In this document: in pieces, positions 1-64,000 of the stretch
How the letters are laid out: the number at the start of each line of letters is the position of its first letter
Position numbering within the stretch: the first letter of the stretch is position 1
Assembly (NCBI RefSeq): GCF_004368405.1
Contig: NZ_SBJH01000042.1
Location: forward strand, 1-64,000
DNA: 64,000 bases
Direction of reading: 5' to 3'
DNA from: Olivibacter sp. XZL3
Lineage (GTDB): Bacteria; Bacteroidota; Bacteroidia; Sphingobacteriales; Sphingobacteriaceae
Translations under genes and position numbers: made by a program
The notes under the pieces: model-generated
The model's database searches: none
What the model saw: the letters and a program-made list of their open reading frames with translations, nothing else
What the model was told of the DNA's origin: nothing

Positions 1-1
1 A

Positions 2-18
2 AAACTCCTCTGGAGTTT
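2..18. repeat. Short perfect hairpin at the left edge
   Basis: A 7-bp inverted repeat (AAACTCC / GGAGTTT) with a 3-base loop. Read on the minus strand it is followed by T residues up to the window edge, so it could be a terminator for the minus-strand gene ending at 226. The edge hides the rest. Confidence 0.3.
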
Positions 19-171
19 CCCACATTCCAACATCTTAATCAACAACAATAAAAGTGTCTACTTTTTTTAGGACATGACATAGGAAGTAAGCTCAAAGCAA
101 TAGGCGTTTGTTGGAATAATCCGCTATTTGTTGAATAGGGAATTTTGTTAATAGGGAATGAGGGAATAGTG

Positions 172-236
172 ACAGGGCAGCTACCGGCAACCAACAACTG
201 GCAACTGGCAACCCACAACCTGCAACTAATAACCAA
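172..236. repeat. Dispersed intergenic repeat, family A (CAACTGGCAAC type)
   Basis: Tandem degenerate units around CAACTGGCAAC and CAACCTGCAAC. The same theme recurs at 16031-16070, 16861-16893, 29041-29084 and 46972-47018. The repeat runs across the stop codon of the minus-strand gene ending at 226. It is non-coding; short reading frames across it only translate the repeat. Confidence 0.75.
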
Positions 237-1206
237 TATTATAGCGCAGTTGAATCATTTGTTGATTGCTGACTTCCCCTGGCGTAAAGTGCAAACTGAA
301 CATAAAGAAGCCTTCGACATTTCCTTTTCGGAACGGTCGCCAACCAAGATCAAGTCGATCATAGCTATCTTTTGTGTAGAATCGATCTCCAAAAAGAACA
401 TCATGTGCCTGCCCTTTATAGAATGTATTATGTACAAACCACGACTTATAAGCTGCGTGCAGGTCTGCGATGAAGCCCTTAGGCGTGCGGGTATCATATT
501 CCCCCCGTATTCGATCCAGCGAGCCTAAGGCTCCGGCCGCAATTGTCAGTGAATCCAACACCCATCGGTCGCTCAGATCGGCCCCTACCTGTAAGAGGGC
601 AACCATATTATCGCGTACCGGAAAGTCACCTTCAGTGGTGTTGGCCGTATGAAGCATACTCAGGTAATGCGAAAAGAAAAGCAGGCCGCTTGTTGCCTTT
701 CCCGACAAGCCCACCATAAACTGCTCCCGTTTCTCGGCGGTTTGCCGGCTCGTCCAATCGACCCATACCTGCTGATGGAACTTACCTTTTCGGTAGCGGA
801 AAAAGAGGCCTTCAATATTGGGCCGATAATACATTAAAGTGTCGTTCAACACGGCACGCGGATAATCGCCAAGCAATTCGAAGCGGGGAAAAGCGCCTAA
901 GTAGAAGGATAGGCCCTTATTTTCATAGTTATAATAAACAATTGGATTTACCTTTTCGCCAAAAGGTTCTGCACCGAATTCCTGCAAGAAGTTCACTCCG
1001 AAACGAAGCCGATGGGTGCTGTCAATACGGAGCCCCACTTCCGGCGCAAAACGCATCCCTAAAATCGACTGTGAATATAGATCGGCGGCTAGATATTCGC
1101 GGTTATCAGCAAAACCAAAAGCCTTCACTTGCCACTCAAATTCCTGTTGCGCTTTCGACAGCAAGAACGTGCCGCAACACAGGATAAACAGTAATATTTT
1201 TTTCAT
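226..1206 (-). CDS. Probable outer-membrane beta-barrel protein, family not recognised
   Basis: A 326-residue protein with a clear Sec signal peptide (MKKILLFILCC..., likely cleavage after the SKAQ segment near residue 20). The mature part alternates short aromatic-rich strands with polar turns and ends in an aromatic residue (RYNIGY), as many Bacteroidota barrel proteins do. No catalytic motif was found. It stands alone: the suc operon upstream ends in a terminator at 1276-1310, so it should have its own promoter, but no good -7 box was seen. Its tail lies in a dispersed repeat. A porin or surface role is inferred from composition only. Confidence 0.7.
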   Translation of the reverse strand: MKKILLFILCCGTFLLSKAQQEFEWQVKAFGFADNREYLAADLYSQSILGMRFAPEVGLRIDSTHRLRFGVNFLQEFGAEPFGEKVNPIVYYNYENKGLSFYLGAFPRFELLGDYPRAVLNDTLMYYRPNIEGLFFRYRKGKFHQQVWVDWTSRQTAEKREQFMVGLSGKATSGLLFFSHYLSMLHTANTTEGDFPVRDNMVALLQVGADLSDRWVLDSLTIAAGALGSLDRIRGEYDTRTPKGFIADLHAAYKSWFVHNTFYKGQAHDVLFGDRFYTKDSYDRLDLGWRPFRKGNVEGFFMFSLHFTPGEVSNQQMIQLRYNIGY

Positions 1207-1275
1207 CTCTCATCAACGATGCTTCGTCTGCCATGTGGGCATTACATCGACTCTTGTCTGACAAACACTTTCAGA

Positions 1276-1310
1276 AAAAAAGCGGCTGAATACACTTCAA
1301 CCGCTTTTTT
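1276..1310 (-). terminator. Rho-independent terminator of the sucA-sucB operon
   Basis: AAAAAAGCGG (1276-1285) pairs with CCGCTTTTTT (1301-1310). An inner TGAA/TTCA stem follows one mismatch. It lies 16 bases past the sucB stop on the minus strand, and the U-run is present in that direction. Confidence 0.85.
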
Positions 1311-1326
1311 AAAAGGTAATTTTCTA

Positions 1327-2892
1327 CTAAATGCCCAATAGTAAGCGTGCTGGATCTTCCAATAATTCCTTCACCCTAACCAAGAAGCTTACCGACTCCC
1401 GTCCATCAACAATACGATGGTCGTAAGATAAGGCGATATACATCATCGGGCGGATTACGACCTCACCATTAACCGCCACCGGGCGTTCTACAATATTGTG
1501 CATACCCAAAATAGCCGACTGAGGCGCATTGATAATAGGCGTCGACATCATGGAGCCGAACACGCCTCCATTGGTAATAGTAAAGGTACCGCCTGTCATC
1601 TCATCAAGGGTTAATTTATTGTCCCGCGCTTTCAGGGCCAATTCGCGTACTGCTTTTTCAATTTCATGCAAGGTCATTGACTCTGCATTACGGATCACAG
1701 GCACGACCAATCCTTTCGGTGCGGAAACGGCAATCGATACGTCTGCAAAATCGCTGTAAACAATCTCATTGTCTTCTATGCGCGCATTGACCGCGGGCCA
1801 CTCCGCTAAAGCGGTGGTAACAGCTTTGGTAAAGAACGACATAAAGCCTAAACCAACACCGTATTTATCTTTAAATTTGTCTTTATACTTGGCGCGTAAA
1901 TCCATAATTGGCTTCATGTCTACCTCGTTAAAGGTTGTCAGCATGGCCGTCTCATTCTTAACAGAAACCAAACGTTTGGCAATGGTTTTACGTAATGAAG
2001 ACATCTTCTCCCGACGCTCTTCCCTTGCTCCTGCAGCCGCTTTTGGCGCTGCGGCCGCGGCAGGTGCTTCGGCTTTTGGCTTTGGTGCAGCTGCCGGCTT
2101 CGGCTCGGTGGCTTTCTTCTCGGCCTTTAAGGCATCTTCTTTTGTAATGCGGCCATCTTTCCCTGTACCGTTAATCGTACCCGGATCAATGCCCTTTTCC
2201 TTCAGAATCTTAGCAGCAGCTGGAGAAGGTGTTCCCGCAGCATAGTTTTGTTCTTTTTCTTCTTCGTCTTCTTTGGCAGCAACAGGACTTGGGGCACTAG
2301 ACGAAGCGGACGACTGTTTACCAGAGGGGACGATTTTACAAACAACATCGCCTATGGCAAGCGTATCTCCCTCTTGTGCTATGATCTGCAATGTACCGGC
2401 TACTTCAGCCGGAAGTTCGAATGTAGCTTTGTCCGACTCCAACTCAGCCAAATCCTCATCCATTTCTACATAGTCGCCATCTTTCTTCAACCATTGGGAC
2501 AAGGTAACTTCAGTAATAGACTCCCCAACCGTTGGCACCTTGATTTCCACCGGTGTTCCGGTAGTGGCGCGCTCTTTAGCGGCAGGCTCTGCTTCCGAAG
2601 TAGCCTCTTCCGCGGGTTCTTCCGCAGGTTTCTCCGTTGAAGCTTCTCCTTCACCGTCGGCCTCTTCTATGGTACAAACCACCGCACCGATCTCCAGGGT
2701 ATCTCCTTCTTTAGCAATAATACGGAGTATCCCAGCCTTTTCGGCTGGCAATTCAAAGGTGGCTTTATCGGACTCTAATTCAGCCAAATTCTCATCCATT
2801 TCTACATGATCGCCATCTTTTTTCAGCCATTGAGATAAGGTAACTTCCGTTATCGACTCGCCTACGGCTGGAACTTTTATTTCTATTGCCAT
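1327..2892 (-). CDS. sucB: Dihydrolipoyllysine-residue succinyltransferase (E2 of 2-oxoglutarate dehydrogenase), two lipoyl domains
   Basis: E2 core of the 2-oxoglutarate dehydrogenase complex, moving the succinyl group from lipoamide to CoA in the TCA cycle. Domains in order: lipoyl domain 1 (about 4-76), an acidic Glu/Ala/Pro linker, lipoyl domain 2 (about 119-190), an E1/E3-binding domain (about 222-258, [14 protein letters not shown]...), an Ala/Pro linker, and the catalytic domain to residue 521. The catalytic motif is DHRIVDG near residue 492. Both lipoyl domains keep the lipoylated lysine in [11 protein letters not shown]. SucB usually has one lipoyl domain and about 400 residues, so this one is long. 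The two domains are about 86% identical over 70 residues, suggesting a recent duplication. It starts 13 bases after sucA, so the two are co-transcribed. Confidence 0.95.
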
Positions 2893-2905
2893 AATCTTTT
2901 TTATG

Positions 2906-5719
2906 TTAGTCTACTTTTGCTGCTTCTTTTGTTGTCTTTTTTACTTGTTTTTTAGCTTCAGTTCCTGCGCTATCATCAGCAAAGGCGCGACTGATGAGCG
3001 ACAGTTGCTGCGCATTATGCTGTTTTGAATATCCCGTTGCTGTACTGCTGCTCTCCTTGCGGGAGATCACATCGAGCTCTACGCTGGTTTTCCTGTATTT
3101 GCGGCAGATATGCGGCCAAGCACCCATATTCTCGGGCTCTTCCTGTACCCAATAAAACTTGTCTGCATTCTTATATTTCTGACGGATAGCCCTTATCTTT
3201 TCTGTAGGTGTAGGGTACAACTGCTCAACGCGCACAATAGCTACGTCCTTACGTTTATCATCTTGCTGCTTCTGTAACAAATCGAAATATACTTTTCCGG
3301 TACAGAATAATACGCGTTTCACATCCGATGTCTTTGCATAGCTATCATCAATAACTTCTTGGAACTGCCCCTCGGTAAAGTCCTTCAACTTACTTACCAC
3401 TTTCGGATGCCGCAGCAAGCTCTTCGGTGTAAACACCACTAAAGGCTTTCTGAATTCCCGATGCAACTGGCGTCTCAACAAATGGAAGAAATTGGCTGGC
3501 GTCGTACAGTTTACCACTTGGATATTATTCTCGGCGCAAGCTTCCAAGAAACGCTCAATACGGGCCGAAGAGTGTTCCGGCCCCTGCCCTTCATACCCAT
3601 GAGGCAACAGCATAACTAAGCCGTTGGAACGCTTCCATTTGGTTTCGGCACTCGTTAGATATTGATCGACGATGATCTGTGCCCCGTTGAAGAAGTCGCC
3701 AAATTGCGCTTCCCAAATGGTAAGACACTGCGGGTTGGCCAATGCATAGCCATATTCGAAACCAAGCACCCCATATTCTGATAGCAGGGAGTTATAAATA
3801 TCAAATTTCACCGCGCCATCTTTGATCGCTTTAAGCGGGATATATTCTTCCTCAGAGTCTTCCAAGGTAATAACGGCATGACGATGCGAGAAAGTTCCGC
3901 GTTCAACATCCTGACCCGACAAACGGACGCGTAGTCCTTCTTCCAGTAAGGTTCCGTAAGCCATCAGCTCACCCATTGCCCAATCATAAGAATCCGCTTC
4001 AATCATATTGTAGCGGGCTTCGAATAACCTGGCCGTTTTACTGAAGAATTTTTTATCCTTAGGAAGCTGCGTGATCAGTTTTGCAATCTCAACAAATTTA
4101 TTTTTATCAACCGCCGTATTGGCTGGTTTAAAGATATCTTCGTATTTAGCCGGTCTTAGGCCCTTCCAAGCGCCGGAGAACATCGGATTAGATTCACTTA
4201 GATTCTCTGCTTCCTTTGATTCATCCAAACGTTGTTGCAATAAGGCCTTAAAATCCTTTTCCATTTCCTTCGCCAAATTCGCATCCACGCTGCCTTGGTC
4301 CATCAGCTTTTTGTTGTAAATTTCGCGGGGATTAGGATGGGAGGCAATGGCTTTATATAATTTCGGTTGTGTAAACTTAGGCTCATCTGCTTCATTGTGG
4401 CCATAACGACGGTAGCATAACACATCAATATACACATCGGTATGGTAGCGCTGGCGGTATTCTACAGCCATATTAATGGCAAAAACCAAGGCTTCTACAT
4501 CATCACCGTTCACATGAAAAACGGGCGAAAGGGTCACTTTGGCCAGATCGGTACAATAGGTTGAAGAACGGGCATCTTTAAAGTTGGTGGTAAAACCTAT
4601 TTGGTTGTTAATAACCAAGTGGATGGTTCCACCGGTAGAATATCCGTCCAATTTGGACATTTGCGCCACCTCGTATACAATACCCTGGCCGGCGATGGCG
4701 GCGTCACCGTGTATTAAAATGGGAGCGATTTTTAATTTATCGCCATCGTATTTCATATCGATTTTAGAACGCACTAAACCCTCTACCACTGGATTGACAG
4801 TCTCCAAATGCGAAGGGTTCGGACACAAACTCAAATGGACATCTTTGCCATTGTTGGTTTTCACATCCGTAGAGAATCCTAAATGGTATTTCACATCCCC
4901 ACCGAAATCAGGCTCTTCGCCTTGTGCGGCATAGGTCTTTCCCTCAAACTCAGAAAAAATATCCTTATACGTCTTTCCCATGATGTTGGCAAGCACGTTG
5001 AGTCGACCCCGGTGAGCCATACCGATCACAAATTCCTGGACACCTAAATCGGCTCCTTTTTCGATAATCGAATCCAAGGCTGGAATTACCGATTCTGCAC
5101 CCTCTAAAGAAAAGCGCTTTTGTCCCAAAAATTTAGTCCCCAAGAAGTTCTCAAAAACAACGGCCTCGTTTAGCTTTTGAAGAATCCGCTTTTTCTTTTC
5201 AATCGGGAAATTAGGCTGGTTGCGGGTACTTTCCATGTACTCTGTCAGCCATTTCACCTTTTCGGGATGCCGGATATAGGTAAATTCAGCACCGATCGAC
5301 TGGCAATAAGTCTCTTCAATGAGCTGGCGGATGTCCCGTAATTTGGCCGGTCCTAAGCCAACTTCTACCCCGGCATTGAAGACCGTGTCCATATCCGCTT
5401 CCGATAGGCCAAAGGTTTCCAATTCCTTTCCCGGATAGTAAGGTCTGCGCTCGCGAACGGGATTTGTTTTTGTAAACAAATGTCCACGGTCTCTATAACC
5501 ATGGATCATATTCAACACCCTGATTTCCTTAAGTGAGTGCTCTGAAACGTCGCCGCCTTCTACCGGCTGCCCTCCGCCTCCTGCCTGCTCACCAAATTCG
5601 AATCCTTCAAAAAATTTCTGCCATCCAAAATCGACCGAGTCGGGGTCTTCCTTATACGCTTTGTAGATTGATTCTACGTAACTTGAGTCTGCGTTACTAA
5701 GATATGAAAGTCTGTCCAT
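2906..5719 (-). CDS. sucA: 2-oxoglutarate dehydrogenase E1 component
   Basis: Thiamine-diphosphate enzyme that decarboxylates 2-oxoglutarate and passes the succinyl group to the lipoyl arm of SucB. The 937-residue length and layout match the family. There is an N-terminal E2-interacting segment ([18 protein letters not shown]), a ThDP region with [10 protein letters not shown] and [10 protein letters not shown], the transketolase-like pyrimidine domain ([18 protein letters not shown]), and the C-terminal domain ending near residue 880. The last ~40 residues are a Lys/Ala-rich tail. It is the first gene of the sucA-sucB operon; a -7 box lies 25 bases upstream of the ATG. Confidence 0.97.
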
Positions 5720-5743
5720 TTACTTTATAATACGATGTGCAGA

Positions 5744-5751
5744 CAAAGTTA
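5744..5751 (-). promoter_or_regulatory. -7 box upstream of sucA (TAACTTTG)
   Basis: Perfect match to the Bacteroidota -7 consensus TAnnTTTG on the minus strand, 24 bases before the sucA ATG. No TTG -33 element was found at the usual 19-21 base spacing. Confidence 0.55.
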
Positions 5752-5862
5752 TAAAATATCTGACGGAATGCACATTAAATCAAATTTAATTACACAGTCT
5801 GCACAAGAATTTACGTCATTTTTTTTTACACAATATATATACAAGGCAAACGCCGGAAATGT

Positions 5863-7161
5863 TTAGCTTGTTAAGGAGAATTGAGCTCCGCTCCAGCGCT
5901 TTACGTATTCGCCCTGGGCATTTAATAGATGCTGCAGTTTTCTAATATCTCGCACCCCGTTATCTTTCACACTGCTACCTACGCCGGCAATATGGGCCCA
6001 ATTTCCGTAATTGGAGGCCGGATTATAATCTATCAATTTGTCTTCAAAATAAGCAGCACCGGAGATATGACTGATATTCAGATCATTGACCAGATAATGC
6101 GCAACCAGCGTTCGGGCAGTCTGTGGTATAAATCCAATGGTATTGAGTTGGTTCATGGCGGCATCAACAAAAGGATCGCCGGTATCTCCTCTTTTCCATT
6201 GCTCAAACAAAGCCTCCTGCACCAGCTCATAGCTTGGGGCTTCCTTGGAAAAACCTTTCGTCAAAAAGAACTTATTGCCATGTTTTTTAAACATAAAACG
6301 GAAATAATCCCGCCACAACAAGCCTGTAATGATCGCTGCGGCTTTCTTCTTCGGCAGACCTTTATCTTCATGTTGTTTTACCGCATGGTAAACCGTGTGC
6401 ACAGACAGACACCCTAAGGCGATCCAAGGCGACAGTGCGCTGCCATCTTCTGAACCAAGCGGCTCAGCCATCTGCCGATCGTTTCCTGCAAGCAGCGCCT
6501 CCAGATGCTTCAACCCTTCGGTTTCTCCACCCTTAAACGGCGATGCCGCCACGTTTACGAGATCCGCTGAAAAACCGAGTGCTTCCAAGGTAGGAATTTC
6601 ACTGTCTTCTAAGTCGACCGGCACCTCCACCTTCGCGGGTGTCTGCACCGAAGGACGGATGGCTGTCTCACGCTCTATTTTTTTACGGAAGGTCGCGAAA
6701 GCATCCGGAATATCCTTAATGGGAAAAGGCAGATCTTCTTTGTGATAGAGTGTATGCCCGATAAAATGGCGAAGATTTAAACGCTTTTTCCAAAGCGCTT
6801 CCTCTACCAAGGTAGATAAATGCGTTTCTTCCTTTGCTACTTCGCGGTGATGATATACTTCTTTAACCTGATAGCGCTCTGCTAAAACCGGTAATATCTC
6901 CTCCGGATACCCGGTAAGCACCAGCAAATCGGCACCCAACGCCCGGAAAGAGCGCCGCAAGTCCTGTACACTTTCTAAGATAAACCGAGCACGGATTAGG
7001 CCCGTTTTATGCATGCCGTTTTCGAGTACCTTATAGTGGCGGGGATCGAAAATATAAACCGGCACTACCCTGTCTGCTTTAGCGAGCGCTTGCCATAATA
7101 TCTCATTATCACGAACGCGTAAATCATTTCTAAACCACACAAGAATTGCATCTTTATTCAT
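5863..7161 (-). CDS. DASH-family cryptochrome / DNA photolyase
   Basis: FAD-binding protein of the cryptochrome/photolyase superfamily. The N-terminal photolyase domain opens with ILVWFRNDLRVRDN. A middle segment (HTLYHKEDLPFPIKDIPDAF, then FRKKIE) is characteristic of the DASH subgroup. The C-terminal FAD domain includes ALGCLS, LLWRDYFRFMF and NYGNWAHIAGVG. Its 432 residues are complete for the family. DASH proteins repair cyclobutane dimers in single-stranded DNA and may have blue-light sensing roles; the precise activity here is not determined. It stands alone with its own promoter upstream. Confidence 0.92.
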   Translation of the reverse strand: MNKDAILVWFRNDLRVRDNEILWQALAKADRVVPVYIFDPRHYKVLENGMHKTGLIRARFILESVQDLRRSFRALGADLLVLTGYPEEILPVLAERYQVKEVYHHREVAKEETHLSTLVEEALWKKRLNLRHFIGHTLYHKEDLPFPIKDIPDAFATFRKKIERETAIRPSVQTPAKVEVPVDLEDSEIPTLEALGFSADLVNVAASPFKGGETEGLKHLEALLAGNDRQMAEPLGSEDGSALSPWIALGCLSVHTVYHAVKQHEDKGLPKKKAAAIITGLLWRDYFRFMFKKHGNKFFLTKGFSKEAPSYELVQEALFEQWKRGDTGDPFVDAAMNQLNTIGFIPQTARTLVAHYLVNDLNISHISGAAYFEDKLIDYNPASNYGNWAHIAGVGSSVKDNGVRDIRKLQHLLNAQGEYVKRWSGAQFSLTS

Positions 7162-7186
7162 CTTAAATATAGGAAACTTTTAATCT

Positions 7187-7218
7187 CAAATATACTGGTT
7201 TTAAATTGCATAAAGCAA
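7187..7218 (-). promoter_or_regulatory. Promoter of the cryptochrome/photolyase gene
   Basis: Minus-strand -7 box TATATTTG (7187-7194) with a TTG -33 element (7216-7218) at 21-base spacing, about 25 bases upstream of the ATG. Fits the Bacteroidota housekeeping promoter pattern. Confidence 0.6.
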
Positions 7219-7376
7219 GAACGCCCGTTTTCTTTATGAGCTTTTACACCCCGTTAACAAACCGCCGCGAACGCCTGTCTTTTTTTAATCCCTTTCTCAT
7301 AAAATACTTATTTTATTTTAAACTAAACAGAAAGAACGATATAATTGTAGTATAAACGTGACACAGGCCTAGCGAA

Positions 7377-8243
7377 ATGAACGTATTAATTACCGGACTA
7401 AACAATTATTTGGGAAAGAGATTGGCATGGCATCTAGCTGACGAAGGGTATATGACTTCTTGCTTAGTGCGGAACGAACAACATTTTTTAGAAACAACAG
7501 CAGAACATCCTAACATATCCGTAATACGTGGAGACCTCGTACGCGAACGTTATACGCCCGCTATTACGGAGCAAGTCGATGTAGCGATTTACCTCAGTCA
7601 GGACTCTGCCGAATGGAATGAGCAATATAAAAATCTGGAGCTCTTATCCCTGATCAATTTCATTAAACAAGCGCGGAGGAGCAACAGTCAGCAACTTATT
7701 TACATCACGCGTTTACGTACGCCTTTCATCAAGGAAGTCCAGCAGATTCTGATAGACAGCTATATCTCTTATACCATTGTGAGGATCAGTAACATCATTG
7801 GAAAAGATTCCATTTTGATGGAAATGATGAAAAGGATCTCCTCAAGACTCGTCATCTTTGCCAATCAACGCTTGGTCAAAATGCGGGCACAACCCATTGC
7901 TTTGCAGGATTTACTGACTTATTTAAGCTTCATTGTGCTCAATCCGGCGGCTTTCAATCAGAGTTTCGACATTGGTGGACCGGATATTCTCAGCTATAAA
8001 GAGATGCTGAATGCGTACATGAAACAGATCCACGTCAATAAACCGATCATTTCCTTACCAAGTTTGAACAACAGACTTTCGGCTTTTTTCATCAGTCTCA
8101 CCACCGGAGTAAGTGTCTCTACTGCCCGGGCTTTCGGAGAGAACATTACACAGGACCTCTTGTGCGAAAACAATCACATCCATGATTTGTTCCCTCATGA
8201 ATGCCTAACATTTGAACAGGCGCTCAAAGCCGCGCTTGCTTAA
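7377..8243 (+). CDS. NAD(P)-binding epimerase/NmrA-like Rossmann protein
   Basis: A 288-residue protein with an N-terminal dinucleotide-binding turn (NVLITGLNNYLGKRLAWHLA) and an extended-SDR layout: DVAIYLSQ near 65, QQLIYITRL near 110, then SYTIVRISNIIG. The classical Tyr-x-x-x-Lys catalytic pair is not evident, so it may be an atypical SDR (NmrA-like) rather than an active epimerase. It is followed 16 bases later by a second Rossmann protein of the same broad class, so the two probably form a small operon. Substrate unknown. Confidence 0.8.
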   Translation: MNVLITGLNNYLGKRLAWHLADEGYMTSCLVRNEQHFLETTAEHPNISVIRGDLVRERYTPAITEQVDVAIYLSQDSAEWNEQYKNLELLSLINFIKQARRSNSQQLIYITRLRTPFIKEVQQILIDSYISYTIVRISNIIGKDSILMEMMKRISSRLVIFANQRLVKMRAQPIALQDLLTYLSFIVLNPAAFNQSFDIGGPDILSYKEMLNAYMKQIHVNKPIISLPSLNNRLSAFFISLTTGVSVSTARAFGENITQDLLCENNHIHDLFPHECLTFEQALKAALA

Positions 8244-8259
8244 CGTTAATTGCGAACAC

Positions 8260-9180
8260 ATGAAGAAAATATTAATCACCGGCGCATCGGGCATGGTTGG
8301 CAGGCACTTAACCGCAGCACTTACAAAAAAAGGATATATCGTCCACGCCCTTGTGCGAAAACCGCACCCCGATACGCAACAAGTAAAGTACTTTACCTGG
8401 GATGTCGAAAAGGGCATCATCGATAAAGTCTGCGTAGAGGACGTAGATGCCGTCGTTCACCTTGCCGGCGAAAATATCGGCAAGAAACCCTGGAGTAAGC
8501 GGGTACGAACGCATATACTCAAAAGCAGAACCGACAGTATAGGCCTCATCTATAAATTATTGGCAACAGTAGACCACCAGGTGAAGCAGGTCGTGTCGGC
8601 CTCCGGCACAGGTTATTACGGAAGTAAACGTGACGAATTATTGAATGAAGACCGTGTTCCGGCGGACGATTTTTTAGGACAGACCTGTTTTGCCTGGGAG
8701 ATGGCGGTGGCCAAGGGACGTTCGCTCGGATTGCGCACCCTTTCTTTAAGAAGCGGTGTTATTTTCGCCAAAGATCAGGGAATTCTTCCCAAATTGGCAG
8801 CTCCAATTAAATTGGGACTGGGCGCAACCTTGGGAAGTGGCAAACAATACCTCTCGTGGATCCATTTGGACGATGCTGTGGCTATGTACATCTACGCATT
8901 AGAACACCCGGCCCTGCAAGGTGTATACAATATGGTTGCACCGGAACCCGTCACCAATAAACAGCTCAACCGGCAGATCGCTAAAATATTGGGAAAACCA
9001 CTTTGGTTGCCGCCGGTACCCGCTTTTGTATTAAGATCGATCTTAGGAAAGATGAGCGACTTATTGTTGGACAGCACGCGCGTGTCGCCTGAAAAAATTA
9101 TCAATACCGGATTCCGCTTTCAATACCCAACGCTGGAGGCGGCTTTAAAAAATATTTTCAGCAAGGAAGATCAAACCTAA
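8260..9180 (+). CDS. TIGR01777-family epimerase-like protein (YfcH type)
   Basis: A 306-residue atypical SDR. It shows TGASGMVGRHL at residues 7-17, the family hallmark DAVVHLAGENIGKKPWSKR, and SASGTGYYG in the position of the active-site region. The C-terminal DUF1731-like part (PPVPAFVLRSILGKM) is intact. An in-frame ATG-less upstream extension overlaps the previous gene; the ATG at 8260 was chosen because MKKILITGA is the conserved family N-terminus. It converges on an FKBP gene with only 16 bases between stops. Physiological substrate is not known for the family. Confidence 0.9.
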   Translation: MKKILITGASGMVGRHLTAALTKKGYIVHALVRKPHPDTQQVKYFTWDVEKGIIDKVCVEDVDAVVHLAGENIGKKPWSKRVRTHILKSRTDSIGLIYKLLATVDHQVKQVVSASGTGYYGSKRDELLNEDRVPADDFLGQTCFAWEMAVAKGRSLGLRTLSLRSGVIFAKDQGILPKLAAPIKLGLGATLGSGKQYLSWIHLDDAVAMYIYALEHPALQGVYNMVAPEPVTNKQLNRQIAKILGKPLWLPPVPAFVLRSILGKMSDLLLDSTRVSPEKIINTGFRFQYPTLEAALKNIFSKEDQT

Positions 9181-9196
9181 CGCTTGTCTTAAAGGC

Positions 9197-10135
9197 TTAA
9201 TTGTCTTTAACGGCAACATCAAATTCCAGTGAGCTAAACGGAACAGCACCACCTCCTAAACCGTAGGCCTCGCTGGACGGGCTGAAAAAGTGTACCTGTC
9301 CACCTTTCCTGATTTTCGGTACGATTTCCTGCCAGGATCTTACTAAATTCCGCAGTGCATAATTTACTGAATCAGATTGATCGATCTGTGCTCCGTTTAA
9401 TAACTTCGCTGTATAACTAAGGGTCAATGTAGAGTCTAAAGATAAAATAGGATCCCCTTCACCCATTTCATTTATGTGATAATATATACCGCTCTCGGTT
9501 TTCTCGTATTCATTACTCGACAGTCCCAAAGCCTCTATCCGCTTCTGGATGGATAAGTCTTCATACGCAGGTATACTGGCACTATCAATGACGCGGATGA
9601 CATATTCCATCGACGCATTGGAAGGAATACCTTGCTCAGGCACCCCATTGCGGCCATAACTCAAAAGGCGCGAAGGAATCAATACCCGAATCTGACCATC
9701 CGTTTTCTTTAGTGCCGTCCGAATCGCCATTTTCAGCCCTTCCTCTTTTTCAAGTTGTCCCTGATAATTCGGATTGCTAGCAATGCTTGATCCTTGTGGG
9801 GAAGCGCCCAAAAAGTATCCCAAATAATCAAAATACCGATTGGTTGCCGCAAAAGTATCCGCGACGCTATAAACGCCGTCTAAAGACTTCACGGTGTAAA
9901 CAAGCGGATATTGCCCCGTATAGCTGATATCGTTTCCAGTACCCTCTTCCAGAATCTGATAATACATACCGGTATTGCCAAGCGGCTCTACTTGCAGGTT
10001 ATTGGCCCGAATGTAAGCCTCAATATTAGCGGTATCGAGCTCTTCAATATTTTGGTATTCCTGCTTTTTGCATGCCGCGAAAAGGGCCACGCCAAATAAA
10101 CTCAATAAGGATATTTTTCTAATGGAAAGATTCAT
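9197..10135 (-). CDS. FKBP-like peptidyl-prolyl isomerase lipoprotein with two FKBP-like modules
   Basis: A 312-residue lipoprotein: signal peptide with lipobox LFAAC (Cys near 22), then two regions resembling FKBP. The first (about 50-185) is interrupted by a long insertion and holds VLIPSRLLSYGRNG. The second (about 215-312) has LTLSYTAKLLNGAQIDQS, then KIRKGGQVHFFSPSSEAYG, and ends in LEFDVAVKD. The second module has SW where active FKBPs usually have GW, so isomerase activity is uncertain. Probably attached to the outer or inner membrane and acting on envelope proteins. It follows a related smaller gene by 35 bases. Confidence 0.8.
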   Translation of the reverse strand: MNLSIRKISLLSLFGVALFAACKKQEYQNIEELDTANIEAYIRANNLQVEPLGNTGMYYQILEEGTGNDISYTGQYPLVYTVKSLDGVYSVADTFAATNRYFDYLGYFLGASPQGSSIASNPNYQGQLEKEEGLKMAIRTALKKTDGQIRVLIPSRLLSYGRNGVPEQGIPSNASMEYVIRVIDSASIPAYEDLSIQKRIEALGLSSNEYEKTESGIYYHINEMGEGDPILSLDSTLTLSYTAKLLNGAQIDQSDSVNYALRNLVRSWQEIVPKIRKGGQVHFFSPSSEAYGLGGGAVPFSSLEFDVAVKDN

Positions 10136-10170
10136 TTATGCTTTATCTCTTTATCTAATAAATATGAAAA

Positions 10171-10779
10171 TCAGTTCTTTTGCGTTGTTGTGGGGCTTTC
10201 TATATCGGTGATATCCAAAACCTCCAGTTCGTAGTCGAGCGGTGAGTTTTCCTTCACCACTCCATAGGGTCGGTCTTGATAGCCATAAACAGAGGGGGTA
10301 ATAATCCGGATCTTCGCGCCTATGCGCAAACCACTTTCCAGTAAACCGCCAACCACCTTCGGGTAAAACGCTATTTTCCAAGCCAAAATTCTGCCTGTAT
10401 CGGTATCCGAGCTCAATAGTGGCTGATAGGGAATCGAATCCAACATGGTGTTGTCCTCAAAGACGGTGCTATCCAACATACGAGCTGTATACTTAACCCG
10501 AATCGATTTATTTTTTAACTGTTCGCTGTTCGTTGCTGAATCTGTCGTTAGGTAATCGACCGATGTAGCGCCCGAATCAGTCAAAATATACCAAATACCG
10601 GTTTCCTGATGGAGTTTAGCAGAATCAGACAAATGATGCGCCGTAATATAGGAAGCAATTAAAGGAGCCTCCCGTTCCAGCACAAGCTGTTGATCATACA
10701 CATACACCTCCTCCTTATCGCATGATGCTGCCATAAGCCCTATCGCAATAAAGAAAAAGAGGGTGTAAACTCTGCCCAT
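10171..10779 (-). CDS. FKBP-like lipoprotein, single domain
   Basis: A 202-residue lipoprotein: lipobox MAASC at about residues 16-20, an N-terminal helical linker, and one FKBP-like domain (about 85-192; IRVKYTARMLDSTVFED, then GLRIGAKIRIITPSVYGYQD and DYELEVLDI). It is the first gene of a two-gene FKBP lipoprotein operon. A -7 box lies about 22 bases upstream. The pairing with the larger FKBP lipoprotein suggests a shared role in envelope protein folding, which is inference. Confidence 0.82.
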   Translation of the reverse strand: MGRVYTLFFFIAIGLMAASCDKEEVYVYDQQLVLEREAPLIASYITAHHLSDSAKLHQETGIWYILTDSGATSVDYLTTDSATNSEQLKNKSIRVKYTARMLDSTVFEDNTMLDSIPYQPLLSSDTDTGRILAWKIAFYPKVVGGLLESGLRIGAKIRIITPSVYGYQDRPYGVVKENSPLDYELEVLDITDIESPTTTQKN

Positions 10780-10801
10780 AAATCCAGTACAATGCTTTTT
10801 G

Positions 10802-10809
10802 CAAAGTTA
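10802..10809 (-). promoter_or_regulatory. -7 box of the FKBP operon (TAACTTTG)
   Basis: Perfect TAnnTTTG match on the minus strand, 22 bases before the ATG at 10779. No clear -33 element. Confidence 0.5.
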
Positions 10810-10858
10810 TTGAATTAATTGGTTAAATGTATGCATTAACATTTTTTAACACACATGC

Positions 10859-10910
10859 TAGCAGTAAGCCATAAGCGGCAAGCTTTAGGCGGTAGGCCAT
10901 AAGCAATACG
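10859..10910. repeat. Dispersed intergenic repeat, family C (TAAGCCATAAGC / AAGCTTTAGGC type)
   Basis: Degenerate units of GCAGTAAGCC, AGCTTTAGGC and GTAGGCCATAAGC. Related stretches occur at 18478-18533, 21026-21089, 28991-29020, 36351-36382, 47212-47304 and 48452-48560. Confidence 0.65.
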
Positions 10911-10915
10911 CCCTT

Positions 10916-10972
10916 CGGGGTTTTGACTTTTGAATTTTTACTTTTGACTTTTTACTTTTGAATTTCTACTTC
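10916..10972 (+). repeat. Dispersed repeat family B (TTTTGA-TTTTTACTTTTGA), copy 1
   Basis: T-rich tandem units. Bases 10916-10947 are identical, in reverse orientation, to 16687-16718. It holds two perfect -7 boxes TACTTTTG (10939-10946 and 10953-10960); the second has a TTG 20 bases upstream (10930-10932). Any transcript would run antisense into the end of the efflux operon. Confidence 0.75.
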
Positions 10973-12544
10973 TTAGTGCACATTCGACATATCTACTTTG
11001 GCCTTTGCATTTTTCAGCATCAGGATAAAGGGAACACAGATCAAAAACATAATACCGATATACAGGAATACATCCATATACGAAAGCACGGACGCTTGTC
11101 CCATTAACGATCCATCCATTGCTTTCAAGGCAGCGGCCTTCGCCTGATTAGGCGCCATACCGTGCTGCATAAAATTAGACACCATCCCTTGGTACCTTTG
11201 TTGGAAAATCGGATTGTTCGGATTGATATGTTCGATTAAATTATTGCGGTGTGCCGCATTTTGCCTGGTCATAAAGGTGGTAATCAAAGCGATACCGAAG
11301 GAGCCACCCAGTTGCCGCATCATTCCTGTAAAGGCCGCACCCTGTCCGATTTGCGGACCTTTTAAAGTCGAAAGCGACAAAGTAGTTACCGGGATAAACA
11401 ACATACTCATGGCCAGACCACGCAGCATGAGCATCCAGAAGAAATTCCCTTCACCGGTATCCGGTGTTAAAATATGAACTCCCCAGAAACAGAACAGAAA
11501 GAAGAGGAACATTCCCAAAGCAGCCAAGTACTTTTGTTTGACGCCCCGCTGCAATACCTGTCCGATGATAGGCATCATGAAAGCGGTCATTAACGACGAT
11601 GGCACCATCAATAAACCTGCCTGATAGGCCGTCCACCCCAAGTTGTTTTGGGTATACAAAGGAATAATAAAAGTCGAACCATATAACCCAAATCCCATAA
11701 TGAAGGACAAGATGGTGCCAACACGCAGGTTACCATCTTTCAACACCCTTAATTCGACAATCGGATTCTTTGCAGTTAATTCACGCCAGATAAAGAGGTA
11801 AATGGAAGCCACACATACGATCGAAAAGGCGAGGATCATGCTGTTATTAAACCAATCTTCTTCTTGTCCGCGTTCCAACACAAACTGAAGTGAACCGACA
11901 GCCCCCGCTAAAAACACAATTCCCCACCAATCAATTTCGCTTGCCGATTTCTTCTCTCCGTATTTCGGACTTTTTACAAACTTAAGCGTCAGCATGGTGG
12001 CAATCACGCCGATCGGAATATTGATATAAAAGATATAGGGCCAACTATAATTTTCGACGATGTAACCCCCGAGCGGCGGTCCCAATGTAGGGCCGACAAT
12101 AACGCCCAATCCATATAAGGCCTGCGCCATACTTCTTTTCTCTACCGGATAGACCTCCGTGATGATGGTTTGAGAGGTCACCAATAAGGCACCCCCACCT
12201 ACACCCTGAAGAAATCGAAACAAGATCAATTCCCACATCGTGGTAGCGTTACCACAGAGAAACGAACATACTGTAAAAAGAATAACCGAAGCTGCGAAAT
12301 AGTTACGCCGGCCAAATTGCTGCGAAAGAAAGCTTGTTAAAGGTACGACAATTACGTTACCAATTGCGTAAGCCGTAATCACCCAACCAATCTCGCTCAA
12401 CGTAGCGCCCATATTCCCGCGCATTTCATTTAAGGCAACGTTGATAATCGTTGTATCAACAATCTCCAGAAGCGCGCATAAAATGGCTGTTATCGTAATA
12501 ATCGCCCGACGCCAACCGTATTCGACTAAAGAATTTTGTTCCAT
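10973..12544 (-). CDS. DHA2-family (EmrB/QacA) multidrug efflux MFS transporter
   Basis: Proton-driven inner-membrane exporter, 523 residues, with about 14 hydrophobic segments as in DHA2 members. It shows LEIVDTTIINVALNEM in TM1, FLSQQFGRRN in the TM2-3 loop (motif A), FRFLQGVGGGALL in TM4, and a GPTLGPPLGG motif C in TM5. It is the last gene of the operon TetR-TolC-HlyD-MFS, which codes a complete envelope-spanning pump. The substrate cannot be read from sequence; hydrophobic drugs, dyes or bile-type compounds are typical. Confidence 0.93.
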   Translation of the reverse strand: MEQNSLVEYGWRRAIITITAILCALLEIVDTTIINVALNEMRGNMGATLSEIGWVITAYAIGNVIVVPLTSFLSQQFGRRNYFAASVILFTVCSFLCGNATTMWELILFRFLQGVGGGALLVTSQTIITEVYPVEKRSMAQALYGLGVIVGPTLGPPLGGYIVENYSWPYIFYINIPIGVIATMLTLKFVKSPKYGEKKSASEIDWWGIVFLAGAVGSLQFVLERGQEEDWFNNSMILAFSIVCVASIYLFIWRELTAKNPIVELRVLKDGNLRVGTILSFIMGFGLYGSTFIIPLYTQNNLGWTAYQAGLLMVPSSLMTAFMMPIIGQVLQRGVKQKYLAALGMFLFFLFCFWGVHILTPDTGEGNFFWMLMLRGLAMSMLFIPVTTLSLSTLKGPQIGQGAAFTGMMRQLGGSFGIALITTFMTRQNAAHRNNLIEHINPNNPIFQQRYQGMVSNFMQHGMAPNQAKAAALKAMDGSLMGQASVLSYMDVFLYIGIMFLICVPFILMLKNAKAKVDMSNVH

Positions 12545-12667
12545 ATGTTTTAAGATTTCAGCTGCCAGCCGTTAGCAATCAGCTTTTAATGGGCTATAAA
12601 ATATGCTCATCATCTATTCAATAGCTTCAATGAATAAATCGGACGGCTGAAAGCTGATTTCCAAGAG

Positions 12668-13780
12668 CTAATTAAGATGCACATCCACCAACACGTTCAT
12701 TCCGGTGCGGATATTTTTGATTAACTCCGGACTTTGCCCTTCATTAAAGTCGATCCGTACCGGTACACGTTGAACCACCTTTACGAAGTTGCCTGAAGCG
12801 TTATCCGGTGGCAATAAGGATTGCGCAGCACCTGTGGCCGGTGAAAAGGAAGCTACCACCCCTTCTAATGTAGAGTCGGGATAAGCATCCACCTTAATAG
12901 TGACTTGCTGTCCGGCTTTCATCTTGGTAAGCTGCGTTTCTTTAAAGTTTGCAATCACCCATTTTTCGGTAGTCGGCACAATGTTGAATAGCGATTGTCC
13001 GGCCGACAGGAATTGCCCTGGCTGTAAGTTCACCTTACCGATCTGTCCGTCAATTGCAGCTGTAATAATAGTGTATGAAACGTTTAATTTAGCTGCTTCT
13101 ACTTCCGCCTCCCTTTGTTTAATGGTGGCTTCCGCAACAGAGGCTTGTCCGGCACTCACCGATTTCTGCGTACCCACGGCTGCCGCTTGTCTGGCTGCAG
13201 ATTGCTTTTGTGTTTGCAGGATATCCAATTGCCTTTGCGCTAATTGCTTATCCGCCAGTGCCTCCTCATATTGCTGTTGGGTGATGCTGTGATCTTTAAT
13301 CAAATTCTCGTAGCGCTCAAAGTCGTTCTCCGCTCTCCACAAATTGATCTTCGCCGATTCTATCTGTGCCTCTACGGTATTCACATTCACTTGCGAGGTA
13401 CTGATGTTGGCCTGGGCTACTTGAATGCCTGCACCGGCTACGTGCGCATTGCTTTCTGCGCTCGCTAAGGCGGCCTCCGCCTGTGCCAAGCCTATTTGAT
13501 AATCCCGATCGTCGAGAATGACTAAAGTATCCCCTTTATGCACCAATTGGTTATCGCTCACGCGAACTTCCTTAATATAACCCGATACACGAGGGATAAC
13601 CGGACTGATGGTAGATACAATCTGAGCATCATCTGTTTCTTCATGCTTTTGGCTATGGAGATATTTAATGACACCATATGTTCCTCCAACAAGAACTAAA
13701 AGAACAAAAACAATTGCAAAACCTTTATTTCCAGATTTTTTTTCCGGTTCTTTTGCTGCCGTTTGATTATTGCTTTCCAT
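12668..13780 (-). CDS. HlyD/EmrA-family periplasmic adaptor of the efflux pump
   Basis: A 370-residue membrane-fusion protein. One N-terminal TM helix (about 20-39), a biotinyl-lipoyl half-motif (ISPVIPRVSGYIKEVRVSDN), a long Ala/Gln-rich coiled-coil hairpin (about 95-225), the second lipoyl half (DGQIGKVNLQPGQFLSAGQ), and a beta-barrel segment (GQQVTIKVDAYPD). It bridges the MFS pump and the TolC-like channel. It lies 34 bases after the TolC gene and 123 bases before the MFS gene. That second gap contains imperfect repeat sequence but no obvious terminator. Confidence 0.93.
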   Translation of the reverse strand: MESNNQTAAKEPEKKSGNKGFAIVFVLLVLVGGTYGVIKYLHSQKHEETDDAQIVSTISPVIPRVSGYIKEVRVSDNQLVHKGDTLVILDDRDYQIGLAQAEAALASAESNAHVAGAGIQVAQANISTSQVNVNTVEAQIESAKINLWRAENDFERYENLIKDHSITQQQYEEALADKQLAQRQLDILQTQKQSAARQAAAVGTQKSVSAGQASVAEATIKQREAEVEAAKLNVSYTIITAAIDGQIGKVNLQPGQFLSAGQSLFNIVPTTEKWVIANFKETQLTKMKAGQQVTIKVDAYPDSTLEGVVASFSPATGAAQSLLPPDNASGNFVKVVQRVPVRIDFNEGQSPELIKNIRTGMNVLVDVHLN

Positions 13781-13814
13781 ATTTATTGCTACTATCTTTT
13801 TTAATGTCTTATTT

Positions 13815-15161
13815 TTATTCTGCGGCGCTTACACCCGCGCTTTCATATAACTTATTATAGGCTACTACCGCATCGGCTTTCGCATACTCATAATCGATTC
13901 CCGCCTGTAAACGTGCTACATCAGCGTCAAGCAAGTCGGTCGTGGTCGCTAGACTATTATCGTATTTGTTCTTGGTAATGCGGTAGTTCTCATTGGCCTG
14001 CTCCACGGCTTTTTCGTACACCTGAATCTTTTTCAAGCTCTGCGTATAATCCTGATACGCTTTATGTATCTCAATGCGGATACCGTCTTTCAGTTGCTCT
14101 TGAGTCCACGCTAACTGCTCTTCCTGCGCTTTTGCTTGTTTCACCTTCGCGCCGGCTTTGTATAAAGAGGCCAAATTGTAACTCAAACCTACACCTGCGT
14201 TCAAGGCATTTGTAATTGTCAACGCATTCGGCACGTTTACCCCTACATAGCCTGCCGAAATCGCCAGGGACGGATAATAAGAACCTTTCGCCACATTCAC
14301 GTTGGCATGTGCGGCATCTTGGCGGTTTGAAAGCGCCTTAAAATCAGCGCGGCTATCCAATGCCAGATTCTCCCATTCGGCTAGCGATTTAACCTGCGGA
14401 CGAATTTCCAGGCTGCCGGTATCCAAAATCAATTTTGTCGTTTCGTCCAAACCAAGCATTAAGTCGAAATTAAAATTGGTAATTTTTTCGTTGTTCTCGG
14501 CATTAAGCAAGGCCAATTCCAGGTTGCTTTCCTGCAGTTGCACCTTTAGCAAATCGTTTCTGGCAACTAAACCGTTCGCTTCCATGTTTGCAAAATCCTT
14601 CACCCGTTGCTTAGACGTGTTTAAGTTTTCGGTCACCAATTTGACCGCTGCTTGCGCCTTGTATAGATTATAATAGGCAGCAATCGTGTTTTGAATGACC
14701 TCCTGCCTATTACGTTCGGCATCCAATTCAGCTGCCTTTCCCAAATATTTAGCAGAAGCGATTCCGTTGGTAATTCTCCCACCGGCAAAAATCGGTAAGC
14801 TTGCGGTAGCCATTCCAAACATCGCTTGGCTCACATTCGGCGCTTCGCCCCCACCTGAACTTTCTCCCGACTCATCCGAACCGGATAACTTAAAATCCAC
14901 ATTGGGCTTATTGACCCGCATGTATTGCCCGGAAACATCAATGTCAGGTAAGCGGTTGTCCTTTGCTTCTTGTAAAGACGCCAAGGCTTGTTTTACCTTC
15001 GTGTCGCTCACCTTCAACTCTTTACTGTTTTCCAAGCTCAGATCAATCGCCTGTTGTAAAGTGAGCGTTCTTTGTTCCTGTGCGAATACCGTATTGCTTC
15101 CTATAACAAGTAAGCAACACCCTACTAAAAGTTTATTCACCTTATTTATTATATTATTCAT
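13815..15161 (-). CDS. TolC-family outer-membrane efflux channel
   Basis: A 448-residue TolC-type protein with a signal peptide (cleavage near VFAQ) and two homologous outer-membrane-efflux repeats, each rich in Ala/Asn/Leu coiled-coil heptads (LTLQQAIDLSLENSKELKV in the first; AYQDYTQSLKKIQVYEKAVE in the second). It supplies the exit duct for the EmrAB-like pump. Its start overlaps the end of the TetR gene by 8 bases, indicating translational coupling. Confidence 0.92.
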   Translation of the reverse strand: MNNIINKVNKLLVGCCLLVIGSNTVFAQEQRTLTLQQAIDLSLENSKELKVSDTKVKQALASLQEAKDNRLPDIDVSGQYMRVNKPNVDFKLSGSDESGESSGGGEAPNVSQAMFGMATASLPIFAGGRITNGIASAKYLGKAAELDAERNRQEVIQNTIAAYYNLYKAQAAVKLVTENLNTSKQRVKDFANMEANGLVARNDLLKVQLQESNLELALLNAENNEKITNFNFDLMLGLDETTKLILDTGSLEIRPQVKSLAEWENLALDSRADFKALSNRQDAAHANVNVAKGSYYPSLAISAGYVGVNVPNALTITNALNAGVGLSYNLASLYKAGAKVKQAKAQEEQLAWTQEQLKDGIRIEIHKAYQDYTQSLKKIQVYEKAVEQANENYRITKNKYDNSLATTTDLLDADVARLQAGIDYEYAKADAVVAYNKLYESAGVSAAE

Positions 15162-15810
15162 TTTTGCTCTTATCTTTTAATTCCGGTTGCGTTAAGTAAG
15201 CAATAAACATTTGCTTGAGATGACTTCTCAATATGTTGATTTTCTCCTGCTGAAAACGCTCCGCTTCCCGACGGTCGAGTTTAGCGTTTTGGGCATCATA
15301 TCGACAATTAGTAAGCGTTTGGTTCACACTTCCAATGAGCACAGAAGAAAGAAAGAAAACATTAACGTCCTTTCGAAAAGCGCCCAATCGCTGTCCGGCT
15401 TTCACCGCCTTTTCTACCAACTTCCCGTTTTTGTTCTTCATTTCAAACACCATATCGAATAAAGGGCCTTCTTGCAAGATACTGGCTTCTCTAGTCATCA
15501 GCCGATTAAAACGTTGTCTACTGTAGAGCGTGTCGATAAATACATCAATTATCTGTTCTACTTTTTCAAAGGCTGTACTGCCCTTTTCATAGAGAATACT
15601 TTCTAATTTACCCGTAATAAATGTAAAATGCTTTTTAAAAAGGGCTTCCAGCAATTTCTCTTTTGATCCGAAGTAATAGGACACCATCGCGACATTCACC
15701 TCCGCTGCTTGTGCGATATCCCGGATAGAAGTTTTATCATAGCCTTTTTCCGAAAATAGATGCAAGGCTGTATCCATGATCAAAAGCTGCTTTTCACTAT
15801 ACTCAATCAT
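15154..15810 (-). CDS. TetR-family transcriptional regulator of the efflux operon
   Basis: A 218-residue regulator. The N-terminal TetR helix-turn-helix runs over about residues 6-52 (LFSEKGYDKTSIRDIAQAAE, then VAMVSYYFGSKEKLLEALF). The C-terminal ligand domain is divergent. As first gene of the pump operon, downstream of tandem TTAAAC/GTTTAA-type palindromes that overlap the promoter, it is very likely autoregulated and represses the pump until an effector binds. The effector is unknown. Confidence 0.92.
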   Translation of the reverse strand: MIEYSEKQLLIMDTALHLFSEKGYDKTSIRDIAQAAEVNVAMVSYYFGSKEKLLEALFKKHFTFITGKLESILYEKGSTAFEKVEQIIDVFIDTLYSRQRFNRLMTREASILQEGPLFDMVFEMKNKNGKLVEKAVKAGQRLGAFRKDVNVFFLSSVLIGSVNQTLTNCRYDAQNAKLDRREAERFQQEKINILRSHLKQMFIAYLTQPELKDKSKNE

Positions 15811-15831
15811 TCCGTTGACGAATTAACGGCG

Positions 15832-15861
15832 CAAAGTTAAACAAACGTTTAATTCAAACAA
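15832..15861 (-). promoter_or_regulatory. Promoter of the TetR-efflux operon
   Basis: Minus-strand TTG (15859-15861), 19 bases, then TAACTTTG (15832-15839), a near-ideal Bacteroidota promoter. The -7 box ends 21 bases from the TetR ATG. Confidence 0.75.
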
Positions 15862-15869
15862 GTGTTTAA
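15837..15869. promoter_or_regulatory. Tandem TetR-type operator
   Basis: TTAAACAAACGTTTAA (15837-15852) is a perfect 6+4+6 inverted repeat. A second element, AAACAAGTGTTTAA (15856-15869), holds a 5+2+5 palindrome (AAACA/TGTTT). The half-sites start 17 bases apart. Together they cover the space between the -33 and -7 elements, where a bound repressor would block polymerase. Binding is inferred. Confidence 0.65.
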
Positions 15870-15967
15870 TTTTTTTTATCTTCGAAGGTTTGAATAAAAT
15901 AAATTTAATGCATTAATACACAGCATCTTAAAGATTGTCCGCTTAATGTAAAAGGAGTTATATTGTT

Positions 15968-16002
15968 CTTCGGAACGCTTCTGCTTGATCGAACGGAGCT
16001 TA
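15968..16002 (+). repeat. 35-bp dispersed repeat, copy 1
   Basis: Starts CTTCGGAACGCTTCTGCTTG. Matches 47182-47216 at 33 of 35 positions in the same orientation. Both copies lie in gene-free spacers next to family A and C repeats. Confidence 0.75.
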
Positions 16003-16030
16003 CAGCCTATAACGTAAAACAAGTAACCGG

Positions 16031-16070
16031 CGCCTGGCAACTCGCAACTGGCAACTGGCAACTGACAACT
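16031..16070. repeat. Family A intergenic repeat
   Basis: Tandem CTGGCAACT / GCAACTGGCAACT / GACAACT units ending 8 bases before the stop codon of the RDD gene. Confidence 0.75.
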
Positions 16071-16077
16071 CCCTTTC

Positions 16078-16677
16078 TTATATCAACCGCCCCTTAATAA
16101 CAATGGTGCCAGCCAATTTATCGTGGAAGCACTGCTGTTTCCGGTCCATAAACCCGATCAAATAGCTAACACCTAAGGTCAGCAAACCGGTTAATTTGGC
16201 TATGTTTCTCCATAGCGCCCGTCCGAAGCCAATGGGATTACCCCGGGTATCGGTCACTTTGATCTGTAATAGCAGCTTGCCCGGAGAAGCATTTTTAGCA
16301 GAACCTTCACCAACAACACAGAGGATAAATTTACATAAGGGCACAATGGCTAATCCGAACAAAAGAAGTGTCCACTGCTCCTGCGGATGCTCCGCTTTCA
16401 TCACGATGGCCAGTGCAAAGCAACAGTAAATTAAAAAGGCAAAAAAGTAGTCAATACCCGCAGCGAGCAATCGAACATCCAGGGTAGCATAGTATTGAGG
16501 TAGTGCTCGCTCATACTGAACACCCAATTTCGCACTCAGATCGGGGATTTCCCGGAGTTCCTTATAATCGTCCCAGCCCACCTCTTTGATGAAGTCTGTC
16601 CCCCTCAGTTCCATTTCTTCGAGCTGCGCTAAACTAAGCGGGCCGAATGGTTTGCCGTCCTTTATAATATAATACAA
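16078..16677 (-). CDS. GYF_2-RDD membrane protein
   Basis: A 199-residue protein. An N-terminal GYF_2-like domain (about 1-50; YYIIKDGKPFGPLSLAQL) is followed by an RDD domain (about 65-195). The RDD domain begins with VRLLAAGIDYFFAFLIYC and contains SPGKLLLQIKVTD and three to four membrane segments. The start codon is TTG at 16677; it was chosen because the GYF domain starts there and no ATG lies upstream in frame. That TTG is inside the edge of a dispersed T-rich repeat which also supplies a perfect -7 box 10 bases upstream. Function of RDD proteins is mostly unknown; some act in ion transport. Confidence 0.85.
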   Translation of the reverse strand: MYYIIKDGKPFGPLSLAQLEEMELRGTDFIKEVGWDDYKELREIPDLSAKLGVQYERALPQYYATLDVRLLAAGIDYFFAFLIYCCFALAIVMKAEHPQEQWTLLLFGLAIVPLCKFILCVVGEGSAKNASPGKLLLQIKVTDTRGNPIGFGRALWRNIAKLTGLLTLGVSYLIGFMDRKQQCFHDKLAGTIVIKGRLI

Positions 16678-16686
16678 AGTAAAAAT

Positions 16687-16718
16687 TCAAAAGTAAAAAT
16701 TCAAAAGTCAAAACCCCG
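16687..16718 (-). repeat. Dispersed repeat family B, copy 2 (32 bp, inverted relative to copy 1), with an embedded -7 box
   Basis: Identical over 32 bp to 10916-10947 in the opposite orientation. On the minus strand it carries TACTTTTG at 16688-16695, a perfect TAnnTTTG, pointing at the TTG start of the GYF-RDD gene 10 bases away. No TTG lies at 19-21 bases, so the -33 is weak. Confidence 0.75.
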
Positions 16719-16860
16719 CCGGTGCTACTGCAACCGCTACTGCTACTATTTGTTAACGCCTATCAATCCCTACTAACTCCTTCCCTGTCAAATTAAAAGT
16801 TTGCCTACCGTAGGGACGGTTAACAGCTTCGTTAACTGTAAGCATTAGGCAATGCATACC

Positions 16861-16893
16861 CACAACTGGCAACCGGCAACTGATAACTAACAA
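16861..16893. repeat. Family A intergenic repeat
   Basis: CAACTGGCAACCGGCAACTGATAAC units just beyond the stop of the LiaF-like gene. The rest of the 16719-16860 spacer holds a GTTAAC-AGCTTC-GTTAAC hairpin and GCTACTGC units, and no gene. Confidence 0.7.
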
Positions 16894-16897
16894 CGAA

Positions 16898-17836
16898 CTA
16901 ATACCTCTTCACAGAAAACGAGCTAAGTCCGCCTTTTAAATCAATTAAATATTTATGTCGGGCCTGCTCGAACCCATCAGTAATATAAGTTCCGTCGTTC
17001 TGTTTAACGAATCCGGAAAACTCCTTGGAGGATAAGCCCGACTTCACGTCGATCCGGGCCGCTGCCTCTTTCGGGATCTCGATTTCTATACTTGCTACAC
17101 CCGACTCAGCCTCAATCACCGATTCGCCGACCGGCATGCCAAGCTTCGTTTCAAAGGAAGCCGCGCCTCCCTTTAAGGTGAGACGTTCTACCTTATATTG
17201 GCTTAAGTCGAAATCAACGGCTCCCGCGCCAACATCAACCCGAATCGTCCAAAGCGGATTCGTGTTTAGCGACATGTCGACTTTATTTTCATCGCCATCG
17301 ATGTTCCAATTTTTCTTCTTAACATCTTTCATGTTGAAGAATAGTTCCGCCACCGAATCTTTGGTGGTTGTTTGAAGAGCGTGGCCTGCAAAAACACCGC
17401 GTGAATGGGCCTTAAATAGATCAGTCGCCGTTCCCTCCATTTTATACTCTACCGCACCGCCTTTGATCTCCAAGCGTGCCCTTCGGATGCCTGCGTTATA
17501 GGGACTCGAAAAATCTGCTTCCTTAACTTCTCCGTCATCCCCCGTTTCATCCACATCTGCGCGTCCGCGAAAATGTGCACGTTCACCCCAGGCTGTACTT
17601 GGTTTTGATACTTGAAAACCAATAAAAATCAAAATAGCGATAGTGGCAATTACGGAAATCAGGTTCCCGATCCCGTGTTTGGGCAGCAACAGATTAACCC
17701 CTAAAATGATCAAAAATACGGGCCAAAAGCGCCATAAACTCGACCAATAAAAAGAAATAACCCCGGTATTGCTCAACAGCCACATGACGCCGATAAACAG
17801 CAGCACCAAGCCCCAATTTAATCTTTCTCTGTCCAT
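16898..17836 (-). CDS. LiaF-like / DUF5668 membrane protein
   Basis: A 312-residue protein: two to four N-terminal membrane helices (about 8-80; LVLLFIGVMWLLSNTG, RFWPVFLIILGVNLLLPK, VIATIAILIFIGFQ). A soluble C-terminal beta-rich part with repeated ALEIKGGAVEY-like, VDVGAGAVDFDL and LKGGAASFETKL strands resembles the toast-rack/LiaF C-domain. Such proteins often modulate envelope-stress signalling, and the next gene is a PspC protein, which supports that context. No two-component partner is adjacent. Assigned by fold-like pattern; exact role unknown. Confidence 0.75.
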   Translation of the reverse strand: MDRERLNWGLVLLFIGVMWLLSNTGVISFYWSSLWRFWPVFLIILGVNLLLPKHGIGNLISVIATIAILIFIGFQVSKPSTAWGERAHFRGRADVDETGDDGEVKEADFSSPYNAGIRRARLEIKGGAVEYKMEGTATDLFKAHSRGVFAGHALQTTTKDSVAELFFNMKDVKKKNWNIDGDENKVDMSLNTNPLWTIRVDVGAGAVDFDLSQYKVERLTLKGGAASFETKLGMPVGESVIEAESGVASIEIEIPKEAAARIDVKSGLSSKEFSGFVKQNDGTYITDGFEQARHKYLIDLKGGLSSFSVKRY

Positions 17837-17920
17837 ATCTTTTATATCATTAACAATCTAACCAGCCCAGGTCGGCTCATATTTTAACTGCCGGCACAAC
17901 ATCTACCGCCATTTCCCTAG

Positions 17921-18469
17921 CTATAAAGGTTCTTCAGGCCCCTTGCCTCTGCGCTCCTCATCCTCGTAAGGTCGATCTTTGATCTGCTCTCCTTGCTCGC
18001 CCTCGCCTCGCCCGTTAAACGAAGTGAAAATGGTAAAAAGGCCTCCAATCACCAGTACCAACGGCCAGTACTTTATAAACTCATCCCAGGTAATAAAATC
18101 GGATTGCAAGAGCAGGAACAAACAACCAACAAACAAAAGCACAAAGCCTACGGCCCTTCTTTCGCGCCGCTGTTTCCGTCCCACATCCCGAAACAGGTTC
18201 TCTCCACCAACGTAGTAGCTTTTCCCGCCGGGCGGCCGACCATGGGGCTCCCGAAAATCAGGAAAGTCGAAAGCTTTGCGAGGGACCACGATCCACATGA
18301 CGACATAAACGATCGGTCCTACCAGGCCAATGCCCACAGCACTAAAAAAAACACTAAGTATAAATAAAACCCGTATCCAGACCTTATCGATCGCGAGGTA
18401 TTCCCCAAGTCCTGCGCAAACGCCACCCAGCATGCCTTCTTGTTCGTTTCTCCTTAATTCCTTTTCCAT
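17921..18469 (-). CDS. PspC-domain membrane protein
   Basis: A 182-residue protein. The PspC domain covers about residues 3-62 (KELRRNEQEGMLGGVCAGLG, then a helix with VGPIVYVVMWIVVPRK). After a charged loop (RKQRRERRAVG) come two more membrane helices (VGFVLLFVGCLFLLLQ, WPLVLVIGGLFTIF) and an acidic C-terminal tail. It is 84 bases upstream of the LiaF-like gene on the same strand, so the two are probably co-transcribed as a small envelope-stress module. PspC in enterobacteria senses membrane stress; no PspA is present in this window. Confidence 0.85.
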   Translation of the reverse strand: MEKELRRNEQEGMLGGVCAGLGEYLAIDKVWIRVLFILSVFFSAVGIGLVGPIVYVVMWIVVPRKAFDFPDFREPHGRPPGGKSYYVGGENLFRDVGRKQRRERRAVGFVLLFVGCLFLLLQSDFITWDEFIKYWPLVLVIGGLFTIFTSFNGRGEGEQGEQIKDRPYEDEERRGKGPEEPL

Positions 18470-18477
18470 TGTAATAA

Positions 18478-18533
18478 GCTATTTGCTGTAAGCTGTATGC
18501 GGTAGCCTTTGTGCTTTCAGCTAAAGGCCCCTA
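18478..18533. repeat. Family C-like intergenic repeat
   Basis: Weak copy: GCTGTAAGCTGTATGCGGTAGCC followed by TTTCAGCTAAAGGCC. Confidence 0.4.
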
Positions 18534-18553
18534 TTCACCGTTCGACAGCTCAG

Positions 18554-19261
18554 CTAAATCTCCAAATCAAGCGGCCGAATAAGGATTTCGTCCACATTGG
18601 CGCCTTTACTCATCTTTAAACAGGCCACTACGGCATTCGCAATGTCTGTCGCTGCAACAAACTTCTCTTCCGGAATATCAACGCCCTCCCAAGATGAAGT
18701 GTATGTAGAACCCGGGATGATTTCGGTAACTTTAACCCCGTAGTTCCCAAGCTCTTGCCTCAATATAGCTGTTAGACCATGGACAGCATACTTTGTTACA
18801 CTGTAGGACGCGGCTTTTAAAAAAGGTGATTTGCCTGCCACAGAACCCACATTGAAAAGATGTCCTCCTCCCTTTTGGCGCATCTTTTTACCAAAATAAA
18901 CGGCAAGATAATGCATGCTTAACACATTGACCGCAAATTGATCCGCCAGGGCACCGGGCGCTTCATCGAACAAACTACCGGGAATAAAAAGGCCTACATT
19001 ATTCACCAGCACCTCCAATTCAGGGAAAACACGATCCACCGCCCGTGCTAATTCTTTCACCTGCTCCTGATCTTTAAAGTCTGTCACCTGATAGATTATT
19101 TGCTGATCGGGGCATAGCGACTGGAGTTCGCCTTGCAGTGCTATCAAATTGCTTTCCGTTCGAGCCGTTAACAGGAGATGGTAACCTTCCTTTGCCAATG
19201 CCAGCGCGATGCTCCGTCCAATCCCTTTGGTTGCCCCGGTTATGAGCGCACATTTTTCCAT
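18554..19261 (-). CDS. Short-chain dehydrogenase/reductase
   Basis: Classical SDR of 235 residues: TGATKGIG (about 8-15) for NAD(P), NNVG near 88, catalytic Ser near 140 (NVGSVAGKS), and YSVTK near 153. The TAR after the second strand suggests NADP preference. Sepiapterin-reductase-like or 3-oxoacyl-ACP-reductase-like in length, but the substrate cannot be named. It is transcribed away from the MlaE gene with a 168-bp shared spacer. Confidence 0.9.
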   Translation of the reverse strand: MEKCALITGATKGIGRSIALALAKEGYHLLLTARTESNLIALQGELQSLCPDQQIIYQVTDFKDQEQVKELARAVDRVFPELEVLVNNVGLFIPGSLFDEAPGALADQFAVNVLSMHYLAVYFGKKMRQKGGGHLFNVGSVAGKSPFLKAASYSVTKYAVHGLTAILRQELGNYGVKVTEIIPGSTYTSSWEGVDIPEEKFVAATDIANAVVACLKMSKGANVDEILIRPLDLEI

Positions 19262-19316
19262 GCTATAGTTTTGCTTTTTTTGAATTATTCACCATGAGCC
19301 ATTCGCTCATAACAAA

Positions 19317-19324
19317 CAAATATA
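19317..19324 (-). promoter_or_regulatory. -7 box of the SDR gene (TATATTTG)
   Basis: Perfect TAnnTTTG on the minus strand, 55 bases upstream of the SDR ATG. No -33 TTG at normal spacing. Between it and the gene is a 6-bp palindrome ATGAGC/GCTCAT with a 5-base loop (19294-19310), a possible operator. Confidence 0.4.
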
Positions 19325-19369
19325 TTAAATTGCTGTTTGTATTTCTGTTTGGTCGGCCGATTCGCTAAA

Positions 19370-19400
19370 TTGCATATCAATGCGATTTTATATAAGTTTG
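19370..19400 (+). promoter_or_regulatory. Promoter of the mlaE-mlaF pair
   Basis: TTG (19370-19372), 20 bases, TAAGTTTG (19393-19400), then 29 bases to the ATG. Confidence 0.65.
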
Positions 19401-19429
19401 GTGATCACAATTTTTCTTGAGACACGCGT

Positions 19430-20164
19430 ATGTTTTTTACAAGCTTCGGCAAATATCTTTTACTTTTAAAATCAGTTTTTAAAAAACCTGAGAAAGCAAG
19501 TATTTACTGGAAAGAGATCATGCACGAGATGAACAGTATCGGTGTGGGCTCTTTGGGCTTAATTGCCATCATCTCTACCTTTATAGGGGCTGTAATGACT
19601 ATGCAAATCGCGTTTCAGTTAGTGTCGGATCTCATTCCCAACTCCATCATTGGGCAAATTAATCGCGATTCCAGTATATTGGAGTTAAGTCCTACCATCT
19701 CGGCGCTGGTGCTGGCTGGCAAAGTCGGCTCATCTATCTCCTCACAAATTGGGTCAATGCGTGTCACCGAACAAATTGATGCATTGGAAATCATGGGCAT
19801 CAATGCGCCGGGCTACTTAATTCTTCCTAAAATTTTAGCGGGCGTTACGATGGTGCCCGTCTTAGTCATTTTATCCATATTCCTGGCCCTAAGTGGCGGC
19901 TTAGTTGGAGGATCTCTATCGGGTGCTGTAACGGCTTCAGATTATATTATGGGCATTACGGGAGATTTTAATGGCTATACGGTGGCCGTAGCCTTGGTAA
20001 AAGCTTTTGTATTCGGTTTTGTTATCACTTCCGTAGCGGCTTATCACGGCTTCTACGTAAAAGGAGGAGCCTTAGAGGTGGGCCAAGCAAGTACGCAAGG
20101 CGTTGTCGTCAGTTGTATTATGATTTTGGCAACAGACTATATCCTTACGGCCCTCATGCTGTAG
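19430..20164 (+). CDS. MlaE-family phospholipid ABC permease
   Basis: A 244-residue MlaE/YrbE permease with about five membrane segments and the family signature around SISSQIGSMRVTEQIDALEIMG (19723-19792 region). It works with the ATPase 106 bases downstream to move phospholipids between inner and outer membranes. The usual MCE-domain partner (MlaD) is not in the window next to it, so the substrate-binding part must be encoded elsewhere. Confidence 0.92.
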   Translation: MFFTSFGKYLLLLKSVFKKPEKASIYWKEIMHEMNSIGVGSLGLIAIISTFIGAVMTMQIAFQLVSDLIPNSIIGQINRDSSILELSPTISALVLAGKVGSSISSQIGSMRVTEQIDALEIMGINAPGYLILPKILAGVTMVPVLVILSIFLALSGGLVGGSLSGAVTASDYIMGITGDFNGYTVAVALVKAFVFGFVITSVAAYHGFYVKGGALEVGQASTQGVVVSCIMILATDYILTALML

Positions 20165-20270
20165 ACAACCTTAGGAAGCAGCGCTGGTACATCGATCAAT
20201 AATGGAAAGAGCCGCGCTATAAAAGAAAGTGTAGCTATCGTAAATTACTTGGCACTTAAGACTTATTAAA

Positions 20271-21023
20271 ATGATTACAGTTCAAGACATATATAAATCG
20301 TTTGGTGACAATGAGGTACTCCGGGGCATATCTGCCAAATTTGAACCAGGCAAAATCAGTCTGATTATTGGCGGATCGGGATCCGGAAAAAGTACCTTGC
20401 TCAAATGCATGGTCGGCCTACACGAACCCAATAAAGGAAAGGTACTTTATCAAGATCAGGACTTCACGCGGATGAATTTCGAGGAACGCATTCCTATCCG
20501 CAAGGAAATTGGCATGCTGTTCCAAAACTCGGCGCTATTTGATTCGATGACAGTGGAAGAGAATATCACCTTCCCCTTGCAGATGTTTAGCGATATGAGC
20601 AAGAAGGAACGGATTGACCGTGCGAACTTTTGTTTGGAGCGCGTAAACCTGGAAGGGAGGAACGAGCTATTTCCTGCCGAACTTTCCGGCGGGATGAAAA
20701 AGCGGGTCGGTATTGCAAGAGCCATCGCTATGACGCCGAAATATCTCTTTTGTGATGAACCTAACTCCGGTCTGGATCCCCGCACTTCCATTGTAATCGA
20801 TGAGCTGATCCAAGACATTACAGAGGAGTACAATACCACGACGGTTGTAGTAACACACGACATGAACTCGGTAATGGGCATCGGCCAATACATCCTCTTT
20901 TTATATCAAGGGGAGAAGAGGTGGGAAGGCTCTAACAAAGAAATCGCCCACACGGACGTCGAAGAGCTAAACGATTTCGTATTTGCCAGCCCGTTTATGA
21001 AAATCGCCAAGGAGAAGTTTTAA
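20271..21023 (+). CDS. MlaF-like ABC transporter ATP-binding protein
   Basis: A 250-residue ABC ATPase: Walker A GGSGSGKST (residues 34-42), Q-loop in EIGMLFQNSALFDSM (Mla-type 'LFDSMTV' signature), ABC signature LSGGMKKRVGIARA near 140, Walker B YLFCDEPNSGLDP, and H-loop VVTHD. Partner of the MlaE permease upstream. The gap between them shows no terminator. Confidence 0.93.
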   Translation: MITVQDIYKSFGDNEVLRGISAKFEPGKISLIIGGSGSGKSTLLKCMVGLHEPNKGKVLYQDQDFTRMNFEERIPIRKEIGMLFQNSALFDSMTVEENITFPLQMFSDMSKKERIDRANFCLERVNLEGRNELFPAELSGGMKKRVGIARAIAMTPKYLFCDEPNSGLDPRTSIVIDELIQDITEEYNTTTVVVTHDMNSVMGIGQYILFLYQGEKRWEGSNKEIAHTDVEELNDFVFASPFMKIAKEKF

Positions 21024-21025
21024 TA

Positions 21026-21089
21026 AAGCAGTAGGCTATATGCAGCAGGCTGTAGACCTATAGCTTTTTGCCTATAGCCTAAAGCTTAT
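21026..21089. repeat. Family C intergenic repeat
   Basis: AGTAGGCTATATGC, AGCAGGCTGTAGACC and CTATAGCCTAAAGC units between the ABC ATPase stop and the promoter of the methyltransferase. Parts can pair with each other (GGCTATA / TATAGCC). Confidence 0.7.
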
Positions 21090-21122
21090 ATGCTCTTATC
21101 CAAGAACCAACAACAAAATCCG

Positions 21123-21130
21123 TATCTTTG
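21123..21130 (+). promoter_or_regulatory. -7 box of the methyltransferase gene (TATCTTTG)
   Basis: Perfect TAnnTTTG, 17 bases before the TTG start codon. The expected leader is about 10 bases, with little room for a ribosome-binding site. Confidence 0.55.
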
Positions 21131-21147
21131 CCAAAAAAATAAACGTT

Positions 21148-22041
21148 TTGACACAGACATCCAGCATACAGCTTTTGACCCCTCAGTATTGGAAAGACTA
21201 TGAATTGATAGATTCCGGTAATTTTGAAAAACTGGAACGTTTCGGCGATTTGATACTGATTCGTCCGGAACCGCAAGCCGTCTGGCCAAAAGCCCTAAGT
21301 GAGCAAGAGTGGACTAAACGTCATCACATCCGGTTCAAAGGTCGCTCAGCAACAACAGGCGATTGGGTTAAGAAAAACCCGAAGACCGCCGACAGGTGGC
21401 ATATCGCCTATAAAAACCCGGATGTAGCAATCAAATTCCGATTAGGACTTACTTCTTTCAAGCATGTCGGCATATTTCCTGAGCAGGCTGTGAACTGGGA
21501 TTACATCTCATCTACCATCAAATCTTTCAAGACGCCCCATCCCAAAGTGTTGAATCTTTTCGCTTATACCGGCGGCGCTTCCTTAATAGCTCGGGCCGCG
21601 GGCGCGGATACGACCCATGTCGACTCGATTAAGCAGGTGGTGACCTGGGCGAACGAAAACCAGGAACTGTCGGGCTTAGATAATATCCGTTGGGTGGTAG
21701 AGGATGCCTTAAAATTCGTTAAGCGCGAATTGAAAAGAGGCAATAAATATAACGGCATCATCTTGGACCCGCCAGCTTATGGCCATGGCCCTAAAGGCGA
21801 AAAGTGGAAATTAGAAGACCACATCATGGAAATGATGACGGATGTCGTTCAATTATTGGATCCAAAGGAACATTTTCTGATTTTAAACACTTACTCCCTT
21901 GGCTTCTCCTCGGTCATTGTCGAGAATCTTATTAAAAGTGCCTTTCCCTCGGTTAAAAACCTAGAGACTGGCGAACTATTCCTACAAGCGACAGCCGGCA
22001 ATAAACTTCCATTAGGCGTATTCGGAAAGTTTAGAAGCTAA
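21148..22041 (+). CDS. Class I SAM-dependent methyltransferase, RlmI/RlmK-like without PUA domain
   Basis: A 297-residue enzyme. The SAM site shows VLNLFAYTGGASLIAR (about residues 132-147) and HVDSIKQVVTWANEN. The catalytic/target-base motif is GIILDPPAYGHGP (about 205-217), typical of 23S rRNA 5-methylcytosine-type COG1092 enzymes. The N-terminal PUA domain of RlmI is absent; instead there is a short ~90-residue segment. The start is TTG at 21148, the only candidate near the promoter; no Met occurs in the next ~220 residues. Confidence 0.85.
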   Translation: MTQTSSIQLLTPQYWKDYELIDSGNFEKLERFGDLILIRPEPQAVWPKALSEQEWTKRHHIRFKGRSATTGDWVKKNPKTADRWHIAYKNPDVAIKFRLGLTSFKHVGIFPEQAVNWDYISSTIKSFKTPHPKVLNLFAYTGGASLIARAAGADTTHVDSIKQVVTWANENQELSGLDNIRWVVEDALKFVKRELKRGNKYNGIILDPPAYGHGPKGEKWKLEDHIMEMMTDVVQLLDPKEHFLILNTYSLGFSSVIVENLIKSAFPSVKNLETGELFLQATAGNKLPLGVFGKFRS

Positions 22042-22157
22042 CCGAACGGCCTTCAGTCCTTTCAATTCAACTAAAAAAGCACATTAAAAAGTTACTCTCG
22101 GTGCCCTCCCTATGGGGCATCAAGGGCCTTTCTTATTACCAACTTATCTATTTAATA

Positions 22158-22204
22158 GGACTTTATTTGGATTTTGTTCGGACTTTATTCGGACCTTGTT
22201 CGGA
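22158..22204 (+). repeat. 11-bp tandem repeat (GGAC-TTTATTC / GGACCTTGTTC)
   Basis: Four consecutive 11-base units beginning at 22158, 22169, 22180 and 22191 (GGACTTTATTT, GGATTTTGTTC, GGACTTTATTC, GGACCTTGTTC), then a decayed fifth. The period is close to one helical turn. It sits about 120 bases upstream of the DUF6266 gene. Confidence 0.8.
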
Positions 22205-22325
22205 TAAAGCCGACTAAAATACAATTTAAGTCCTTATTTGTTAACTCTTTATTATATCTTAGTAAATAAGTTGGTACAGTCTTAACCATAAGATGTGCCA
22301 AGTACGAACCGTCATGATAAATGTT

Positions 22326-22982
22326 ATGGGAAAAGCAATCAACGGCGCCAATGGCCCAATCTCGGGAAAGGTAGGTAGTGTGGTCTTTTGTAAGTGGAAA
22401 GGGATCGACTATGTTCGCTCCTTGCCACGCATAAATCGAAACCGAAAACCTACTCAATCCCAAGCGAAGCAACGCAGTAAATTCAGTTTCATGCAAGAAA
22501 TGTTAAGTCCCGTTGTACCTTTCGTTCGCCTGGGTTTTATGAACTACGCCCCCAATCGAACAGGGCATAACTCGGCTATGTCGTATAACCTTAAAGAGGC
22601 TATATTGGAAGAAGAAGGTGGATATAAGCTGATTTATGAAAATTTCACCTTCAGTAAAGGCATTTTACCTGCGCCAAAAGAGGTACAAGCGATCAGAGAG
22701 GGGGATTACGTTCAGTTTACCTGGAAGTATAACCCGAAAGACGAAAAGGAATCGGTTAATATCCGTAACCGAACACTACTGCTCTTATACTTAGATGGGG
22801 AAATCACTTTCGCCACCGGTAAGCAATTTGGTAATTATCGGCACGAAGGATATGACCAAATAGAAATTCCGAATGGGGTCAAAGCAGGATCAACATTTCA
22901 CGCTTATATCGCCTTTTTCGCTGAGGATGGAAGTAACAACAGTTCGGATAGCGTATATGCGGGCGCTATAGAAATCCGATAA
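22326..22982 (+). CDS. DUF6266 family protein
   Basis: A 218-residue protein matching the DUF6266 pattern: N-terminus MGKAINGANGPISGKVGSVV, then KWKGIDYVRSLPRINR, QSQAKQRSKFSFMQEML, and PNRTGHNSAMSYN. The C-terminal half is beta-rich, with LLLLYLDGEITF and FHAYIAFFAEDG. There is no signal peptide. The ATG at 22326 was chosen over an earlier ATG because MGKAI is the family start. Function unknown. The strongly conserved basic N-terminus and the family's abundance in Sphingobacteriaceae make it a useful target. Confidence 0.85.
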   Translation: MGKAINGANGPISGKVGSVVFCKWKGIDYVRSLPRINRNRKPTQSQAKQRSKFSFMQEMLSPVVPFVRLGFMNYAPNRTGHNSAMSYNLKEAILEEEGGYKLIYENFTFSKGILPAPKEVQAIREGDYVQFTWKYNPKDEKESVNIRNRTLLLLYLDGEITFATGKQFGNYRHEGYDQIEIPNGVKAGSTFHAYIAFFAEDGSNNSSDSVYAGAIEIR

Positions 22983-23096
22983 AGTTTTATACCTTTACCT
23001 TAAAAAAGGTTCTTATTCCCTGTCGAATCGTTGTTCGACAAGATAATTCTCTTTTGTTGCAAACAACGGTAACAAGGCACTCCATTGTACGTCTTA

Positions 23097-23234
23097 ATGA
23101 TCATGGAACACAAAGAAAGCCCGAAAAACAGTAAATTCATTACCTGGCTCAAGCGACTTGGATTTTGGGGTTTTCTTTTCTTTCTATTGAAAGGGATTCT
23201 TTGGTTGATACTCGGTTACTGGGTTCTTAAATAG
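23097..23234 (+). CDS. Small single-pass membrane protein, 43-45 residues
   Basis: A short gene of 43 residues from ATG 23103, or 45 from ATG 23097 in the same frame. The N-terminus is polar and basic (MEHKESPKNSKFITWLKRLG). One hydrophobic helix follows, rich in Trp/Phe/Leu (FWGFLFFLLKGILWLILGYW), ending VLK. The pattern polar head, KRLGFWGFLFFLLKG, helix is too regular to be chance. Similar tiny membrane proteins are common in Bacteroidota. Function unknown. It lies 115 bases after the DUF6266 gene on the same strand. Confidence 0.7.
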   Translation: MIMEHKESPKNSKFITWLKRLGFWGFLFFLLKGILWLILGYWVLK

Positions 23235-23408
23235 CAGGGATTTGGGAGTTGTCGAAGAGCTACACACCTATACTTCCTAAGTCAGCAGTGAACGAGCGAA
23301 TGGGAAACGAAGGATAGGCATGGAAACATCGACACTAAAAGACTTAAGTTTGCGGTAAAAAGGGTTGCGTGAAGGATGAAATAGCGTTATGGGATGAACA
23401 GTAAAAAT

Positions 23409-23547
23409 AAAGCGGATATCTCCCGACAACCGCTTTACACTAACTAAACTAAACAACTATATAAACAATCTATATAGATCTCTTATTCCAGCAGCAAGAT
23501 GCTGTTTTAACAAAGAATCCGGTTTCAAGAAATGAAGCAGAAACCGG
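23409..23547. ncRNA. Hairpin-rich non-coding segment, possible structured RNA
   Basis: Four elements lie within 140 bases: AAAGCGG/CCGCTTT (23409-23415 with 23430-23436); the 12-bp palindrome ATCTATATAGAT (23468-23479); CAGCA-AGA-TGCTG followed by TTTT (23492-23508); and CCGGTTTC/GAAACCGG (23519-23526 with 23540-23547). No known RNA family was recognised and the strand cannot be fixed. Confidence 0.35.
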
Positions 23548-23814
23548 AAACTTTAACCAACCAAACCTAACATGAGACATGCTATTTCTTTAAATAAACC
23601 GTCTTTATTTAGAACGATTATTAATAATGCAAGTATAGAATTTATTTAGAACAAGTACAAATAAAAAGGCGATTATTTTCCGCAACTTGTAAAACCGTTC
23701 CAACCGAAGCGTTCATGTACAGCACGCCCCAAGCTTGCTCTGCCAAACCTATATACGCTTAGAACAAAAAGCCGAAGCCGAGGAGATACCTACTAGGGGA
23801 CTCATAGCCAAGCA

Positions 23815-24333
23815 TTAAGCATTCGCTAAACTCTTCAAAAATTTCTGCAATTTCGGCTGTATCACGGCCGCACAGTAGGCATTCTCGGGATTGTTATTAA
23901 AGTAATCGTGGTGATAGTCCTCCGCCTCATAAAAAGTTTGCGCTTCCACTACCTCTGTAACAATCGGACTGTCGAACACGTTTTCCTCCGTTAATTTATT
24001 GATAAAGGTTTCCGCTTCGAATTTTTGTTCAGCATCATGATAAAATACGGCCGAGCGATATTGGGTGCCGATATCGTTGCCTTGTCTATTTAAGGTTGTT
24101 GGGTCATGTGTTTTAAAGAAAACGCCCAATAGATTTTTATAAGAGATTTTATTAGGATTATAATCAATTTGCACCACCTCGGCATGCCCGGTTTCTCCGG
24201 TACAGACTTCCTTATAGGTAGGATTCTCTTTATGTCCTCCCATATATCCGGGCAGCACGGTATTAACCCCCGCTAGTTGCTGAAAAATCGCTTCTGTACA
24301 CCAGAAGCATCCTCCTCCAAATGTTGCTTTCAT
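23815..24333 (-). CDS. msrA: Peptide-methionine (S)-S-oxide reductase
   Basis: Repairs S-form methionine sulfoxide in proteins using thioredoxin. The catalytic motif GGCFWCTE lies at residues 7-14. Other conserved features are PGYMGG, GHAEVVQIDYNP, FFKTHDPTTLNRQGNDIGTQ (near 90-110) and the YCAAVIQPK tail. At 172 residues it is complete. It follows parC on the minus strand with a 63-base gap. Confidence 0.97.
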   Translation of the reverse strand: MKATFGGGCFWCTEAIFQQLAGVNTVLPGYMGGHKENPTYKEVCTGETGHAEVVQIDYNPNKISYKNLLGVFFKTHDPTTLNRQGNDIGTQYRSAVFYHDAEQKFEAETFINKLTEENVFDSPIVTEVVEAQTFYEAEDYHHDYFNNNPENAYCAAVIQPKLQKFLKSLANA

Positions 24334-24396
24334 ATCGGTTTAATTTAAGTAGCACCAAGGCCTTACTGATGCACAGTAAACCCTTTAAAATATACG

Positions 24397-27114
24397 CTAA
24401 AATAAGGATTGTTGACCATTATCGTCCAAATCGATGTCATCCGGATTGGTAATCTCCAAGTCAATTTTTGACTTAGCTTTCTCAGCCGGCCCTTTGTCTT
24501 CAGGGTTCGCCCCTTCTGTATGGCCGTCAACAGCCGCAACGTCTTCCTCCCCGGTTTTTTCACCTTCTTTCGCCTCCGCACTCGATTCAACGTATTCGTC
24601 CTCTGCAGACAATAAAGTTACCTTCTTAATCTCATGCGGACTCAGCCGATTTCCTTGCGCTTTCATCCCTTTAATATCAACAACTTCATTTAAATGTTGT
24701 TCTGTTGTTTCCGGAATTTGTGTTTTCCCTTTTAACACGTCGAGTCTGACGAGCGGATCCTTTCCGTTGGTAAGGATCAACAACTTCGATCCCGCATCGT
24801 CGTTGATAATGGAGGTACTTTTACCGATGGGCGTATTTTCAAAAACGAATCTTTTTACTAGATAATTACCACTCTTGCCGTCTATATGAACCGCCGTATA
24901 CACCTGTTCGGGCTTATATTTTTCGATCCGTAACATTTTCGGATCAAAGTGGTTTGTCAGCTCAAAACTGGTTAGATGATACGTACCATCGGGCATCACG
25001 ACCAATATGCGGTCATCGCCGTCAAACTCGCCTAAATATTTACCTCTGCCGTCGACATTCAAACGGTTCAAGACATCGTCAAACCAGATTTTCCTGCCCG
25101 CCAAGGTGGAAATCCCTTTGGATTTCAGGGTAATCTTTTTTATCGGATATTTACTTACTATGTTTCCCTGCGACCCGCGCCCTTTAATCGCTATTTCTGC
25201 AAAATCAAGGTCAAACTGCAGTTTCCGTAGCTTGGAATGCGGTTTGAGTTGTACATTTACCACTTCGGCCTCCCCATTTGGATTTGCCGTAAAATAGAGA
25301 ACCTTCGAACCCTTGCTACCCTTGGTCAGGTCGTATTCTTTATCCCTTGTCACCCCCAATATCGAAAAGCGTTTAATATAGGAAATGCCCGTCTTGCCAT
25401 CCCGGTAAATCATATTATAGACCGTGCGTTCATCGCCTTTCTTAAAAACGCCGACGTGAATAATATCCTTACCCACAAATACTTTATCCTGCACTTTCGT
25501 GACCAAGCAGGTGCCATTCTCTCTGAAGGTAATAATATCGTCGATATCAGAACAATCGCCTACATACTCATCTTTCTTCAGTCCCGTTCCGATAAAACCG
25601 TCGGCCCGATTTACATATAATTTCACGTTGGCTAAAGCCACCTGTGCCGCTTCTACCTTTTCGAATATGCGGATCTCGGTTTTCCGTTCGCGCCCTTTTC
25701 CGTATTTATCCTTTAGTTTCTGGAACCAAGCGATGGCATAATCCGTCAAATACTTCAGGTGATGCCGCACTTCCTTAATTTCCTCCTCTAAGCTTTTCAT
25801 CTGCTCATCCGCCTTTTTCACATCGAAGCGCGTGATGCTGCTCATCGGCTTATCAATCAGCTTTTTATAATCTTCGGGCAGTATTTCCCGGTAAAAGCGA
25901 TCAAAAAAGGGCGTAAACAAGCGGTTTAATACGGTTACTACCACCTCAAAATTCCCGGCATTTTCGTAGTCGGCATGCTTATACATCCCCTCCTGAATAA
26001 AGATTTTAAGCAGGGAGCTAAAAAAGATTTTTTCCTGTAATTCGTTTAAACGGATCTCCAGTTCCTGTTGAAGCAGGCCTTTGGTATGTGCTGTATTTTC
26101 AATGAGCACCTCATTGACACTCATGAAATGCGGCTTATCATCGCGAATAACACAGGTATTTGGCGAGATTGACACCTCACAATCCGTAAAAGCGTAGAGT
26201 GCATCGATCGTTACGTCGGGGGAGATCCCCGGCGCCAGGTGTACAATAATTTCGACCGTTGCGGCCGTATTGTCTTCGATCTTTTTGATTTTAATTTTAC
26301 CCTTATCGTTAGCCGAAATAACGCTATCGATCAGTCCACCGGTAGTAGTTCCGAACGGAATTTCTGTAATGGCCAAGGTTTTCTTATCGCGCTCTTCAAT
26401 CCGCGCTCTCACTTTCACCTTTCCTCCCCGCATGCCTTCATTATAGGCCGACACATCTGCCAGACCGCCCGTTGGGAAATCGGGCACCAGGTTTGGGCGA
26501 CCGCCGCGAAGTACGTCGATCGATGCATCCAGGAGCTCCACAAAATTGTGCGGCATCACCTTGGTCGCTAAGCCGACCGCAATCCCTTCCGCTCCCTGAG
26601 CCAATAACAAAGGAAATTTTACCGGGAGCGTAACCGGTTCTTTATTCCGGCCGTCATAACTTAATTGCCACTCGGTGGTGTCTGGATTGAAAACGACATC
26701 GTTGGCGAATTTACTTAAGCGCCCTTCAATATAACGAGGTGCTGCGGCGGAATCGCCGGTAGTGGGGTCTCCCCAGTTTCCCTGGCAATCGATGAGTAGA
26801 TTCTTTTGACCGATTTGCACCATCGCATCACCGATGGATGCATCACCGTGGGGATGATACTTCATCGTATTACCGATGACATTGGCAGCCTTGTTAAACC
26901 GACCGTCGTCCATTTCTTTTAACGAATGAAGAATACGGCGTTGCACGGGTTTCAATCCATCGTTGATATGGGGCACAGCCCTATCAAGTATAACGTAAGA
27001 AGCATAATCTAAAAACCAATTTTCATATAGCCCTGATATCGGAACGGTTTGATTGTTGTTTAAGGCTTCATCGCTATTTCCTGAAAGTTCGTTATTGTCT
27101 ATTTCTTCGCTCAT
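24397..27114 (-). CDS. parC: DNA topoisomerase IV subunit A (ParC/GyrA family)
   Basis: Type IIA topoisomerase breakage-reunion subunit, 905 residues. Catalytic Tyr128 in AAAPRYIEGR. The quinolone-binding region reads YHPHGDASIGDAMV; Ala92 stands where GyrA has Ser83, and Asp96 stands for Asp87. This DASIGDA form is usual in Bacteroidota ParC and is not evidence of acquired resistance. A C-terminal beta-pinwheel begins near 490 and has no clear GyrA-box, which supports ParC over GyrA. A long acidic tail (about 835-905, Glu/Asp/Lys-rich) closes the protein. The matching ParE is encoded 9 kb away on the same strand. Confidence 0.92.
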   Translation of the reverse strand: MSEEIDNNELSGNSDEALNNNQTVPISGLYENWFLDYASYVILDRAVPHINDGLKPVQRRILHSLKEMDDGRFNKAANVIGNTMKYHPHGDASIGDAMVQIGQKNLLIDCQGNWGDPTTGDSAAAPRYIEGRLSKFANDVVFNPDTTEWQLSYDGRNKEPVTLPVKFPLLLAQGAEGIAVGLATKVMPHNFVELLDASIDVLRGGRPNLVPDFPTGGLADVSAYNEGMRGGKVKVRARIEERDKKTLAITEIPFGTTTGGLIDSVISANDKGKIKIKKIEDNTAATVEIIVHLAPGISPDVTIDALYAFTDCEVSISPNTCVIRDDKPHFMSVNEVLIENTAHTKGLLQQELEIRLNELQEKIFFSSLLKIFIQEGMYKHADYENAGNFEVVVTVLNRLFTPFFDRFYREILPEDYKKLIDKPMSSITRFDVKKADEQMKSLEEEIKEVRHHLKYLTDYAIAWFQKLKDKYGKGRERKTEIRIFEKVEAAQVALANVKLYVNRADGFIGTGLKKDEYVGDCSDIDDIITFRENGTCLVTKVQDKVFVGKDIIHVGVFKKGDERTVYNMIYRDGKTGISYIKRFSILGVTRDKEYDLTKGSKGSKVLYFTANPNGEAEVVNVQLKPHSKLRKLQFDLDFAEIAIKGRGSQGNIVSKYPIKKITLKSKGISTLAGRKIWFDDVLNRLNVDGRGKYLGEFDGDDRILVVMPDGTYHLTSFELTNHFDPKMLRIEKYKPEQVYTAVHIDGKSGNYLVKRFVFENTPIGKSTSIINDDAGSKLLILTNGKDPLVRLDVLKGKTQIPETTEQHLNEVVDIKGMKAQGNRLSPHEIKKVTLLSAEDEYVESSAEAKEGEKTGEEDVAAVDGHTEGANPEDKGPAEKAKSKIDLEITNPDDIDLDDNGQQSLF

Positions 27115-27331
27115 TTTTATTAGCCTTTAGGTGATAGCTTTCAGCAATTTGCCGGCTGTCTTCCGGCATTTTGCTCTTATATTTCGGTCAGCTGCGCCTA
27201 CAGAAGCAGCCTGCAACCCAAGTAAAGCGCCGTAAAAATACTAAACATTTTGGTATTTAAGACAGGAATTATCGTTGCCTTATTTGTATACTATGCCTGA
27301 AAGGGCTAAATTTAAGCTTATTTTTTACAAC

Positions 27332-28975
27332 ATGAAGAAAACAGTATACGCATTAACGCTTGCATTGCCCTACTTATTCGCCTGCAATAGCGGAGAGAAA
27401 GAACATTCCGTGAGCGATTCGACGGCCTTCAAAAGCATTAGTGAAGCGGGCCTTGCCAACTACATCAAGGTGCTCTCGAGCGATAGCTTGGAAGGTAGAA
27501 AGCCTTTTAGCAGCGGTGAAGAGAAAACGATTCAGTACATCCAACAGCGCTTTACAGCAATTGGTCTGCAACCCGGGAATGGAGAAAGCTTTTTTCAGGA
27601 AGTGCCGATGGTAGAAATCAAATCTTCTCCGGCAGAAATCGTCACCTTTACAGGTGCCAAGGGCAAAGTCGACTTCAAACTGCTAGATGAAATCGTTTTA
27701 GGTAGTCGGCGCGTACAGCCCCGGATCGATGTCAAAAATTCGGATGTGGTATTCGCGGGATTCGGCATTGTGGCTCCTGAATTCAACTGGAACGATTATG
27801 AAGGACTGGATGTGAAAGGAAAAACTGTCGTGGTGATGGTCAATGACCCCGGGTTTTATAATAAGGAGCTGTTTAAAGGGGAAACGATGACCTATTACGG
27901 CCGCTGGACCTATAAATTTGAAGAGGCTGCCCGACAGGGGGCGACCGGCGTATTGATTATTCATGATACCAACGCGGCGAGCTATGGCTGGAATGTGGTA
28001 CGCAGTGGCTGGAGCGGACCGCAGCTCAATTTACAGACGGCCGATAACGGCGCTTCCCGATGTGCTTTTGAAGGCTGGTTATCGGCTGAAGCCACGAAAG
28101 GGCTCTTTGCCTTAGCGGGTGTTTCGATGGATCTGTTAGAGGAAGCCAAGAAACCCGGCTTCAAAGCCATTGATATGCAGGTGAAAACGGGTACCACTAT
28201 CAAACAACAAACTAAAAAGTCCATGTCGAACAATGTGGTAGCTAAATTGACGGGTAGCGAACGCCCTGATGAATATATTATCTATTCGGCACATTGGGAC
28301 CACTTAGGGGTTGGTGAAGCTATCGAAGGCGATTCGATTTATAATGGCGCGGTGGATAACGCCACTGGCGTTGCAGCCCTTTTTGAAATTGCGAAAGCTT
28401 TTAAGGCGGCGAAAACGGCTCCCGAGCGTTCGGTCCTTTTTATTGCCTTAACGGGTGAAGAAGAAGGCCTATTGGGCTCGGAATTTTATGCCACGCACCC
28501 GATTTATCCCTTAGCTAAGACCGTGGCGAATATCAATATAGACGCATTGGCGCCCATCGGCCGGACGAAAGACCTCATCGTAACGGGAATGGGACAATCG
28601 GAAATGGACGACTACGCTTCCGCCGCAGCGAAAAAGCAAGGACGAAGCATCAAATCCGACTCGAATCCGTCTGCCGGACATTTCTTCCGTTCGGACCACT
28701 TCAATTTTGCCAAAGTGGGTGTACCGGCATTGTATCCCAGCACAGGCGATGATGTAGTAGGAAAAGGCATGGAATATGGCTTGGCGCAGAAGGAAGCGTA
28801 CAATGAAAAGCGCTATCACCAGCCTGCCGACGAATTCGACGAGTCGTGGCAATTAGACGGAATGGTAGAAGATTTACGCCTATTCTTTGACGTAGGCTAT
28901 ACTTTAAGTCAGCAAACCGACTTTCCAAAGTGGAAAGAAGGATCGGAATTCAAAGCGGCCGGAGAGAAGAGGTAG
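27332..28975 (+). CDS. M28-family zinc aminopeptidase, lipoprotein
   Basis: A 547-residue envelope peptidase. The start was set at ATG 27332, giving a lipoprotein signal (MKKTVYALTLALPYLFACNSG). A PA-type insert domain lies about residues 130-260 (FAGFGIVAPEFNWNDYEG). The M28 catalytic domain follows: SAHWDHLG near 320, NGAVDNATGVAALFE with the bridging Asp, and TGEEEGLLGSEF with the catalytic/ligand Glu pair. A late zinc His is in RYHQPADEFDESW. It is divergent from parC, with a 217-bp spacer containing a TGCCGG/CCGGCA hairpin at 27150-27168. Likely digests peptides at the cell surface or periplasm. Confidence 0.93.
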   Translation: MKKTVYALTLALPYLFACNSGEKEHSVSDSTAFKSISEAGLANYIKVLSSDSLEGRKPFSSGEEKTIQYIQQRFTAIGLQPGNGESFFQEVPMVEIKSSPAEIVTFTGAKGKVDFKLLDEIVLGSRRVQPRIDVKNSDVVFAGFGIVAPEFNWNDYEGLDVKGKTVVVMVNDPGFYNKELFKGETMTYYGRWTYKFEEAARQGATGVLIIHDTNAASYGWNVVRSGWSGPQLNLQTADNGASRCAFEGWLSAEATKGLFALAGVSMDLLEEAKKPGFKAIDMQVKTGTTIKQQTKKSMSNNVVAKLTGSERPDEYIIYSAHWDHLGVGEAIEGDSIYNGAVDNATGVAALFEIAKAFKAAKTAPERSVLFIALTGEEEGLLGSEFYATHPIYPLAKTVANINIDALAPIGRTKDLIVTGMGQSEMDDYASAAAKKQGRSIKSDSNPSAGHFFRSDHFNFAKVGVPALYPSTGDDVVGKGMEYGLAQKEAYNEKRYHQPADEFDESWQLDGMVEDLRLFFDVGYTLSQQTDFPKWKEGSEFKAAGEKR

Positions 28976-28990
28976 GGGGAGGTGTGAGGT

Positions 28991-29084
28991 TTAAAGCTGT
29001 AGGCTGTAGGCTATAAGCCGGTTGTGCGTGCTAAAAAGCCTCACAACCGGCAACTAACAACTGGCAACCGGTAACCGGCAACTA
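28991..29084. repeat. Family C plus family A repeats between convergent genes
   Basis: GCTGTAGGCTGTAGGCTATAAGCC (28996-29019) is followed by CAACCGGCAACTAAC...CAACCGGTAACCGGCAAC (29044-29081). The stop codon of the aldo/keto reductase (29082-29084) lies inside the last repeat unit. Confidence 0.75.
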
Positions 29085-30071
29085 ATATTCCGGTAATAGC
29101 GGAGCGGTTCCCATAATTTCGTCAATTTCTTTCAATACTTCCGGCGTTAATTTTGGAAGGACTTCCACTGCTTTTAAGTTCTCCTGAAGTTGCGCGTCTT
29201 TCGTTGCGCCGAGAATAGCCGTGGTAACATTTGGATTAGCGATCGTCCAAGCAACGGAAAGGGTTGCCAAGCTGGTACCTAATTCACTGGCGACCTTCGT
29301 CAAGTTCTTCACCGCTTTTAGTTTTTGATCGGTATAGGATTTATCCTTCAGCCACTCATATCCTTCGAGTGCCAAGCGCGAGCCCTCGGGTATCCCTTCA
29401 TTGTATTTTCCGGTCAACAAACCGGAGGCCAAAGGGCTCCAGATTGTAGTTCCCATGCCTAAGTTGCGGAAAATCGGAAGATAATCGACCTCCATTTTTT
29501 GTCTATTGAACAGATTGTACTCCGGCTGCTCCACCGCTGGCGGTTCCAGGTTCAATCGAGCGGCCACGGCATGCGCCTCAACGATTTCTGCTGCGCTCCA
29601 TTCACTGGTACCCCAATAAAAAACCTTTCCTTGTTGAATTAAGGTATTCATCGTACGCACTACTTCCTCAATTGGTACATTTTTATCGGGCCGGTGACAG
29701 TAATACAGGTCGAGGTATTCTACCTGCAAGCGCTGTAGCGCTTCGTGACAAGCTTCCATTATATGTTTGCGACTTAAGCCGTATTGATTTGGTTTTTTGT
29801 CGGGCCCTTTCCAACCGAAGAAAACTTTACTGGAAACGATGTAAGAAGAGCGCTCCCAGTTCTTCGCTTTTAATACCCTACCCATCATCTTTTCGGATTC
29901 ACCGCGGGAGTAAACCTCCGCATTATCAAAAAAGTTAACACCCGCATCATAGGCGATGCCCATTAGACGATCGCTTAAGCCATCATCTACCTGTCGGGCA
30001 AAAGTTACCCACGAACCAAAGGACAAGGCACTCAACTGTAAGCCCGTACGCCCCATTCTTCTATATTCCAT
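29082..30071 (-). CDS. Aldo/keto reductase, potassium-channel beta-subunit-like
   Basis: A 329-residue TIM-barrel NADPH oxidoreductase. The N-terminus is MEYRRMGRTGLQLSALSFGS. The catalytic tetrad residues are visible: Asp in FFDNAEVY, Tyr of the same segment, Lys in VSSKVFFG, and His in YYCHRPD. A cofactor-binding tail is in NVTTAILGATKDAQLQENL. Sequence features (FNRQKMEVDYLPIFRNLGMG, TIWSPLASGLLTGKY) match the YghZ/Kv-beta group. The substrate is probably an aldehyde. Monocistronic. Confidence 0.93.
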   Translation of the reverse strand: MEYRRMGRTGLQLSALSFGSWVTFARQVDDGLSDRLMGIAYDAGVNFFDNAEVYSRGESEKMMGRVLKAKNWERSSYIVSSKVFFGWKGPDKKPNQYGLSRKHIMEACHEALQRLQVEYLDLYYCHRPDKNVPIEEVVRTMNTLIQQGKVFYWGTSEWSAAEIVEAHAVAARLNLEPPAVEQPEYNLFNRQKMEVDYLPIFRNLGMGTTIWSPLASGLLTGKYNEGIPEGSRLALEGYEWLKDKSYTDQKLKAVKNLTKVASELGTSLATLSVAWTIANPNVTTAILGATKDAQLQENLKAVEVLPKLTPEVLKEIDEIMGTAPLLPEY

Positions 30072-30239
30072 AGCATGTTGATTAATTGATTGCTAAAAAA
30101 CCTAAGTTAGGTTATTCGTCCCGAGTTCAGAAAAAAATATCCGAACTCAGGTTAAAACTAAAGAATGCGGTTAAAAGTTTCAAAAAAAATAAGAATAATG
30201 ACGAATGATGGGATGATCAGCAGCAGGATGGTTAATACC

Positions 30240-30274
30240 AAAAGAGCATCTATTTTTGCGATAGATGCTCTTTT
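30240..30274 (-). terminator. Bidirectional-looking terminator after susD
   Basis: A 14-bp perfect stem, AAAAGAGCATCTAT (30240-30253) and ATAGATGCTCTTTT (30261-30274), with a 7-base loop. It ends 9 bases before the susD-like stop on the minus strand. Confidence 0.88.
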
Positions 30275-30282
30275 TAGTTCAC

Positions 30283-32163
30283 TTAATAGCCGGGGTTCTG
30301 TACCAGCTTATCGTTTCGGTTCATTTCGTCCCGATGGATACTGATAAAATACATTTTATCTAACCACTGTCGGTTTTCAATTCCGGGAGCCAGTTCTGTA
30401 GGTGTGTAAGTATACGTATAGCTTTCTGGATCGTATTTATATACCCTTACTTGCCTACCTTCTTTTAATGCTCCGAATACACGGATGGTTTCGATTTTCT
30501 GTCCAAGAGTTGTTGGCGCAATCATCCAGCGTCTCGTATCAAAAAAACGATGTTCTTCAAAGGCCAGTTCTACCCGCCTTTCGTTCCGATACCGTTGCCT
30601 CAAGGCGTCGCCTGATTCGGTCACCGCCGGCATACCCACCCTAAAGCGTATTCGATTTAACCAATTACGCGCTTCTCCATCCTCTCCAAGCTCTATACAG
30701 GCCTCTACATAATTCAGTACCGCTTCGGTATATTTTAACACTGGCCAAGGGATATACTGACGCGTGTTTTGGTCAACCACTGCAGGGTCAGGGTCTGTAA
30801 ATTTCCGAAAATAGTACCCGGTATAAGACCCGTTCCAATCCTCTATGGGGCTGTTTCTCGTATCCAGGCCATATTGCGTCGTTACAGCACCGGAAGCGCT
30901 GGTTATTTGATACTGTCCGGTTTGAATCTGATTATTGGGATCGCGTCCCGCAACGTCCGACGTACGAGGCTTCCAATCGGCACCATCATACAAAATCGTT
31001 GCGTAAAAGCGCGGATCTCGGTTCTGGTAGGGTGCTGCCCTATGAGCGGGGTTATCCCAACTGAAAACGGAGCCATCAATCATTTCATAGTCGTCCACCA
31101 AATTCTGTATCGGTGTATTTCCTGCCCAATTATGATAGCCGTTCGGCCCATTGTTTCGGCCCACATAATTACCTGCTTCATCTTTCAGGTTCATAAAGAA
31201 TCTACCTAAAAGCAGTTCTTGCGCTCCATCGCTCGAAACAGCCTTACTTCCACCTCCCAATGAGAGTATTTTATAATTTTCGGTTCCTTCTTCCGAACTT
31301 ACCGGAGCTGTTAAGTCCAGTTTATAAGCATAGCGCGCTTGATTAACCACGGCGAAAGCCGCTTCTTTAGCCCTTTGCCACCGTTCTGTACGACTACCAG
31401 TGGTATATCCTAGGTATTCCAGATTGCTATATCCCGCAATAGTAGGCGACTTTGCGGATGCGGTAGGTATATCATGTAGGTCGCTTGCAGCATAAAGCAG
31501 TACTCTTGCTTTCAAGGCCATCGCAGCAACATCGGTAGCTCTTCCGTTTGATTCGGCAGAACCAGCAAGCAGTTCGGCCGCTCGATCGCAGTCGGCGACA
31601 ATAAAATTCACACATTCCTCATAGGTGTTCCGGGCCGCGGTATAATCTGCTGCACCCAACTCATAAGCTTCGTCTATAAGCGGAACGCCTCCATAATAAC
31701 GTAAAAGTTGCTGATAATAATAGCCTCTCAAGAAGTGAACTTCTCCTAAAAGGCGGGATGCTTTTGCCGCATCATCAAATTTCGGTTCCGTTAAATTTTT
31801 AATAGCGATATTGGTCGCGCGAATCCTTTTATACAGTTCACTCCAACTATAGGTTGCATGAATAAGACCCTGGTCAGCTGGGTTGGACCGGGATTCCATA
31901 ATGGTATTAATTCCTCTGCCGGGATGCGTAAACATCGACTCATCTGTTAACGATGATTGCATTTCCTCTGTAAAACCGCCCTGGCCTAATCCATTGTAAA
32001 CCTCCAGTACGAACGCTTCTGCTAAAGCGCCATCACTCCAGGTTACTTCTTCCGATACTTCTCCCAATGGTTGTGTATTTACAAAATCATCGTTACAAGC
32101 ACTTAAGCAGAGTGTCGTCAACAGCAACACGAGCGTTTGATATATTTTTCTTTTCAGTTTCAT
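30283..32163 (-). CDS. SusD/RagB-family nutrient-binding lipoprotein
   Basis: Outer-membrane surface lipoprotein that hands ligand to the SusC-like TonB porin encoded 10 bases upstream. 626 residues. Start set at ATG 32163, giving MKLKRKIYQTLVLLLTTLCL and lipobox LSAC at about residue 23. An upstream TTG in frame is less likely. TPR-like N-terminal helices include ATYSWSELYKRIRATNIAIK and AEVHFLRGYYY-type LGEVHFLRGYYYQQLLRYYG, both SusD hallmarks. The C-terminal RagB part has ELAFEEHRFFDTRRWM. No glycoside hydrolase lies next to it, so the ligand may be an oligosaccharide, peptide or other compound. Confidence 0.95.
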   Translation of the reverse strand: MKLKRKIYQTLVLLLTTLCLSACNDDFVNTQPLGEVSEEVTWSDGALAEAFVLEVYNGLGQGGFTEEMQSSLTDESMFTHPGRGINTIMESRSNPADQGLIHATYSWSELYKRIRATNIAIKNLTEPKFDDAAKASRLLGEVHFLRGYYYQQLLRYYGGVPLIDEAYELGAADYTAARNTYEECVNFIVADCDRAAELLAGSAESNGRATDVAAMALKARVLLYAASDLHDIPTASAKSPTIAGYSNLEYLGYTTGSRTERWQRAKEAAFAVVNQARYAYKLDLTAPVSSEEGTENYKILSLGGGSKAVSSDGAQELLLGRFFMNLKDEAGNYVGRNNGPNGYHNWAGNTPIQNLVDDYEMIDGSVFSWDNPAHRAAPYQNRDPRFYATILYDGADWKPRTSDVAGRDPNNQIQTGQYQITSASGAVTTQYGLDTRNSPIEDWNGSYTGYYFRKFTDPDPAVVDQNTRQYIPWPVLKYTEAVLNYVEACIELGEDGEARNWLNRIRFRVGMPAVTESGDALRQRYRNERRVELAFEEHRFFDTRRWMIAPTTLGQKIETIRVFGALKEGRQVRVYKYDPESYTYTYTPTELAPGIENRQWLDKMYFISIHRDEMNRNDKLVQNPGY

Positions 32164-32173
32164 GACAATCAAT

Positions 32174-35100
32174 TTAAAAAGTTACAGACGCGCCAAAATT
32201 CATAATCCTTGCCTGCGGGTAATACTGCCCCGTTTGATTCAGCGATTCGGGATCATAAGCTTTAATACCACTAATGGTAAAAAGATTCAATCCATTGGCA
32301 TAAATTCGTAGATTGCTCATTCCCACTTTTCTAATCCATTCGATGGGGAAAGTATAACCTATTTCAAAGTTCTTTAACCTGATGTAGTTGGTGCTTTCCA
32401 GCCAATAGGTATTTCCGGTAGAATAATATTGGTCGCTTCGATCTGCAATCCGGGGATGTTCACTGCTCGGATTATCTACTGTCCATCGATTTTCATAAAA
32501 TTGCGTCAAGTAATTTCCAATCGCTCCCGATTCTGCAGTACTTACAAATAACTCCCCTCCGGTTGCGCCCTGAAAGAGTAAAGTAAGGTCAAAATTCTTA
32601 TACTGTAAACCAATATTCAAGCCTCCCTGGAAAGTTGGAACCGTGCTTTTATCTCTTCTTACCTGGTCGTCCGGTGTAATTAAACCATCGCCATTAAAAT
32701 CTTTATACTTCATATCACCTGGGCGCAAATTATTGGTTATTGCGCTATAGTCCAGCGTATTTGCTGCGATATCAGCTTCATCCCGGAACACCCCGTCGTA
32801 TATATAATAGAGTCCGGCATTCAACATGCTTCCGGTAGTTCGTTGCCATTCCGGTGCACCTGGCGCTTCATCCCAAAAAACGATCTTGTTTTTTGCGTAA
32901 CCACCGTTCAGACCGATATTGTATTTAAAATCTCCGCCGCCGCTATTATATCCGATACTCAAGTCCCATCCCTTGTTCTCCATTTCTCCGATATTTTCTG
33001 CTGGCAAGGTCATTCCTGTACTTTGCGGGATAGATGCATTCCGTTGCCAGAGGATACTATTCCGCTTGTTCATAAAGACATCAAATTCGAAGTTTATTTT
33101 ACCGTCAAGCAACTGGCCGTCCAAACCTAGGTTATAGTTATTTGCCACCTCCCAAGTGATAAAGCGATTTGGTACGCGGCTTTCATACAGCGATTTCACG
33201 AGGTTTCCGTCTACGATGTAAGTTCCGAAGCCATAGGTGGAAAAATACTGATATTCTTGCAGCACATCATTGTATGTTACATTGTCATTCCCCATCTGGC
33301 CGTAAGAAGCTCTCAACTTCAAATAGTTCATAAACGTGACATTATCTTTCCAGAAATTTTCTTCCGAAATGCGCCACGCGCCCATTATGCCCGGGAAGAA
33401 ACCATAGCGGCTATTCTCGGGGAACATGTACGAACCATCGTAACGCCATAGGAATTCGGCAATATACTTTTCTTTATAGTTATAACCGACTCTTCCGAAA
33501 TAGTTCAGCCTAGCTCGTTCCCATGCTGTACCGTCATTATCCTTTTCAGCATCTCCTCCGGCAAACATTTGATCGATGGCAGCAGAAATAAAGTACCGTC
33601 TAAAAGCATTGAAATTATCATTTCGGATCGTTTCCCTATTTACGCCAGCCATGATATTAAAAGCGTGTTCACCAAATTTCTTATCGTAATTGACGGTGGC
33701 ACCCAATAAGATGTTTAATTGATCTTCATTACCTTGCGTTAAGGCAGGATCTGGCCGTGGACCACGCAAGCCTCTTTCCAACCTAGGGGTCACACCGTCG
33801 CTTTCGTATTCGCCCTGCCACGTGTAGAGATACCAAGGAATTTCCCACCGTTTGGTTTGTTTGATATATTTATCCGCGGACGCTGTACCCGTAACCTTCA
33901 AGCCTTCGACACCTGGAATTTGGATATCAATTTGTCCGTTGGTTTGAAAATAATAACGTTTATCCCGATCGTAACCGGTTTGGTCGGTCGTAATCACCAC
34001 TGGATTTTCACCGTATTCGATATCAGGGCCCGGTAAACCATTCGGCCAAAAAGCGGGCATGGTGGGATTACCGCGCATCAACATCCTGAAGATGGTTCCG
34101 GCCGACTTTGTCGGAAAATTCCTGTCTTCTTGCCGCCCCAGCACACCGATTTTGGTGCTTATGTATTTGTTGATGGTGGCGTCTAAGTTTATACGGAGAT
34201 CGTATTGCTTATAAGAGGTTGCCGAGTTCTTATAGAAGGCATCCTGATGCTGATAGCCTAGCGAAGTCAAATACCGAAAGCTGTCGGATCCTCCCGTTAA
34301 TTGAATATTGTGCTGTGACTGTGGAGACCAGGTTTTTAGGGTAGCGTCATACCAATCGGTGTTCGGATGCCCCCAAGGGTCTGAACCGTCTTTAAACAAG
34401 CGTATATCCTCAGGTGAAAACGGAGCCGTAACCACGGAGCCGTTGTTAAGCGTGTAACTTCCAGTTTCGTTAAAAGCCGAATTAGCTGCTCCCCATTCGT
34501 TTACCGGTAGTTTAAACAACTCCAACTCATTCCGCATTTCTGCATATTGTGCTGCATCTGCAAGTTGTGGGATAAAAGTAGGTTGGGAAAAGCCTTGATT
34601 AAAGGTATAGGATAGCGATGGTTTACCTTCTTTACCTCTCTTGGTCGTCACCAAAATGACCCCATTCGCGGCTCGTGCACCATAAATCGCAGCGGCGGCG
34701 TCTTTCAGTACCGAAATATTATCGATGTCCGCAGGGTTAAGGCGTTCAACACCTCCCTGCCGGGCCGGAATACCGTCAATTACCACAAGCGGCGATGAGT
34801 CGCCAAATGTATTGGTACCCCTGATCCGTATACTGGAGCCATCATAACCAGGTTCCGCACTACCTTGGGTTGCCGTAACACCGGCGAGTCGACCTGCTAA
34901 TGAGTTCGATACGTTAAGCACGGGCGACTTCACCAGCTCGGCACTTTTTACTGTAGCAACCGAGCCCGTGATGGTTTCCTTCTTCTGTGTACCATAACCG
35001 ACAACCACAACTTCATCTAAATTTGCTAAGTCATCTTGCAGCACAATGGAAAGGGCCTTTCGGTTATTGACGGGCTCTTCGAGGGTTTTGTAACCCACCA

Positions 35101-35401
35101 TTGTGAACACTAAAGTTGCATTTGCGGGAACGTTTTCGAGGTGAAATCGTCCTTCTCCGTCCGTACTGGTACCTTGCTGCGTACCTTTAACGATTATACT
35201 TACTCCTGGGATTCCTTCATTACCGGTCATGGAATTAACCCGTCCGGTAATATTGATTTGTTGTTGAGAAGTTTCTGTACTTTCCATCGAAACAACGGTT
35301 CCAATGCCTGTTTTTGCCCAGCCGATACCCGAGGGAACGGCCACGGAAAGCATAAAGAAGGGGTACAAAACCTTCTTGGCAGTTTTGTAGTTTAAGTTCA
35401 T
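32174..35401 (-). CDS. SusC/RagA-family TonB-linked outer-membrane transporter
   Basis: A 1075-residue TonB-dependent porin. Order: signal-like N-terminus, a carboxypeptidase-D-like domain (about 48-130; INITGRVNSMTGNEGIPGVS), the SusC TonB-box region (EVVVVGYGTQKKETITGSVA), a plug domain (SSIRIRGTNTFGDSSPLVVI and GARAANGVILVTTKRGK), and a large beta-barrel ending in a terminal phenylalanine. It pairs with SusD downstream as an energised surface uptake unit. No ECF sigma/anti-sigma or hybrid regulator is adjacent. Its leader contains two perfect palindromes. Confidence 0.96.
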   Translation of the reverse strand: MNLNYKTAKKVLYPFFMLSVAVPSGIGWAKTGIGTVVSMESTETSQQQINITGRVNSMTGNEGIPGVSIIVKGTQQGTSTDGEGRFHLENVPANATLVFTMVGYKTLEEPVNNRKALSIVLQDDLANLDEVVVVGYGTQKKETITGSVATVKSAELVKSPVLNVSNSLAGRLAGVTATQGSAEPGYDGSSIRIRGTNTFGDSSPLVVIDGIPARQGGVERLNPADIDNISVLKDAAAAIYGARAANGVILVTTKRGKEGKPSLSYTFNQGFSQPTFIPQLADAAQYAEMRNELELFKLPVNEWGAANSAFNETGSYTLNNGSVVTAPFSPEDIRLFKDGSDPWGHPNTDWYDATLKTWSPQSQHNIQLTGGSDSFRYLTSLGYQHQDAFYKNSATSYKQYDLRINLDATINKYISTKIGVLGRQEDRNFPTKSAGTIFRMLMRGNPTMPAFWPNGLPGPDIEYGENPVVITTDQTGYDRDKRYYFQTNGQIDIQIPGVEGLKVTGTASADKYIKQTKRWEIPWYLYTWQGEYESDGVTPRLERGLRGPRPDPALTQGNEDQLNILLGATVNYDKKFGEHAFNIMAGVNRETIRNDNFNAFRRYFISAAIDQMFAGGDAEKDNDGTAWERARLNYFGRVGYNYKEKYIAEFLWRYDGSYMFPENSRYGFFPGIMGAWRISEENFWKDNVTFMNYLKLRASYGQMGNDNVTYNDVLQEYQYFSTYGFGTYIVDGNLVKSLYESRVPNRFITWEVANNYNLGLDGQLLDGKINFEFDVFMNKRNSILWQRNASIPQSTGMTLPAENIGEMENKGWDLSIGYNSGGGDFKYNIGLNGGYAKNKIVFWDEAPGAPEWQRTTGSMLNAGLYYIYDGVFRDEADIAANTLDYSAITNNLRPGDMKYKDFNGDGLITPDDQVRRDKSTVPTFQGGLNIGLQYKNFDLTLLFQGATGGELFVSTAESGAIGNYLTQFYENRWTVDNPSSEHPRIADRSDQYYSTGNTYWLESTNYIRLKNFEIGYTFPIEWIRKVGMSNLRIYANGLNLFTISGIKAYDPESLNQTGQYYPQARIMNFGASVTF

Positions 35402-35435
35402 AAAGATTGGTTTTTAGTTTTAAATAATTGGCTAT

Positions 35436-35469
35436 AAATGTGTAAAACACATTTTTTTGCGCAAAAAAA
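35436..35469 (-). promoter_or_regulatory. Paired palindromes in the susC leader
   Basis: AAATGTGT-AAA-ACACATTT (35436-35454) is an 8-bp stem with a 3-base loop. TTTTTTTGCGCAAAAAAA (35452-35469) is an 18-bp perfect palindrome. They overlap by three bases and lie 35-68 bases upstream of the susC ATG. Together they could be mutually exclusive RNA hairpins or protein-binding sites. Confidence 0.6.
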
Positions 35470-35623
35470 GATTCTGCTGATTGTTAATTCATAAATGGTT
35501 TTTTAGTTTTTGTTTATTGTTATTATTGGTTATTGTAAACATAAACAATTCTTGTATACGATGCAAGAAAAATTTAGAAAATGTGTATGACTTACAATAA
35601 CTAGTAAAAAAGTAGCTAAAAAA

Positions 35624-35658
35624 AAAAAAAGCGATCCGTTGAACGCATCGCTTTTTTT
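35624..35658 (-). terminator. Terminator of the SGNH hydrolase gene
   Basis: AAAAAAAGCGAT (35624-35635) and ATCGCTTTTTTT (35647-35658) form a 12-bp perfect stem. It starts 6 bases after the stop of the minus-strand gene and also insulates susC. Confidence 0.85.
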
Positions 35659-35664
35659 AAACTT

Positions 35665-36330
35665 TTAATTGACGTAAGGTTCGAGTACCTTTTGCCAACG
35701 GTCATAGCCCTGGGCATTGAGATGCAAGCGATCCGCTTTAAACAACGCATCATCTGGCTTACCATCATCACCTAAAAGTGGGGATGCCACGTCTATATAC
35801 GTTCCGTTTTTCTTCTTTTTAAGGAATTTCTCAATTTTCTTATTTGCTTCTTTCACTTGGGGAAATCCCTTTGTTCTGCTATTGCTGTATTTAATAGACA
35901 AGAAATAGACAGGTGTATTGGCCTGTTTCATTCTTATTAACTCCCAGAGCTTTTTGAAGCTAGCAAAAACCTCGTCGGCCGTTTGTCCACTTTCAATATC
36001 GTTTTCGCCGGCATAAACAAAAATCTTATCAGCTTCGTAGGGGTACACGATAGCGTCCATATAATAGGCGGGGAAATGAGCCAATTGGCAACCTCCGACA
36101 CCGCGTTTTATAATGGGCTTGTTAGGAAAGCGCGCTTCCAAGTCGTCCCACAGACGAATGGAAGAACTCCCTATGAAAAGGAGTCCATGTTTCGGTGGCA
36201 TTTGTAAGGAATCCGCTTTTTTGAAGGCAGCAATTTCACTTTCAAAGGGATACCGTTCTTTTTGTTGCCCATAGGTTTTTATCGCAAAAGCGATAAACAG
36301 AAGGCTTACTATAACGTTGATGTTTCTCAT
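35665..36330 (-). CDS. Secreted SGNH/GDSL-type hydrolase
   Basis: A 221-residue esterase-type protein with a signal peptide (MRNINVIVSLLFIAFAIKTYGQ). SGNH blocks: nucleophile Ser in GLLFIGSSSIRLWDDL, Gly in RGVGGCQLAHF, Asn in FVYAGENDIESGQ, and the Asp-x-x-His pair in FKADRLHLNAQGYDRW. Its likely role is deacylation or deacetylation of a glycan or lipid ester in the periplasm. Its location beside the SusC/SusD pair, same strand but behind a terminator, allows a link that is unproven. Confidence 0.92.
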   Translation of the reverse strand: MRNINVIVSLLFIAFAIKTYGQQKERYPFESEIAAFKKADSLQMPPKHGLLFIGSSSIRLWDDLEARFPNKPIIKRGVGGCQLAHFPAYYMDAIVYPYEADKIFVYAGENDIESGQTADEVFASFKKLWELIRMKQANTPVYFLSIKYSNSRTKGFPQVKEANKKIEKFLKKKKNGTYIDVASPLLGDDGKPDDALFKADRLHLNAQGYDRWQKVLEPYVN

Positions 36331-36350
36331 GGTAATTTTATTTGTTCTTA

Positions 36351-36382
36351 GCTAGTTGCTGTAAGCTTTAAGCCTGCCTATA
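36351..36382. repeat. Family C-like intergenic repeat
   Basis: GCTAGTTGCTGTAAGCTTTAAGCCTGCCTATAG between the SGNH gene start and the parE stop. Confidence 0.5.
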
Positions 36383-36481
36383 GATCGATCTCGACGAAGG
36401 GATGCACATTGACAACAAAATTACTCAAAACCACGGTCTAGCTACCGGTTGCAAATACGCGCTCCTCGATCATACATTGCC

Positions 36482-38356
36482 TTAAACCGCTTCCTTCAGC
36501 TCGCTGGCCGCTTTGGCCGCTTCCTCTGCTAATACATCTTGCTCAATACGGAGGTTATTCACAATGTGGCGTTGGCGATCGGGCGTATTCTTACCCATGT
36601 AATATTCGAGCAATTGCTGGATCTTTTGATCTTTAGACACGATAACCGGATCTAAACGCATGTCTTTCCCGATAAAAAGGCCAAATTCATCCGGTGAGAT
36701 CTCTCCGAGCCCTTTGAACCGTGTGATTTCAGGCTTTCCTCCTAATTTAATAATGGCACGCTGCCGCTCTTCATCACTGTAGCAATAGATGGTTTCTTTC
36801 TTATTCCTCACCCTGAACAAAGGAGTCTGTAAAATGGAAACGTGACCGGCCTTTACCAATTCTGGAAAGAACTGCAAAAAGAAGGTCATTAACAGCAGGC
36901 GGATGTGCATGCCGTCGACGTCGGCATCGGTAGCAATGACGATGTTATTATATCGAAGTCCGTCCAAGCCATCCTCTATATTGAGTGCATGTTGCAAAAG
37001 ATTAAATTCTTCGTTTTCATACACTACCTTTTTAGTAAGCCCGAAAGCGTTCAAAGGCTTACCTTTCAGGCTGAAAACGGCCTGCGTTTGTACATCCCTG
37101 GATTTGGTAATGGACCCGCTGGCAGAATCCCCTTCGGTGATAAACAAGGTGGTCTCCTGGTTACGTTCATTTTTATCATCGTAATGGATCTTACAATCCC
37201 GCAACTTCCGGTTATGAAGAGAGGCTTTCTTGGCTCTTTCATTGGCCAATTTCTTGATCCCTGCGATATCTTTACGTTCGCGTTCAGACTGCAAAATGCG
37301 CTTTAACAAGGCGTCCGCCGTATCGGAATGTTTGTGTAAGTAATCGTCTAAGGACTTTTTGACAAAATCGTTAATGAAGGTGCGCACCGTAGGGCCTTCC
37401 GGCCCGATACTCTGGGAGCCCAATTTCGTTTTCGTTTGCGATTCAAAGACCGGCTCCTGCACCTTGATAGCAATTGCGCCGATGATGGACGACCTAATAT
37501 CAGCGGCATCGAACTCTTTTTTATAGAACTCACGCACGGTCTTCACTACCGCTTCTCTAAAGGCAGCCTGGTGGGTTCCTCCCTGGGTTGTATGTTGGCC
37601 GTTTACAAAAGAATAGTATTCTTCGCCATACTGCTGCCCATGCGTTAAGGCAATTTCGATATCCTCTCCTTTTAAGTGGATAATTGGATAGCGCATCCCC
37701 TCAACATCGATATTGCGTTCGAGTAAATCGCGCAAACCATTCTCAGAAATGAATTTTTGTCCGTTGAAATTCACCGTTAAGCCGGTGTTCAGGAACACAT
37801 AATTCCAGATCATGTTTTCAACAAACTCCGGTCTGTATTTGTAGTTTCTAAAGATGCTATCATCGGGAATGAAGGTCACCGCCGTACCGTTTCGTTGCGA
37901 AGTATCCTTTTCCTCGTCTTTTAAGAGCTCTCCCTTGCTAAACTCGGCTATGCGGGTACGTCCAGCCCGGTAAGATTGCACGGTAAAGGACGAGGAAAGT
38001 GCGTTAACCGCTTTTGTACCTACCCCATTCAGTCCCACCGACTTCTGAAAGGCCTTACTATCGTATTTTCCACCGGTATTAATTTTGGACACGACATCCA
38101 CCACACTTCCGATCGGAATACCGCGGCCATAATCGCGCACGGACACCTTCAGTTCACTTACGCTGATGTCAATCGTTTTTCCGGCTCCCATTACAAACTC
38201 ATCAATTGAGTTGTCGACCACCTCTTTCAGCAACACATAAATTCCGTCATCGTATGCCGAGCCGTCTCCCAACTTGCCGATATACATACCCGGACGCAAG
38301 CGGATATGCTCTTTCCAATCGAGCGATCGTATACTGTCTTCGTTGTAATTTGTCAT
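36482..38356 (-). CDS. parE: DNA topoisomerase IV subunit B
   Basis: ATPase subunit of topoisomerase IV, 624 residues. GHKL ATPase: [16 protein letters not shown] (Mg-binding Asn), [11 protein letters not shown], and [18 protein letters not shown]. The transducer domain includes [27 protein letters not shown] and [20 protein letters not shown]. The C-terminal [12 protein letters not shown] segment is family-typical. Partner of ParC (24397-27114). The short spacer before it carries family A/C-like repeat remnants (38357-38392), with no clear promoter. Confidence 0.95.
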
Positions 38357-38477
38357 ATTTTAGCTATCAGTTATCAGCGATCAGCCATCTGTTTTACTTT
38401 TAGTAGCAGAGGCCGTTGCAGTAGCAGTCCCGATACCATGAGGGGCTACTACAGCGGCCCGTGCAAAGCTCACTTCT
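38357..38477. repeat. Spacer with family A-like and GCTACTGC-type repeats
   Basis: TATCAGTTATCAGCGATCAG (38363-38382) is a family A-like unit. Then come AGTAGCAGAGGCCGTTGCAGTAGCAG-type units (38402-38427) whose reverse complement resembles 16722-16748 (TGCTACTGCAAC-GC). Confidence 0.55.
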
Positions 38478-38978
38478 CTATCTTCCAAAATCGTCCTGTA
38501 CGCGCACGATATCGTCTTCATCCGAAGGATTCGCGCTATCGGTATGTTGCCAGATTTCTGCAAGCACACCCCATCCGTCTAAACCAACAAGGCGGTGACG
38601 CTCGCCTTTTTCCAGCTTGATCACGTCTCCGGGATGTTTGGTTTTTACTTCATTTTCTACATCGGTATCGCTGATTACGACACCGACGTCTCCCTTAACC
38701 ACTTGCCATATTTCCGCGCGGCGGTGATGATATTGCCACGACAGGCGTTTCTGTGGAGCAACCACTAATATTTTTGGACTCAGTTTACCAGCTATTTTTA
38801 AATCTTGTACATTCAGGCCGTCAAAGTAGGTATCTGCAAATTGTTGTGCCTGGCTCTCATCGATAACAAAAAAGCCACCCCAAGGGCGCGTCTGATCTTG
38901 TTTATCAATGTTAAAACCTTGCTCTTTAAGTGTTTTTTCTATTTCGGCGAAAATTTCCTGTTTAGCTACGTCTGTCAT
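38478..38978 (-). CDS. Cupin protein resembling type II mannose-6-phosphate isomerase
   Basis: A 166-residue single-domain cupin. An N-terminal segment with RPWGGFFVIDESQAQQF is followed by the cupin barrel: LSWQYHHRRAEIWQVVKGDV carries the metal-binding His residues and Glu, and PGDVIKLEKGERHRLVGL carries the late His. Length and motifs match the PMI-II/sugar-phosphate cupin group. Activity on mannose-6-phosphate is plausible, and fits with polysaccharide genes elsewhere in the window, but is not certain. Confidence 0.82.
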   Translation of the reverse strand: MTDVAKQEIFAEIEKTLKEQGFNIDKQDQTRPWGGFFVIDESQAQQFADTYFDGLNVQDLKIAGKLSPKILVVAPQKRLSWQYHHRRAEIWQVVKGDVGVVISDTDVENEVKTKHPGDVIKLEKGERHRLVGLDGWGVLAEIWQHTDSANPSDEDDIVRVQDDFGR

Positions 38979-39179
38979 GGTTATTTTATTTTTTGCTAAG
39001 ATAATGAGAAAAATTTAATCGCACCATCGGTTATCCGATTTCGGCTGATCTCCGATAGCCGACAGCCCTCCTCCATTAACTTTTTGCTAAGCCTCTTAAT
39101 TATGTTTAATTTGCAGGCATTTAGTTATTGGCACTTGGCATTAGCTAAGGACTAATTACTACAGGCTAATTTCTACTAG

Positions 39180-39866
39180 ATGACCAAAATACTGCTTATC
39201 GAAGATGATCACCGTTTGTCGAGTTTCATTAAAAAGGGCTTGGAAGAACAGCTTTTCTCTGTTACGAGTGTCGCCAGCGGTTACGAAGCCTTGGCAGTGA
39301 CCCGGGATATCCAGTTTGATTTAATTATATTGGACATTATGCTGCCCGATGTATCCGGATTCCAGCTATGTACGGTCTTGCGCGCGCGTAAAATCATTAG
39401 TCCATTGATTATTTTAAGTGCTTTAGACAGCCCCGAGGAAAAGGTGAAAGGCTTGCAAGCGGGAGCAGATGATTACCTGGGAAAACCCTTTCATTTTGAC
39501 GAACTCTTAGCACGGATCAATGCACAATTGCGGCGAAAATCATTCGAAAAAGGCATTCTCGATAGACAAAAATACGCCGATCTGGAAGTCAACATTGCAG
39601 AGCAAAGCACCAAGCGCGCGGGCAAAAGTATCTCTCTTTCGCCCCGCGAGTATAAACTTTTACTATTCCTGCTTAATCATCGCGAGCGCGTCGTTTCCCG
39701 TACACAAATTGCAGAAGCCGTTTGGGATATTCATTTCAACACACATACCAACGTGGTAGATGTGTATATTAATTACCTTCGTAACAAGATTGATAAAGGC
39801 TTTCCATACCCGCTTATACAAACGATAAAAGGCCGAGGCTATATGCTTAAACAGAAGGAAGAATGA
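39180..39866 (+). CDS. OmpR-family response regulator
   Basis: A 228-residue regulator. Receiver domain 1-115 with acid pocket EDD (8-10), phospho-acceptor Asp52 (LILDIMLPDVSG), Ser near 79 and Lys near 101 (GADDYLGKPF). Winged-helix DNA-binding domain 130-225 (LSPREYKLLLFLLNH, VVDVYINYLRNKID, IKGRGYML). It overlaps the histidine kinase by four bases (ATGA), so the two are one translational unit. A near-consensus -7 box TTAATTTG lies at 39106-39113. Target genes unknown. Confidence 0.95.
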   Translation: MTKILLIEDDHRLSSFIKKGLEEQLFSVTSVASGYEALAVTRDIQFDLIILDIMLPDVSGFQLCTVLRARKIISPLIILSALDSPEEKVKGLQAGADDYLGKPFHFDELLARINAQLRRKSFEKGILDRQKYADLEVNIAEQSTKRAGKSISLSPREYKLLLFLLNHRERVVSRTQIAEAVWDIHFNTHTNVVDVYINYLRNKIDKGFPYPLIQTIKGRGYMLKQKEE

Positions 39867-41227
39867 CACTAAGGCTTAAACTCGCGTGGAACTCTACACT
39901 CATCGTCACGATCATCTTGGGCATCACCTTTACCGGGACCTTTCTACTTTTTGAACAGCACGTTCGGCATTCTTTTTTTCAGCAGTTGCAAGCTAGCGCC
40001 TTAAAGGCCGCTTTTTTCCATCTAGAAAAAGACGAATTAAGCGCGCAAAAGTATGCGTTAATCGAGCAGCGCTATCACGAACTTCACCGGGAATCCATCC
40101 GGTTTTTCGACAAGGACAATCAGATGGTCTTCGAGGATGACACCTTCCGATATCATATACCCCTCCGCGTACTGAACCAGATCCGACAAAAGAAAGTGCT
40201 GTATTTTGCAGAAGACAGCAGGCAGTTTGCAGGAATCTTTTACCGCGACAATGAAGGCGATTTTGTTGTAGTGGCTTCGGATGTAGACGCAGAAGGGCAA
40301 GCACAGCTCGACAAATTGAAACGCTATCTTTTCCTTTCACTATTAGCCGGCGTTTGTTTGAGTTTTATGCTTACGCAGCTGCTGGCCAAACAAACCTTTC
40401 GCCCTTTTTCGCAGCTTATTGATAATGTCAGTGCGATCTCGACTAAAAATCTAGATGCCCGCCTATCGGTGGCAACGAACGAAAAAGACGAGCTTTCTGC
40501 ACTCGCTGAAGCTTTTAACCGTTTTTTAGAGCGGCTCGAAAAAGGGGTGGACAGTCAGCGCAACTTTTTAAAACATGCTTCACACGAGCTAAAAACACCC
40601 TTGGCTGCCATTATCAGTAATTTAGAAATCACCTTGTCGCGTCCGCGAACGGCACAGGAATATAAAGAACAAATGGCTTCCCTGCATATAGACGCCTTAC
40701 ACATTAAATCCATCTTGGAAGGCCTACTGATTTTGTCGGGCCTGGAAGCGACACAAAATAGCTCCTTTGCTCCGCTCCGCATCGATGAATTGTTATGGGA
40801 CCTACTAGAAAAAACAAGCCTTACCAATCCGCGGGCATCGATACAAATCGACTTCCATGAAGTCGAACAAAGCCCTCATTTACTCGAGGTTCAGGGCAAT
40901 TTCGAGTTACTGACAATCGCTATCGGCAACCTGCTTGACAATGCGCTTAAATTCTCCGACAACCAGCCGGTTTCCATAAAATTGACGGCGCGGAACCATC
41001 GGCTCATGCTTATTGTTAAAGACAGCGGAGCGGGCATCGATTCGAGCGAATTGGATCAGATTTTCAATCTGTTCTATCGCAGTCCGAAAAACCAGACCTT
41101 ACCCGGCCACGGCATCGGATTACATTTGAGTAAACAAATTTTCGACCTCCACCAGGTAGAGATTTCCGTCCGCTCAGAACTGGCAAAGTACACGGAGTTC
41201 GCCCTATTATTCCCTCGTTTTGGGTAA
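39863..41227 (+). CDS. Sensor histidine kinase (HAMP-HisKA-HATPase)
   Basis: A 454-residue inner-membrane kinase. TM1 at about 12-32, a periplasmic sensor domain to about 150, TM2 at 155-175, then HAMP (QLIDNVSAISTKNLDARL). HisKA phospho-acceptor near His241 (KHASHELKTPLAAI). ATPase blocks: N-box NLLDNALKFS, G1 VKDSGAGIDSSELDQIF, and GHGIGLHLSKQI. Cognate partner of the overlapping response regulator. The sensed signal is not visible from sequence. Confidence 0.95.
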   Translation: MTLRLKLAWNSTLIVTIILGITFTGTFLLFEQHVRHSFFQQLQASALKAAFFHLEKDELSAQKYALIEQRYHELHRESIRFFDKDNQMVFEDDTFRYHIPLRVLNQIRQKKVLYFAEDSRQFAGIFYRDNEGDFVVVASDVDAEGQAQLDKLKRYLFLSLLAGVCLSFMLTQLLAKQTFRPFSQLIDNVSAISTKNLDARLSVATNEKDELSALAEAFNRFLERLEKGVDSQRNFLKHASHELKTPLAAIISNLEITLSRPRTAQEYKEQMASLHIDALHIKSILEGLLILSGLEATQNSSFAPLRIDELLWDLLEKTSLTNPRASIQIDFHEVEQSPHLLEVQGNFELLTIAIGNLLDNALKFSDNQPVSIKLTARNHRLMLIVKDSGAGIDSSELDQIFNLFYRSPKNQTLPGHGIGLHLSKQIFDLHQVEISVRSELAKYTEFALLFPRFG

Positions 41228-41277
41228 GTTTGTAAAATTTTCTTATTTTAAAGCAGCATTCATCAACAGTAGCAGTC

Positions 41278-43512
41278 ATGTCGAATTTCGATGCCCATAA
41301 TACCACCTTTGCCCAAGCCGTATCCTTTATCAACCACACCAATCGTCCGGTATTTTTAACCGGCAAAGCCGGTACGGGGAAAACCACCTTTCTTCGCTAT
41401 ATAAAGGAGCACACCCATAAAAAATTAGCGGTAGTAGCTCCTACCGGAGTAGCTGCCATTAATGCGGGCGGCACTACCCTTCACTCGCTTTTTTTTCTGC
41501 CTTTCGGCATGTATTTGGCCGATTACCCGCTTGCATGGGACGATCCGGGCAACCTAGTGTATAATAAGCAGCGCCTTTTCGGCAAGATAAAGCTTACGAA
41601 GCAGCGTCGGGCCATCTTACAGGAACTTGACTTATTGATTATCGATGAAGTGTCGATGTTGCGTGCAGACACCTTAGATGCCATTGACGCCATCCTGCGA
41701 TGGGCGCGGCGGAATGCGGCTCCATTCGGAGGCGTGCAGATGCTTTTCATTGGCGACCTCTATCAGCTGCCTCCGGTGGTGAAGGGCCAGGAACAGCCTT
41801 TGTTGTATCAATATTATAAGAGTCCCTTCTTCTTTGATGCCCATGTTATGCAGGAAGTTCCGCCTGTTTTGTTGGAGCTGAACAAGGTATACAGGCAAAA
41901 AGACACCCATTTCATTTCTTTGCTCAATAATATTCGAAACAACTGTTGCTCTATGGAAGAGCTAAACCAGCTCAACAGGCATTATCAACCGGATTTCAGA
42001 CCGGGCCCGGAAGAGGCTTTTATTACCTTAAGCTCCCATAACCATATTGCTGAACAGATTAACCAACGCGAATTGGACGCCTTACCGGGATCGCCTGTTT
42101 GCTTCGAAGCTGCTATAAAGGGCGACTTTTCCGAGCATTCTTTTCCGACTGATGGCAGCCTCTACCTCAAGGAGGGCGCGCAGATTATGTTCATCAAAAA
42201 TGACAAAGGTGAGGAGCGCCGTTATTTTAATGGAAAGATCGGGGTGATCGTTAAAATCGACGCCCGTGCAGGCGAAATCAAAGTCCGCTTTCCCGGAGAG
42301 CAAGAGGCCTTTACGGTGGAACAGGAAGAATGGAAAAACCTACGCTATAACTACGATAAACAAAGCGACAAAATCAGTGAGGAGACACTGGGAACTTTTA
42401 AGCAATATCCCATTCGTTTGGCTTGGGCGGTAACGATTCATAAAAGTCAGGGATTAACCTTTGATAAGGCCGTCATTGATGCAGGATCGAGCTTTGCCGC
42501 CGGACAAGTATACGTTGCCTTAAGTCGCTTAACAAGGTTGGAAGGACTGGTGCTGCGATCCAAAATTACCCAAGCGAGTATCCACACAGATCCCCATGTC
42601 GTAACCTTTTCCAAGGGTATACTGCCTGAAGAGGAAATCGCCGAGCTGTTGTTGCAGGAGCAAAAGGCTTACCTTTTAAACAACCTTAGCAAAACCTTCT
42701 TTTGGAGCAACCTCACCTCGGAGACGAATACGTTAAAAAATGATATTTTAGCTAAAAACATTCCCGACAAGAGCCTGGCCTATAAAAAGATTGGCATCAT
42801 AAGCAGCGCTTGCAACCAGCAATTTGAAGTAGCAGAAAAATTTAAAAACTGGTTAAACAAGCAGTTTTTAAATTTAAATGACCTTGATATTGATTTGATT
42901 CATGAACGGACTACGAAAGCTGCTACTTGGTTTTTGAAGTGTTTGGAAGATGAGCTTATCGCCCCTCTTAAACAGCATATAGACGCATGGGCTATTAAGA
43001 AAAAGAATAAAAAGTACCAGAAAGAGCTAGCCGATCTGTTGCTTAGTTACCAGCGCAAACGGGAGCAAATTAAGCAAAGTACCTTCATTACACAGGCTAT
43101 CCGTGATGGTAGAAATATACAGGATGTAATCCATGAGGTTACCCGTCATCAACAACAAGCCGTCGTGGCACCAAGCGAGAAAGAGACGAAGAAGTCAAAA
43201 ACTGCGGTTGGTGAAACCAAACGGACGAGCCTCAGCCTCTTTAAAAAAGGACATAGCATTGAGGAAATTGCCTCTTTGAGAGGACTTACGAGCAGCACGG
43301 TTATCACACACCTGATATCCTTTATCGGTAGCGATTTAACGGCCGCCGAACTCATGCCGGCGAGCAAACTGGAGGCGGTCATCGCCCTGTTGAAACAACA
43401 TCCCGAAAAGTCAATTACCGAAATCCGCGAGCTGCTTAACCGAAAAGTCGAGTTTCATGAAATACGGATAGCCCAAGCTGCGTTACGATCGAAGACGGGC
43501 AACGTCGCGTAG
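41278..43512 (+). CDS. PIF1/RecD-like helicase with C-terminal helix-turn-helix
   Basis: A 744-residue SF1 helicase. Walker A GKAGTGKTT (29-37), Walker B LLIIDEVSMLRAD (about 121), GDLYQLPPV (motif III), and the C-terminal motif VTIHKSQGLTFDKAVID with VYVALSRL. Residues about 470-640 are a helical, Lys-rich region. The last ~90 residues form HTH/RQC-like repeats (LFKKGHSIEEIASLRGLTSS, TVITHLISFIGSDL). This architecture is common in Bacteroidota. Probable role in replication-fork or G-quadruplex/R-loop processing; inferred from the PIF1 family. It follows the kinase by 50 bases. Confidence 0.9.
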   Translation: MSNFDAHNTTFAQAVSFINHTNRPVFLTGKAGTGKTTFLRYIKEHTHKKLAVVAPTGVAAINAGGTTLHSLFFLPFGMYLADYPLAWDDPGNLVYNKQRLFGKIKLTKQRRAILQELDLLIIDEVSMLRADTLDAIDAILRWARRNAAPFGGVQMLFIGDLYQLPPVVKGQEQPLLYQYYKSPFFFDAHVMQEVPPVLLELNKVYRQKDTHFISLLNNIRNNCCSMEELNQLNRHYQPDFRPGPEEAFITLSSHNHIAEQINQRELDALPGSPVCFEAAIKGDFSEHSFPTDGSLYLKEGAQIMFIKNDKGEERRYFNGKIGVIVKIDARAGEIKVRFPGEQEAFTVEQEEWKNLRYNYDKQSDKISEETLGTFKQYPIRLAWAVTIHKSQGLTFDKAVIDAGSSFAAGQVYVALSRLTRLEGLVLRSKITQASIHTDPHVVTFSKGILPEEEIAELLLQEQKAYLLNNLSKTFFWSNLTSETNTLKNDILAKNIPDKSLAYKKIGIISSACNQQFEVAEKFKNWLNKQFLNLNDLDIDLIHERTTKAATWFLKCLEDELIAPLKQHIDAWAIKKKNKKYQKELADLLLSYQRKREQIKQSTFITQAIRDGRNIQDVIHEVTRHQQQAVVAPSEKETKKSKTAVGETKRTSLSLFKKGHSIEEIASLRGLTSSTVITHLISFIGSDLTAAELMPASKLEAVIALLKQHPEKSITEIRELLNRKVEFHEIRIAQAALRSKTGNVA

Positions 43513-43528
43513 TTAGGCCAGACGTCCC

Positions 43529-45637
43529 TTAGTTTTTTAGACGTAACGCTTGCTGAACACTCGGCGCATCATCCTGTGCGGCCATTTTTAGTACTTCTTG
43601 ACTATCATAGGCTTTATAATGCGTACGTAATAACATCACGGCACTCGCTCGAACATAAGAACGCGCGTCATCTATAGCCATCTTTTTAATAGTAGGATAA
43701 ATAGACTTCCGTTCGCCCGCCGATAAATTTTCGACCGACCTTAAAGCCATTAAACGTATAATCCAAGCTTTATCGGTTAGGGCTGCCCGCACCACTTCCT
43801 TTGCTTTGCTGCTGTCGATTTTATCCTTGAGGTGTTGTAAAGCCTCGAATCGATCCATGAACAGCGATCCATGATGGTATTGGTATGCCCATTCGTCAAT
43901 AGATTTATACTGTTCTTTCTGTGCTAAAACGCATTTCTTGGCATCCACATTGACCCATTGCGGGGCTTTTGCAAGCGGAAAGCGAAAGGTCTGCTCCTGC
44001 TTGGTAAGCGTTACGGATTGCCGACTTGCATGGTCATCGACATAAATGTCGATGGCAAGAGGCAACTTATAAAGTGGTGTATTCGACAAATCCTGCTTTT
44101 GGGCAATTCGAACAAGCACTTGCTTGGTGCTACCGGCGTAATCCGTTTTTATTTCGAGAACGGGATGACCTGAAGCTAAAAACCATTGATTAAAAAACCA
44201 ATTGAGATCTTGTCCGGTAACTTGCTCAAAGGCCAAGCGCAAATCGTGAATTTCAACCGATTGATAAGCATGATTTTTCAGATAAAGTTGAAGTGCTGCA
44301 AAAAAAGCCTCCTCGCCAACAAGGTCTCTTAACATATGAAGAATCCTCCCCCCTTTTTGGTAAGACACTTCATCGAACATTTGCTCCCGATCCGCATAAT
44401 CGAACCGAATGACGTCCAGCTCTTTATTTTTATCTTTTGCAAAATAACTCAACTGATCATTAAGCGCGTGCATATCGGCCGCCTCCTTACCATATTTATG
44501 TTCCAACCACAAATACTCACCATAGGTCGCGAAAGACTCATTTAGGGGAAGATTAGCCCAGGATTCAGCCGTTACCAGATCGCCAAACCAGTGATGAAAC
44601 AGTTCGTGCGCCACGATGTCCTCATAGGTTTCATCCTTATAATCGGCGGGGGTCATATTCATCCGATCGAAAAACACCGATGCAGAAGTATTCTCCATAG
44701 CCCCGCTTACAAAATTACGTACCACGATTTGAGCGTATTTATCCCAGGGGAAGTCGACCCCCAATTTGCGCGAATAAAACTCCATCATTTCCGGTGTCTT
44801 ACCGAAAATCATCGGAGCATAAGGCGCAAATTCCGGTTCCATGTAATAGCTCACTTCTTTTCCCCGCCACTGATCTTTGACGATGTCGAAAACGCCCGCA
44901 GCAATCATCACCAAATAAGGCGCGTGTGGCAAATCCTGTTTCCAAACATCCGTCCGCATTCCGTTATCGCCTTTCATAGTTTCCACAAGCAAGCCATTGG
45001 AGAGCGTAACCATCGAATCAGGGACAGTCAGTGCAATCCGCTGCGTCATTTTCAACATGGTGTTATTCATGGTAGGAAACCAATTGGCATTGCATTCCGT
45101 CTCTCCTTGCGACCATAATTGACGCGGCACGCCCGTCACCGTATCCGGCTCAATGAAATAAAGTCCCCTGTCGTCTGGGGATGAAATGTCTTTCCCTACT
45201 TCCAGTTCATTCGGTTTAGCAATGTAATCGATAAACAGTTTAAAGGTTTCATCTCTGCTATATTTTCGATCCAGCGCAATGGCCAGCTTTTTTCCATTGT
45301 AAGAAAAGGGCACCTTCACCCTTCCTGCAGCAGTTTCACGGGAAACTTCTTTCAGTTCAAAACCGTTTGCATCCAGTATCACCGAATCTTGCGGATAAAA
45401 ATAGCTTTGCAAAGTAAGCGTTGCCTTTCCCAGCACCTGAGCCCGCTCCCAATCGAAATGGAGATCTAAATCCGTGTGCTTTATACTTACTTTTATAGGA
45501 TAAGAGCCCTGATAAATGTCGGCATTGGGCGCGTTAGCAAATATAGTAACGGGCGGAATATCGACATGCTTGGTTGTTGCGCAGGACCCGCTCAGGAGTA
45601 GGCAGGCGACAGCAAAGAGCAGGAAATTTTTGGGCAT
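43529..45637 (-). CDS. M1-family zinc metallopeptidase, lipoprotein
   Basis: A 702-residue gluzincin aminopeptidase. Lipobox LLSGSC near residue 19. Exopeptidase motif GAMENTS near 313, zinc site HELFHHWFGD near 345 with downstream Glu in LPLNESFATYGEYLW. The C-terminal part holds HEAT-like helices (AALTDKAWIIRLMALRSVEN). It is exported and tethered, so it probably digests peptides at the cell surface. It shares its strand and a 9-base gap with the TlpA-like gene upstream, so they may be one operon. It ends tail-to-tail with the helicase gene, 16 bases apart. Confidence 0.94.
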   Translation of the reverse strand: MPKNFLLFAVACLLLSGSCATTKHVDIPPVTIFANAPNADIYQGSYPIKVSIKHTDLDLHFDWERAQVLGKATLTLQSYFYPQDSVILDANGFELKEVSRETAAGRVKVPFSYNGKKLAIALDRKYSRDETFKLFIDYIAKPNELEVGKDISSPDDRGLYFIEPDTVTGVPRQLWSQGETECNANWFPTMNNTMLKMTQRIALTVPDSMVTLSNGLLVETMKGDNGMRTDVWKQDLPHAPYLVMIAAGVFDIVKDQWRGKEVSYYMEPEFAPYAPMIFGKTPEMMEFYSRKLGVDFPWDKYAQIVVRNFVSGAMENTSASVFFDRMNMTPADYKDETYEDIVAHELFHHWFGDLVTAESWANLPLNESFATYGEYLWLEHKYGKEAADMHALNDQLSYFAKDKNKELDVIRFDYADREQMFDEVSYQKGGRILHMLRDLVGEEAFFAALQLYLKNHAYQSVEIHDLRLAFEQVTGQDLNWFFNQWFLASGHPVLEIKTDYAGSTKQVLVRIAQKQDLSNTPLYKLPLAIDIYVDDHASRQSVTLTKQEQTFRFPLAKAPQWVNVDAKKCVLAQKEQYKSIDEWAYQYHHGSLFMDRFEALQHLKDKIDSSKAKEVVRAALTDKAWIIRLMALRSVENLSAGERKSIYPTIKKMAIDDARSYVRASAVMLLRTHYKAYDSQEVLKMAAQDDAPSVQQALRLKN

Positions 45638-45646
45638 AGGGATGCT

Positions 45647-46891
45647 TTATTGAGCTAATAAGCTGTTGATCTCTTTTTCAAATTCCTGCGTAAATTCGGT
45701 ATAATGCTTACCCGTAGCCGGCCCGCTGAAGCCCGTATGAATTTTATCTACCGTACCGTCTTTTTTAATAAGGATGGTGGTAGGGAAAGCGGAAAAATTA
45801 TCCAAGGCCGGTATACTTTCTTCCACCTGCCCCTTATCGTTGGTATAGCCCGTCAGCAGGATCGGGTAATTCACTTTGAAACGGTTCTTCAGATTCATAA
45901 CTGCAGCTTTAGCCTTATCCGTCTCCTTATAGCGCTCATAAGCAAGACCGACGATTTCGAGCCCTTTGTCTTTATATTTATCATAAAAGGGTGCCAAAAA
46001 TGCCGTTTCGTCCATGCAATTGGGACACCATGAACCGAGGAATTGCACAATGACCACTTTATCCTTAAAGCGATCATCACTTAAAGAGACCGGCTTGCCC
46101 TCCAGATCGTTAAAGCTGAAATCGATTCGATCGTTGCCTGCCTTCAGTCCGGCAATTTTATAGGCGTCAGGCAGCATCGCATCTTCGTCGCGGCGCGCCG
46201 ACCAGCTTACTACCGAGCTGGGGCCTGAATACATTTTACCATTGATAATATCGTTATTGTCAGTTAAATCGCCGGTAAACAACACGGGGCTTGACCCAGC
46301 GAAAGCCGAGACCATAAATGTCTTATTATCAACCACGCCACTTAAAAAGCGGTAGTCGCCCGTCGTCGTTAGAAAAGATCCATTCACCTCGTTTCCCGAT
46401 TGCTCAAATTCTCCGACAGCAAAGGAGGTGTCTGCGCCGTTATTTCTATAAAACTGTACAGACCACCTACCGGTTACATTGGTCACTCCGGTATTTTCCT
46501 CTTTCACGAAACGGAACGTTTCATTGGCTTCGCCTACAAAAGGCATGGTAACCGTTTTATTAGGCAAATACCTAATCCAGCGCCCTTCTAAGCCCTTTGA
46601 CGTTTTGGCTGCCCTGATTTCGCTTTCATAAAGAGGCGTCTTGAAAAAAACAGAGTCGGCCGTTTCTTCGACTTCATTGATGTTCAGTCGCTCTTTCCCG
46701 TTTAAGAAAGCCATTTGTTTAACCCCTAAGGAGTCGTATATTTCAAAGTTGAAGGGTATTTCAACGGTGCCGTCGGTTTTCAATGTAGCTCTCCAGACGC
46801 CATTCTCGAGCGGAGTTGTTTTATTTGTGCAGGCTGTAAAGGCGAAGGCCGCCAGAAAGCCGAAGGAAAAAAAATGTGCAATGTTCTTCAT
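45647..46891 (-). CDS. TlpA-like thioredoxin-fold lipoprotein
   Basis: A 414-residue exported protein. A signal with a lipoprotein-type end (FLAAFAFTACTNK, Cys about residue 21), a ~240-residue N-terminal beta-rich domain of unrecognised type, then a thioredoxin/redoxin domain. Its redox site is WCPNC near residue 290, followed by the cis-Pro motif FSAFPTTILI. Such proteins reduce disulfides in periplasmic or cytochrome-maturation substrates. Likely co-transcribed with the M1 peptidase. Confidence 0.9.
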   Translation of the reverse strand: MKNIAHFFSFGFLAAFAFTACTNKTTPLENGVWRATLKTDGTVEIPFNFEIYDSLGVKQMAFLNGKERLNINEVEETADSVFFKTPLYESEIRAAKTSKGLEGRWIRYLPNKTVTMPFVGEANETFRFVKEENTGVTNVTGRWSVQFYRNNGADTSFAVGEFEQSGNEVNGSFLTTTGDYRFLSGVVDNKTFMVSAFAGSSPVLFTGDLTDNNDIINGKMYSGPSSVVSWSARRDEDAMLPDAYKIAGLKAGNDRIDFSFNDLEGKPVSLSDDRFKDKVVIVQFLGSWCPNCMDETAFLAPFYDKYKDKGLEIVGLAYERYKETDKAKAAVMNLKNRFKVNYPILLTGYTNDKGQVEESIPALDNFSAFPTTILIKKDGTVDKIHTGFSGPATGKHYTEFTQEFEKEINSLLAQ

Positions 46892-46971
46892 AAACGACTA
46901 AGTAATCAGATATTCTTCACTATTCATCCGCTAAAATACTAATCTTTCGTTTAACTTTCTACTTGGTTGTT

Positions 46972-47018
46972 TGTTATTGGTTATCAGTTGCCAGTTATCA
47001 GTTGTCGGTTATCAGTGT
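46972..47018. repeat. Family A intergenic repeat
   Basis: TTATTGGTTATCAGTTGCCAGTTATCAGTTGTCGGTTATCAG, i.e. units of (G)TTATCAGTTGCCAG on this strand, the complement of the CTGGCAACTGATAAC form. Confidence 0.75.
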
Positions 47019-47181
47019 CTTGTTCGTCGCTGATAGACCGCGTAGAGCTTACTGCCACTCTTTGGCGGTTGCCCTTGCTTCGTTTCTCTTTTGCTGATTT
47101 CTCGAAGGCTTCGCCGGAAATACCTCATGGAACAGCCCGGCTGCCGATTGCTGCGTTCGCAAGCCTAGGCCGGTTTTTGTG

Positions 47182-47216
47182 CTTCGGAACGGTTCTGCTT
47201 GATTGAACGGAGCTTA
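47182..47216 (+). repeat. 35-bp dispersed repeat, copy 2
   Basis: Starts CTTCGGAACGGTTCTGCTTG; 33 of 35 bases match 15968-16002. Confidence 0.75.
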
Positions 47217-47233
47217 ATGCTTATAGCGTACTG

Positions 47234-47291
47234 CCTATGGCGTAAAGCTTAAAAACTTATAACCTATAACTGGCCTACTGCCTACAGCTTA
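47234..47291 (+). repeat. 58-bp perfect direct repeat, left copy
   Basis: Begins GCCTATGGCGTAAAGCTTAA and ends CTACTGCCTACAGCTT. Identical over 58 bp, same orientation, to 48500-48557. Together they bracket the Rpn-type gene. Confidence 0.9.
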
Positions 47292-47405
47292 ATGCTTAAA
47301 GGCATATCTCAACCGTTTTCGAATACTTCTATTTATAACTACTAATAATATTAGCTTTTTCATTTATTTTATGTAAGTTTAATTTCTAATCACTTGATAA
47401 ATACA

Positions 47406-48320
47406 ATGACGGAAAATTCATCAAGACGTATAGATGACCCCTTGTGGAAATCTATTTTAGAACAGACCTTTTCTTATTTTTTGCAGTTTATCTTTACGGA
47501 TGCGGATGATGTCTTTGATCTCGCTAAGCCTTTCGATTATCTGGATAAGGAGTTTGAATCCTTGTTTCCCCCCGAGACTAGTGGCAAGGGGGTACGCTAT
47601 GTAGACAAACTGGTTAAGGTCTTTCTCAAAGACGGCCGAGAGCAGTTTGTGCTTTGTCACGTAGAGGTTCAGTCCAGCAAAGGCAGGGGCGATCTGGCTG
47701 AACGCATGTTCCAGTATTTTTACAAAATTTCAGATCGCTATAAAGTACCCGTTACAGCTATTGCCATCCTTGCCGATGGCAATAAGAACTACCGGCCGCA
47801 GGCGTATATACAGGAGTTCATGGGCACGAGCCTGCGGTATTCTTTCAATAGCTATAAAATCCTGGACCAGGACGAATCGATGTTACGGAGCAACACCAAC
47901 CCCTTTGCCGTGGTGGTGCTTACAGCACTATTGGCTATTACGAGACGGAATGCCGATGACGACGAATTAAAAAATATTAAGCATAGCCTGTACGATGAGA
48001 TGATGGCACGAAATATGAGTAAATATAGCAGGCAAGGTATTTACGACTTTTTGTCGCATTATGTTCGTTTTCAAAATAAAGAAAATTTCTATATCTTTGA
48101 AAAAGAGGTTGAAACAAAACTAGGAAGGAGCAATATCATGGGAACAAGAGAATATTTATTGGATAAGGCGGAGAAGCAAGGATTGGAAAGAGGAATGGAA
48201 AGAGGCAAGCGAGAAGAAGCCATTGCCATCGCCCGGGAACTAAAGAAAGAAGGGCTTTCCATCGAGTTCATTGCTAAAACCACCAAGTTAACGACCGAAG
48301 AAGTCGAAAAACTCAAATAG
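47406..48320 (+). CDS. Rpn-type PD-(D/E)XK nuclease family protein (transposase-related)
   Basis: A 304-residue protein. The nuclease-like core (about 15-140) has SILEQTFSYFLQFIF, LDKEFESLFP, and the putative catalytic HVEVQSSK with VDKLVKVFLKDG upstream, as in the recombination-promoting nuclease / PD-(D/E)XK transposase-family proteins. The middle is helical. The last ~50 residues have an Arg/Glu-rich coiled coil (GLERGMERGKREEAIAIARE) and a resolvase-like helical end (LSIEFIAKTTKLTTEEVEKL), both common in this family. ATG 47406 was chosen over the in-frame TTG at 47394. It has no inverted terminal repeats and is flanked by a 58-bp direct repeat. Confidence 0.85.
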   Translation: MTENSSRRIDDPLWKSILEQTFSYFLQFIFTDADDVFDLAKPFDYLDKEFESLFPPETSGKGVRYVDKLVKVFLKDGREQFVLCHVEVQSSKGRGDLAERMFQYFYKISDRYKVPVTAIAILADGNKNYRPQAYIQEFMGTSLRYSFNSYKILDQDESMLRSNTNPFAVVVLTALLAITRRNADDDELKNIKHSLYDEMMARNMSKYSRQGIYDFLSHYVRFQNKENFYIFEKEVETKLGRSNIMGTREYLLDKAEKQGLERGMERGKREEAIAIARELKKEGLSIEFIAKTTKLTTEEVEKLK

Positions 48321-48499
48321 GCTTTAGCAATAATTAGTACTGCTGCTACTTTTATAGTATCGTCACCCAGACTTGATCCGGGGTGTATTTCTTACTTACA
48401 TCTACCATTTTTATTTTAGTTTTATACAGCCGTCAGTGGCTTGGCTTGATGAGCAACGCTTACTGCCTACGGCTTAGAACCTAAAGCTTACTGCCTAAA

Positions 48500-48557
48500 G
48501 CCTATGGCGTAAAGCTTAAAAACTTATAACCTATAACTGGCCTACTGCCTACAGCTT
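48500..48557 (+). repeat. 58-bp perfect direct repeat, right copy
   Basis: Identical to 47234-47291. Its last base is the first base of the panD stop codon on the opposite strand. The preceding 48452-48499 is further degenerate family C sequence. Confidence 0.9.
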
Positions 48558-48904
48558 TATACCAATTTGTTGTTATGATCAGGGAAGACCAGAATAGGTT
48601 CGTACTTTTTAGCTTCTTCGATAGGAAGTTGGCAATAAGAGATAATGATAACCACGTCACCCACCTGCACCAGGCGTGCCGCGGCACCGTTTAAACAGAC
48701 CATACCCGAACCTCGCTCGCCCTTTATTACATAGGTTTCAAAGCGAGCTCCGTTATTGTTGTTTACAATCTGGACTTTTTCATTCGGAATAATATTCGCC
48801 GCCTCTATTAAATCCTCGTCAATCGTAATACTTCCCACGTAATTGAGTTCAGCTTGAGTGACCTTTACGCGATGAATTTTTGATTTCAACACCTCGATAA
48901 TCAT
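48557..48904 (-). CDS. panD: Aspartate 1-decarboxylase proenzyme
   Basis: Makes beta-alanine for pantothenate; self-cleaves to form a pyruvoyl group. Gly24-Ser25 in NYVGSITID is the cleavage site. [25 protein letters not shown] and the catalytic Tyr58-equivalent region are present. 115 residues, complete. The -7 box is only five bases from the ATG, suggesting a leaderless mRNA. The neighbouring panC lies upstream on the same strand, 218 bases away. Confidence 0.97.
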
Positions 48905-48909
48905 GGGGG

Positions 48910-48917
48910 CAAAGATA
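48910..48917 (-). promoter_or_regulatory. -7 box abutting the panD start codon
   Basis: TATCTTTG on the minus strand, five bases (CCCCC) before the ATG at 48902-48904. A typical start about 5-7 bases downstream would fall at or near the ATG. Confidence 0.65.
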
Positions 48918-49122
48918 CGGATTTGTTATATAATACATCTAAGAACGGCGGCTCATTTACAAAATATGATCTATAGATTACCAACAGGGAACGAAACGAA
49001 TTAATCGATAAGGAAATAGTATCCGAGCATGCAGCCCGCGGTAATAGCTGAAGCATCTGCCACAACCTAATAAGGCAAAGAGACTATATAAGCATATCGC
49101 TTATGGCATACAGCACTGCCTA

Positions 49123-49971
49123 TTACAGCAATATATTATCAATTAGGCGAACCCCTCCCACCCAGGCGGCCAATATAACCACCAAAGGCCTTATATTTTG
49201 TTGCTCCGGTCCTATTTCCGTCAGATCGCGCGGATTGCAGACCGCAAAATATTCCAGTTCGACCCCCTTTGCTTGTTGAAGGAACCGAAGTGCTTCCTCT
49301 TTTGCTTGCTGTGGAGATTCACCTTGTTCCACGGCTTGCTTCACCATAAACAAGGCTTTCGAAAGCGCCAGTGCCTGTGTTCTCGCACGCGGAGAAAGGC
49401 GCACATTGCGGGAGCTTTTCGCCAGTCCATCCGCATCCCTTATCGTGTCTACTATTTCGAGCCGAACAGGTAAAGCGAGTTTATCTACCATCAATTGAAT
49501 GACCATGCATTGCTGAAAATCTTTCTGTCCAAAAAAGGCAATGTTTGGCTTTACGATGTGAAAGAGCTTATTCACAATTTGGGTGACTCCCTGGTAATGT
49601 CCCGGTCTTTTCGCTCCTTCCCAAATTTTATCCAGCTGCCCCAGGTCAAAAGACCAAGCCTCTTCATCCGAAGGATACATTTCCCCCACAGTCGGGAGGA
49701 ATAGCACATCACAGCCGGCTGCTTCGAGAAGCGCTATATCTTTTTCAATGGGTCGCGGATACTTTTCTAAATCCGCGGGATCGTTAAACTGCGTGGGGTT
49801 TACGAATATACTGCAAACGCTTATCGATGTCGTGCTTTTTGCCCGTTCGATCAAGGCTAAATGCCCTTCATGGAGGGCACCCATGGTCGGCACAAAACCG
49901 ATTGTTTTACCAGCCGAGCGAAACGCTGATAGATGAGCTTCCAGCGCATTTTTAGTCGTAAATGTTTCCAA
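49123..49971 (-). CDS. panC: Pantoate--beta-alanine ligase (pantothenate synthetase)
   Basis: Joins pantoate and beta-alanine with ATP. 282 residues. Conserved FVPTMGALHEGHLALI, VSIFVNPTQFNDPADLEKYPR, FGQKDFQQ and the KMSKS-like KSSRN (SSRNVRLS). The start is TTG at 49971: the peptide METFTTKNALEAHL is the standard N-terminus and no ATG is in frame. Divergent from the GlgA-like gene, with a 241-bp spacer; a TTG-N20-TATATTTG promoter points the other way. Confidence 0.96.
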   Translation of the reverse strand: METFTTKNALEAHLSAFRSAGKTIGFVPTMGALHEGHLALIERAKSTTSISVCSIFVNPTQFNDPADLEKYPRPIEKDIALLEAAGCDVLFLPTVGEMYPSDEEAWSFDLGQLDKIWEGAKRPGHYQGVTQIVNKLFHIVKPNIAFFGQKDFQQCMVIQLMVDKLALPVRLEIVDTIRDADGLAKSSRNVRLSPRARTQALALSKALFMVKQAVEQGESPQQAKEEALRFLQQAKGVELEYFAVCNPRDLTEIGPEQQNIRPLVVILAAWVGGVRLIDNILL

Positions 49972-50044
49972 TTTTTCCGTTGTTAAAACAAGGGGATAAA
50001 GTTGAACAAATTAAAGCTAACTACAAAGGTTTTTTTATAAATCG

Positions 50045-50075
50045 TTGATATATCATAAGATAATGCGTATATTTG
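50045..50075 (+). promoter_or_regulatory. Promoter of the GlgA-like gene
   Basis: TTG (50045-50047), 20 bases, TATATTTG (50068-50075). It gives an untranslated leader of roughly 130 bases before the ATG at 50213. Confidence 0.7.
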
Positions 50076-50212
50076 CAGACCGATTTTCATTAGAGCAATT
50101 ATTTTAATGACTAATAAACTATCAAAAATAGGTTTAGCCGGCTCATACCGGTATGATTCATTGTGTTTGATAGTCTCACATTTCAACATTCTAAAAATAT
50201 AATTTATTGGAG

Positions 50213-51037
50213 ATGGCAAAAACGAAGATATTGTACATTACCCACGAGATGTCGCCTTTCCTCGAACTAAGTAAAATTTCTGAGATAACAAGAGAGTTAC
50301 CCCAGGCCATGCAGGAAAAAGGGTTTGAAATACGGATTTTGATGCCTCGGTTTGGCAACATTAACGAGCGCAGAAACCGTTTACATGAAGTTATAAGGCT
50401 TTCGGGTATGAATATTGTAGTGGACAATAACGACAACCCTCTTATCATCAAAGTTGCATCCATCCCAGCTGCCCGCATGCAAGTTTACTTTTTGGATAAC
50501 GAAGAGTACTTCCAACGTAAACACATATTTACCGACAAAGAAGGCAAATTCTTTAAAGACAACGACGAACGGGCTATCTTTTTCTGTAAAGGCGCATTGG
50601 AAACTGTTAAAAAGTTAGGATGGTCTCCTGATGTGGTGCATTGCCATGGCTGGATGACGTCCCTGGTACCCGCGTATGTAAAAACGGCTTACAAGGATGA
50701 TCCAACCTTTAAGGATACCAAAATCATTTATTCGCTATATGCGGACAAATTTGAGCATACGCTAAATGAGCGTTTTGCAGATAAGGCCGTTATCGGAAAC
50801 ATGGACGCTAGCGCTTTATCAAGCTATGATTCGGCCGATTATTATGGCCTTTACCGTGGCGCCCTTCATTATACAGATGCCATCGTTTTGTCTGAAGAGA
50901 ACATCGATGAAAAACTGTTAAATATTGTTAAAAACAGCGAAATTCCGGTAACCGACTGCAGAAATGATGCAGAATTCGAAAATTATTCCAACCTTTACGA
51001 GCAATTTTCCAATGAAGAATTGGAAACTGTGGCTTAG
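50213..51037 (+). CDS. Glycogen/starch synthase N-terminal-domain protein, probably non-catalytic
   Basis: A 274-residue protein resembling only the GT5 starch-synthase N-terminal Rossmann domain: KTKILYITHEMSPFLELSKI, FEIRILMPRFGNINERRN, VQVYFLDNEEYFQRK-type and DVVHCHGWMTSLVPAY. Active GlgA has KTGGL after the first strand; here that stretch reads ELSKISEI, and the C-terminal GT-B half is absent (usual length ~470-500). So it probably is not a glucan synthase. ATG 50213 is preferred over an in-frame TTG at 50207. It is divergent from panC and upstream of DUF4270, an arrangement I recall for this clade. Confidence 0.82.
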   Translation: MAKTKILYITHEMSPFLELSKISEITRELPQAMQEKGFEIRILMPRFGNINERRNRLHEVIRLSGMNIVVDNNDNPLIIKVASIPAARMQVYFLDNEEYFQRKHIFTDKEGKFFKDNDERAIFFCKGALETVKKLGWSPDVVHCHGWMTSLVPAYVKTAYKDDPTFKDTKIIYSLYADKFEHTLNERFADKAVIGNMDASALSSYDSADYYGLYRGALHYTDAIVLSEENIDEKLLNIVKNSEIPVTDCRNDAEFENYSNLYEQFSNEELETVA

Positions 51038-51143
51038 CGAGGAAGGCTGAACTGCAGCACCACAGGAAGAACCTTTGTAGCTTTATCGAACAGACAATCG
51101 TTATAATGGTTTTACAAAGCTTTATAGAACATATTATTTTATA

Positions 51144-52685
51144 ATGAAGTATTATACTCGAGACTTATTGACACTGTTGATAAGTCTCTTTATTTTAAGT
51201 AGTTGCAAAAACCCAACAGGAATAGGATTAGACAACAATCCCGGAGATTCGTTTTATGGCACGCTGAATGACACGGTTACGTTAAAAACCGTGACCTTGC
51301 GTGATGATAGTGCCCGGAGTGTACCCCGTCAAGCCAACAGCAGCAGCAATATTCCGGCCATTAACATCAATCAACTTCCGTTTGGTTATTATAATGATCC
51401 CGTTTTCGGAGAGACACAAGCCAACGTAGCACTTGCCGTTTTACGTCCTGAAAGCGGCGATATACGCCTGCCTGAAAATGCCCAGATTGATTCGGCGGTG
51501 CTTGTTATCCGCTATGGAAGTTCCTTCGTGGGGGATTCGGTTTCTTCGGTTTACCAAGTGAACGTGAAGCAACTGGATGAGGTTTATGCACCAAACACGG
51601 TGTACTATAGCACTAAAGCGTGGAATGTGAAAAGCGAGGAAGTCGCACGTAAAGAAATTCGTCATTTCAACCTGAAAGATAGCATCAGCGTCATTGTAAG
51701 AGGAAGCACCGGACAGGATAGCACCGTTAGACGAGGCCCAGAGCTACGTTTACGTTTAAACAACGCCTTTATCAGCAACCTTTTATCGCACACACTTGAT
51801 TCGGCGACGGTGAACTCGGAAGCAGGTTTTCTAAATCACGCCAAAGGCCTTTACCTTACGGTAGATAAGAGTGTACAGCAGGGTGTAGGCGGCTTGGCGA
51901 CATTAAGTCCTAATGGTCAGCTCACCTCTAGCGGATCGAGCACACCCAATTTCATGGAAGTGACCTATCGTGTTCCGGATAGCGAAGGAGGTACAGATAC
52001 TTTAACGAAGCTTTTCCCTATTCCGCTACCGGCAAACAGCAGCACCGGCTCGCCTTTTACGTACATGACGGCCAGCGTGGAGCACAACTTTTCACCGGTC
52101 ATTCAAAATCAGTTAGCGAACGCCAATGTAAACCAAACCACGGTTTATGCACAAGCGATGGGCGGCCTCAGGACGAGAGTCTCTTTTCCGTATATCGATC
52201 AACTGAAGGGAAAGAAAATTGCGGTTAACCGGGCAGAACTGGTGGTCTATGTAGAAGATGACAACAACGCCTCTGCGCGTCCTGCTCCTCGACTAACCTT
52301 ATATAGAAAAGACGTTGCCGGCAACAATCAGCCCATACCAGACGGCGATTCGCGTAGCGTACCAGATCCCAGGTCTCAATTCCCTAGTCTCGCAAACAGC
52401 GGTGCCGGTGCTTATGCCCTAGGTGGAATCTATGACGACAAGAACAAAAGGTATGTTTTTACGATGACTTCCTTTGTCCAAGATGTGATCTTAGGCAAAG
52501 TGCAGCAGTCAGACGTATATATCGCCCCCGTGTCGGAGACGCCGTCGCAGATGAATACCATACCGTTTTGGCCGGACATCACGACGCCGAGCAGCGTTGT
52601 TCTAAAAGGTTATAACCCCGAAGATGCGCAGGCACGAAATGAAATCCGCACCAAACTGAACATTTATTATACCGAATTGGATTAA
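51144..52685 (+). CDS. DUF4270 family lipoprotein
   Basis: A 513-residue exported lipoprotein: MKYYTRDLLTLLISLFILSS with lipobox LSSC at about residue 21. Body: large beta-rich region with NPGDSFYGTLNDTVTLKTVT, DPVFGETQANVALAV, AQIDSAVLVIRYG and IDQLKGKKIAVNRAELVVYV, all characteristic of DUF4270. Function not known; the outer face of the cell envelope is likely. It follows the GlgA-like gene by 106 bases and precedes ispF by 33 bases. Confidence 0.88.
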   Translation: MKYYTRDLLTLLISLFILSSCKNPTGIGLDNNPGDSFYGTLNDTVTLKTVTLRDDSARSVPRQANSSSNIPAININQLPFGYYNDPVFGETQANVALAVLRPESGDIRLPENAQIDSAVLVIRYGSSFVGDSVSSVYQVNVKQLDEVYAPNTVYYSTKAWNVKSEEVARKEIRHFNLKDSISVIVRGSTGQDSTVRRGPELRLRLNNAFISNLLSHTLDSATVNSEAGFLNHAKGLYLTVDKSVQQGVGGLATLSPNGQLTSSGSSTPNFMEVTYRVPDSEGGTDTLTKLFPIPLPANSSTGSPFTYMTASVEHNFSPVIQNQLANANVNQTTVYAQAMGGLRTRVSFPYIDQLKGKKIAVNRAELVVYVEDDNNASARPAPRLTLYRKDVAGNNQPIPDGDSRSVPDPRSQFPSLANSGAGAYALGGIYDDKNKRYVFTMTSFVQDVILGKVQQSDVYIAPVSETPSQMNTIPFWPDITTPSSVVLKGYNPEDAQARNEIRTKLNIYYTELD

Positions 52686-52718
52686 GAGCTTAGGGTAAAA
52701 ATAAATGGAAAGATCAAT

Positions 52719-53198
52719 ATGAAGATAAAAGTGGGCTTCGGCTTTGACGTACATCAATTGAAAGAAAACCACCCCTTTATTTTGGGGGGCGAAAAGATTG
52801 ATCACCACGCGGGTGCTTTTGGGCATTCGGATGCCGACGTACTCGTGCACGCTATTTGTGATGCGATATTAGGGGCAGCCAATTTAGAAGATATCGGCTA
52901 CCATTTTCCGAATACGGACCCGAAGTGGAAAGGCGTCAGTAGTTTGCTTCTATTGGAAGCATGTATCCAATTATTGAAAAGCAAAGGCTGGCAACTTGGT
53001 AACATCGATGCGATGTTGTGTTTGGAGGCTCCCAAAATAAAACCCTATATCCCGGCAATGAAGCAACACCTTGCGCAGTCCAGCGGCTTGGACGTGGAAG
53101 ACATCTCCATCAAAGCGACGACCAACGAGACCATGGGCTTCATTGGGAGAAAAGAAGGGGTGGTTGCCTATGCGGTGTGCTTGATTCAAAAACCTTAA
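52719..53198 (+). CDS. ispF: 2-C-methyl-D-erythritol 2,4-cyclodiphosphate synthase
   Basis: Non-mevalonate isoprenoid pathway step forming MEcPP. 159 residues. Zinc-site DVH (residues 10-12 in GFGFDVHQL), then HSDADVLVHAICDAILGAA, DIGYHFPNTDPKWKG, and the late TTNETMGFIGRKEGV signature. Complete and typical. In the same direction as DUF4270, with no terminator between. It ends 13 bases from the stop of a convergent small Cys-rich gene. Confidence 0.97.
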   Translation: MKIKVGFGFDVHQLKENHPFILGGEKIDHHAGAFGHSDADVLVHAICDAILGAANLEDIGYHFPNTDPKWKGVSSLLLLEACIQLLKSKGWQLGNIDAMLCLEAPKIKPYIPAMKQHLAQSSGLDVEDISIKATTNETMGFIGRKEGVVAYAVCLIQKP

Positions 53199-53211
53199 GA
53201 CCAGGACGTAA

Positions 53212-53373
53212 CTATTTCGTTTGCTCCGGAAGATTTGAGAAATCCACGCCGCACTTACAGTTGGAACCACAGGCAGTCCCCTTTTTGGGTTTAAGACTAT
53301 TGTACAACATCCTCCCCAAATAGAGCGCGGCTGCCACAAACAATAAAAAAACCATTACCGATTGTAAATCCAT
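53212..53373 (-). CDS. Small Cys-rich single-pass membrane protein (FeoB-associated type)
   Basis: A 53-residue gene, too short for usual ORF limits. It has one N-terminal helix (VMVFLLFVAAALYLGRMLY), a basic linker (LKPKKGT), a Cys cluster ACGSNCKCGV and a polar tail. This layout matches the small FeoB-associated Cys-rich membrane proteins of Bacteroidota, proposed to aid iron transport, but no feo gene is in the window. It has a strong promoter (TTG-N20-TAACTTTG) only four bases before the ATG. Identity is likely but tentative. Confidence 0.8.
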   Translation of the reverse strand: MDLQSVMVFLLFVAAALYLGRMLYNSLKPKKGTACGSNCKCGVDFSNLPEQTK

Positions 53374-53377
53374 ATCA

Positions 53378-53408
53378 CAAAGTTAGCTAAAATTCCATTC
53401 ATTATCAA
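53378..53408 (-). promoter_or_regulatory. Promoter of the Cys-rich gene
   Basis: Minus-strand TTG (53406-53408), 20 bases, TAACTTTG (53378-53385), then only ATCA before the ATG at 53371-53373. Confidence 0.75.
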
Positions 53409-53498
53409 CTGAATAACTCGCAGAAGGGATCGGCACGAAAAAGCGAAAGGCGAGAAAAATAAAAGCCCTTTGGCGCTTAATTTTTCAAATGGAATAGT

Positions 53499-53506
53499 TA
53501 CCTTTG
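53499..53506 (+). promoter_or_regulatory. -7 box upstream of typA (TACCTTTG)
   Basis: Perfect TAnnTTTG, 101 bases before the typA ATG. No -33 TTG at the standard spacing. Confidence 0.5.
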
Positions 53507-53607
53507 CGCAAAATTTTCCATCTAGTTCTTTGATACTCAAAGGCGGATGAAAAGTCGGTAAATTGCAAAAGGCAGTTTATCCCAAAATTTGAGATATAAA
53601 TACTTGG

Positions 53608-55413
53608 ATGCAAAAAATTAGAAACATTGCGATTATTGCACACGTTGACCATGGAAAAACGACCTTGGTTGATAAGATTTTACACTACACCAAACTTTTT
53701 CGTGAAAACGAACAAACCGGCGACCTCATTCTGGACAATAATGATCTAGAGCGCGAACGCGGGATTACGATCGTATCGAAAAACGTATCGGTTCGTTACC
53801 AAGATGTCAAAATAAACATTATTGACACCCCTGGTCACGCCGACTTTGGTGGTGAAGTTGAACGGGTATTAAAAATGGCTGACGGGGTTATCCTCCTGGT
53901 AGACGCTTTTGAAGGCCCCATGCCTCAAACACGCTTCGTAACGCAGAAAGCACTTGCCTTAGGTTTAAAGCCTATCGTGGTAGTGAACAAGGTCGACAAA
54001 GAGAACTGCCGTCCTGAAGAAGTATATGAGCAAGTGTTTGAACTTTTCTTCAACTTAGATGCCACCGAAGAGCAATTAGACTTCCCTGTACTTTATGGCT
54101 CTTCTAAAATGGGATGGATGTCGAAAGACTGGAAACAGCCGACGGAAGATTTCACCGACTTGCTGGATGCGATCTTGGAACATATTCCTTCTGCTCCTTT
54201 TTATGAAGGCACCTTACAAATGCAAATCACCTCATTGGATTATTCTTCCTTCGTAGGTCGGATTGCTGTAGGACGTGTTGCGAGAGGTACCATTAAAGAA
54301 AATCAGCCCGTTTCTCTCGTGAAACGCGACGGAAAAATAATGAAATCCCGCGTGAAGGAGTTATACACCTTCGAAGGGCTGGGCAAGGTACGTGTACAAG
54401 AAGTTCCTTCTGGTGATATCTGTGCGGTAGTAGGCATCGAAGGCTTTGAAATTGGCGACACCATTGCCGATTTCGAAAATCCGGAGCAATTGGAAGTTAT
54501 CCACATCGACGAGCCTACCATGAACATGCTCTTCACCATTAATAACTCTCCGTTCTTCGGTAAAGAAGGTAAATACGTAACCTCACGTCACTTGTACGAC
54601 CGTTTACAAAAGGAGATGGAGAAAAATCTTGCCTTAAAGGTAGTTCCTACCGATTCGGCGGATGCCTTCCTGGTTTACGGAAGGGGTATTCTGCACTTGT
54701 CGGTATTGATTGAAACCATGCGTCGTGAAGGATACGAGTTACAAGTAGGCCAGCCTCAGGTAATCTTGAAAGAGATTGATGGCGTAAAATGCGAACCTAT
54801 TGAAACCCTCGTAGTCGATGTTCCTGCTGAAGTGTCAGGTAAAGTAATCGAATTGGTAACCCAACGCAAGGGCGAGCTTTTGATTATGGAAACCAAAGGC
54901 GATATGCAACACCTGGAATTTGAAATCCCATCGCGCGGTATCATCGGCCTAAGAAATAACGTGTTAACCGCTACGGCAGGAGAAGCCGTTATGGCGCACC
55001 GCATGAAGGATTACCAGCCTTGGAAAGGCACGATCCCCGGCCGTCTGGCCGGCGTGTTAGTTTCGATGGAAAAAGGGCAAACAACCGCCTATTCAATCGA
55101 TAAATTGCAGGATAGAGGTCATTTCTTTGTTGATCCGGGCGTAGATATCTACGAAGGGCAAATTGTGGGCGAACACACGCGCGACAACGACCTAGTGGTT
55201 AACATTGTAAAAGGAAAACAGTTGACCAATATGCGTGCTTCTGGAAGTGATGACAACGTACGAATTGCTCCGGCAATTAAGTTTTCTCTAGAGGAGGCGA
55301 TGGAATATATCCAAGCGGATGAATACATCGAAGTAACCCCTCAGAACATTCGTTTAAGGAAGATTTATTTAACGGAAAACGAACGTAAAGTAAACGCTAA
55401 AAAGTTTCAATAA
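53608..55413 (+). CDS. typA: Ribosome-associated GTPase TypA/BipA
   Basis: Translational GTPase, 601 residues. G1 AHVDHGKTTL (11-20), switch II DTPGHADFGGEVER, NKVDKE (G4), and SSKMGW (G5-like). Domains II, III and V follow, then the BipA-specific C-terminal part (GRLAGVLVSMEKGQTTAYS, AIKFSLEEAMEYI). It assists 50S assembly and stress or low-temperature growth. Followed by a strong terminator. Confidence 0.97.
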   Translation: MQKIRNIAIIAHVDHGKTTLVDKILHYTKLFRENEQTGDLILDNNDLERERGITIVSKNVSVRYQDVKINIIDTPGHADFGGEVERVLKMADGVILLVDAFEGPMPQTRFVTQKALALGLKPIVVVNKVDKENCRPEEVYEQVFELFFNLDATEEQLDFPVLYGSSKMGWMSKDWKQPTEDFTDLLDAILEHIPSAPFYEGTLQMQITSLDYSSFVGRIAVGRVARGTIKENQPVSLVKRDGKIMKSRVKELYTFEGLGKVRVQEVPSGDICAVVGIEGFEIGDTIADFENPEQLEVIHIDEPTMNMLFTINNSPFFGKEGKYVTSRHLYDRLQKEMEKNLALKVVPTDSADAFLVYGRGILHLSVLIETMRREGYELQVGQPQVILKEIDGVKCEPIETLVVDVPAEVSGKVIELVTQRKGELLIMETKGDMQHLEFEIPSRGIIGLRNNVLTATAGEAVMAHRMKDYQPWKGTIPGRLAGVLVSMEKGQTTAYSIDKLQDRGHFFVDPGVDIYEGQIVGEHTRDNDLVVNIVKGKQLTNMRASGSDDNVRIAPAIKFSLEEAMEYIQADEYIEVTPQNIRLRKIYLTENERKVNAKKFQ

Positions 55414-55426
55414 ATTAGAACGATAT

Positions 55427-55466
55427 AAAAAAAGCAGGGCGGCTCTTGGGCCGCCCTGCTTTTTTT
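55427..55466 (+). terminator. Strong Rho-independent terminator of typA
   Basis: 17-bp perfect stem (AAAAAAAGCAGGGCGGC with GCCGCCCTGCTTTTTTT), loop TCTTGG. It starts 14 bases after the typA stop. Confidence 0.95.
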
Positions 55467-55530
55467 ATGGAAGCGCTGTACCGCTTTGTAAATTTTCTTT
55501 ATTATTGCACCATACTAAACACCAGTGAAT

Positions 55531-56235
55531 ATGAATAGGCTCGATGTGCTCAACATGATTATCAAACAAAAGAAGGCTAAAACGTACCTCGAGATCGGTG
55601 TACAAACCGGCACCGTTATATCCAAAATACAGTGTTCACGTAAAATAGGTGTCGATCCCGAGTTTTTATTCAGCCTTCCCCTAAAAATAAAACGACTGTT
55701 AGGGCTCGTCAAATTTGAAACCTACGAATACACCAGCGACTATTTTTTTGAGCATTTGGCGAAGACTGTATTGAAAGACGGGGTGGATGTTGCCCTGGTG
55801 GACGGCCTACACACCTATGAGCAATCGAAGCGCGATGTAGAGAACTGCTTAAGCTATCTTAACGAGGGAGGCATCATTGTTATGCACGATTGTAACCCTT
55901 TGAACGAGGCGGCTGCCTATACGATTAAAGAACATTTCAACGAAGTGCGGGAAAAAGTGAAGAATTGGGATTTACCCGGATGGCAGGGCCAATGGAATGG
56001 CGATGTCTGGAAAACGGTAGCTGATTTGCTGGTTACGCGCCCGGATTTGACGGTGTTTACGCTGGACATGGACTATGGCCTCGGCGTGGTTACCAGAGGC
56101 AAGAGAAGCATCGATATACCTTTTTCCATTGCCGAAATACAGCAAGGCGATTATGCTTTTTTTGAAAAAAACCGCAAGCAGCTTCTAAACCTGAAACATC
56201 CGAAATTTATCAAGGAATTTATCGGGATCGCTTAA
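55531..56235 (+). CDS. Class I SAM-dependent methyltransferase (Methyltransf_24-like)
   Basis: A 234-residue protein. The SAM site is TYLEIGVQTGTVISKIQ; VDVALVDGLHTYEQSKRDVE and GGIIVMHDCNPLNEAA follow, which is the small-molecule/sugar methyltransferase pattern seen in polysaccharide clusters. ATG 55531 was chosen over an in-frame GTG two codons earlier. Its last 17 bases overlap the end of the convergent flippase gene. Probable methylation of an O-antigen or capsule sugar; substrate inferred only. Confidence 0.85.
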   Translation: MNRLDVLNMIIKQKKAKTYLEIGVQTGTVISKIQCSRKIGVDPEFLFSLPLKIKRLLGLVKFETYEYTSDYFFEHLAKTVLKDGVDVALVDGLHTYEQSKRDVENCLSYLNEGGIIVMHDCNPLNEAAAYTIKEHFNEVREKVKNWDLPGWQGQWNGDVWKTVADLLVTRPDLTVFTLDMDYGLGVVTRGKRSIDIPFSIAEIQQGDYAFFEKNRKQLLNLKHPKFIKEFIGIA

Positions 56236-57700
56236 GGCGAGCGATCACGTCGCTGATCATTTCGTTGATGTCGGTGGAGAGCTTAAGGACATAAACCATC
56301 CCTCCGTACAATAAGGAAATAAGTCCGCCGCGAATCAAGGTATCTACATACAGGTTCTGTTGAACCGGCAGTAGGGTGCTGCCCCAATACACGAGTGCTC
56401 CAACCGCAATGACTAGCAAATTGTTGATGGTAAACGGTTGCAGTTTGAATTTTAGCAGGATAAACAGACACCTCGAGAGATTGAATACAAACATCGTCAG
56501 CGCGGAGGCCATCGCCGCTCCGGTGATACCATACTTCGGAATAAAGAGCAAGTTACTTCCGATGGTTAAGCCAACCAGAGCGAGATAGAAGAAAGAGTCG
56601 TATCGATAATAGCGGGAAGTAGCCAATATAACCGCATTGACACCCGTAAAAGCATCGAATAAATTCGCTAAACCAATAAAGAACACAACATATACTCCAT
56701 GTACGTATTCCGGAGGAAGTATCTTCAAGACATTGTGTATATTAGCCCATACCGCGATGAACAGAAATAGTGCGACAATCGATTGGTTGATGCAGCTTTT
56801 TCTATACACTGTTTGGATATTATCCATATCCTTTCGAATCCACGATTCAGCTATCACCGTATAGGCAATGCTGTACAAGCTCCGGGTGGGCAAAGCAATG
56901 ATGATCCCGAAAGAGGCGGCAATGCTATAAATTCCGGTATCTCCCAAGCCAAAATAACTGTTCACCATGTAACGATCAATATTGTCGACCAATAACGGAG
57001 ACGCGCCGGTTAAGATGCCGAAGAGGCAAAGGCTGATTAAGTTCCTTCGGATGTCTTTATTTAAAAAGGCGAGCTTCGGTTTAAGTGAAAAATTTCCTTT
57101 TCTGACTAAGCGAATCACCATTAATACCATCGGCATTAAATTGACCGATAGCCAAAGCCACATGAAGGATTGAAAGTCCAATACACGGAATAGCAATAAA
57201 ACCACACATAATAAGATCAACACCTTAAGCGTGAACTCGCGTATGAGCCTCCCGGCCGCAGCGTCGTATAAAAGCCTGGAATATAAATCGAATACGTTAA
57301 AGTAGAGATTGGCGAAGGTGAGCGGGATCAGATACCAATAGTAATTGCGAAAAAGGTTATTATCTTGAGACTTCTGACTTATAATCAACTCTTTAAACTG
57401 ATAAGCCCCTATAACAAATAAGATAAAGCCGATAAGAGAAACCACACAAGCTAAGAACAAATAGCCGTTATGCTTGTTCTTTTCATTCCGGAAATAGGGA
57501 AAATAGCGGGCAGTGGCATTAAAGCCGAGAATTGCGAACTGGGCAAATATCATGGAAAAGGAAGTAAGGATATTGATAAGCCCTACCTGATCTGCACTTA
57601 ATACCTTGGTTAAAATAAAGGTATTGGTCACAAAGCCTATAAAAACACCGATATAAGAAAAGAACGTGCCTTTAATAGTCTGTTGCTTAATAATACCCAT
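56219..57700 (-). CDS. Polysaccharide flippase / oligosaccharide repeat transporter (Wzx-like)
   Basis: A 493-residue integral membrane protein with about 14 hydrophobic segments. It starts IKQQTIKGTFFSYIGVFIGF and contains LFNILTSFSMIFAQFAILGF-type segments (INILTSFSMIFAQFAIL) typical of the MATE/Wzx superfamily. A basic tail ends the protein (IARLKRSR). It would flip lipid-linked glycans across the inner membrane. Divergent from the glycosyltransferase cluster (48 bases between starts) and convergent with the methyltransferase, whose end it overlaps. Confidence 0.88.
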   Translation of the reverse strand: MGIIKQQTIKGTFFSYIGVFIGFVTNTFILTKVLSADQVGLINILTSFSMIFAQFAILGFNATARYFPYFRNEKNKHNGYLFLACVVSLIGFILFVIGAYQFKELIISQKSQDNNLFRNYYWYLIPLTFANLYFNVFDLYSRLLYDAAAGRLIREFTLKVLILLCVVLLLFRVLDFQSFMWLWLSVNLMPMVLMVIRLVRKGNFSLKPKLAFLNKDIRRNLISLCLFGILTGASPLLVDNIDRYMVNSYFGLGDTGIYSIAASFGIIIALPTRSLYSIAYTVIAESWIRKDMDNIQTVYRKSCINQSIVALFLFIAVWANIHNVLKILPPEYVHGVYVVFFIGLANLFDAFTGVNAVILATSRYYRYDSFFYLALVGLTIGSNLLFIPKYGITGAAMASALTMFVFNLSRCLFILLKFKLQPFTINNLLVIAVGALVYWGSTLLPVQQNLYVDTLIRGGLISLLYGGMVYVLKLSTDINEMISDVIARLKRSR

Positions 57701-57748
57701 TTTGAATTGCGATTTCTGTTTATCTATTGTAAACTTGCATAAAATAAG

Positions 57749-58762
57749 ATGACAAAGATAGCATATAATGTTTGTGTGTTAACCGTAACCTATGGAAAGA
57801 GATGGGCTTTTTTAAAACAAATATTAGATCGTGTTTTGTCATTTAAAAACGTAGTGGATATCATTGTGGTTGACAATGCCGCTGATTATGACCTGAGAAG
57901 TAAAATAAATCAGCTGGGCGTCTCCACCATATCCCTTCTTCAACAGACAGAAAATATCGGCTCCGCTGGCGGGTATAAAGCTGGCTTAACCCATTTTGTT
58001 TCTCATTCGACAGCAGATTTCGTCTGGCTATTGGATGATGACAACCTACCGGATGAAGACGCTTTGGAACACTTAATGCGTGCCTGGCCCACTATTCCGC
58101 TGGCTGAAGACCAAAAGGCCTTATGTAGTTTGCGAACAGATCGCAAAAATCATATACGGATTGCAAAGGGAGCCGATCCGTATCAGTATTATTTAGTGCC
58201 TGATAATTTCATGGGCTTCCATCTGTTCCGGATTTTAAGCAACCAGTATCGCAAGTGGGACGAAAAGAAAAATCACCAGCAAGCAGCGCCATTGCGTGCA
58301 GCTAAGCTTCCCTATGTACCTTATGGCGGACTATACCTGCATAAAAGCTTGCTGCAGTTAATTGGCTATCCGGACGAACAGTTATTTGTTTATGTGGACG
58401 ATTCGGAATACACTTACCGGATAACCGACCATGGAGGCGAAATCTGGCTGATTCCGGCCAGCAAGATCAAAGACGTGGATACTTCACAAGGAATTCACTA
58501 TAAACGTCGCTTCTGGCGGTCGGCCATATTGGATTTATGGAATTTCCGCACTTTTTACCAAGTAAGAAATCGCCTTTACTTTTATTCGCGCCATGCTATA
58601 AAAAATAGATTTATTTTTGCCATTAATAAATGGTTATATATGACGGGGCATTACTTTATCAGTATACTTACTGGAAAAGGGACCGCCTACAAGGAATTCA
58701 AAAAAGCAGTTGCAGACGGACTGGCGGGACGGCTCGGTAAAAAAGAAGACCTTATCAATTGA
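57749..58762 (+). CDS. Family 2 glycosyltransferase
   Basis: A 337-residue GT-A enzyme. N-terminal strand VCVLTVTYGKRW, nucleotide-binding acidic residues in VDIIVVDNAADYD, and the metal-binding DDDN in DFVWLLDDDNLPDEDALEHL. GGLYLHKSLLQLIGYPDEQL and VYVDDSEYTYRITDHGG are in the GlfT/rhamnosyltransferase style. A near-consensus -7 box TAAACTTG lies 11 bases upstream (57730-57737). First of four same-strand genes ending at 61177. Confidence 0.9.
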   Translation: MTKIAYNVCVLTVTYGKRWAFLKQILDRVLSFKNVVDIIVVDNAADYDLRSKINQLGVSTISLLQQTENIGSAGGYKAGLTHFVSHSTADFVWLLDDDNLPDEDALEHLMRAWPTIPLAEDQKALCSLRTDRKNHIRIAKGADPYQYYLVPDNFMGFHLFRILSNQYRKWDEKKNHQQAAPLRAAKLPYVPYGGLYLHKSLLQLIGYPDEQLFVYVDDSEYTYRITDHGGEIWLIPASKIKDVDTSQGIHYKRRFWRSAILDLWNFRTFYQVRNRLYFYSRHAIKNRFIFAINKWLYMTGHYFISILTGKGTAYKEFKKAVADGLAGRLGKKEDLIN

Positions 58763-58769
58763 TGACAGT

Positions 58770-59699
58770 ATGCAAAATCCAGCACCCATTGCTTTATTCG
58801 TTTATAATCGACCGGAACATATGCGTCGAACGCTGAAGTATCTTCAAGATAATTTGTTAGCGGCAGATAGCCGCTTATTTATTTTCTCGGATGCGGCAGC
58901 GCATACGGCGGACGAAGAAAAGGTAAACCAGGTCCGCGCCCTCGCTAAGCAAACTGCCGGCTTTAAATCGGTCCGATTGATTGAACGAGAAGAAAACATG
59001 GGTTTAGCGCAATCCATTATACAAGGCGTTACGCAACTCGTAAACGAATACGGAAAGGTAATCGTGTTTGAAGACGATCTTTTGAGTTCTCCCCATGCCC
59101 TCACCTATTTTAATGAGGCCTTGCAACGATACGAACAGGCGGAAAAGGTCATGCAGGTTGCGGCCTATATGTTTCCGTTAACAGGAAGGGACACCTTACC
59201 GGAAACCTTTTTCCTCCGCTCCATCAGCAGTTGGGGCTGGGCGACCTGGGCGCGTGCGTGGAAACATTTCGAAGCGGATATCGATAAGCTGTATGCACAG
59301 TTCGACGTGGAAAAAATCCATTGTTTTACGGTGGATGGTACCATGAAAAACTACTGGAAACAGTTGCTCGACTTTAAAAATGGTAAAAACGATTCGTGGG
59401 CTATCCGGTGGCATGCATCAGTTTTTCTGCAAGCAGGACTGGTATTATATCCTGCAAAATCGTTGATTGAAAACATCGGCCATGATGGCAGCGGTGTCCA
59501 TTCCATTATAGAAGACAGCTATCGGGTGCATCCCTCCAGAACGCCGGTCTCGACCTTTCCCGATACCATACAAGAAGATCCAAGAGCCTTAGCGGCTGTG
59601 AAAGACTTCTATAGACACCGGAAAGGCACTTGGATCAAGCGGGGGCGGAAATTTATTACCAACCAATGGTTCAAACTAAAAAAAAGGCTTGCTAAATGA
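58770..59699 (+). CDS. Glycosyltransferase of the nucleotide-sugar GT-A type
   Basis: A 309-residue enzyme. ATG 58770 begins MQNPAPIALFVYNRPEHMRR; an earlier in-frame start would overlap the previous gene. A variant acidic motif VIVFEDDLLSSPHALTYFNE carries the metal-binding DD. The SISSWGWATWARAWKHFEAD block is characteristic of a group often labelled sugar transferase in capsule loci. Seven bases after the first GT, and overlapping the next gene by four. Confidence 0.85.
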   Translation: MQNPAPIALFVYNRPEHMRRTLKYLQDNLLAADSRLFIFSDAAAHTADEEKVNQVRALAKQTAGFKSVRLIEREENMGLAQSIIQGVTQLVNEYGKVIVFEDDLLSSPHALTYFNEALQRYEQAEKVMQVAAYMFPLTGRDTLPETFFLRSISSWGWATWARAWKHFEADIDKLYAQFDVEKIHCFTVDGTMKNYWKQLLDFKNGKNDSWAIRWHASVFLQAGLVLYPAKSLIENIGHDGSGVHSIIEDSYRVHPSRTPVSTFPDTIQEDPRALAAVKDFYRHRKGTWIKRGRKFITNQWFKLKKRLAK

Positions 59700-60397
59700 A
59701 GATTGCCGTCGTTATTCCTTTGTATAAGGAACTTGCAGAGCCAGACGAAAAATATGCCTTCTGGCAATGTGCAGAAGTGTTAGCGGCCTATCCTATTATC
59801 TTGGCGGCGCCGCAATCGCTCAACACGACCTACTACGAACACCTTACCGATAAAAAGTTGGTCATACAGCGATTCGACGATTCATTTTTTAAAAGCGTAA
59901 CGGGCTATAGCAGGTTACTCACGGGTAAGCATTTTTACGAAGCGTTCAGCACATACGATTATATTTTAATTTACCAGCTGGATGCCTGGGTATTTCGCGA
60001 TGATCTGTTGACTTGGGCTCAAAAAGGATACGATTATATCGGCGCGCCTTGGTTGGAGGCTCCGCCGATCAGCGCCGGCAAAAAGCCTATTATCAACCTG
60101 TCCAAACGTTTAGTCAACCGCGTAGGAAATGGCGGTTTATCACTGCGCAAAATTAAGAGCCATATAAAATGGAGCCCATGGGCCAGTGTTGTGTTTAAGC
60201 TTCTCCCAAAAAACGAAGACATGATCTGGACCTTGTTTGTTCCCTTTAAAAAGCCGCGTGCAGCCGAGGCGCTGCTTTTTGCGTTTGAACGGAATCCCCG
60301 ACAATCGTATGCCATCACAAACGGCCGACTACCCTTCGGTTGCCATGCATGGCAAAAGTATCAGCCCGACTTTTGGCGACCATTCATTAAAAAATAA
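59696..60397 (+). CDS. DUF5672 family protein, probable glycosyltransferase-like
   Basis: A 233-residue protein in the DUF5672 pattern: KIAVVIPLYKELAEPDEKYA, FDDSFFKSVTGYSRLL, ILIYQLDAWVFRDDLLTW, and VGNGGLSLRKIKSHIKW. The DxD-like LDAWVF in place of a canonical metal motif and the surface-polysaccharide context suggest sugar transfer, not proven. Coupled to the previous gene by the ATGA overlap. Confidence 0.85.
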   Translation: MKIAVVIPLYKELAEPDEKYAFWQCAEVLAAYPIILAAPQSLNTTYYEHLTDKKLVIQRFDDSFFKSVTGYSRLLTGKHFYEAFSTYDYILIYQLDAWVFRDDLLTWAQKGYDYIGAPWLEAPPISAGKKPIINLSKRLVNRVGNGGLSLRKIKSHIKWSPWASVVFKLLPKNEDMIWTLFVPFKKPRAAEALLFAFERNPRQSYAITNGRLPFGCHAWQKYQPDFWRPFIKK

Positions 60398-60403
60398 GGA
60401 TTC

Positions 60404-61177
60404 ATGGCTTCAGCAGACACCAGCAATTTTTTACCGACATTAAGCGTCATAACGGTTGTTTACAACAATGTGCGGGATATCGAACGGACAATCCGCTCAG
60501 TACTGGCGCAAAACTACCCAAACATAGAGTATATCGTAATAGATGGCGGCTCAACCGATGGAACCTTAAAAATCGTGGATCAATACAAAACACGTATTTC
60601 AAAAGTAGTTAGTGAACGAGATAAGGGGATTTATGATGCGATGAATAAAGGAATCCGTTTGGCTACGGGCGACTACCTTTTATTCATGAACTCGGGAGAC
60701 GAAATTTACGCGCCTGATACGGTAAGCAATGTTTTCTCCTCCCAAGCTTTGGCCGATATTTATTATGGCGAAACGGAAATGATCAATGAACAAGGGGAAA
60801 GCCTGGGCCGAAGACGCCATAAGACCCCGCAACATTTTACCTGGAAAAGCTTTAAATATGGCATGTCCATTAGTCATCAGGCCATTTACATTAAGAAATC
60901 GCTTGTAGAACCTTACAACGAAACCTATCAGTTAAGTGCTGATATCGACTGGATTTTAACCGCAGCAAAAAAAGCCAAAACGATTGTAAACACCCATCAA
61001 TATGTAGCAAAATATCTGGTAGGTGGATTGTCCAAGAAAAGACACTGGCAAAGCTTGAAAGAACGCTTTCGCATTTTTACCAAACACTATGGTCTTCTTC
61101 CAAACCTCTTTAACCACGGAGTTGTCGCTTTCAATTTGCTATGGTATTATCTGCTCCATGGTAAAACCAACGATTAA
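60404..61177 (+). CDS. Family 2 glycosyltransferase (WcaA-like)
   Basis: A 257-residue GT-A enzyme. LSVITVVYNNVRDIERTIRS, IEYIVIDGGSTDGTL, the DKGIYDAMNKGIRLATGDYL block and NSGDEIYAPDTV contain the two acidic motifs. ISHQAIYIKKSLV and the QLSADIDWILTAAK region complete the family. Six bases after DUF5672. It ends tail-to-tail with YfhO, 24 bases away. Confidence 0.92.
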   Translation: MASADTSNFLPTLSVITVVYNNVRDIERTIRSVLAQNYPNIEYIVIDGGSTDGTLKIVDQYKTRISKVVSERDKGIYDAMNKGIRLATGDYLLFMNSGDEIYAPDTVSNVFSSQALADIYYGETEMINEQGESLGRRRHKTPQHFTWKSFKYGMSISHQAIYIKKSLVEPYNETYQLSADIDWILTAAKKAKTIVNTHQYVAKYLVGGLSKKRHWQSLKERFRIFTKHYGLLPNLFNHGVVAFNLLWYYLLHGKTND

Positions 61178-61201
61178 AAGAAATGGAGGGGCGGTGACTC
61201 T

Positions 61202-63652
61202 CTAAACCTTGCTCCCTTCCTTTCGCTCTTTCCAGATAGCTAAGCCTAAGCCCAGTACAAGGATTATCGATGCGATCAGTGAGATATTTTCACCCATATA
61301 GTAAGATTGCGGCTCAAATTTAAACTCCACCTTATGATTGCCGCCCGGCAGTTGGGCCGCGCGAAGCACATAATCAGCTCTCAAGATCGGTATCTCTTGT
61401 CCGTCTACAAAAGCTTTCCACCCTTTATCATACCAAATCTCAGAAAATACAGCCATTACGTCGTTAGGCGCGGTGTACTCATAAACTAAATGGTCCGGAC
61501 GATAGTCTGTCAGCTCAATACTTGCGTTTCTTGGTGACCCCAATCGCTTTTCATCGATTTTGTCTTTAAATTCCTGATGAATAAAGGCCTCTTTCTTCGG
61601 ATCGAAGCTATCGATGGCATTCATCTCTTCCTCGTTGCTTTTAACGAAAGTCACACGATCAACAAACCAAGCATTACCGGCTGCTTTATCTCGCCGTTGA
61701 ATGCTTTGTGAAGTCCCCTCCCGATTATTAGTGATGAGGTAACGCGTGTTCAACATGTCGAGTACATCCTCGTTAATGGATTTGGAGAACTGCCTTTCCA
61801 ACAGCTCTTGATAGCGCATGAGCTTAGCGGCATGGTATCCGCCGATGTTTTTGTGGAAATACGAAGGAGTTGCGTTATTGAAAGGGTCAACCGTTAAGTC
61901 TAGCACCCGATATTCTTTATCCTTATCCATGAGGATCAAGTTATCCACTTCACGGGGCTTAAAGAAAGACTGCTCTAAACGTTCTTTTTCTACAAAGCTA
62001 TCCTTGTTGAGGTACCTGCGGTCGACCCCCCAAAGATCGATTAAAATGATAATTCCTACAACGACAATTGCCGTTTTCGCCGTCAGCTTGCCTTTTGCCA
62101 GCAACCAAACGGTACCGGCCGTTAACAGGATGAATAGCAATGAACGGAAGGCATCACTTCGCGCTAGATCCGTCCGATCTTCGATCAAGGCGCGTCCCAA
62201 AGATTGCGCAAACCCATTGTCCTGCATCTGTTGGGAAATCGATTGGATAAGCTGTTGGTGATTGCTTGCCTGAAAGCTAAAGAACAAGTCGGGCAATACC
62301 CATACCAACAAGGAAATGCCGCCAACGATCGCCAAAGAATAGATTATCTTTTTATCCAATTTTTCGATCGCTTTTCCTTTGCGGATGATTTCGTCGATAG
62401 CGATAATAGCTAATATTGGAACGAGGAAAGAAGCGACCACTAAGGTAGACTCAACCGCCCTGAATTTATTGTACAAGGGGAAGTAATCGAAAAACAAGTC
62501 GGAAACAAAAGAGAAGTGCCGGCCCCAGGATAGCACAATGCTCAATAAGGTTGCCGACAAGATCCACCATTTGATTCGGCTTTGTACGACAAATAGGCCC
62601 AAAACAAACAGGAATATCACCGCCGCCCCAAAGTACCAAGGTCCGGAAGTCATGGGCTTATCGCCCCAATACACGAGCCCGGCCGTTTGATCGGCACTAA
62701 ACCCCCTGCTCCCTAGCAATTTGACGGTGTTAGAGTTTTCGTCGAAATTACTTTGCGTAGCGCCACCATAAACGTTGGGAATTAAAAAGGTAATACTTTC
62801 TCCAACCCCTTGACTCCATTGGTAAGCATATTCCTTGCTCACTCCTTGTTGCGCGGAGCCTTTTGTTTCGGAGGTAATATTGGATTTACCCCGGATCGAT
62901 TCTTTTGAATATTCGTAGGTGGTCCATAACAATCCGGCATTAACGCCTAAAGCTATGACACCTGCAATTGCCATAAAGCCAATCGACTTAAGAAAAGCCG
63001 GCGCTTTTTTCGCCTTTATAGCATGATACAGCTCGATACCTACCAAGATCAGTAAGGCTATAAAAAGATAATAGGTTACCTGGATATGGTTAAAGCGTAT
63101 CTCTAAGGCGAGCGATAATGCCAAGATAGATCCTCCCAAGAGATTTTTACCGCGGAAGCAAAGCAGCATACCCGCCACTACCGGAGCGAATAAGGCAATG
63201 GCATAGGCCTTATTGGCATGGCCCGCTTCGATATAAATAAAATTGTAGGACGTAAAGGCGAAAGCGACGGCTCCCACCGCAGCCAGCCAGGGCCTCACGC
63301 CAAGCACATTCAATAACAAATAGGCCCCTAGCAAATACAACAGCACCACATCCACGGGATATGGAAGCGCTCCTTTTAGGCCAGCCATGATGTGTGTTCC
63401 GATATTTTTAGGATAAGACACCCATATCTGATAGGAAGGCATGCCTCCGAACATCGAATTTGTCCAAAGAGGACCTTTACCATCCTTTTCGCGGAAGTCC
63501 ATGATTTCTTTCTGCATGGCTTGCGCTTGGGTGACATCGCTTTGGACAAGCACCTTACCCTGCCAAGCGGGCGCAAAATAGATAAAACAGATAGCGATAA
63601 AGATGCCTATAATGGCAAGATGGGTAGCATTTCGGTTGAACCAATTCTTCAT
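61202..63652 (-). CDS. YfhO-family large membrane protein
   Basis: An 816-residue inner-membrane protein with about 12 or more hydrophobic helices and a large C-terminal soluble domain (about 560-785; YRVLDLTVDPFNNATPSYFH, LMRYQELLERQFSK) before two final helices. The N-terminus contains the usual GT-C-like membrane start. The family is linked to teichoic-acid or exopolysaccharide glycosylation in other bacteria. It lies beside the glycosyltransferase run but on the opposite strand. No strong promoter was identified. Confidence 0.88.
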   Translation of the reverse strand: MKNWFNRNATHLAIIGIFIAICFIYFAPAWQGKVLVQSDVTQAQAMQKEIMDFREKDGKGPLWTNSMFGGMPSYQIWVSYPKNIGTHIMAGLKGALPYPVDVVLLYLLGAYLLLNVLGVRPWLAAVGAVAFAFTSYNFIYIEAGHANKAYAIALFAPVVAGMLLCFRGKNLLGGSILALSLALEIRFNHIQVTYYLFIALLILVGIELYHAIKAKKAPAFLKSIGFMAIAGVIALGVNAGLLWTTYEYSKESIRGKSNITSETKGSAQQGVSKEYAYQWSQGVGESITFLIPNVYGGATQSNFDENSNTVKLLGSRGFSADQTAGLVYWGDKPMTSGPWYFGAAVIFLFVLGLFVVQSRIKWWILSATLLSIVLSWGRHFSFVSDLFFDYFPLYNKFRAVESTLVVASFLVPILAIIAIDEIIRKGKAIEKLDKKIIYSLAIVGGISLLVWVLPDLFFSFQASNHQQLIQSISQQMQDNGFAQSLGRALIEDRTDLARSDAFRSLLFILLTAGTVWLLAKGKLTAKTAIVVVGIIILIDLWGVDRRYLNKDSFVEKERLEQSFFKPREVDNLILMDKDKEYRVLDLTVDPFNNATPSYFHKNIGGYHAAKLMRYQELLERQFSKSINEDVLDMLNTRYLITNNREGTSQSIQRRDKAAGNAWFVDRVTFVKSNEEEMNAIDSFDPKKEAFIHQEFKDKIDEKRLGSPRNASIELTDYRPDHLVYEYTAPNDVMAVFSEIWYDKGWKAFVDGQEIPILRADYVLRAAQLPGGNHKVEFKFEPQSYYMGENISLIASIILVLGLGLAIWKERKEGSKV

Positions 63653-63691
63653 TCTTTTGTATTCTTTGAGCGAAGGTTCAAACCTATTACA

Positions 63692-63737
63692 AAAAAATGA
63701 TATTTCGAACTTTTAAGGGCTCGAAATATCATTTTTT
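63692..63737 (-). terminator. 17-bp perfect hairpin terminator
   Basis: AAAAAATGATATTTCGA (63692-63708) and TCGAAATATCATTTTTT (63721-63737), with a 12-base loop. It lies between the edge gene(s) and the YfhO start and would stop minus-strand transcription from beyond the window. Confidence 0.85.
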
Positions 63738-63750
63738 ATCAATTTATTAT

Positions 63751-63975
63751 CTATAACTTTGAGGCTTGCGGATCTTTGCGCTGAGCTTCGTTCGCCACTT
63801 CCTCACGCAGTTTCTCTTCGGACGGGCTAAAATTTGTTAACGCTCCTTTCAAGAGCGCGTCTTTCCTTGCACCGGGATGCCCTTGTCGAAACGGTCTCAG
63901 TTTAATTGATGGCCTAGAAAGTAGCTTAAGTTTATTTAATCTCTTCGAACTCGACAAACTCTCCGACTCCCCCAT
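63751..63975 (-). CDS. Doubtful 74-codon frame near the right edge
   Basis: A basic 74-residue frame (SKRLNKLKLLSRPSIKLRPF in its first half, EEKLREEVANEAQRK in its second) that stays open to the window edge. It overlaps, in another frame, the end of the more protein-like tail at 63932-64000. It may be a chance frame over repeat-like spacer. Confidence 0.25.
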   Translation of the reverse strand: MGESESLSSSKRLNKLKLLSRPSIKLRPFRQGHPGARKDALLKGALTNFSPSEEKLREEVANEAQRKDPQASKL

Positions 63976-64000
63976 TTGTAGTGGAAGGTTTGTTTTTTGT
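63932..64000 (-). CDS. C-terminal end of an unidentified protein entering from the right edge
   Basis: The minus-strand frame starting at the window edge reads TKNKPSTTNGGVGEFVEFEE and ends IK-stop at 63932-63934. The acidic, non-repetitive end looks like a genuine protein C-terminus, and the terminator at 63692-63737 lies downstream. Family unknown because only 22 residues are visible. Confidence 0.4.
   Translation of the reverse strand, partial: TKNKPSTTNGGVGEFVEFEEIK

Follow-up and report, generated by a model that had tools for sequence, protein, structure and literature searches.

The gene at positions 50213 to 51037 (plus strand) of the window, as we call the whole stretch of 64,000 nucleotides analysed here, raises the question of which function may be left to a glycogen synthase homologue that comprises hardly more than its N-terminal domain. 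The preliminary description of this locus had claimed a complete gene for a GlgA-like N-domain protein devoid of both the KTGGL motif and the C-terminal half, which is borne out. The open reading frame extends over 274 codons from an ATG start to a TAG stop and encodes a GT5 N-domain-only protein with a pI of 5.2, referred to as sGlgA in the following. Its residues 5-230 match Pfam family PF08323 with an E value of 1.1e-53 (182.9 bits at a cut-off of 22.7), because of which a chance match appears out of the question. The Pfam scan detects no second GT-B domain (Glycos_transf_1) in sGlgA, unlike in the long relative L113, and the NCBIfam models of glgA remain far below their cut-offs (TIGR02095: 120.8 compared to 328.45; NF010698: 188.9 compared to 754). 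As stated before, the loop, in which residues 18-22 (ELSKI; 50264 to 50278, plus strand) take the place of KTGGL, reads PFLELSKISEI in the alignment, while GlgA features P-x-x-KTGGLADV at this site. Since no strongly hydrophobic stretch indicative of a signal peptide or a membrane helix is seen in the sequence, sGlgA is predicted to reside in the cytosol.

Structure prediction, proposed earlier as a check, indeed assigns a GT5 fold with a retained cross-over helix to sGlgA. The AlphaFold model (the better of the models, based on 66 sequences; pLDDT 93.0, pTM 0.91) has its best matches among starch and glycogen synthases, with a Z score of 28.3 for 6gne_A (rmsd 2.5, 251 aligned residues) and of 25.3 for E. 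coli GlgA, 2qzs (rmsd 2.6, 243 aligned residues). The match to 2qzs spans chain residues 1 to 477 including the last helix. Although full-length GT5 enzymes are about 200 residues longer than sGlgA, the aligned range reaches their very end, which places the last helix of sGlgA (residues 256-273; 50978 to 51031, plus strand) at the position of the GT-B cross-over helix while the second Rossmann domain is missing. As far as the model tells, this helix is the counterpart of the cross-over helix of GlgA. It carries a Y..LY..-like pattern, and the alignment reveals Y..LY..L at the C-termini of the long forms and a similar pattern in the short ones. When the C-terminal 24 residues of 14 long forms are used as a tail profile, 37 of the 116 tails of short forms score 3 bits or more, compared to 5 of 580 tails after shuffling and 1 of 546 other windows, a signal which is modest for the single protein yet clear across the set. 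In addition, [LFI]Y..[LIVFT] occurs within the last 30 residues of 66 out of 80 short forms compared to 14% upon shuffling. Because the C-terminal cross-over helix is retained, sGlgA looks like the product of an excision of the second GT-B domain. The initial reading as a plain loss of the C-terminal half holds for the absent second domain but not for the last helix.

With the GT5 glycogen synthases (2qzs, 1rzu, 6gne) sGlgA shares the N-terminal Rossmann domain, the C-terminal cross-over helix and its descent. It differs from them in lacking the C-terminal donor domain, the KTGGL glycines, His161 and, in most copies, Asp137, and in not being tied to glgC. The residue counts refer to 116 rows of short forms, of which 80 stem from named loci, 30 from other loci including the window copy and 6 from other lineages; some species are possibly represented twice. 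Both KTGGL glycines are gone in all 116 rows. The column of Asp137, which like that of His161 is numbered as in E. coli GlgA, contains glycine in 89 rows, the window copy being one of them, and aspartate in 27, while His161 is retained in a single row. The first histidine of HxHDW (His143 in the window copy) is kept in 116 of 116 rows and the tryptophan (Trp147) in 113. Asp137 and His161 are both present in all 14 long rows. Apart from the full-length GlgA of the same genome, whose loop is KVGGL, there are 13 long rows, and 9 of these retain an intact KTGGL; four Chlorobi-like long rows show R[IT]S[AP]L at this site, and KTGGL is flagged near the start of 8 of 14 further long forms. The non-catalytic role suggested in the preliminary description gains good support from the loss of the glycines and of His161 as well as from the lack of a stand-alone C-half described below, while the interpretation given there is, as a whole, partly supported. 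On these grounds, sGlgA is almost certainly not a glycogen synthase and very probably not an enzyme at all.

The latter judgement depends on whether the missing half might be supplied by another gene. The only other PF08323 gene of the genome encodes a full-length GlgA (499-residue frame) and is located beside glgC on a different contig. That sGlgA might still act as a glycosyltransferase together with a C-domain supplied by another gene could be suspected from the invariance of one histidine at the cleft side of its N-domain and from the 25 Glycos_transf_1 matches which a PF00534 scan returns for the genome. All of these matches, however, lie in frames of at least 327 residues, i.e. of whole GT-B size. 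A search of 31 genomes reveals a strong GlgA-type C-half in 14 of them, exclusively inside frames of 473-515 residues, and weaker matches (E 4.4e-9 or worse) in frames of 287-686 residues, as is usual for generic glycosyltransferases; a 287-residue frame of G306 holds one weak match (E 2.4e-4). Hence, neither the scan of the own genome nor the 31 genomes offer any strong stand-alone half which might act as the complementing gene envisaged in the preliminary description. As the glycines and His161 are lost in addition, we regard a split enzyme as highly improbable. An accessory function in glycogen or alpha-glucan metabolism, with the N-domain binding glucan or priming or regulating another synthase, would be in line with the fold and ancestry of an acceptor-binding domain and with the conserved His143 and Trp147 columns near the old acceptor site. 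Yet, a strong glgC match (above 415 bits) is present in no more than 27 of the 60 near genomes, the other 33 showing nothing above 67 bits, and each of these 33 carries sGlgA, which amounts to 33 of 58 carriers without strong glgC. Likewise, sGlgA is kept in all 17 genomes, out of the 31 searched, that lack a strong GlgA-type C-half. As far as glgC and GlgA-type synthases are concerned, the absence of a strong glgC from so many carriers renders the accessory role unlikely.

The gene is widespread. A protein search over 296 genomes of the phylum yields a match in 294 of them, short and long forms taken together. All of the 60 nearest genomes show some match, and 58 possess a strong short form. 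In G302, one of the two exceptions, panC (68865-69689 on a contig of 69804 bp) leaves only 115 bp up to the contig end in the direction of the expected sGlgA, so that a true loss is unlikely; the assembly of the other, G308, is 71% complete. A second scan led to at least 592 confirmed relatives, the best 80 of which were kept as named loci. These 80 include Parapedobacter, Pedobacter, Mucilaginibacter, Sphingobacterium, Algoriphagus, Roseivirga, Emticicia and Dysgonomonas, the closest sGlgA among them being that of Parapedobacter (78% identity). The N-domain tree, built from 18 short and 14 long rows, puts the short forms on one side of a branch with a support of 100/99; its outgroup branch is very long and its root unsure. 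The simplest reading of this tree would be that the short form arose once. At 49 loci harbouring all three genes the mean pairwise identity amounts to 54% for sGlgA, 44% for PanC and 24% for the DUF4270 protein encoded next to it. In the first 15 close pairs encountered dN/dS ranges from 0.03 to 0.08 for sGlgA (with dS values of up to 2.8 and thus partly saturated), from 0.05 to 0.09 for PanC (where computable) and from 0.07 to 0.25 for the DUF4270 protein. The sGlgA gene is under strong purifying selection. A plain C-terminal truncation or a pseudogene is rejected on account of this low dN/dS, the conservation and the kept last helix. Conservation is best in the segment of residues about 44-98 (50342 to 50506, plus strand; on average 78.5% identical between pairs of the 49 loci) with its core GxINERRxRLHEVxRLSGxN. 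An I[NS]xR[KR]xRLHxVxRL-like stretch is common to sGlgA and the full-length GlgA homologues of the phylum (L113-L123, L125, L126, L137-L150), which, unlike sGlgA, consist of about 490 residues and two domains.

The preliminary description had placed the gene beside panC, panD and a DUF4270 gene, which is correct. Upstream, panC (49123 to 49971), divergent from sGlgA, and panD (48557 to 48904) are located on the minus strand, while downstream the DUF4270 gene (51144 to 52685) and, subsequent to it, ispF (YgbB; 52719 to 53198) are located on the plus strand. A further open reading frame of 308 residues with a TTG start (window 47394-48320) has no Pfam match at E 0.001 and presumably resembles an Rpn/PD-(D/E)XK transposase-type protein. 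As to the strong promoter formerly attributed to sGlgA, a promoter-like site, TTG-N20-TATATTTG, is present at 50045 to 50075 (plus strand) about 140 nt 5' of the ATG. It is a pattern match to the -33/-7 consensus of Bacteroidota. This pattern occurs within 300 nt upstream of the gene in 32 of 79 sGlgA relatives compared to 2% of shuffled stretches. The DUF4270 protein, which has a lipoprotein-like start (MKYYTRDLLTLLISLFILSSC), scores 142.3 bits at a Pfam cut-off of 27. A profile of its family (window protein and 20 relatives) matches the solved structure of BamH, 9n2d_C, over positions 25-442 of 442 with an E value of 6.7e-43. Since the score of the window protein is only 90.1 compared to the cut-off of 420 in the NCBIfam equivalog model BamH_fj, we file it, judging by these profiles, as a BamH homologue and not as an equivalog of the F. 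johnsoniae protein. A second DUF4270 gene of the same genome, located outside the window (G000:C93:166740-167975), possibly encodes a BamH2 like those of F. johnsoniae and B. thetaiotaomicron.

A conserved block of panC, the GlgA-like gene and DUF4270, as had been surmised, exists to a large extent. In the 80 named loci, i.e. the best 80 of at least 592, DUF4270 is found 69 times, in 68 cases directly after sGlgA and in L104 at a distance of 2.6 kb, and panC is found upstream on the opposite strand 61 times. Of the 11 loci without DUF4270, seven belong to Sphingobacterium and one to Arcticibacter svalbardensis; in the other three, L086, L094 and L103, the contig stops 342, 981 and 79 bp past sGlgA, respectively. 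In the stretches fetched around sGlgA, DUF4270 was found in none of the seven Sphingobacterium loci and not in A. svalbardensis. In the locus of the latter (L044), sGlgA is followed by a short open reading frame (7957-8397) which, by eye, has the look of a partial reverse transcriptase/intron maturase. Same-strand adjacency of sGlgA and DUF4270 is observed in 52 of the 56 near genomes in which both are listed (exceptions: G325, G315, G002, G314) and in 43 of 46 such genomes phylum-wide (exceptions: G002, G007, G019). No DUF4270 match is seen in G049 and G343, two further near genomes which carry sGlgA. Nothing in our analysis supports a functional tie between panC and sGlgA.

As PF14092 finds, at E 0.001, its target in only 46 of 138 genomes sampled phylum-wide, diverged BamH proteins outside the class of the window were sought by means of profiles and fetched loci. 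In 20 loci around distant short or long forms (lineage labels such as Chlorobi-like are assigned by inference) the DUF4270 profile matches the next lipoprotein seven times (L113, L122, L127-L130, L132). Six further loci (L114-L116, L118, L120, L121) reveal, by eye, a lipoprotein-like start after GlgA, mostly cut by the locus end, while a different gene follows in the Chlorobi-like loci L119, L123, L125 and L126, and L117, L124 and L131 gave no call. In L127 and L128 the lipoprotein gene is followed by BamG (256.4 and 243.1 bits, cut-off 250). Among the 138 genomes BamG exceeds this cut-off in 53, and any BamG match is present in 125. Outside the own class, 32 of 33 short-form genomes have it on the same strand no more than 6 kb downstream, the BamG match of the remaining one sitting at a contig end, and so do 37 of 71 long-form genomes; only for 43 of the latter is a BamG match listed, among them all of these 37. 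The other 28 long-form genomes all come from a single family, and 15 of these have weak BamG matches whose places are not listed. In the window's own class, BamG is found at this distance from sGlgA in none of 34 genomes. In 14 long-form loci picked for a nearby BamG, a gene with a lipoprotein-like start invariably lies between GlgA and BamG; eight of these middle genes match the DUF4270 profile, and six are judged by their place and their start. The BamG proteins of five picked loci, upon rescanning, all score below cut-off (156.9 to 236.4 bits). If 16 middle lipoproteins (from 13 of the 14 picked loci and from L113, L121 and L122) are combined into one profile, this profile and that of DUF4270 match with a probability of 99.7% over 369 columns. 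As the lipoprotein profile retrieves nothing from the PDB at E 0.1, the link of the long-form lipoproteins to BamH is based on this profile-profile comparison. Full-length homologues, like sGlgA, precede BamH and BamG in many lineages. Since BamG lies after short as well as long GlgA homologues and the middle lipoproteins match DUF4270, the order GlgA-BamH-BamG probably represents the ancestral state and predates the domain loss.

Two further observations concern the long forms. In the Chlorobi-like family, represented by 28 of the 138 genomes, no strong BamG match occurs in any, and the four members fetched keep Asp137 and His161. Moreover, the full-length homologues, in contrast to sGlgA, are often followed by a HAD phosphatase gene of GmhB-like look (L113-L121, L126, L139, L140, L143, L145-L150), in many cases before BamH; among the 14 picked loci it is present in 9. 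The label was checked in L113, L121 and L145 only, where the scores are a little to well below the curated cut-offs. This neighbour possibly points to ADP-heptose.

The products of the sGlgA neighbours have homologues in the outer-membrane assembly machine (BAM) of Bacteroidota, the main texts on which (PMC12611786, PMC12578637) describe BamH and BamG as outer-membrane proteins, BamH being a surface subunit, essential in F. johnsoniae though not in B. thetaiotaomicron. BamH of the latter is Bt4306, whose locus number adjoins that of BT_4307, a "putative glycogen synthase". BamH of F. johnsoniae is Fjoh_0823, and the fjoh_0824 promoter is one of two used for inducible constructs in the bamH depletion system; going by its locus number, Fjoh_0824 would be the sGlgA gene. 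Since these main texts never name the gene product (neither "glycogen" nor "starch synthase" occurs in them), they do not report sGlgA as a BAM component, although Extended Data Fig. 3a of PMC12611786, on the genomic organisation of bam genes, may show it as a neighbour. In further papers, BT_4307 is cited as indicating glycogen storage (PMC10797578), a "glycogen synthase" of P. gingivalis, possibly the homologue of sGlgA, is listed under positive selection (PMC10394638), and one published sentence calls a protein family, very probably that of sGlgA, conserved, with no word on anatomy, function, age or neighbourhood. The literature searched, to which most subscription papers and all bioRxiv preprints do not belong, contains no knock-out, essentiality or binding study of sGlgA; DUF4270 appears in one paper and in none together with "glycogen synthase". 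No mention of the bam linkage or of the excised domain was found in print there. The homology of the DUF4270 protein to BamH, the probably older GlgA-BamH(-BamG) linkage, the apparent excision and the spread within the phylum had also been missed by the preliminary description.

Taken together, the following course of events may be envisaged. A full-length GT5 ancestor would have lost its whole donor-binding C-terminal Rossmann domain, probably once in the ancestor of the short-form lineages, while retaining the acceptor-side N-domain and the closing cross-over helix. The phosphate-binding glycines and the active-site histidine would have been lost as well, leaving sGlgA on its own unable to make glycogen. 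In the cytosol, the protein would then most likely bind a ligand or serve as a scaffold. Because the short forms and many long forms are followed by bamH (and, outside the own class, in many cases by bamG), the target of the protein may be sought in outer-membrane biogenesis, a tie which we consider probable. By a somewhat narrower preference, we favour a pseudo-glycosyltransferase acting as a cytosolic ligand-binding or scaffold protein in this process, and, given its placement next to bamH and bamG and its strict conservation, our best guess is that it regulates envelope assembly or serves as a scaffold in it. That the old cleft senses a sugar, a nucleotide-sugar or another small ligand and thereby tunes envelope assembly is a guess we offer with considerable reserve. 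Even more speculatively, an ancestral operon of glgA-like, gmhB-like, bamH and bamG genes might have coupled a sugar-nucleotide enzyme with the assembly of the outer membrane; in the short forms the enzyme, cut down to a cytosolic sensor, would match outer-membrane protein assembly to the supply of an envelope sugar (for instance an ADP-heptose or ADP-glucose product), a scenario which as a whole is rather improbable.

Some observations run counter to a tie with BAM, for which gene neighbourhood provides only indirect evidence. As BamH is extracellular and sGlgA predicted to be cytosolic, direct contact between both is not expected. Sphingobacterium and A. svalbardensis keep sGlgA without DUF4270 at the locus, BamG is not near it in the own class, and another gene follows GlgA in the Chlorobi-like loci. 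The protein might, hence, be a conserved housekeeping protein unrelated to BAM, with the old gene order preserved by co-transcription or inertia. Its retention where bamH does not adjoin, its stronger conservation compared to BamH and the likewise frequent adjacency of panC, which has no clear link to it, fit this explanation, but the pairing with BamH (and, outside the class, BamG) spans short and long forms of many families and thereby goes beyond the usual decay of gene order, wherefore we give the housekeeping reading the smaller though by no means negligible chance. A corrinoid- or other cofactor-binding protein comes into consideration since BT_4307 is one of 16 proteins which a B12 photo-probe enriched in each of the two screens reported in PMC8941943 (log2 fold change 2.61 and 1.05). 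As the same list also contains aspartokinase and trigger factor, for which no B12 use is stated, the capture of BT_4307 may be unspecific, and we attach a very low probability to this function.

A gene widespread in Bacteroidota is annotated as glycogen synthase and has, in PMC10797578, been read as a marker of glycogen storage, whereas according to the present data its product on its own cannot be such an enzyme. Its linkage to bamH and bamG, which probably predates the domain loss, provides a concrete lead to its role and makes sGlgA a candidate cytosolic partner or regulator of the recently described BAM system of Bacteroidota.
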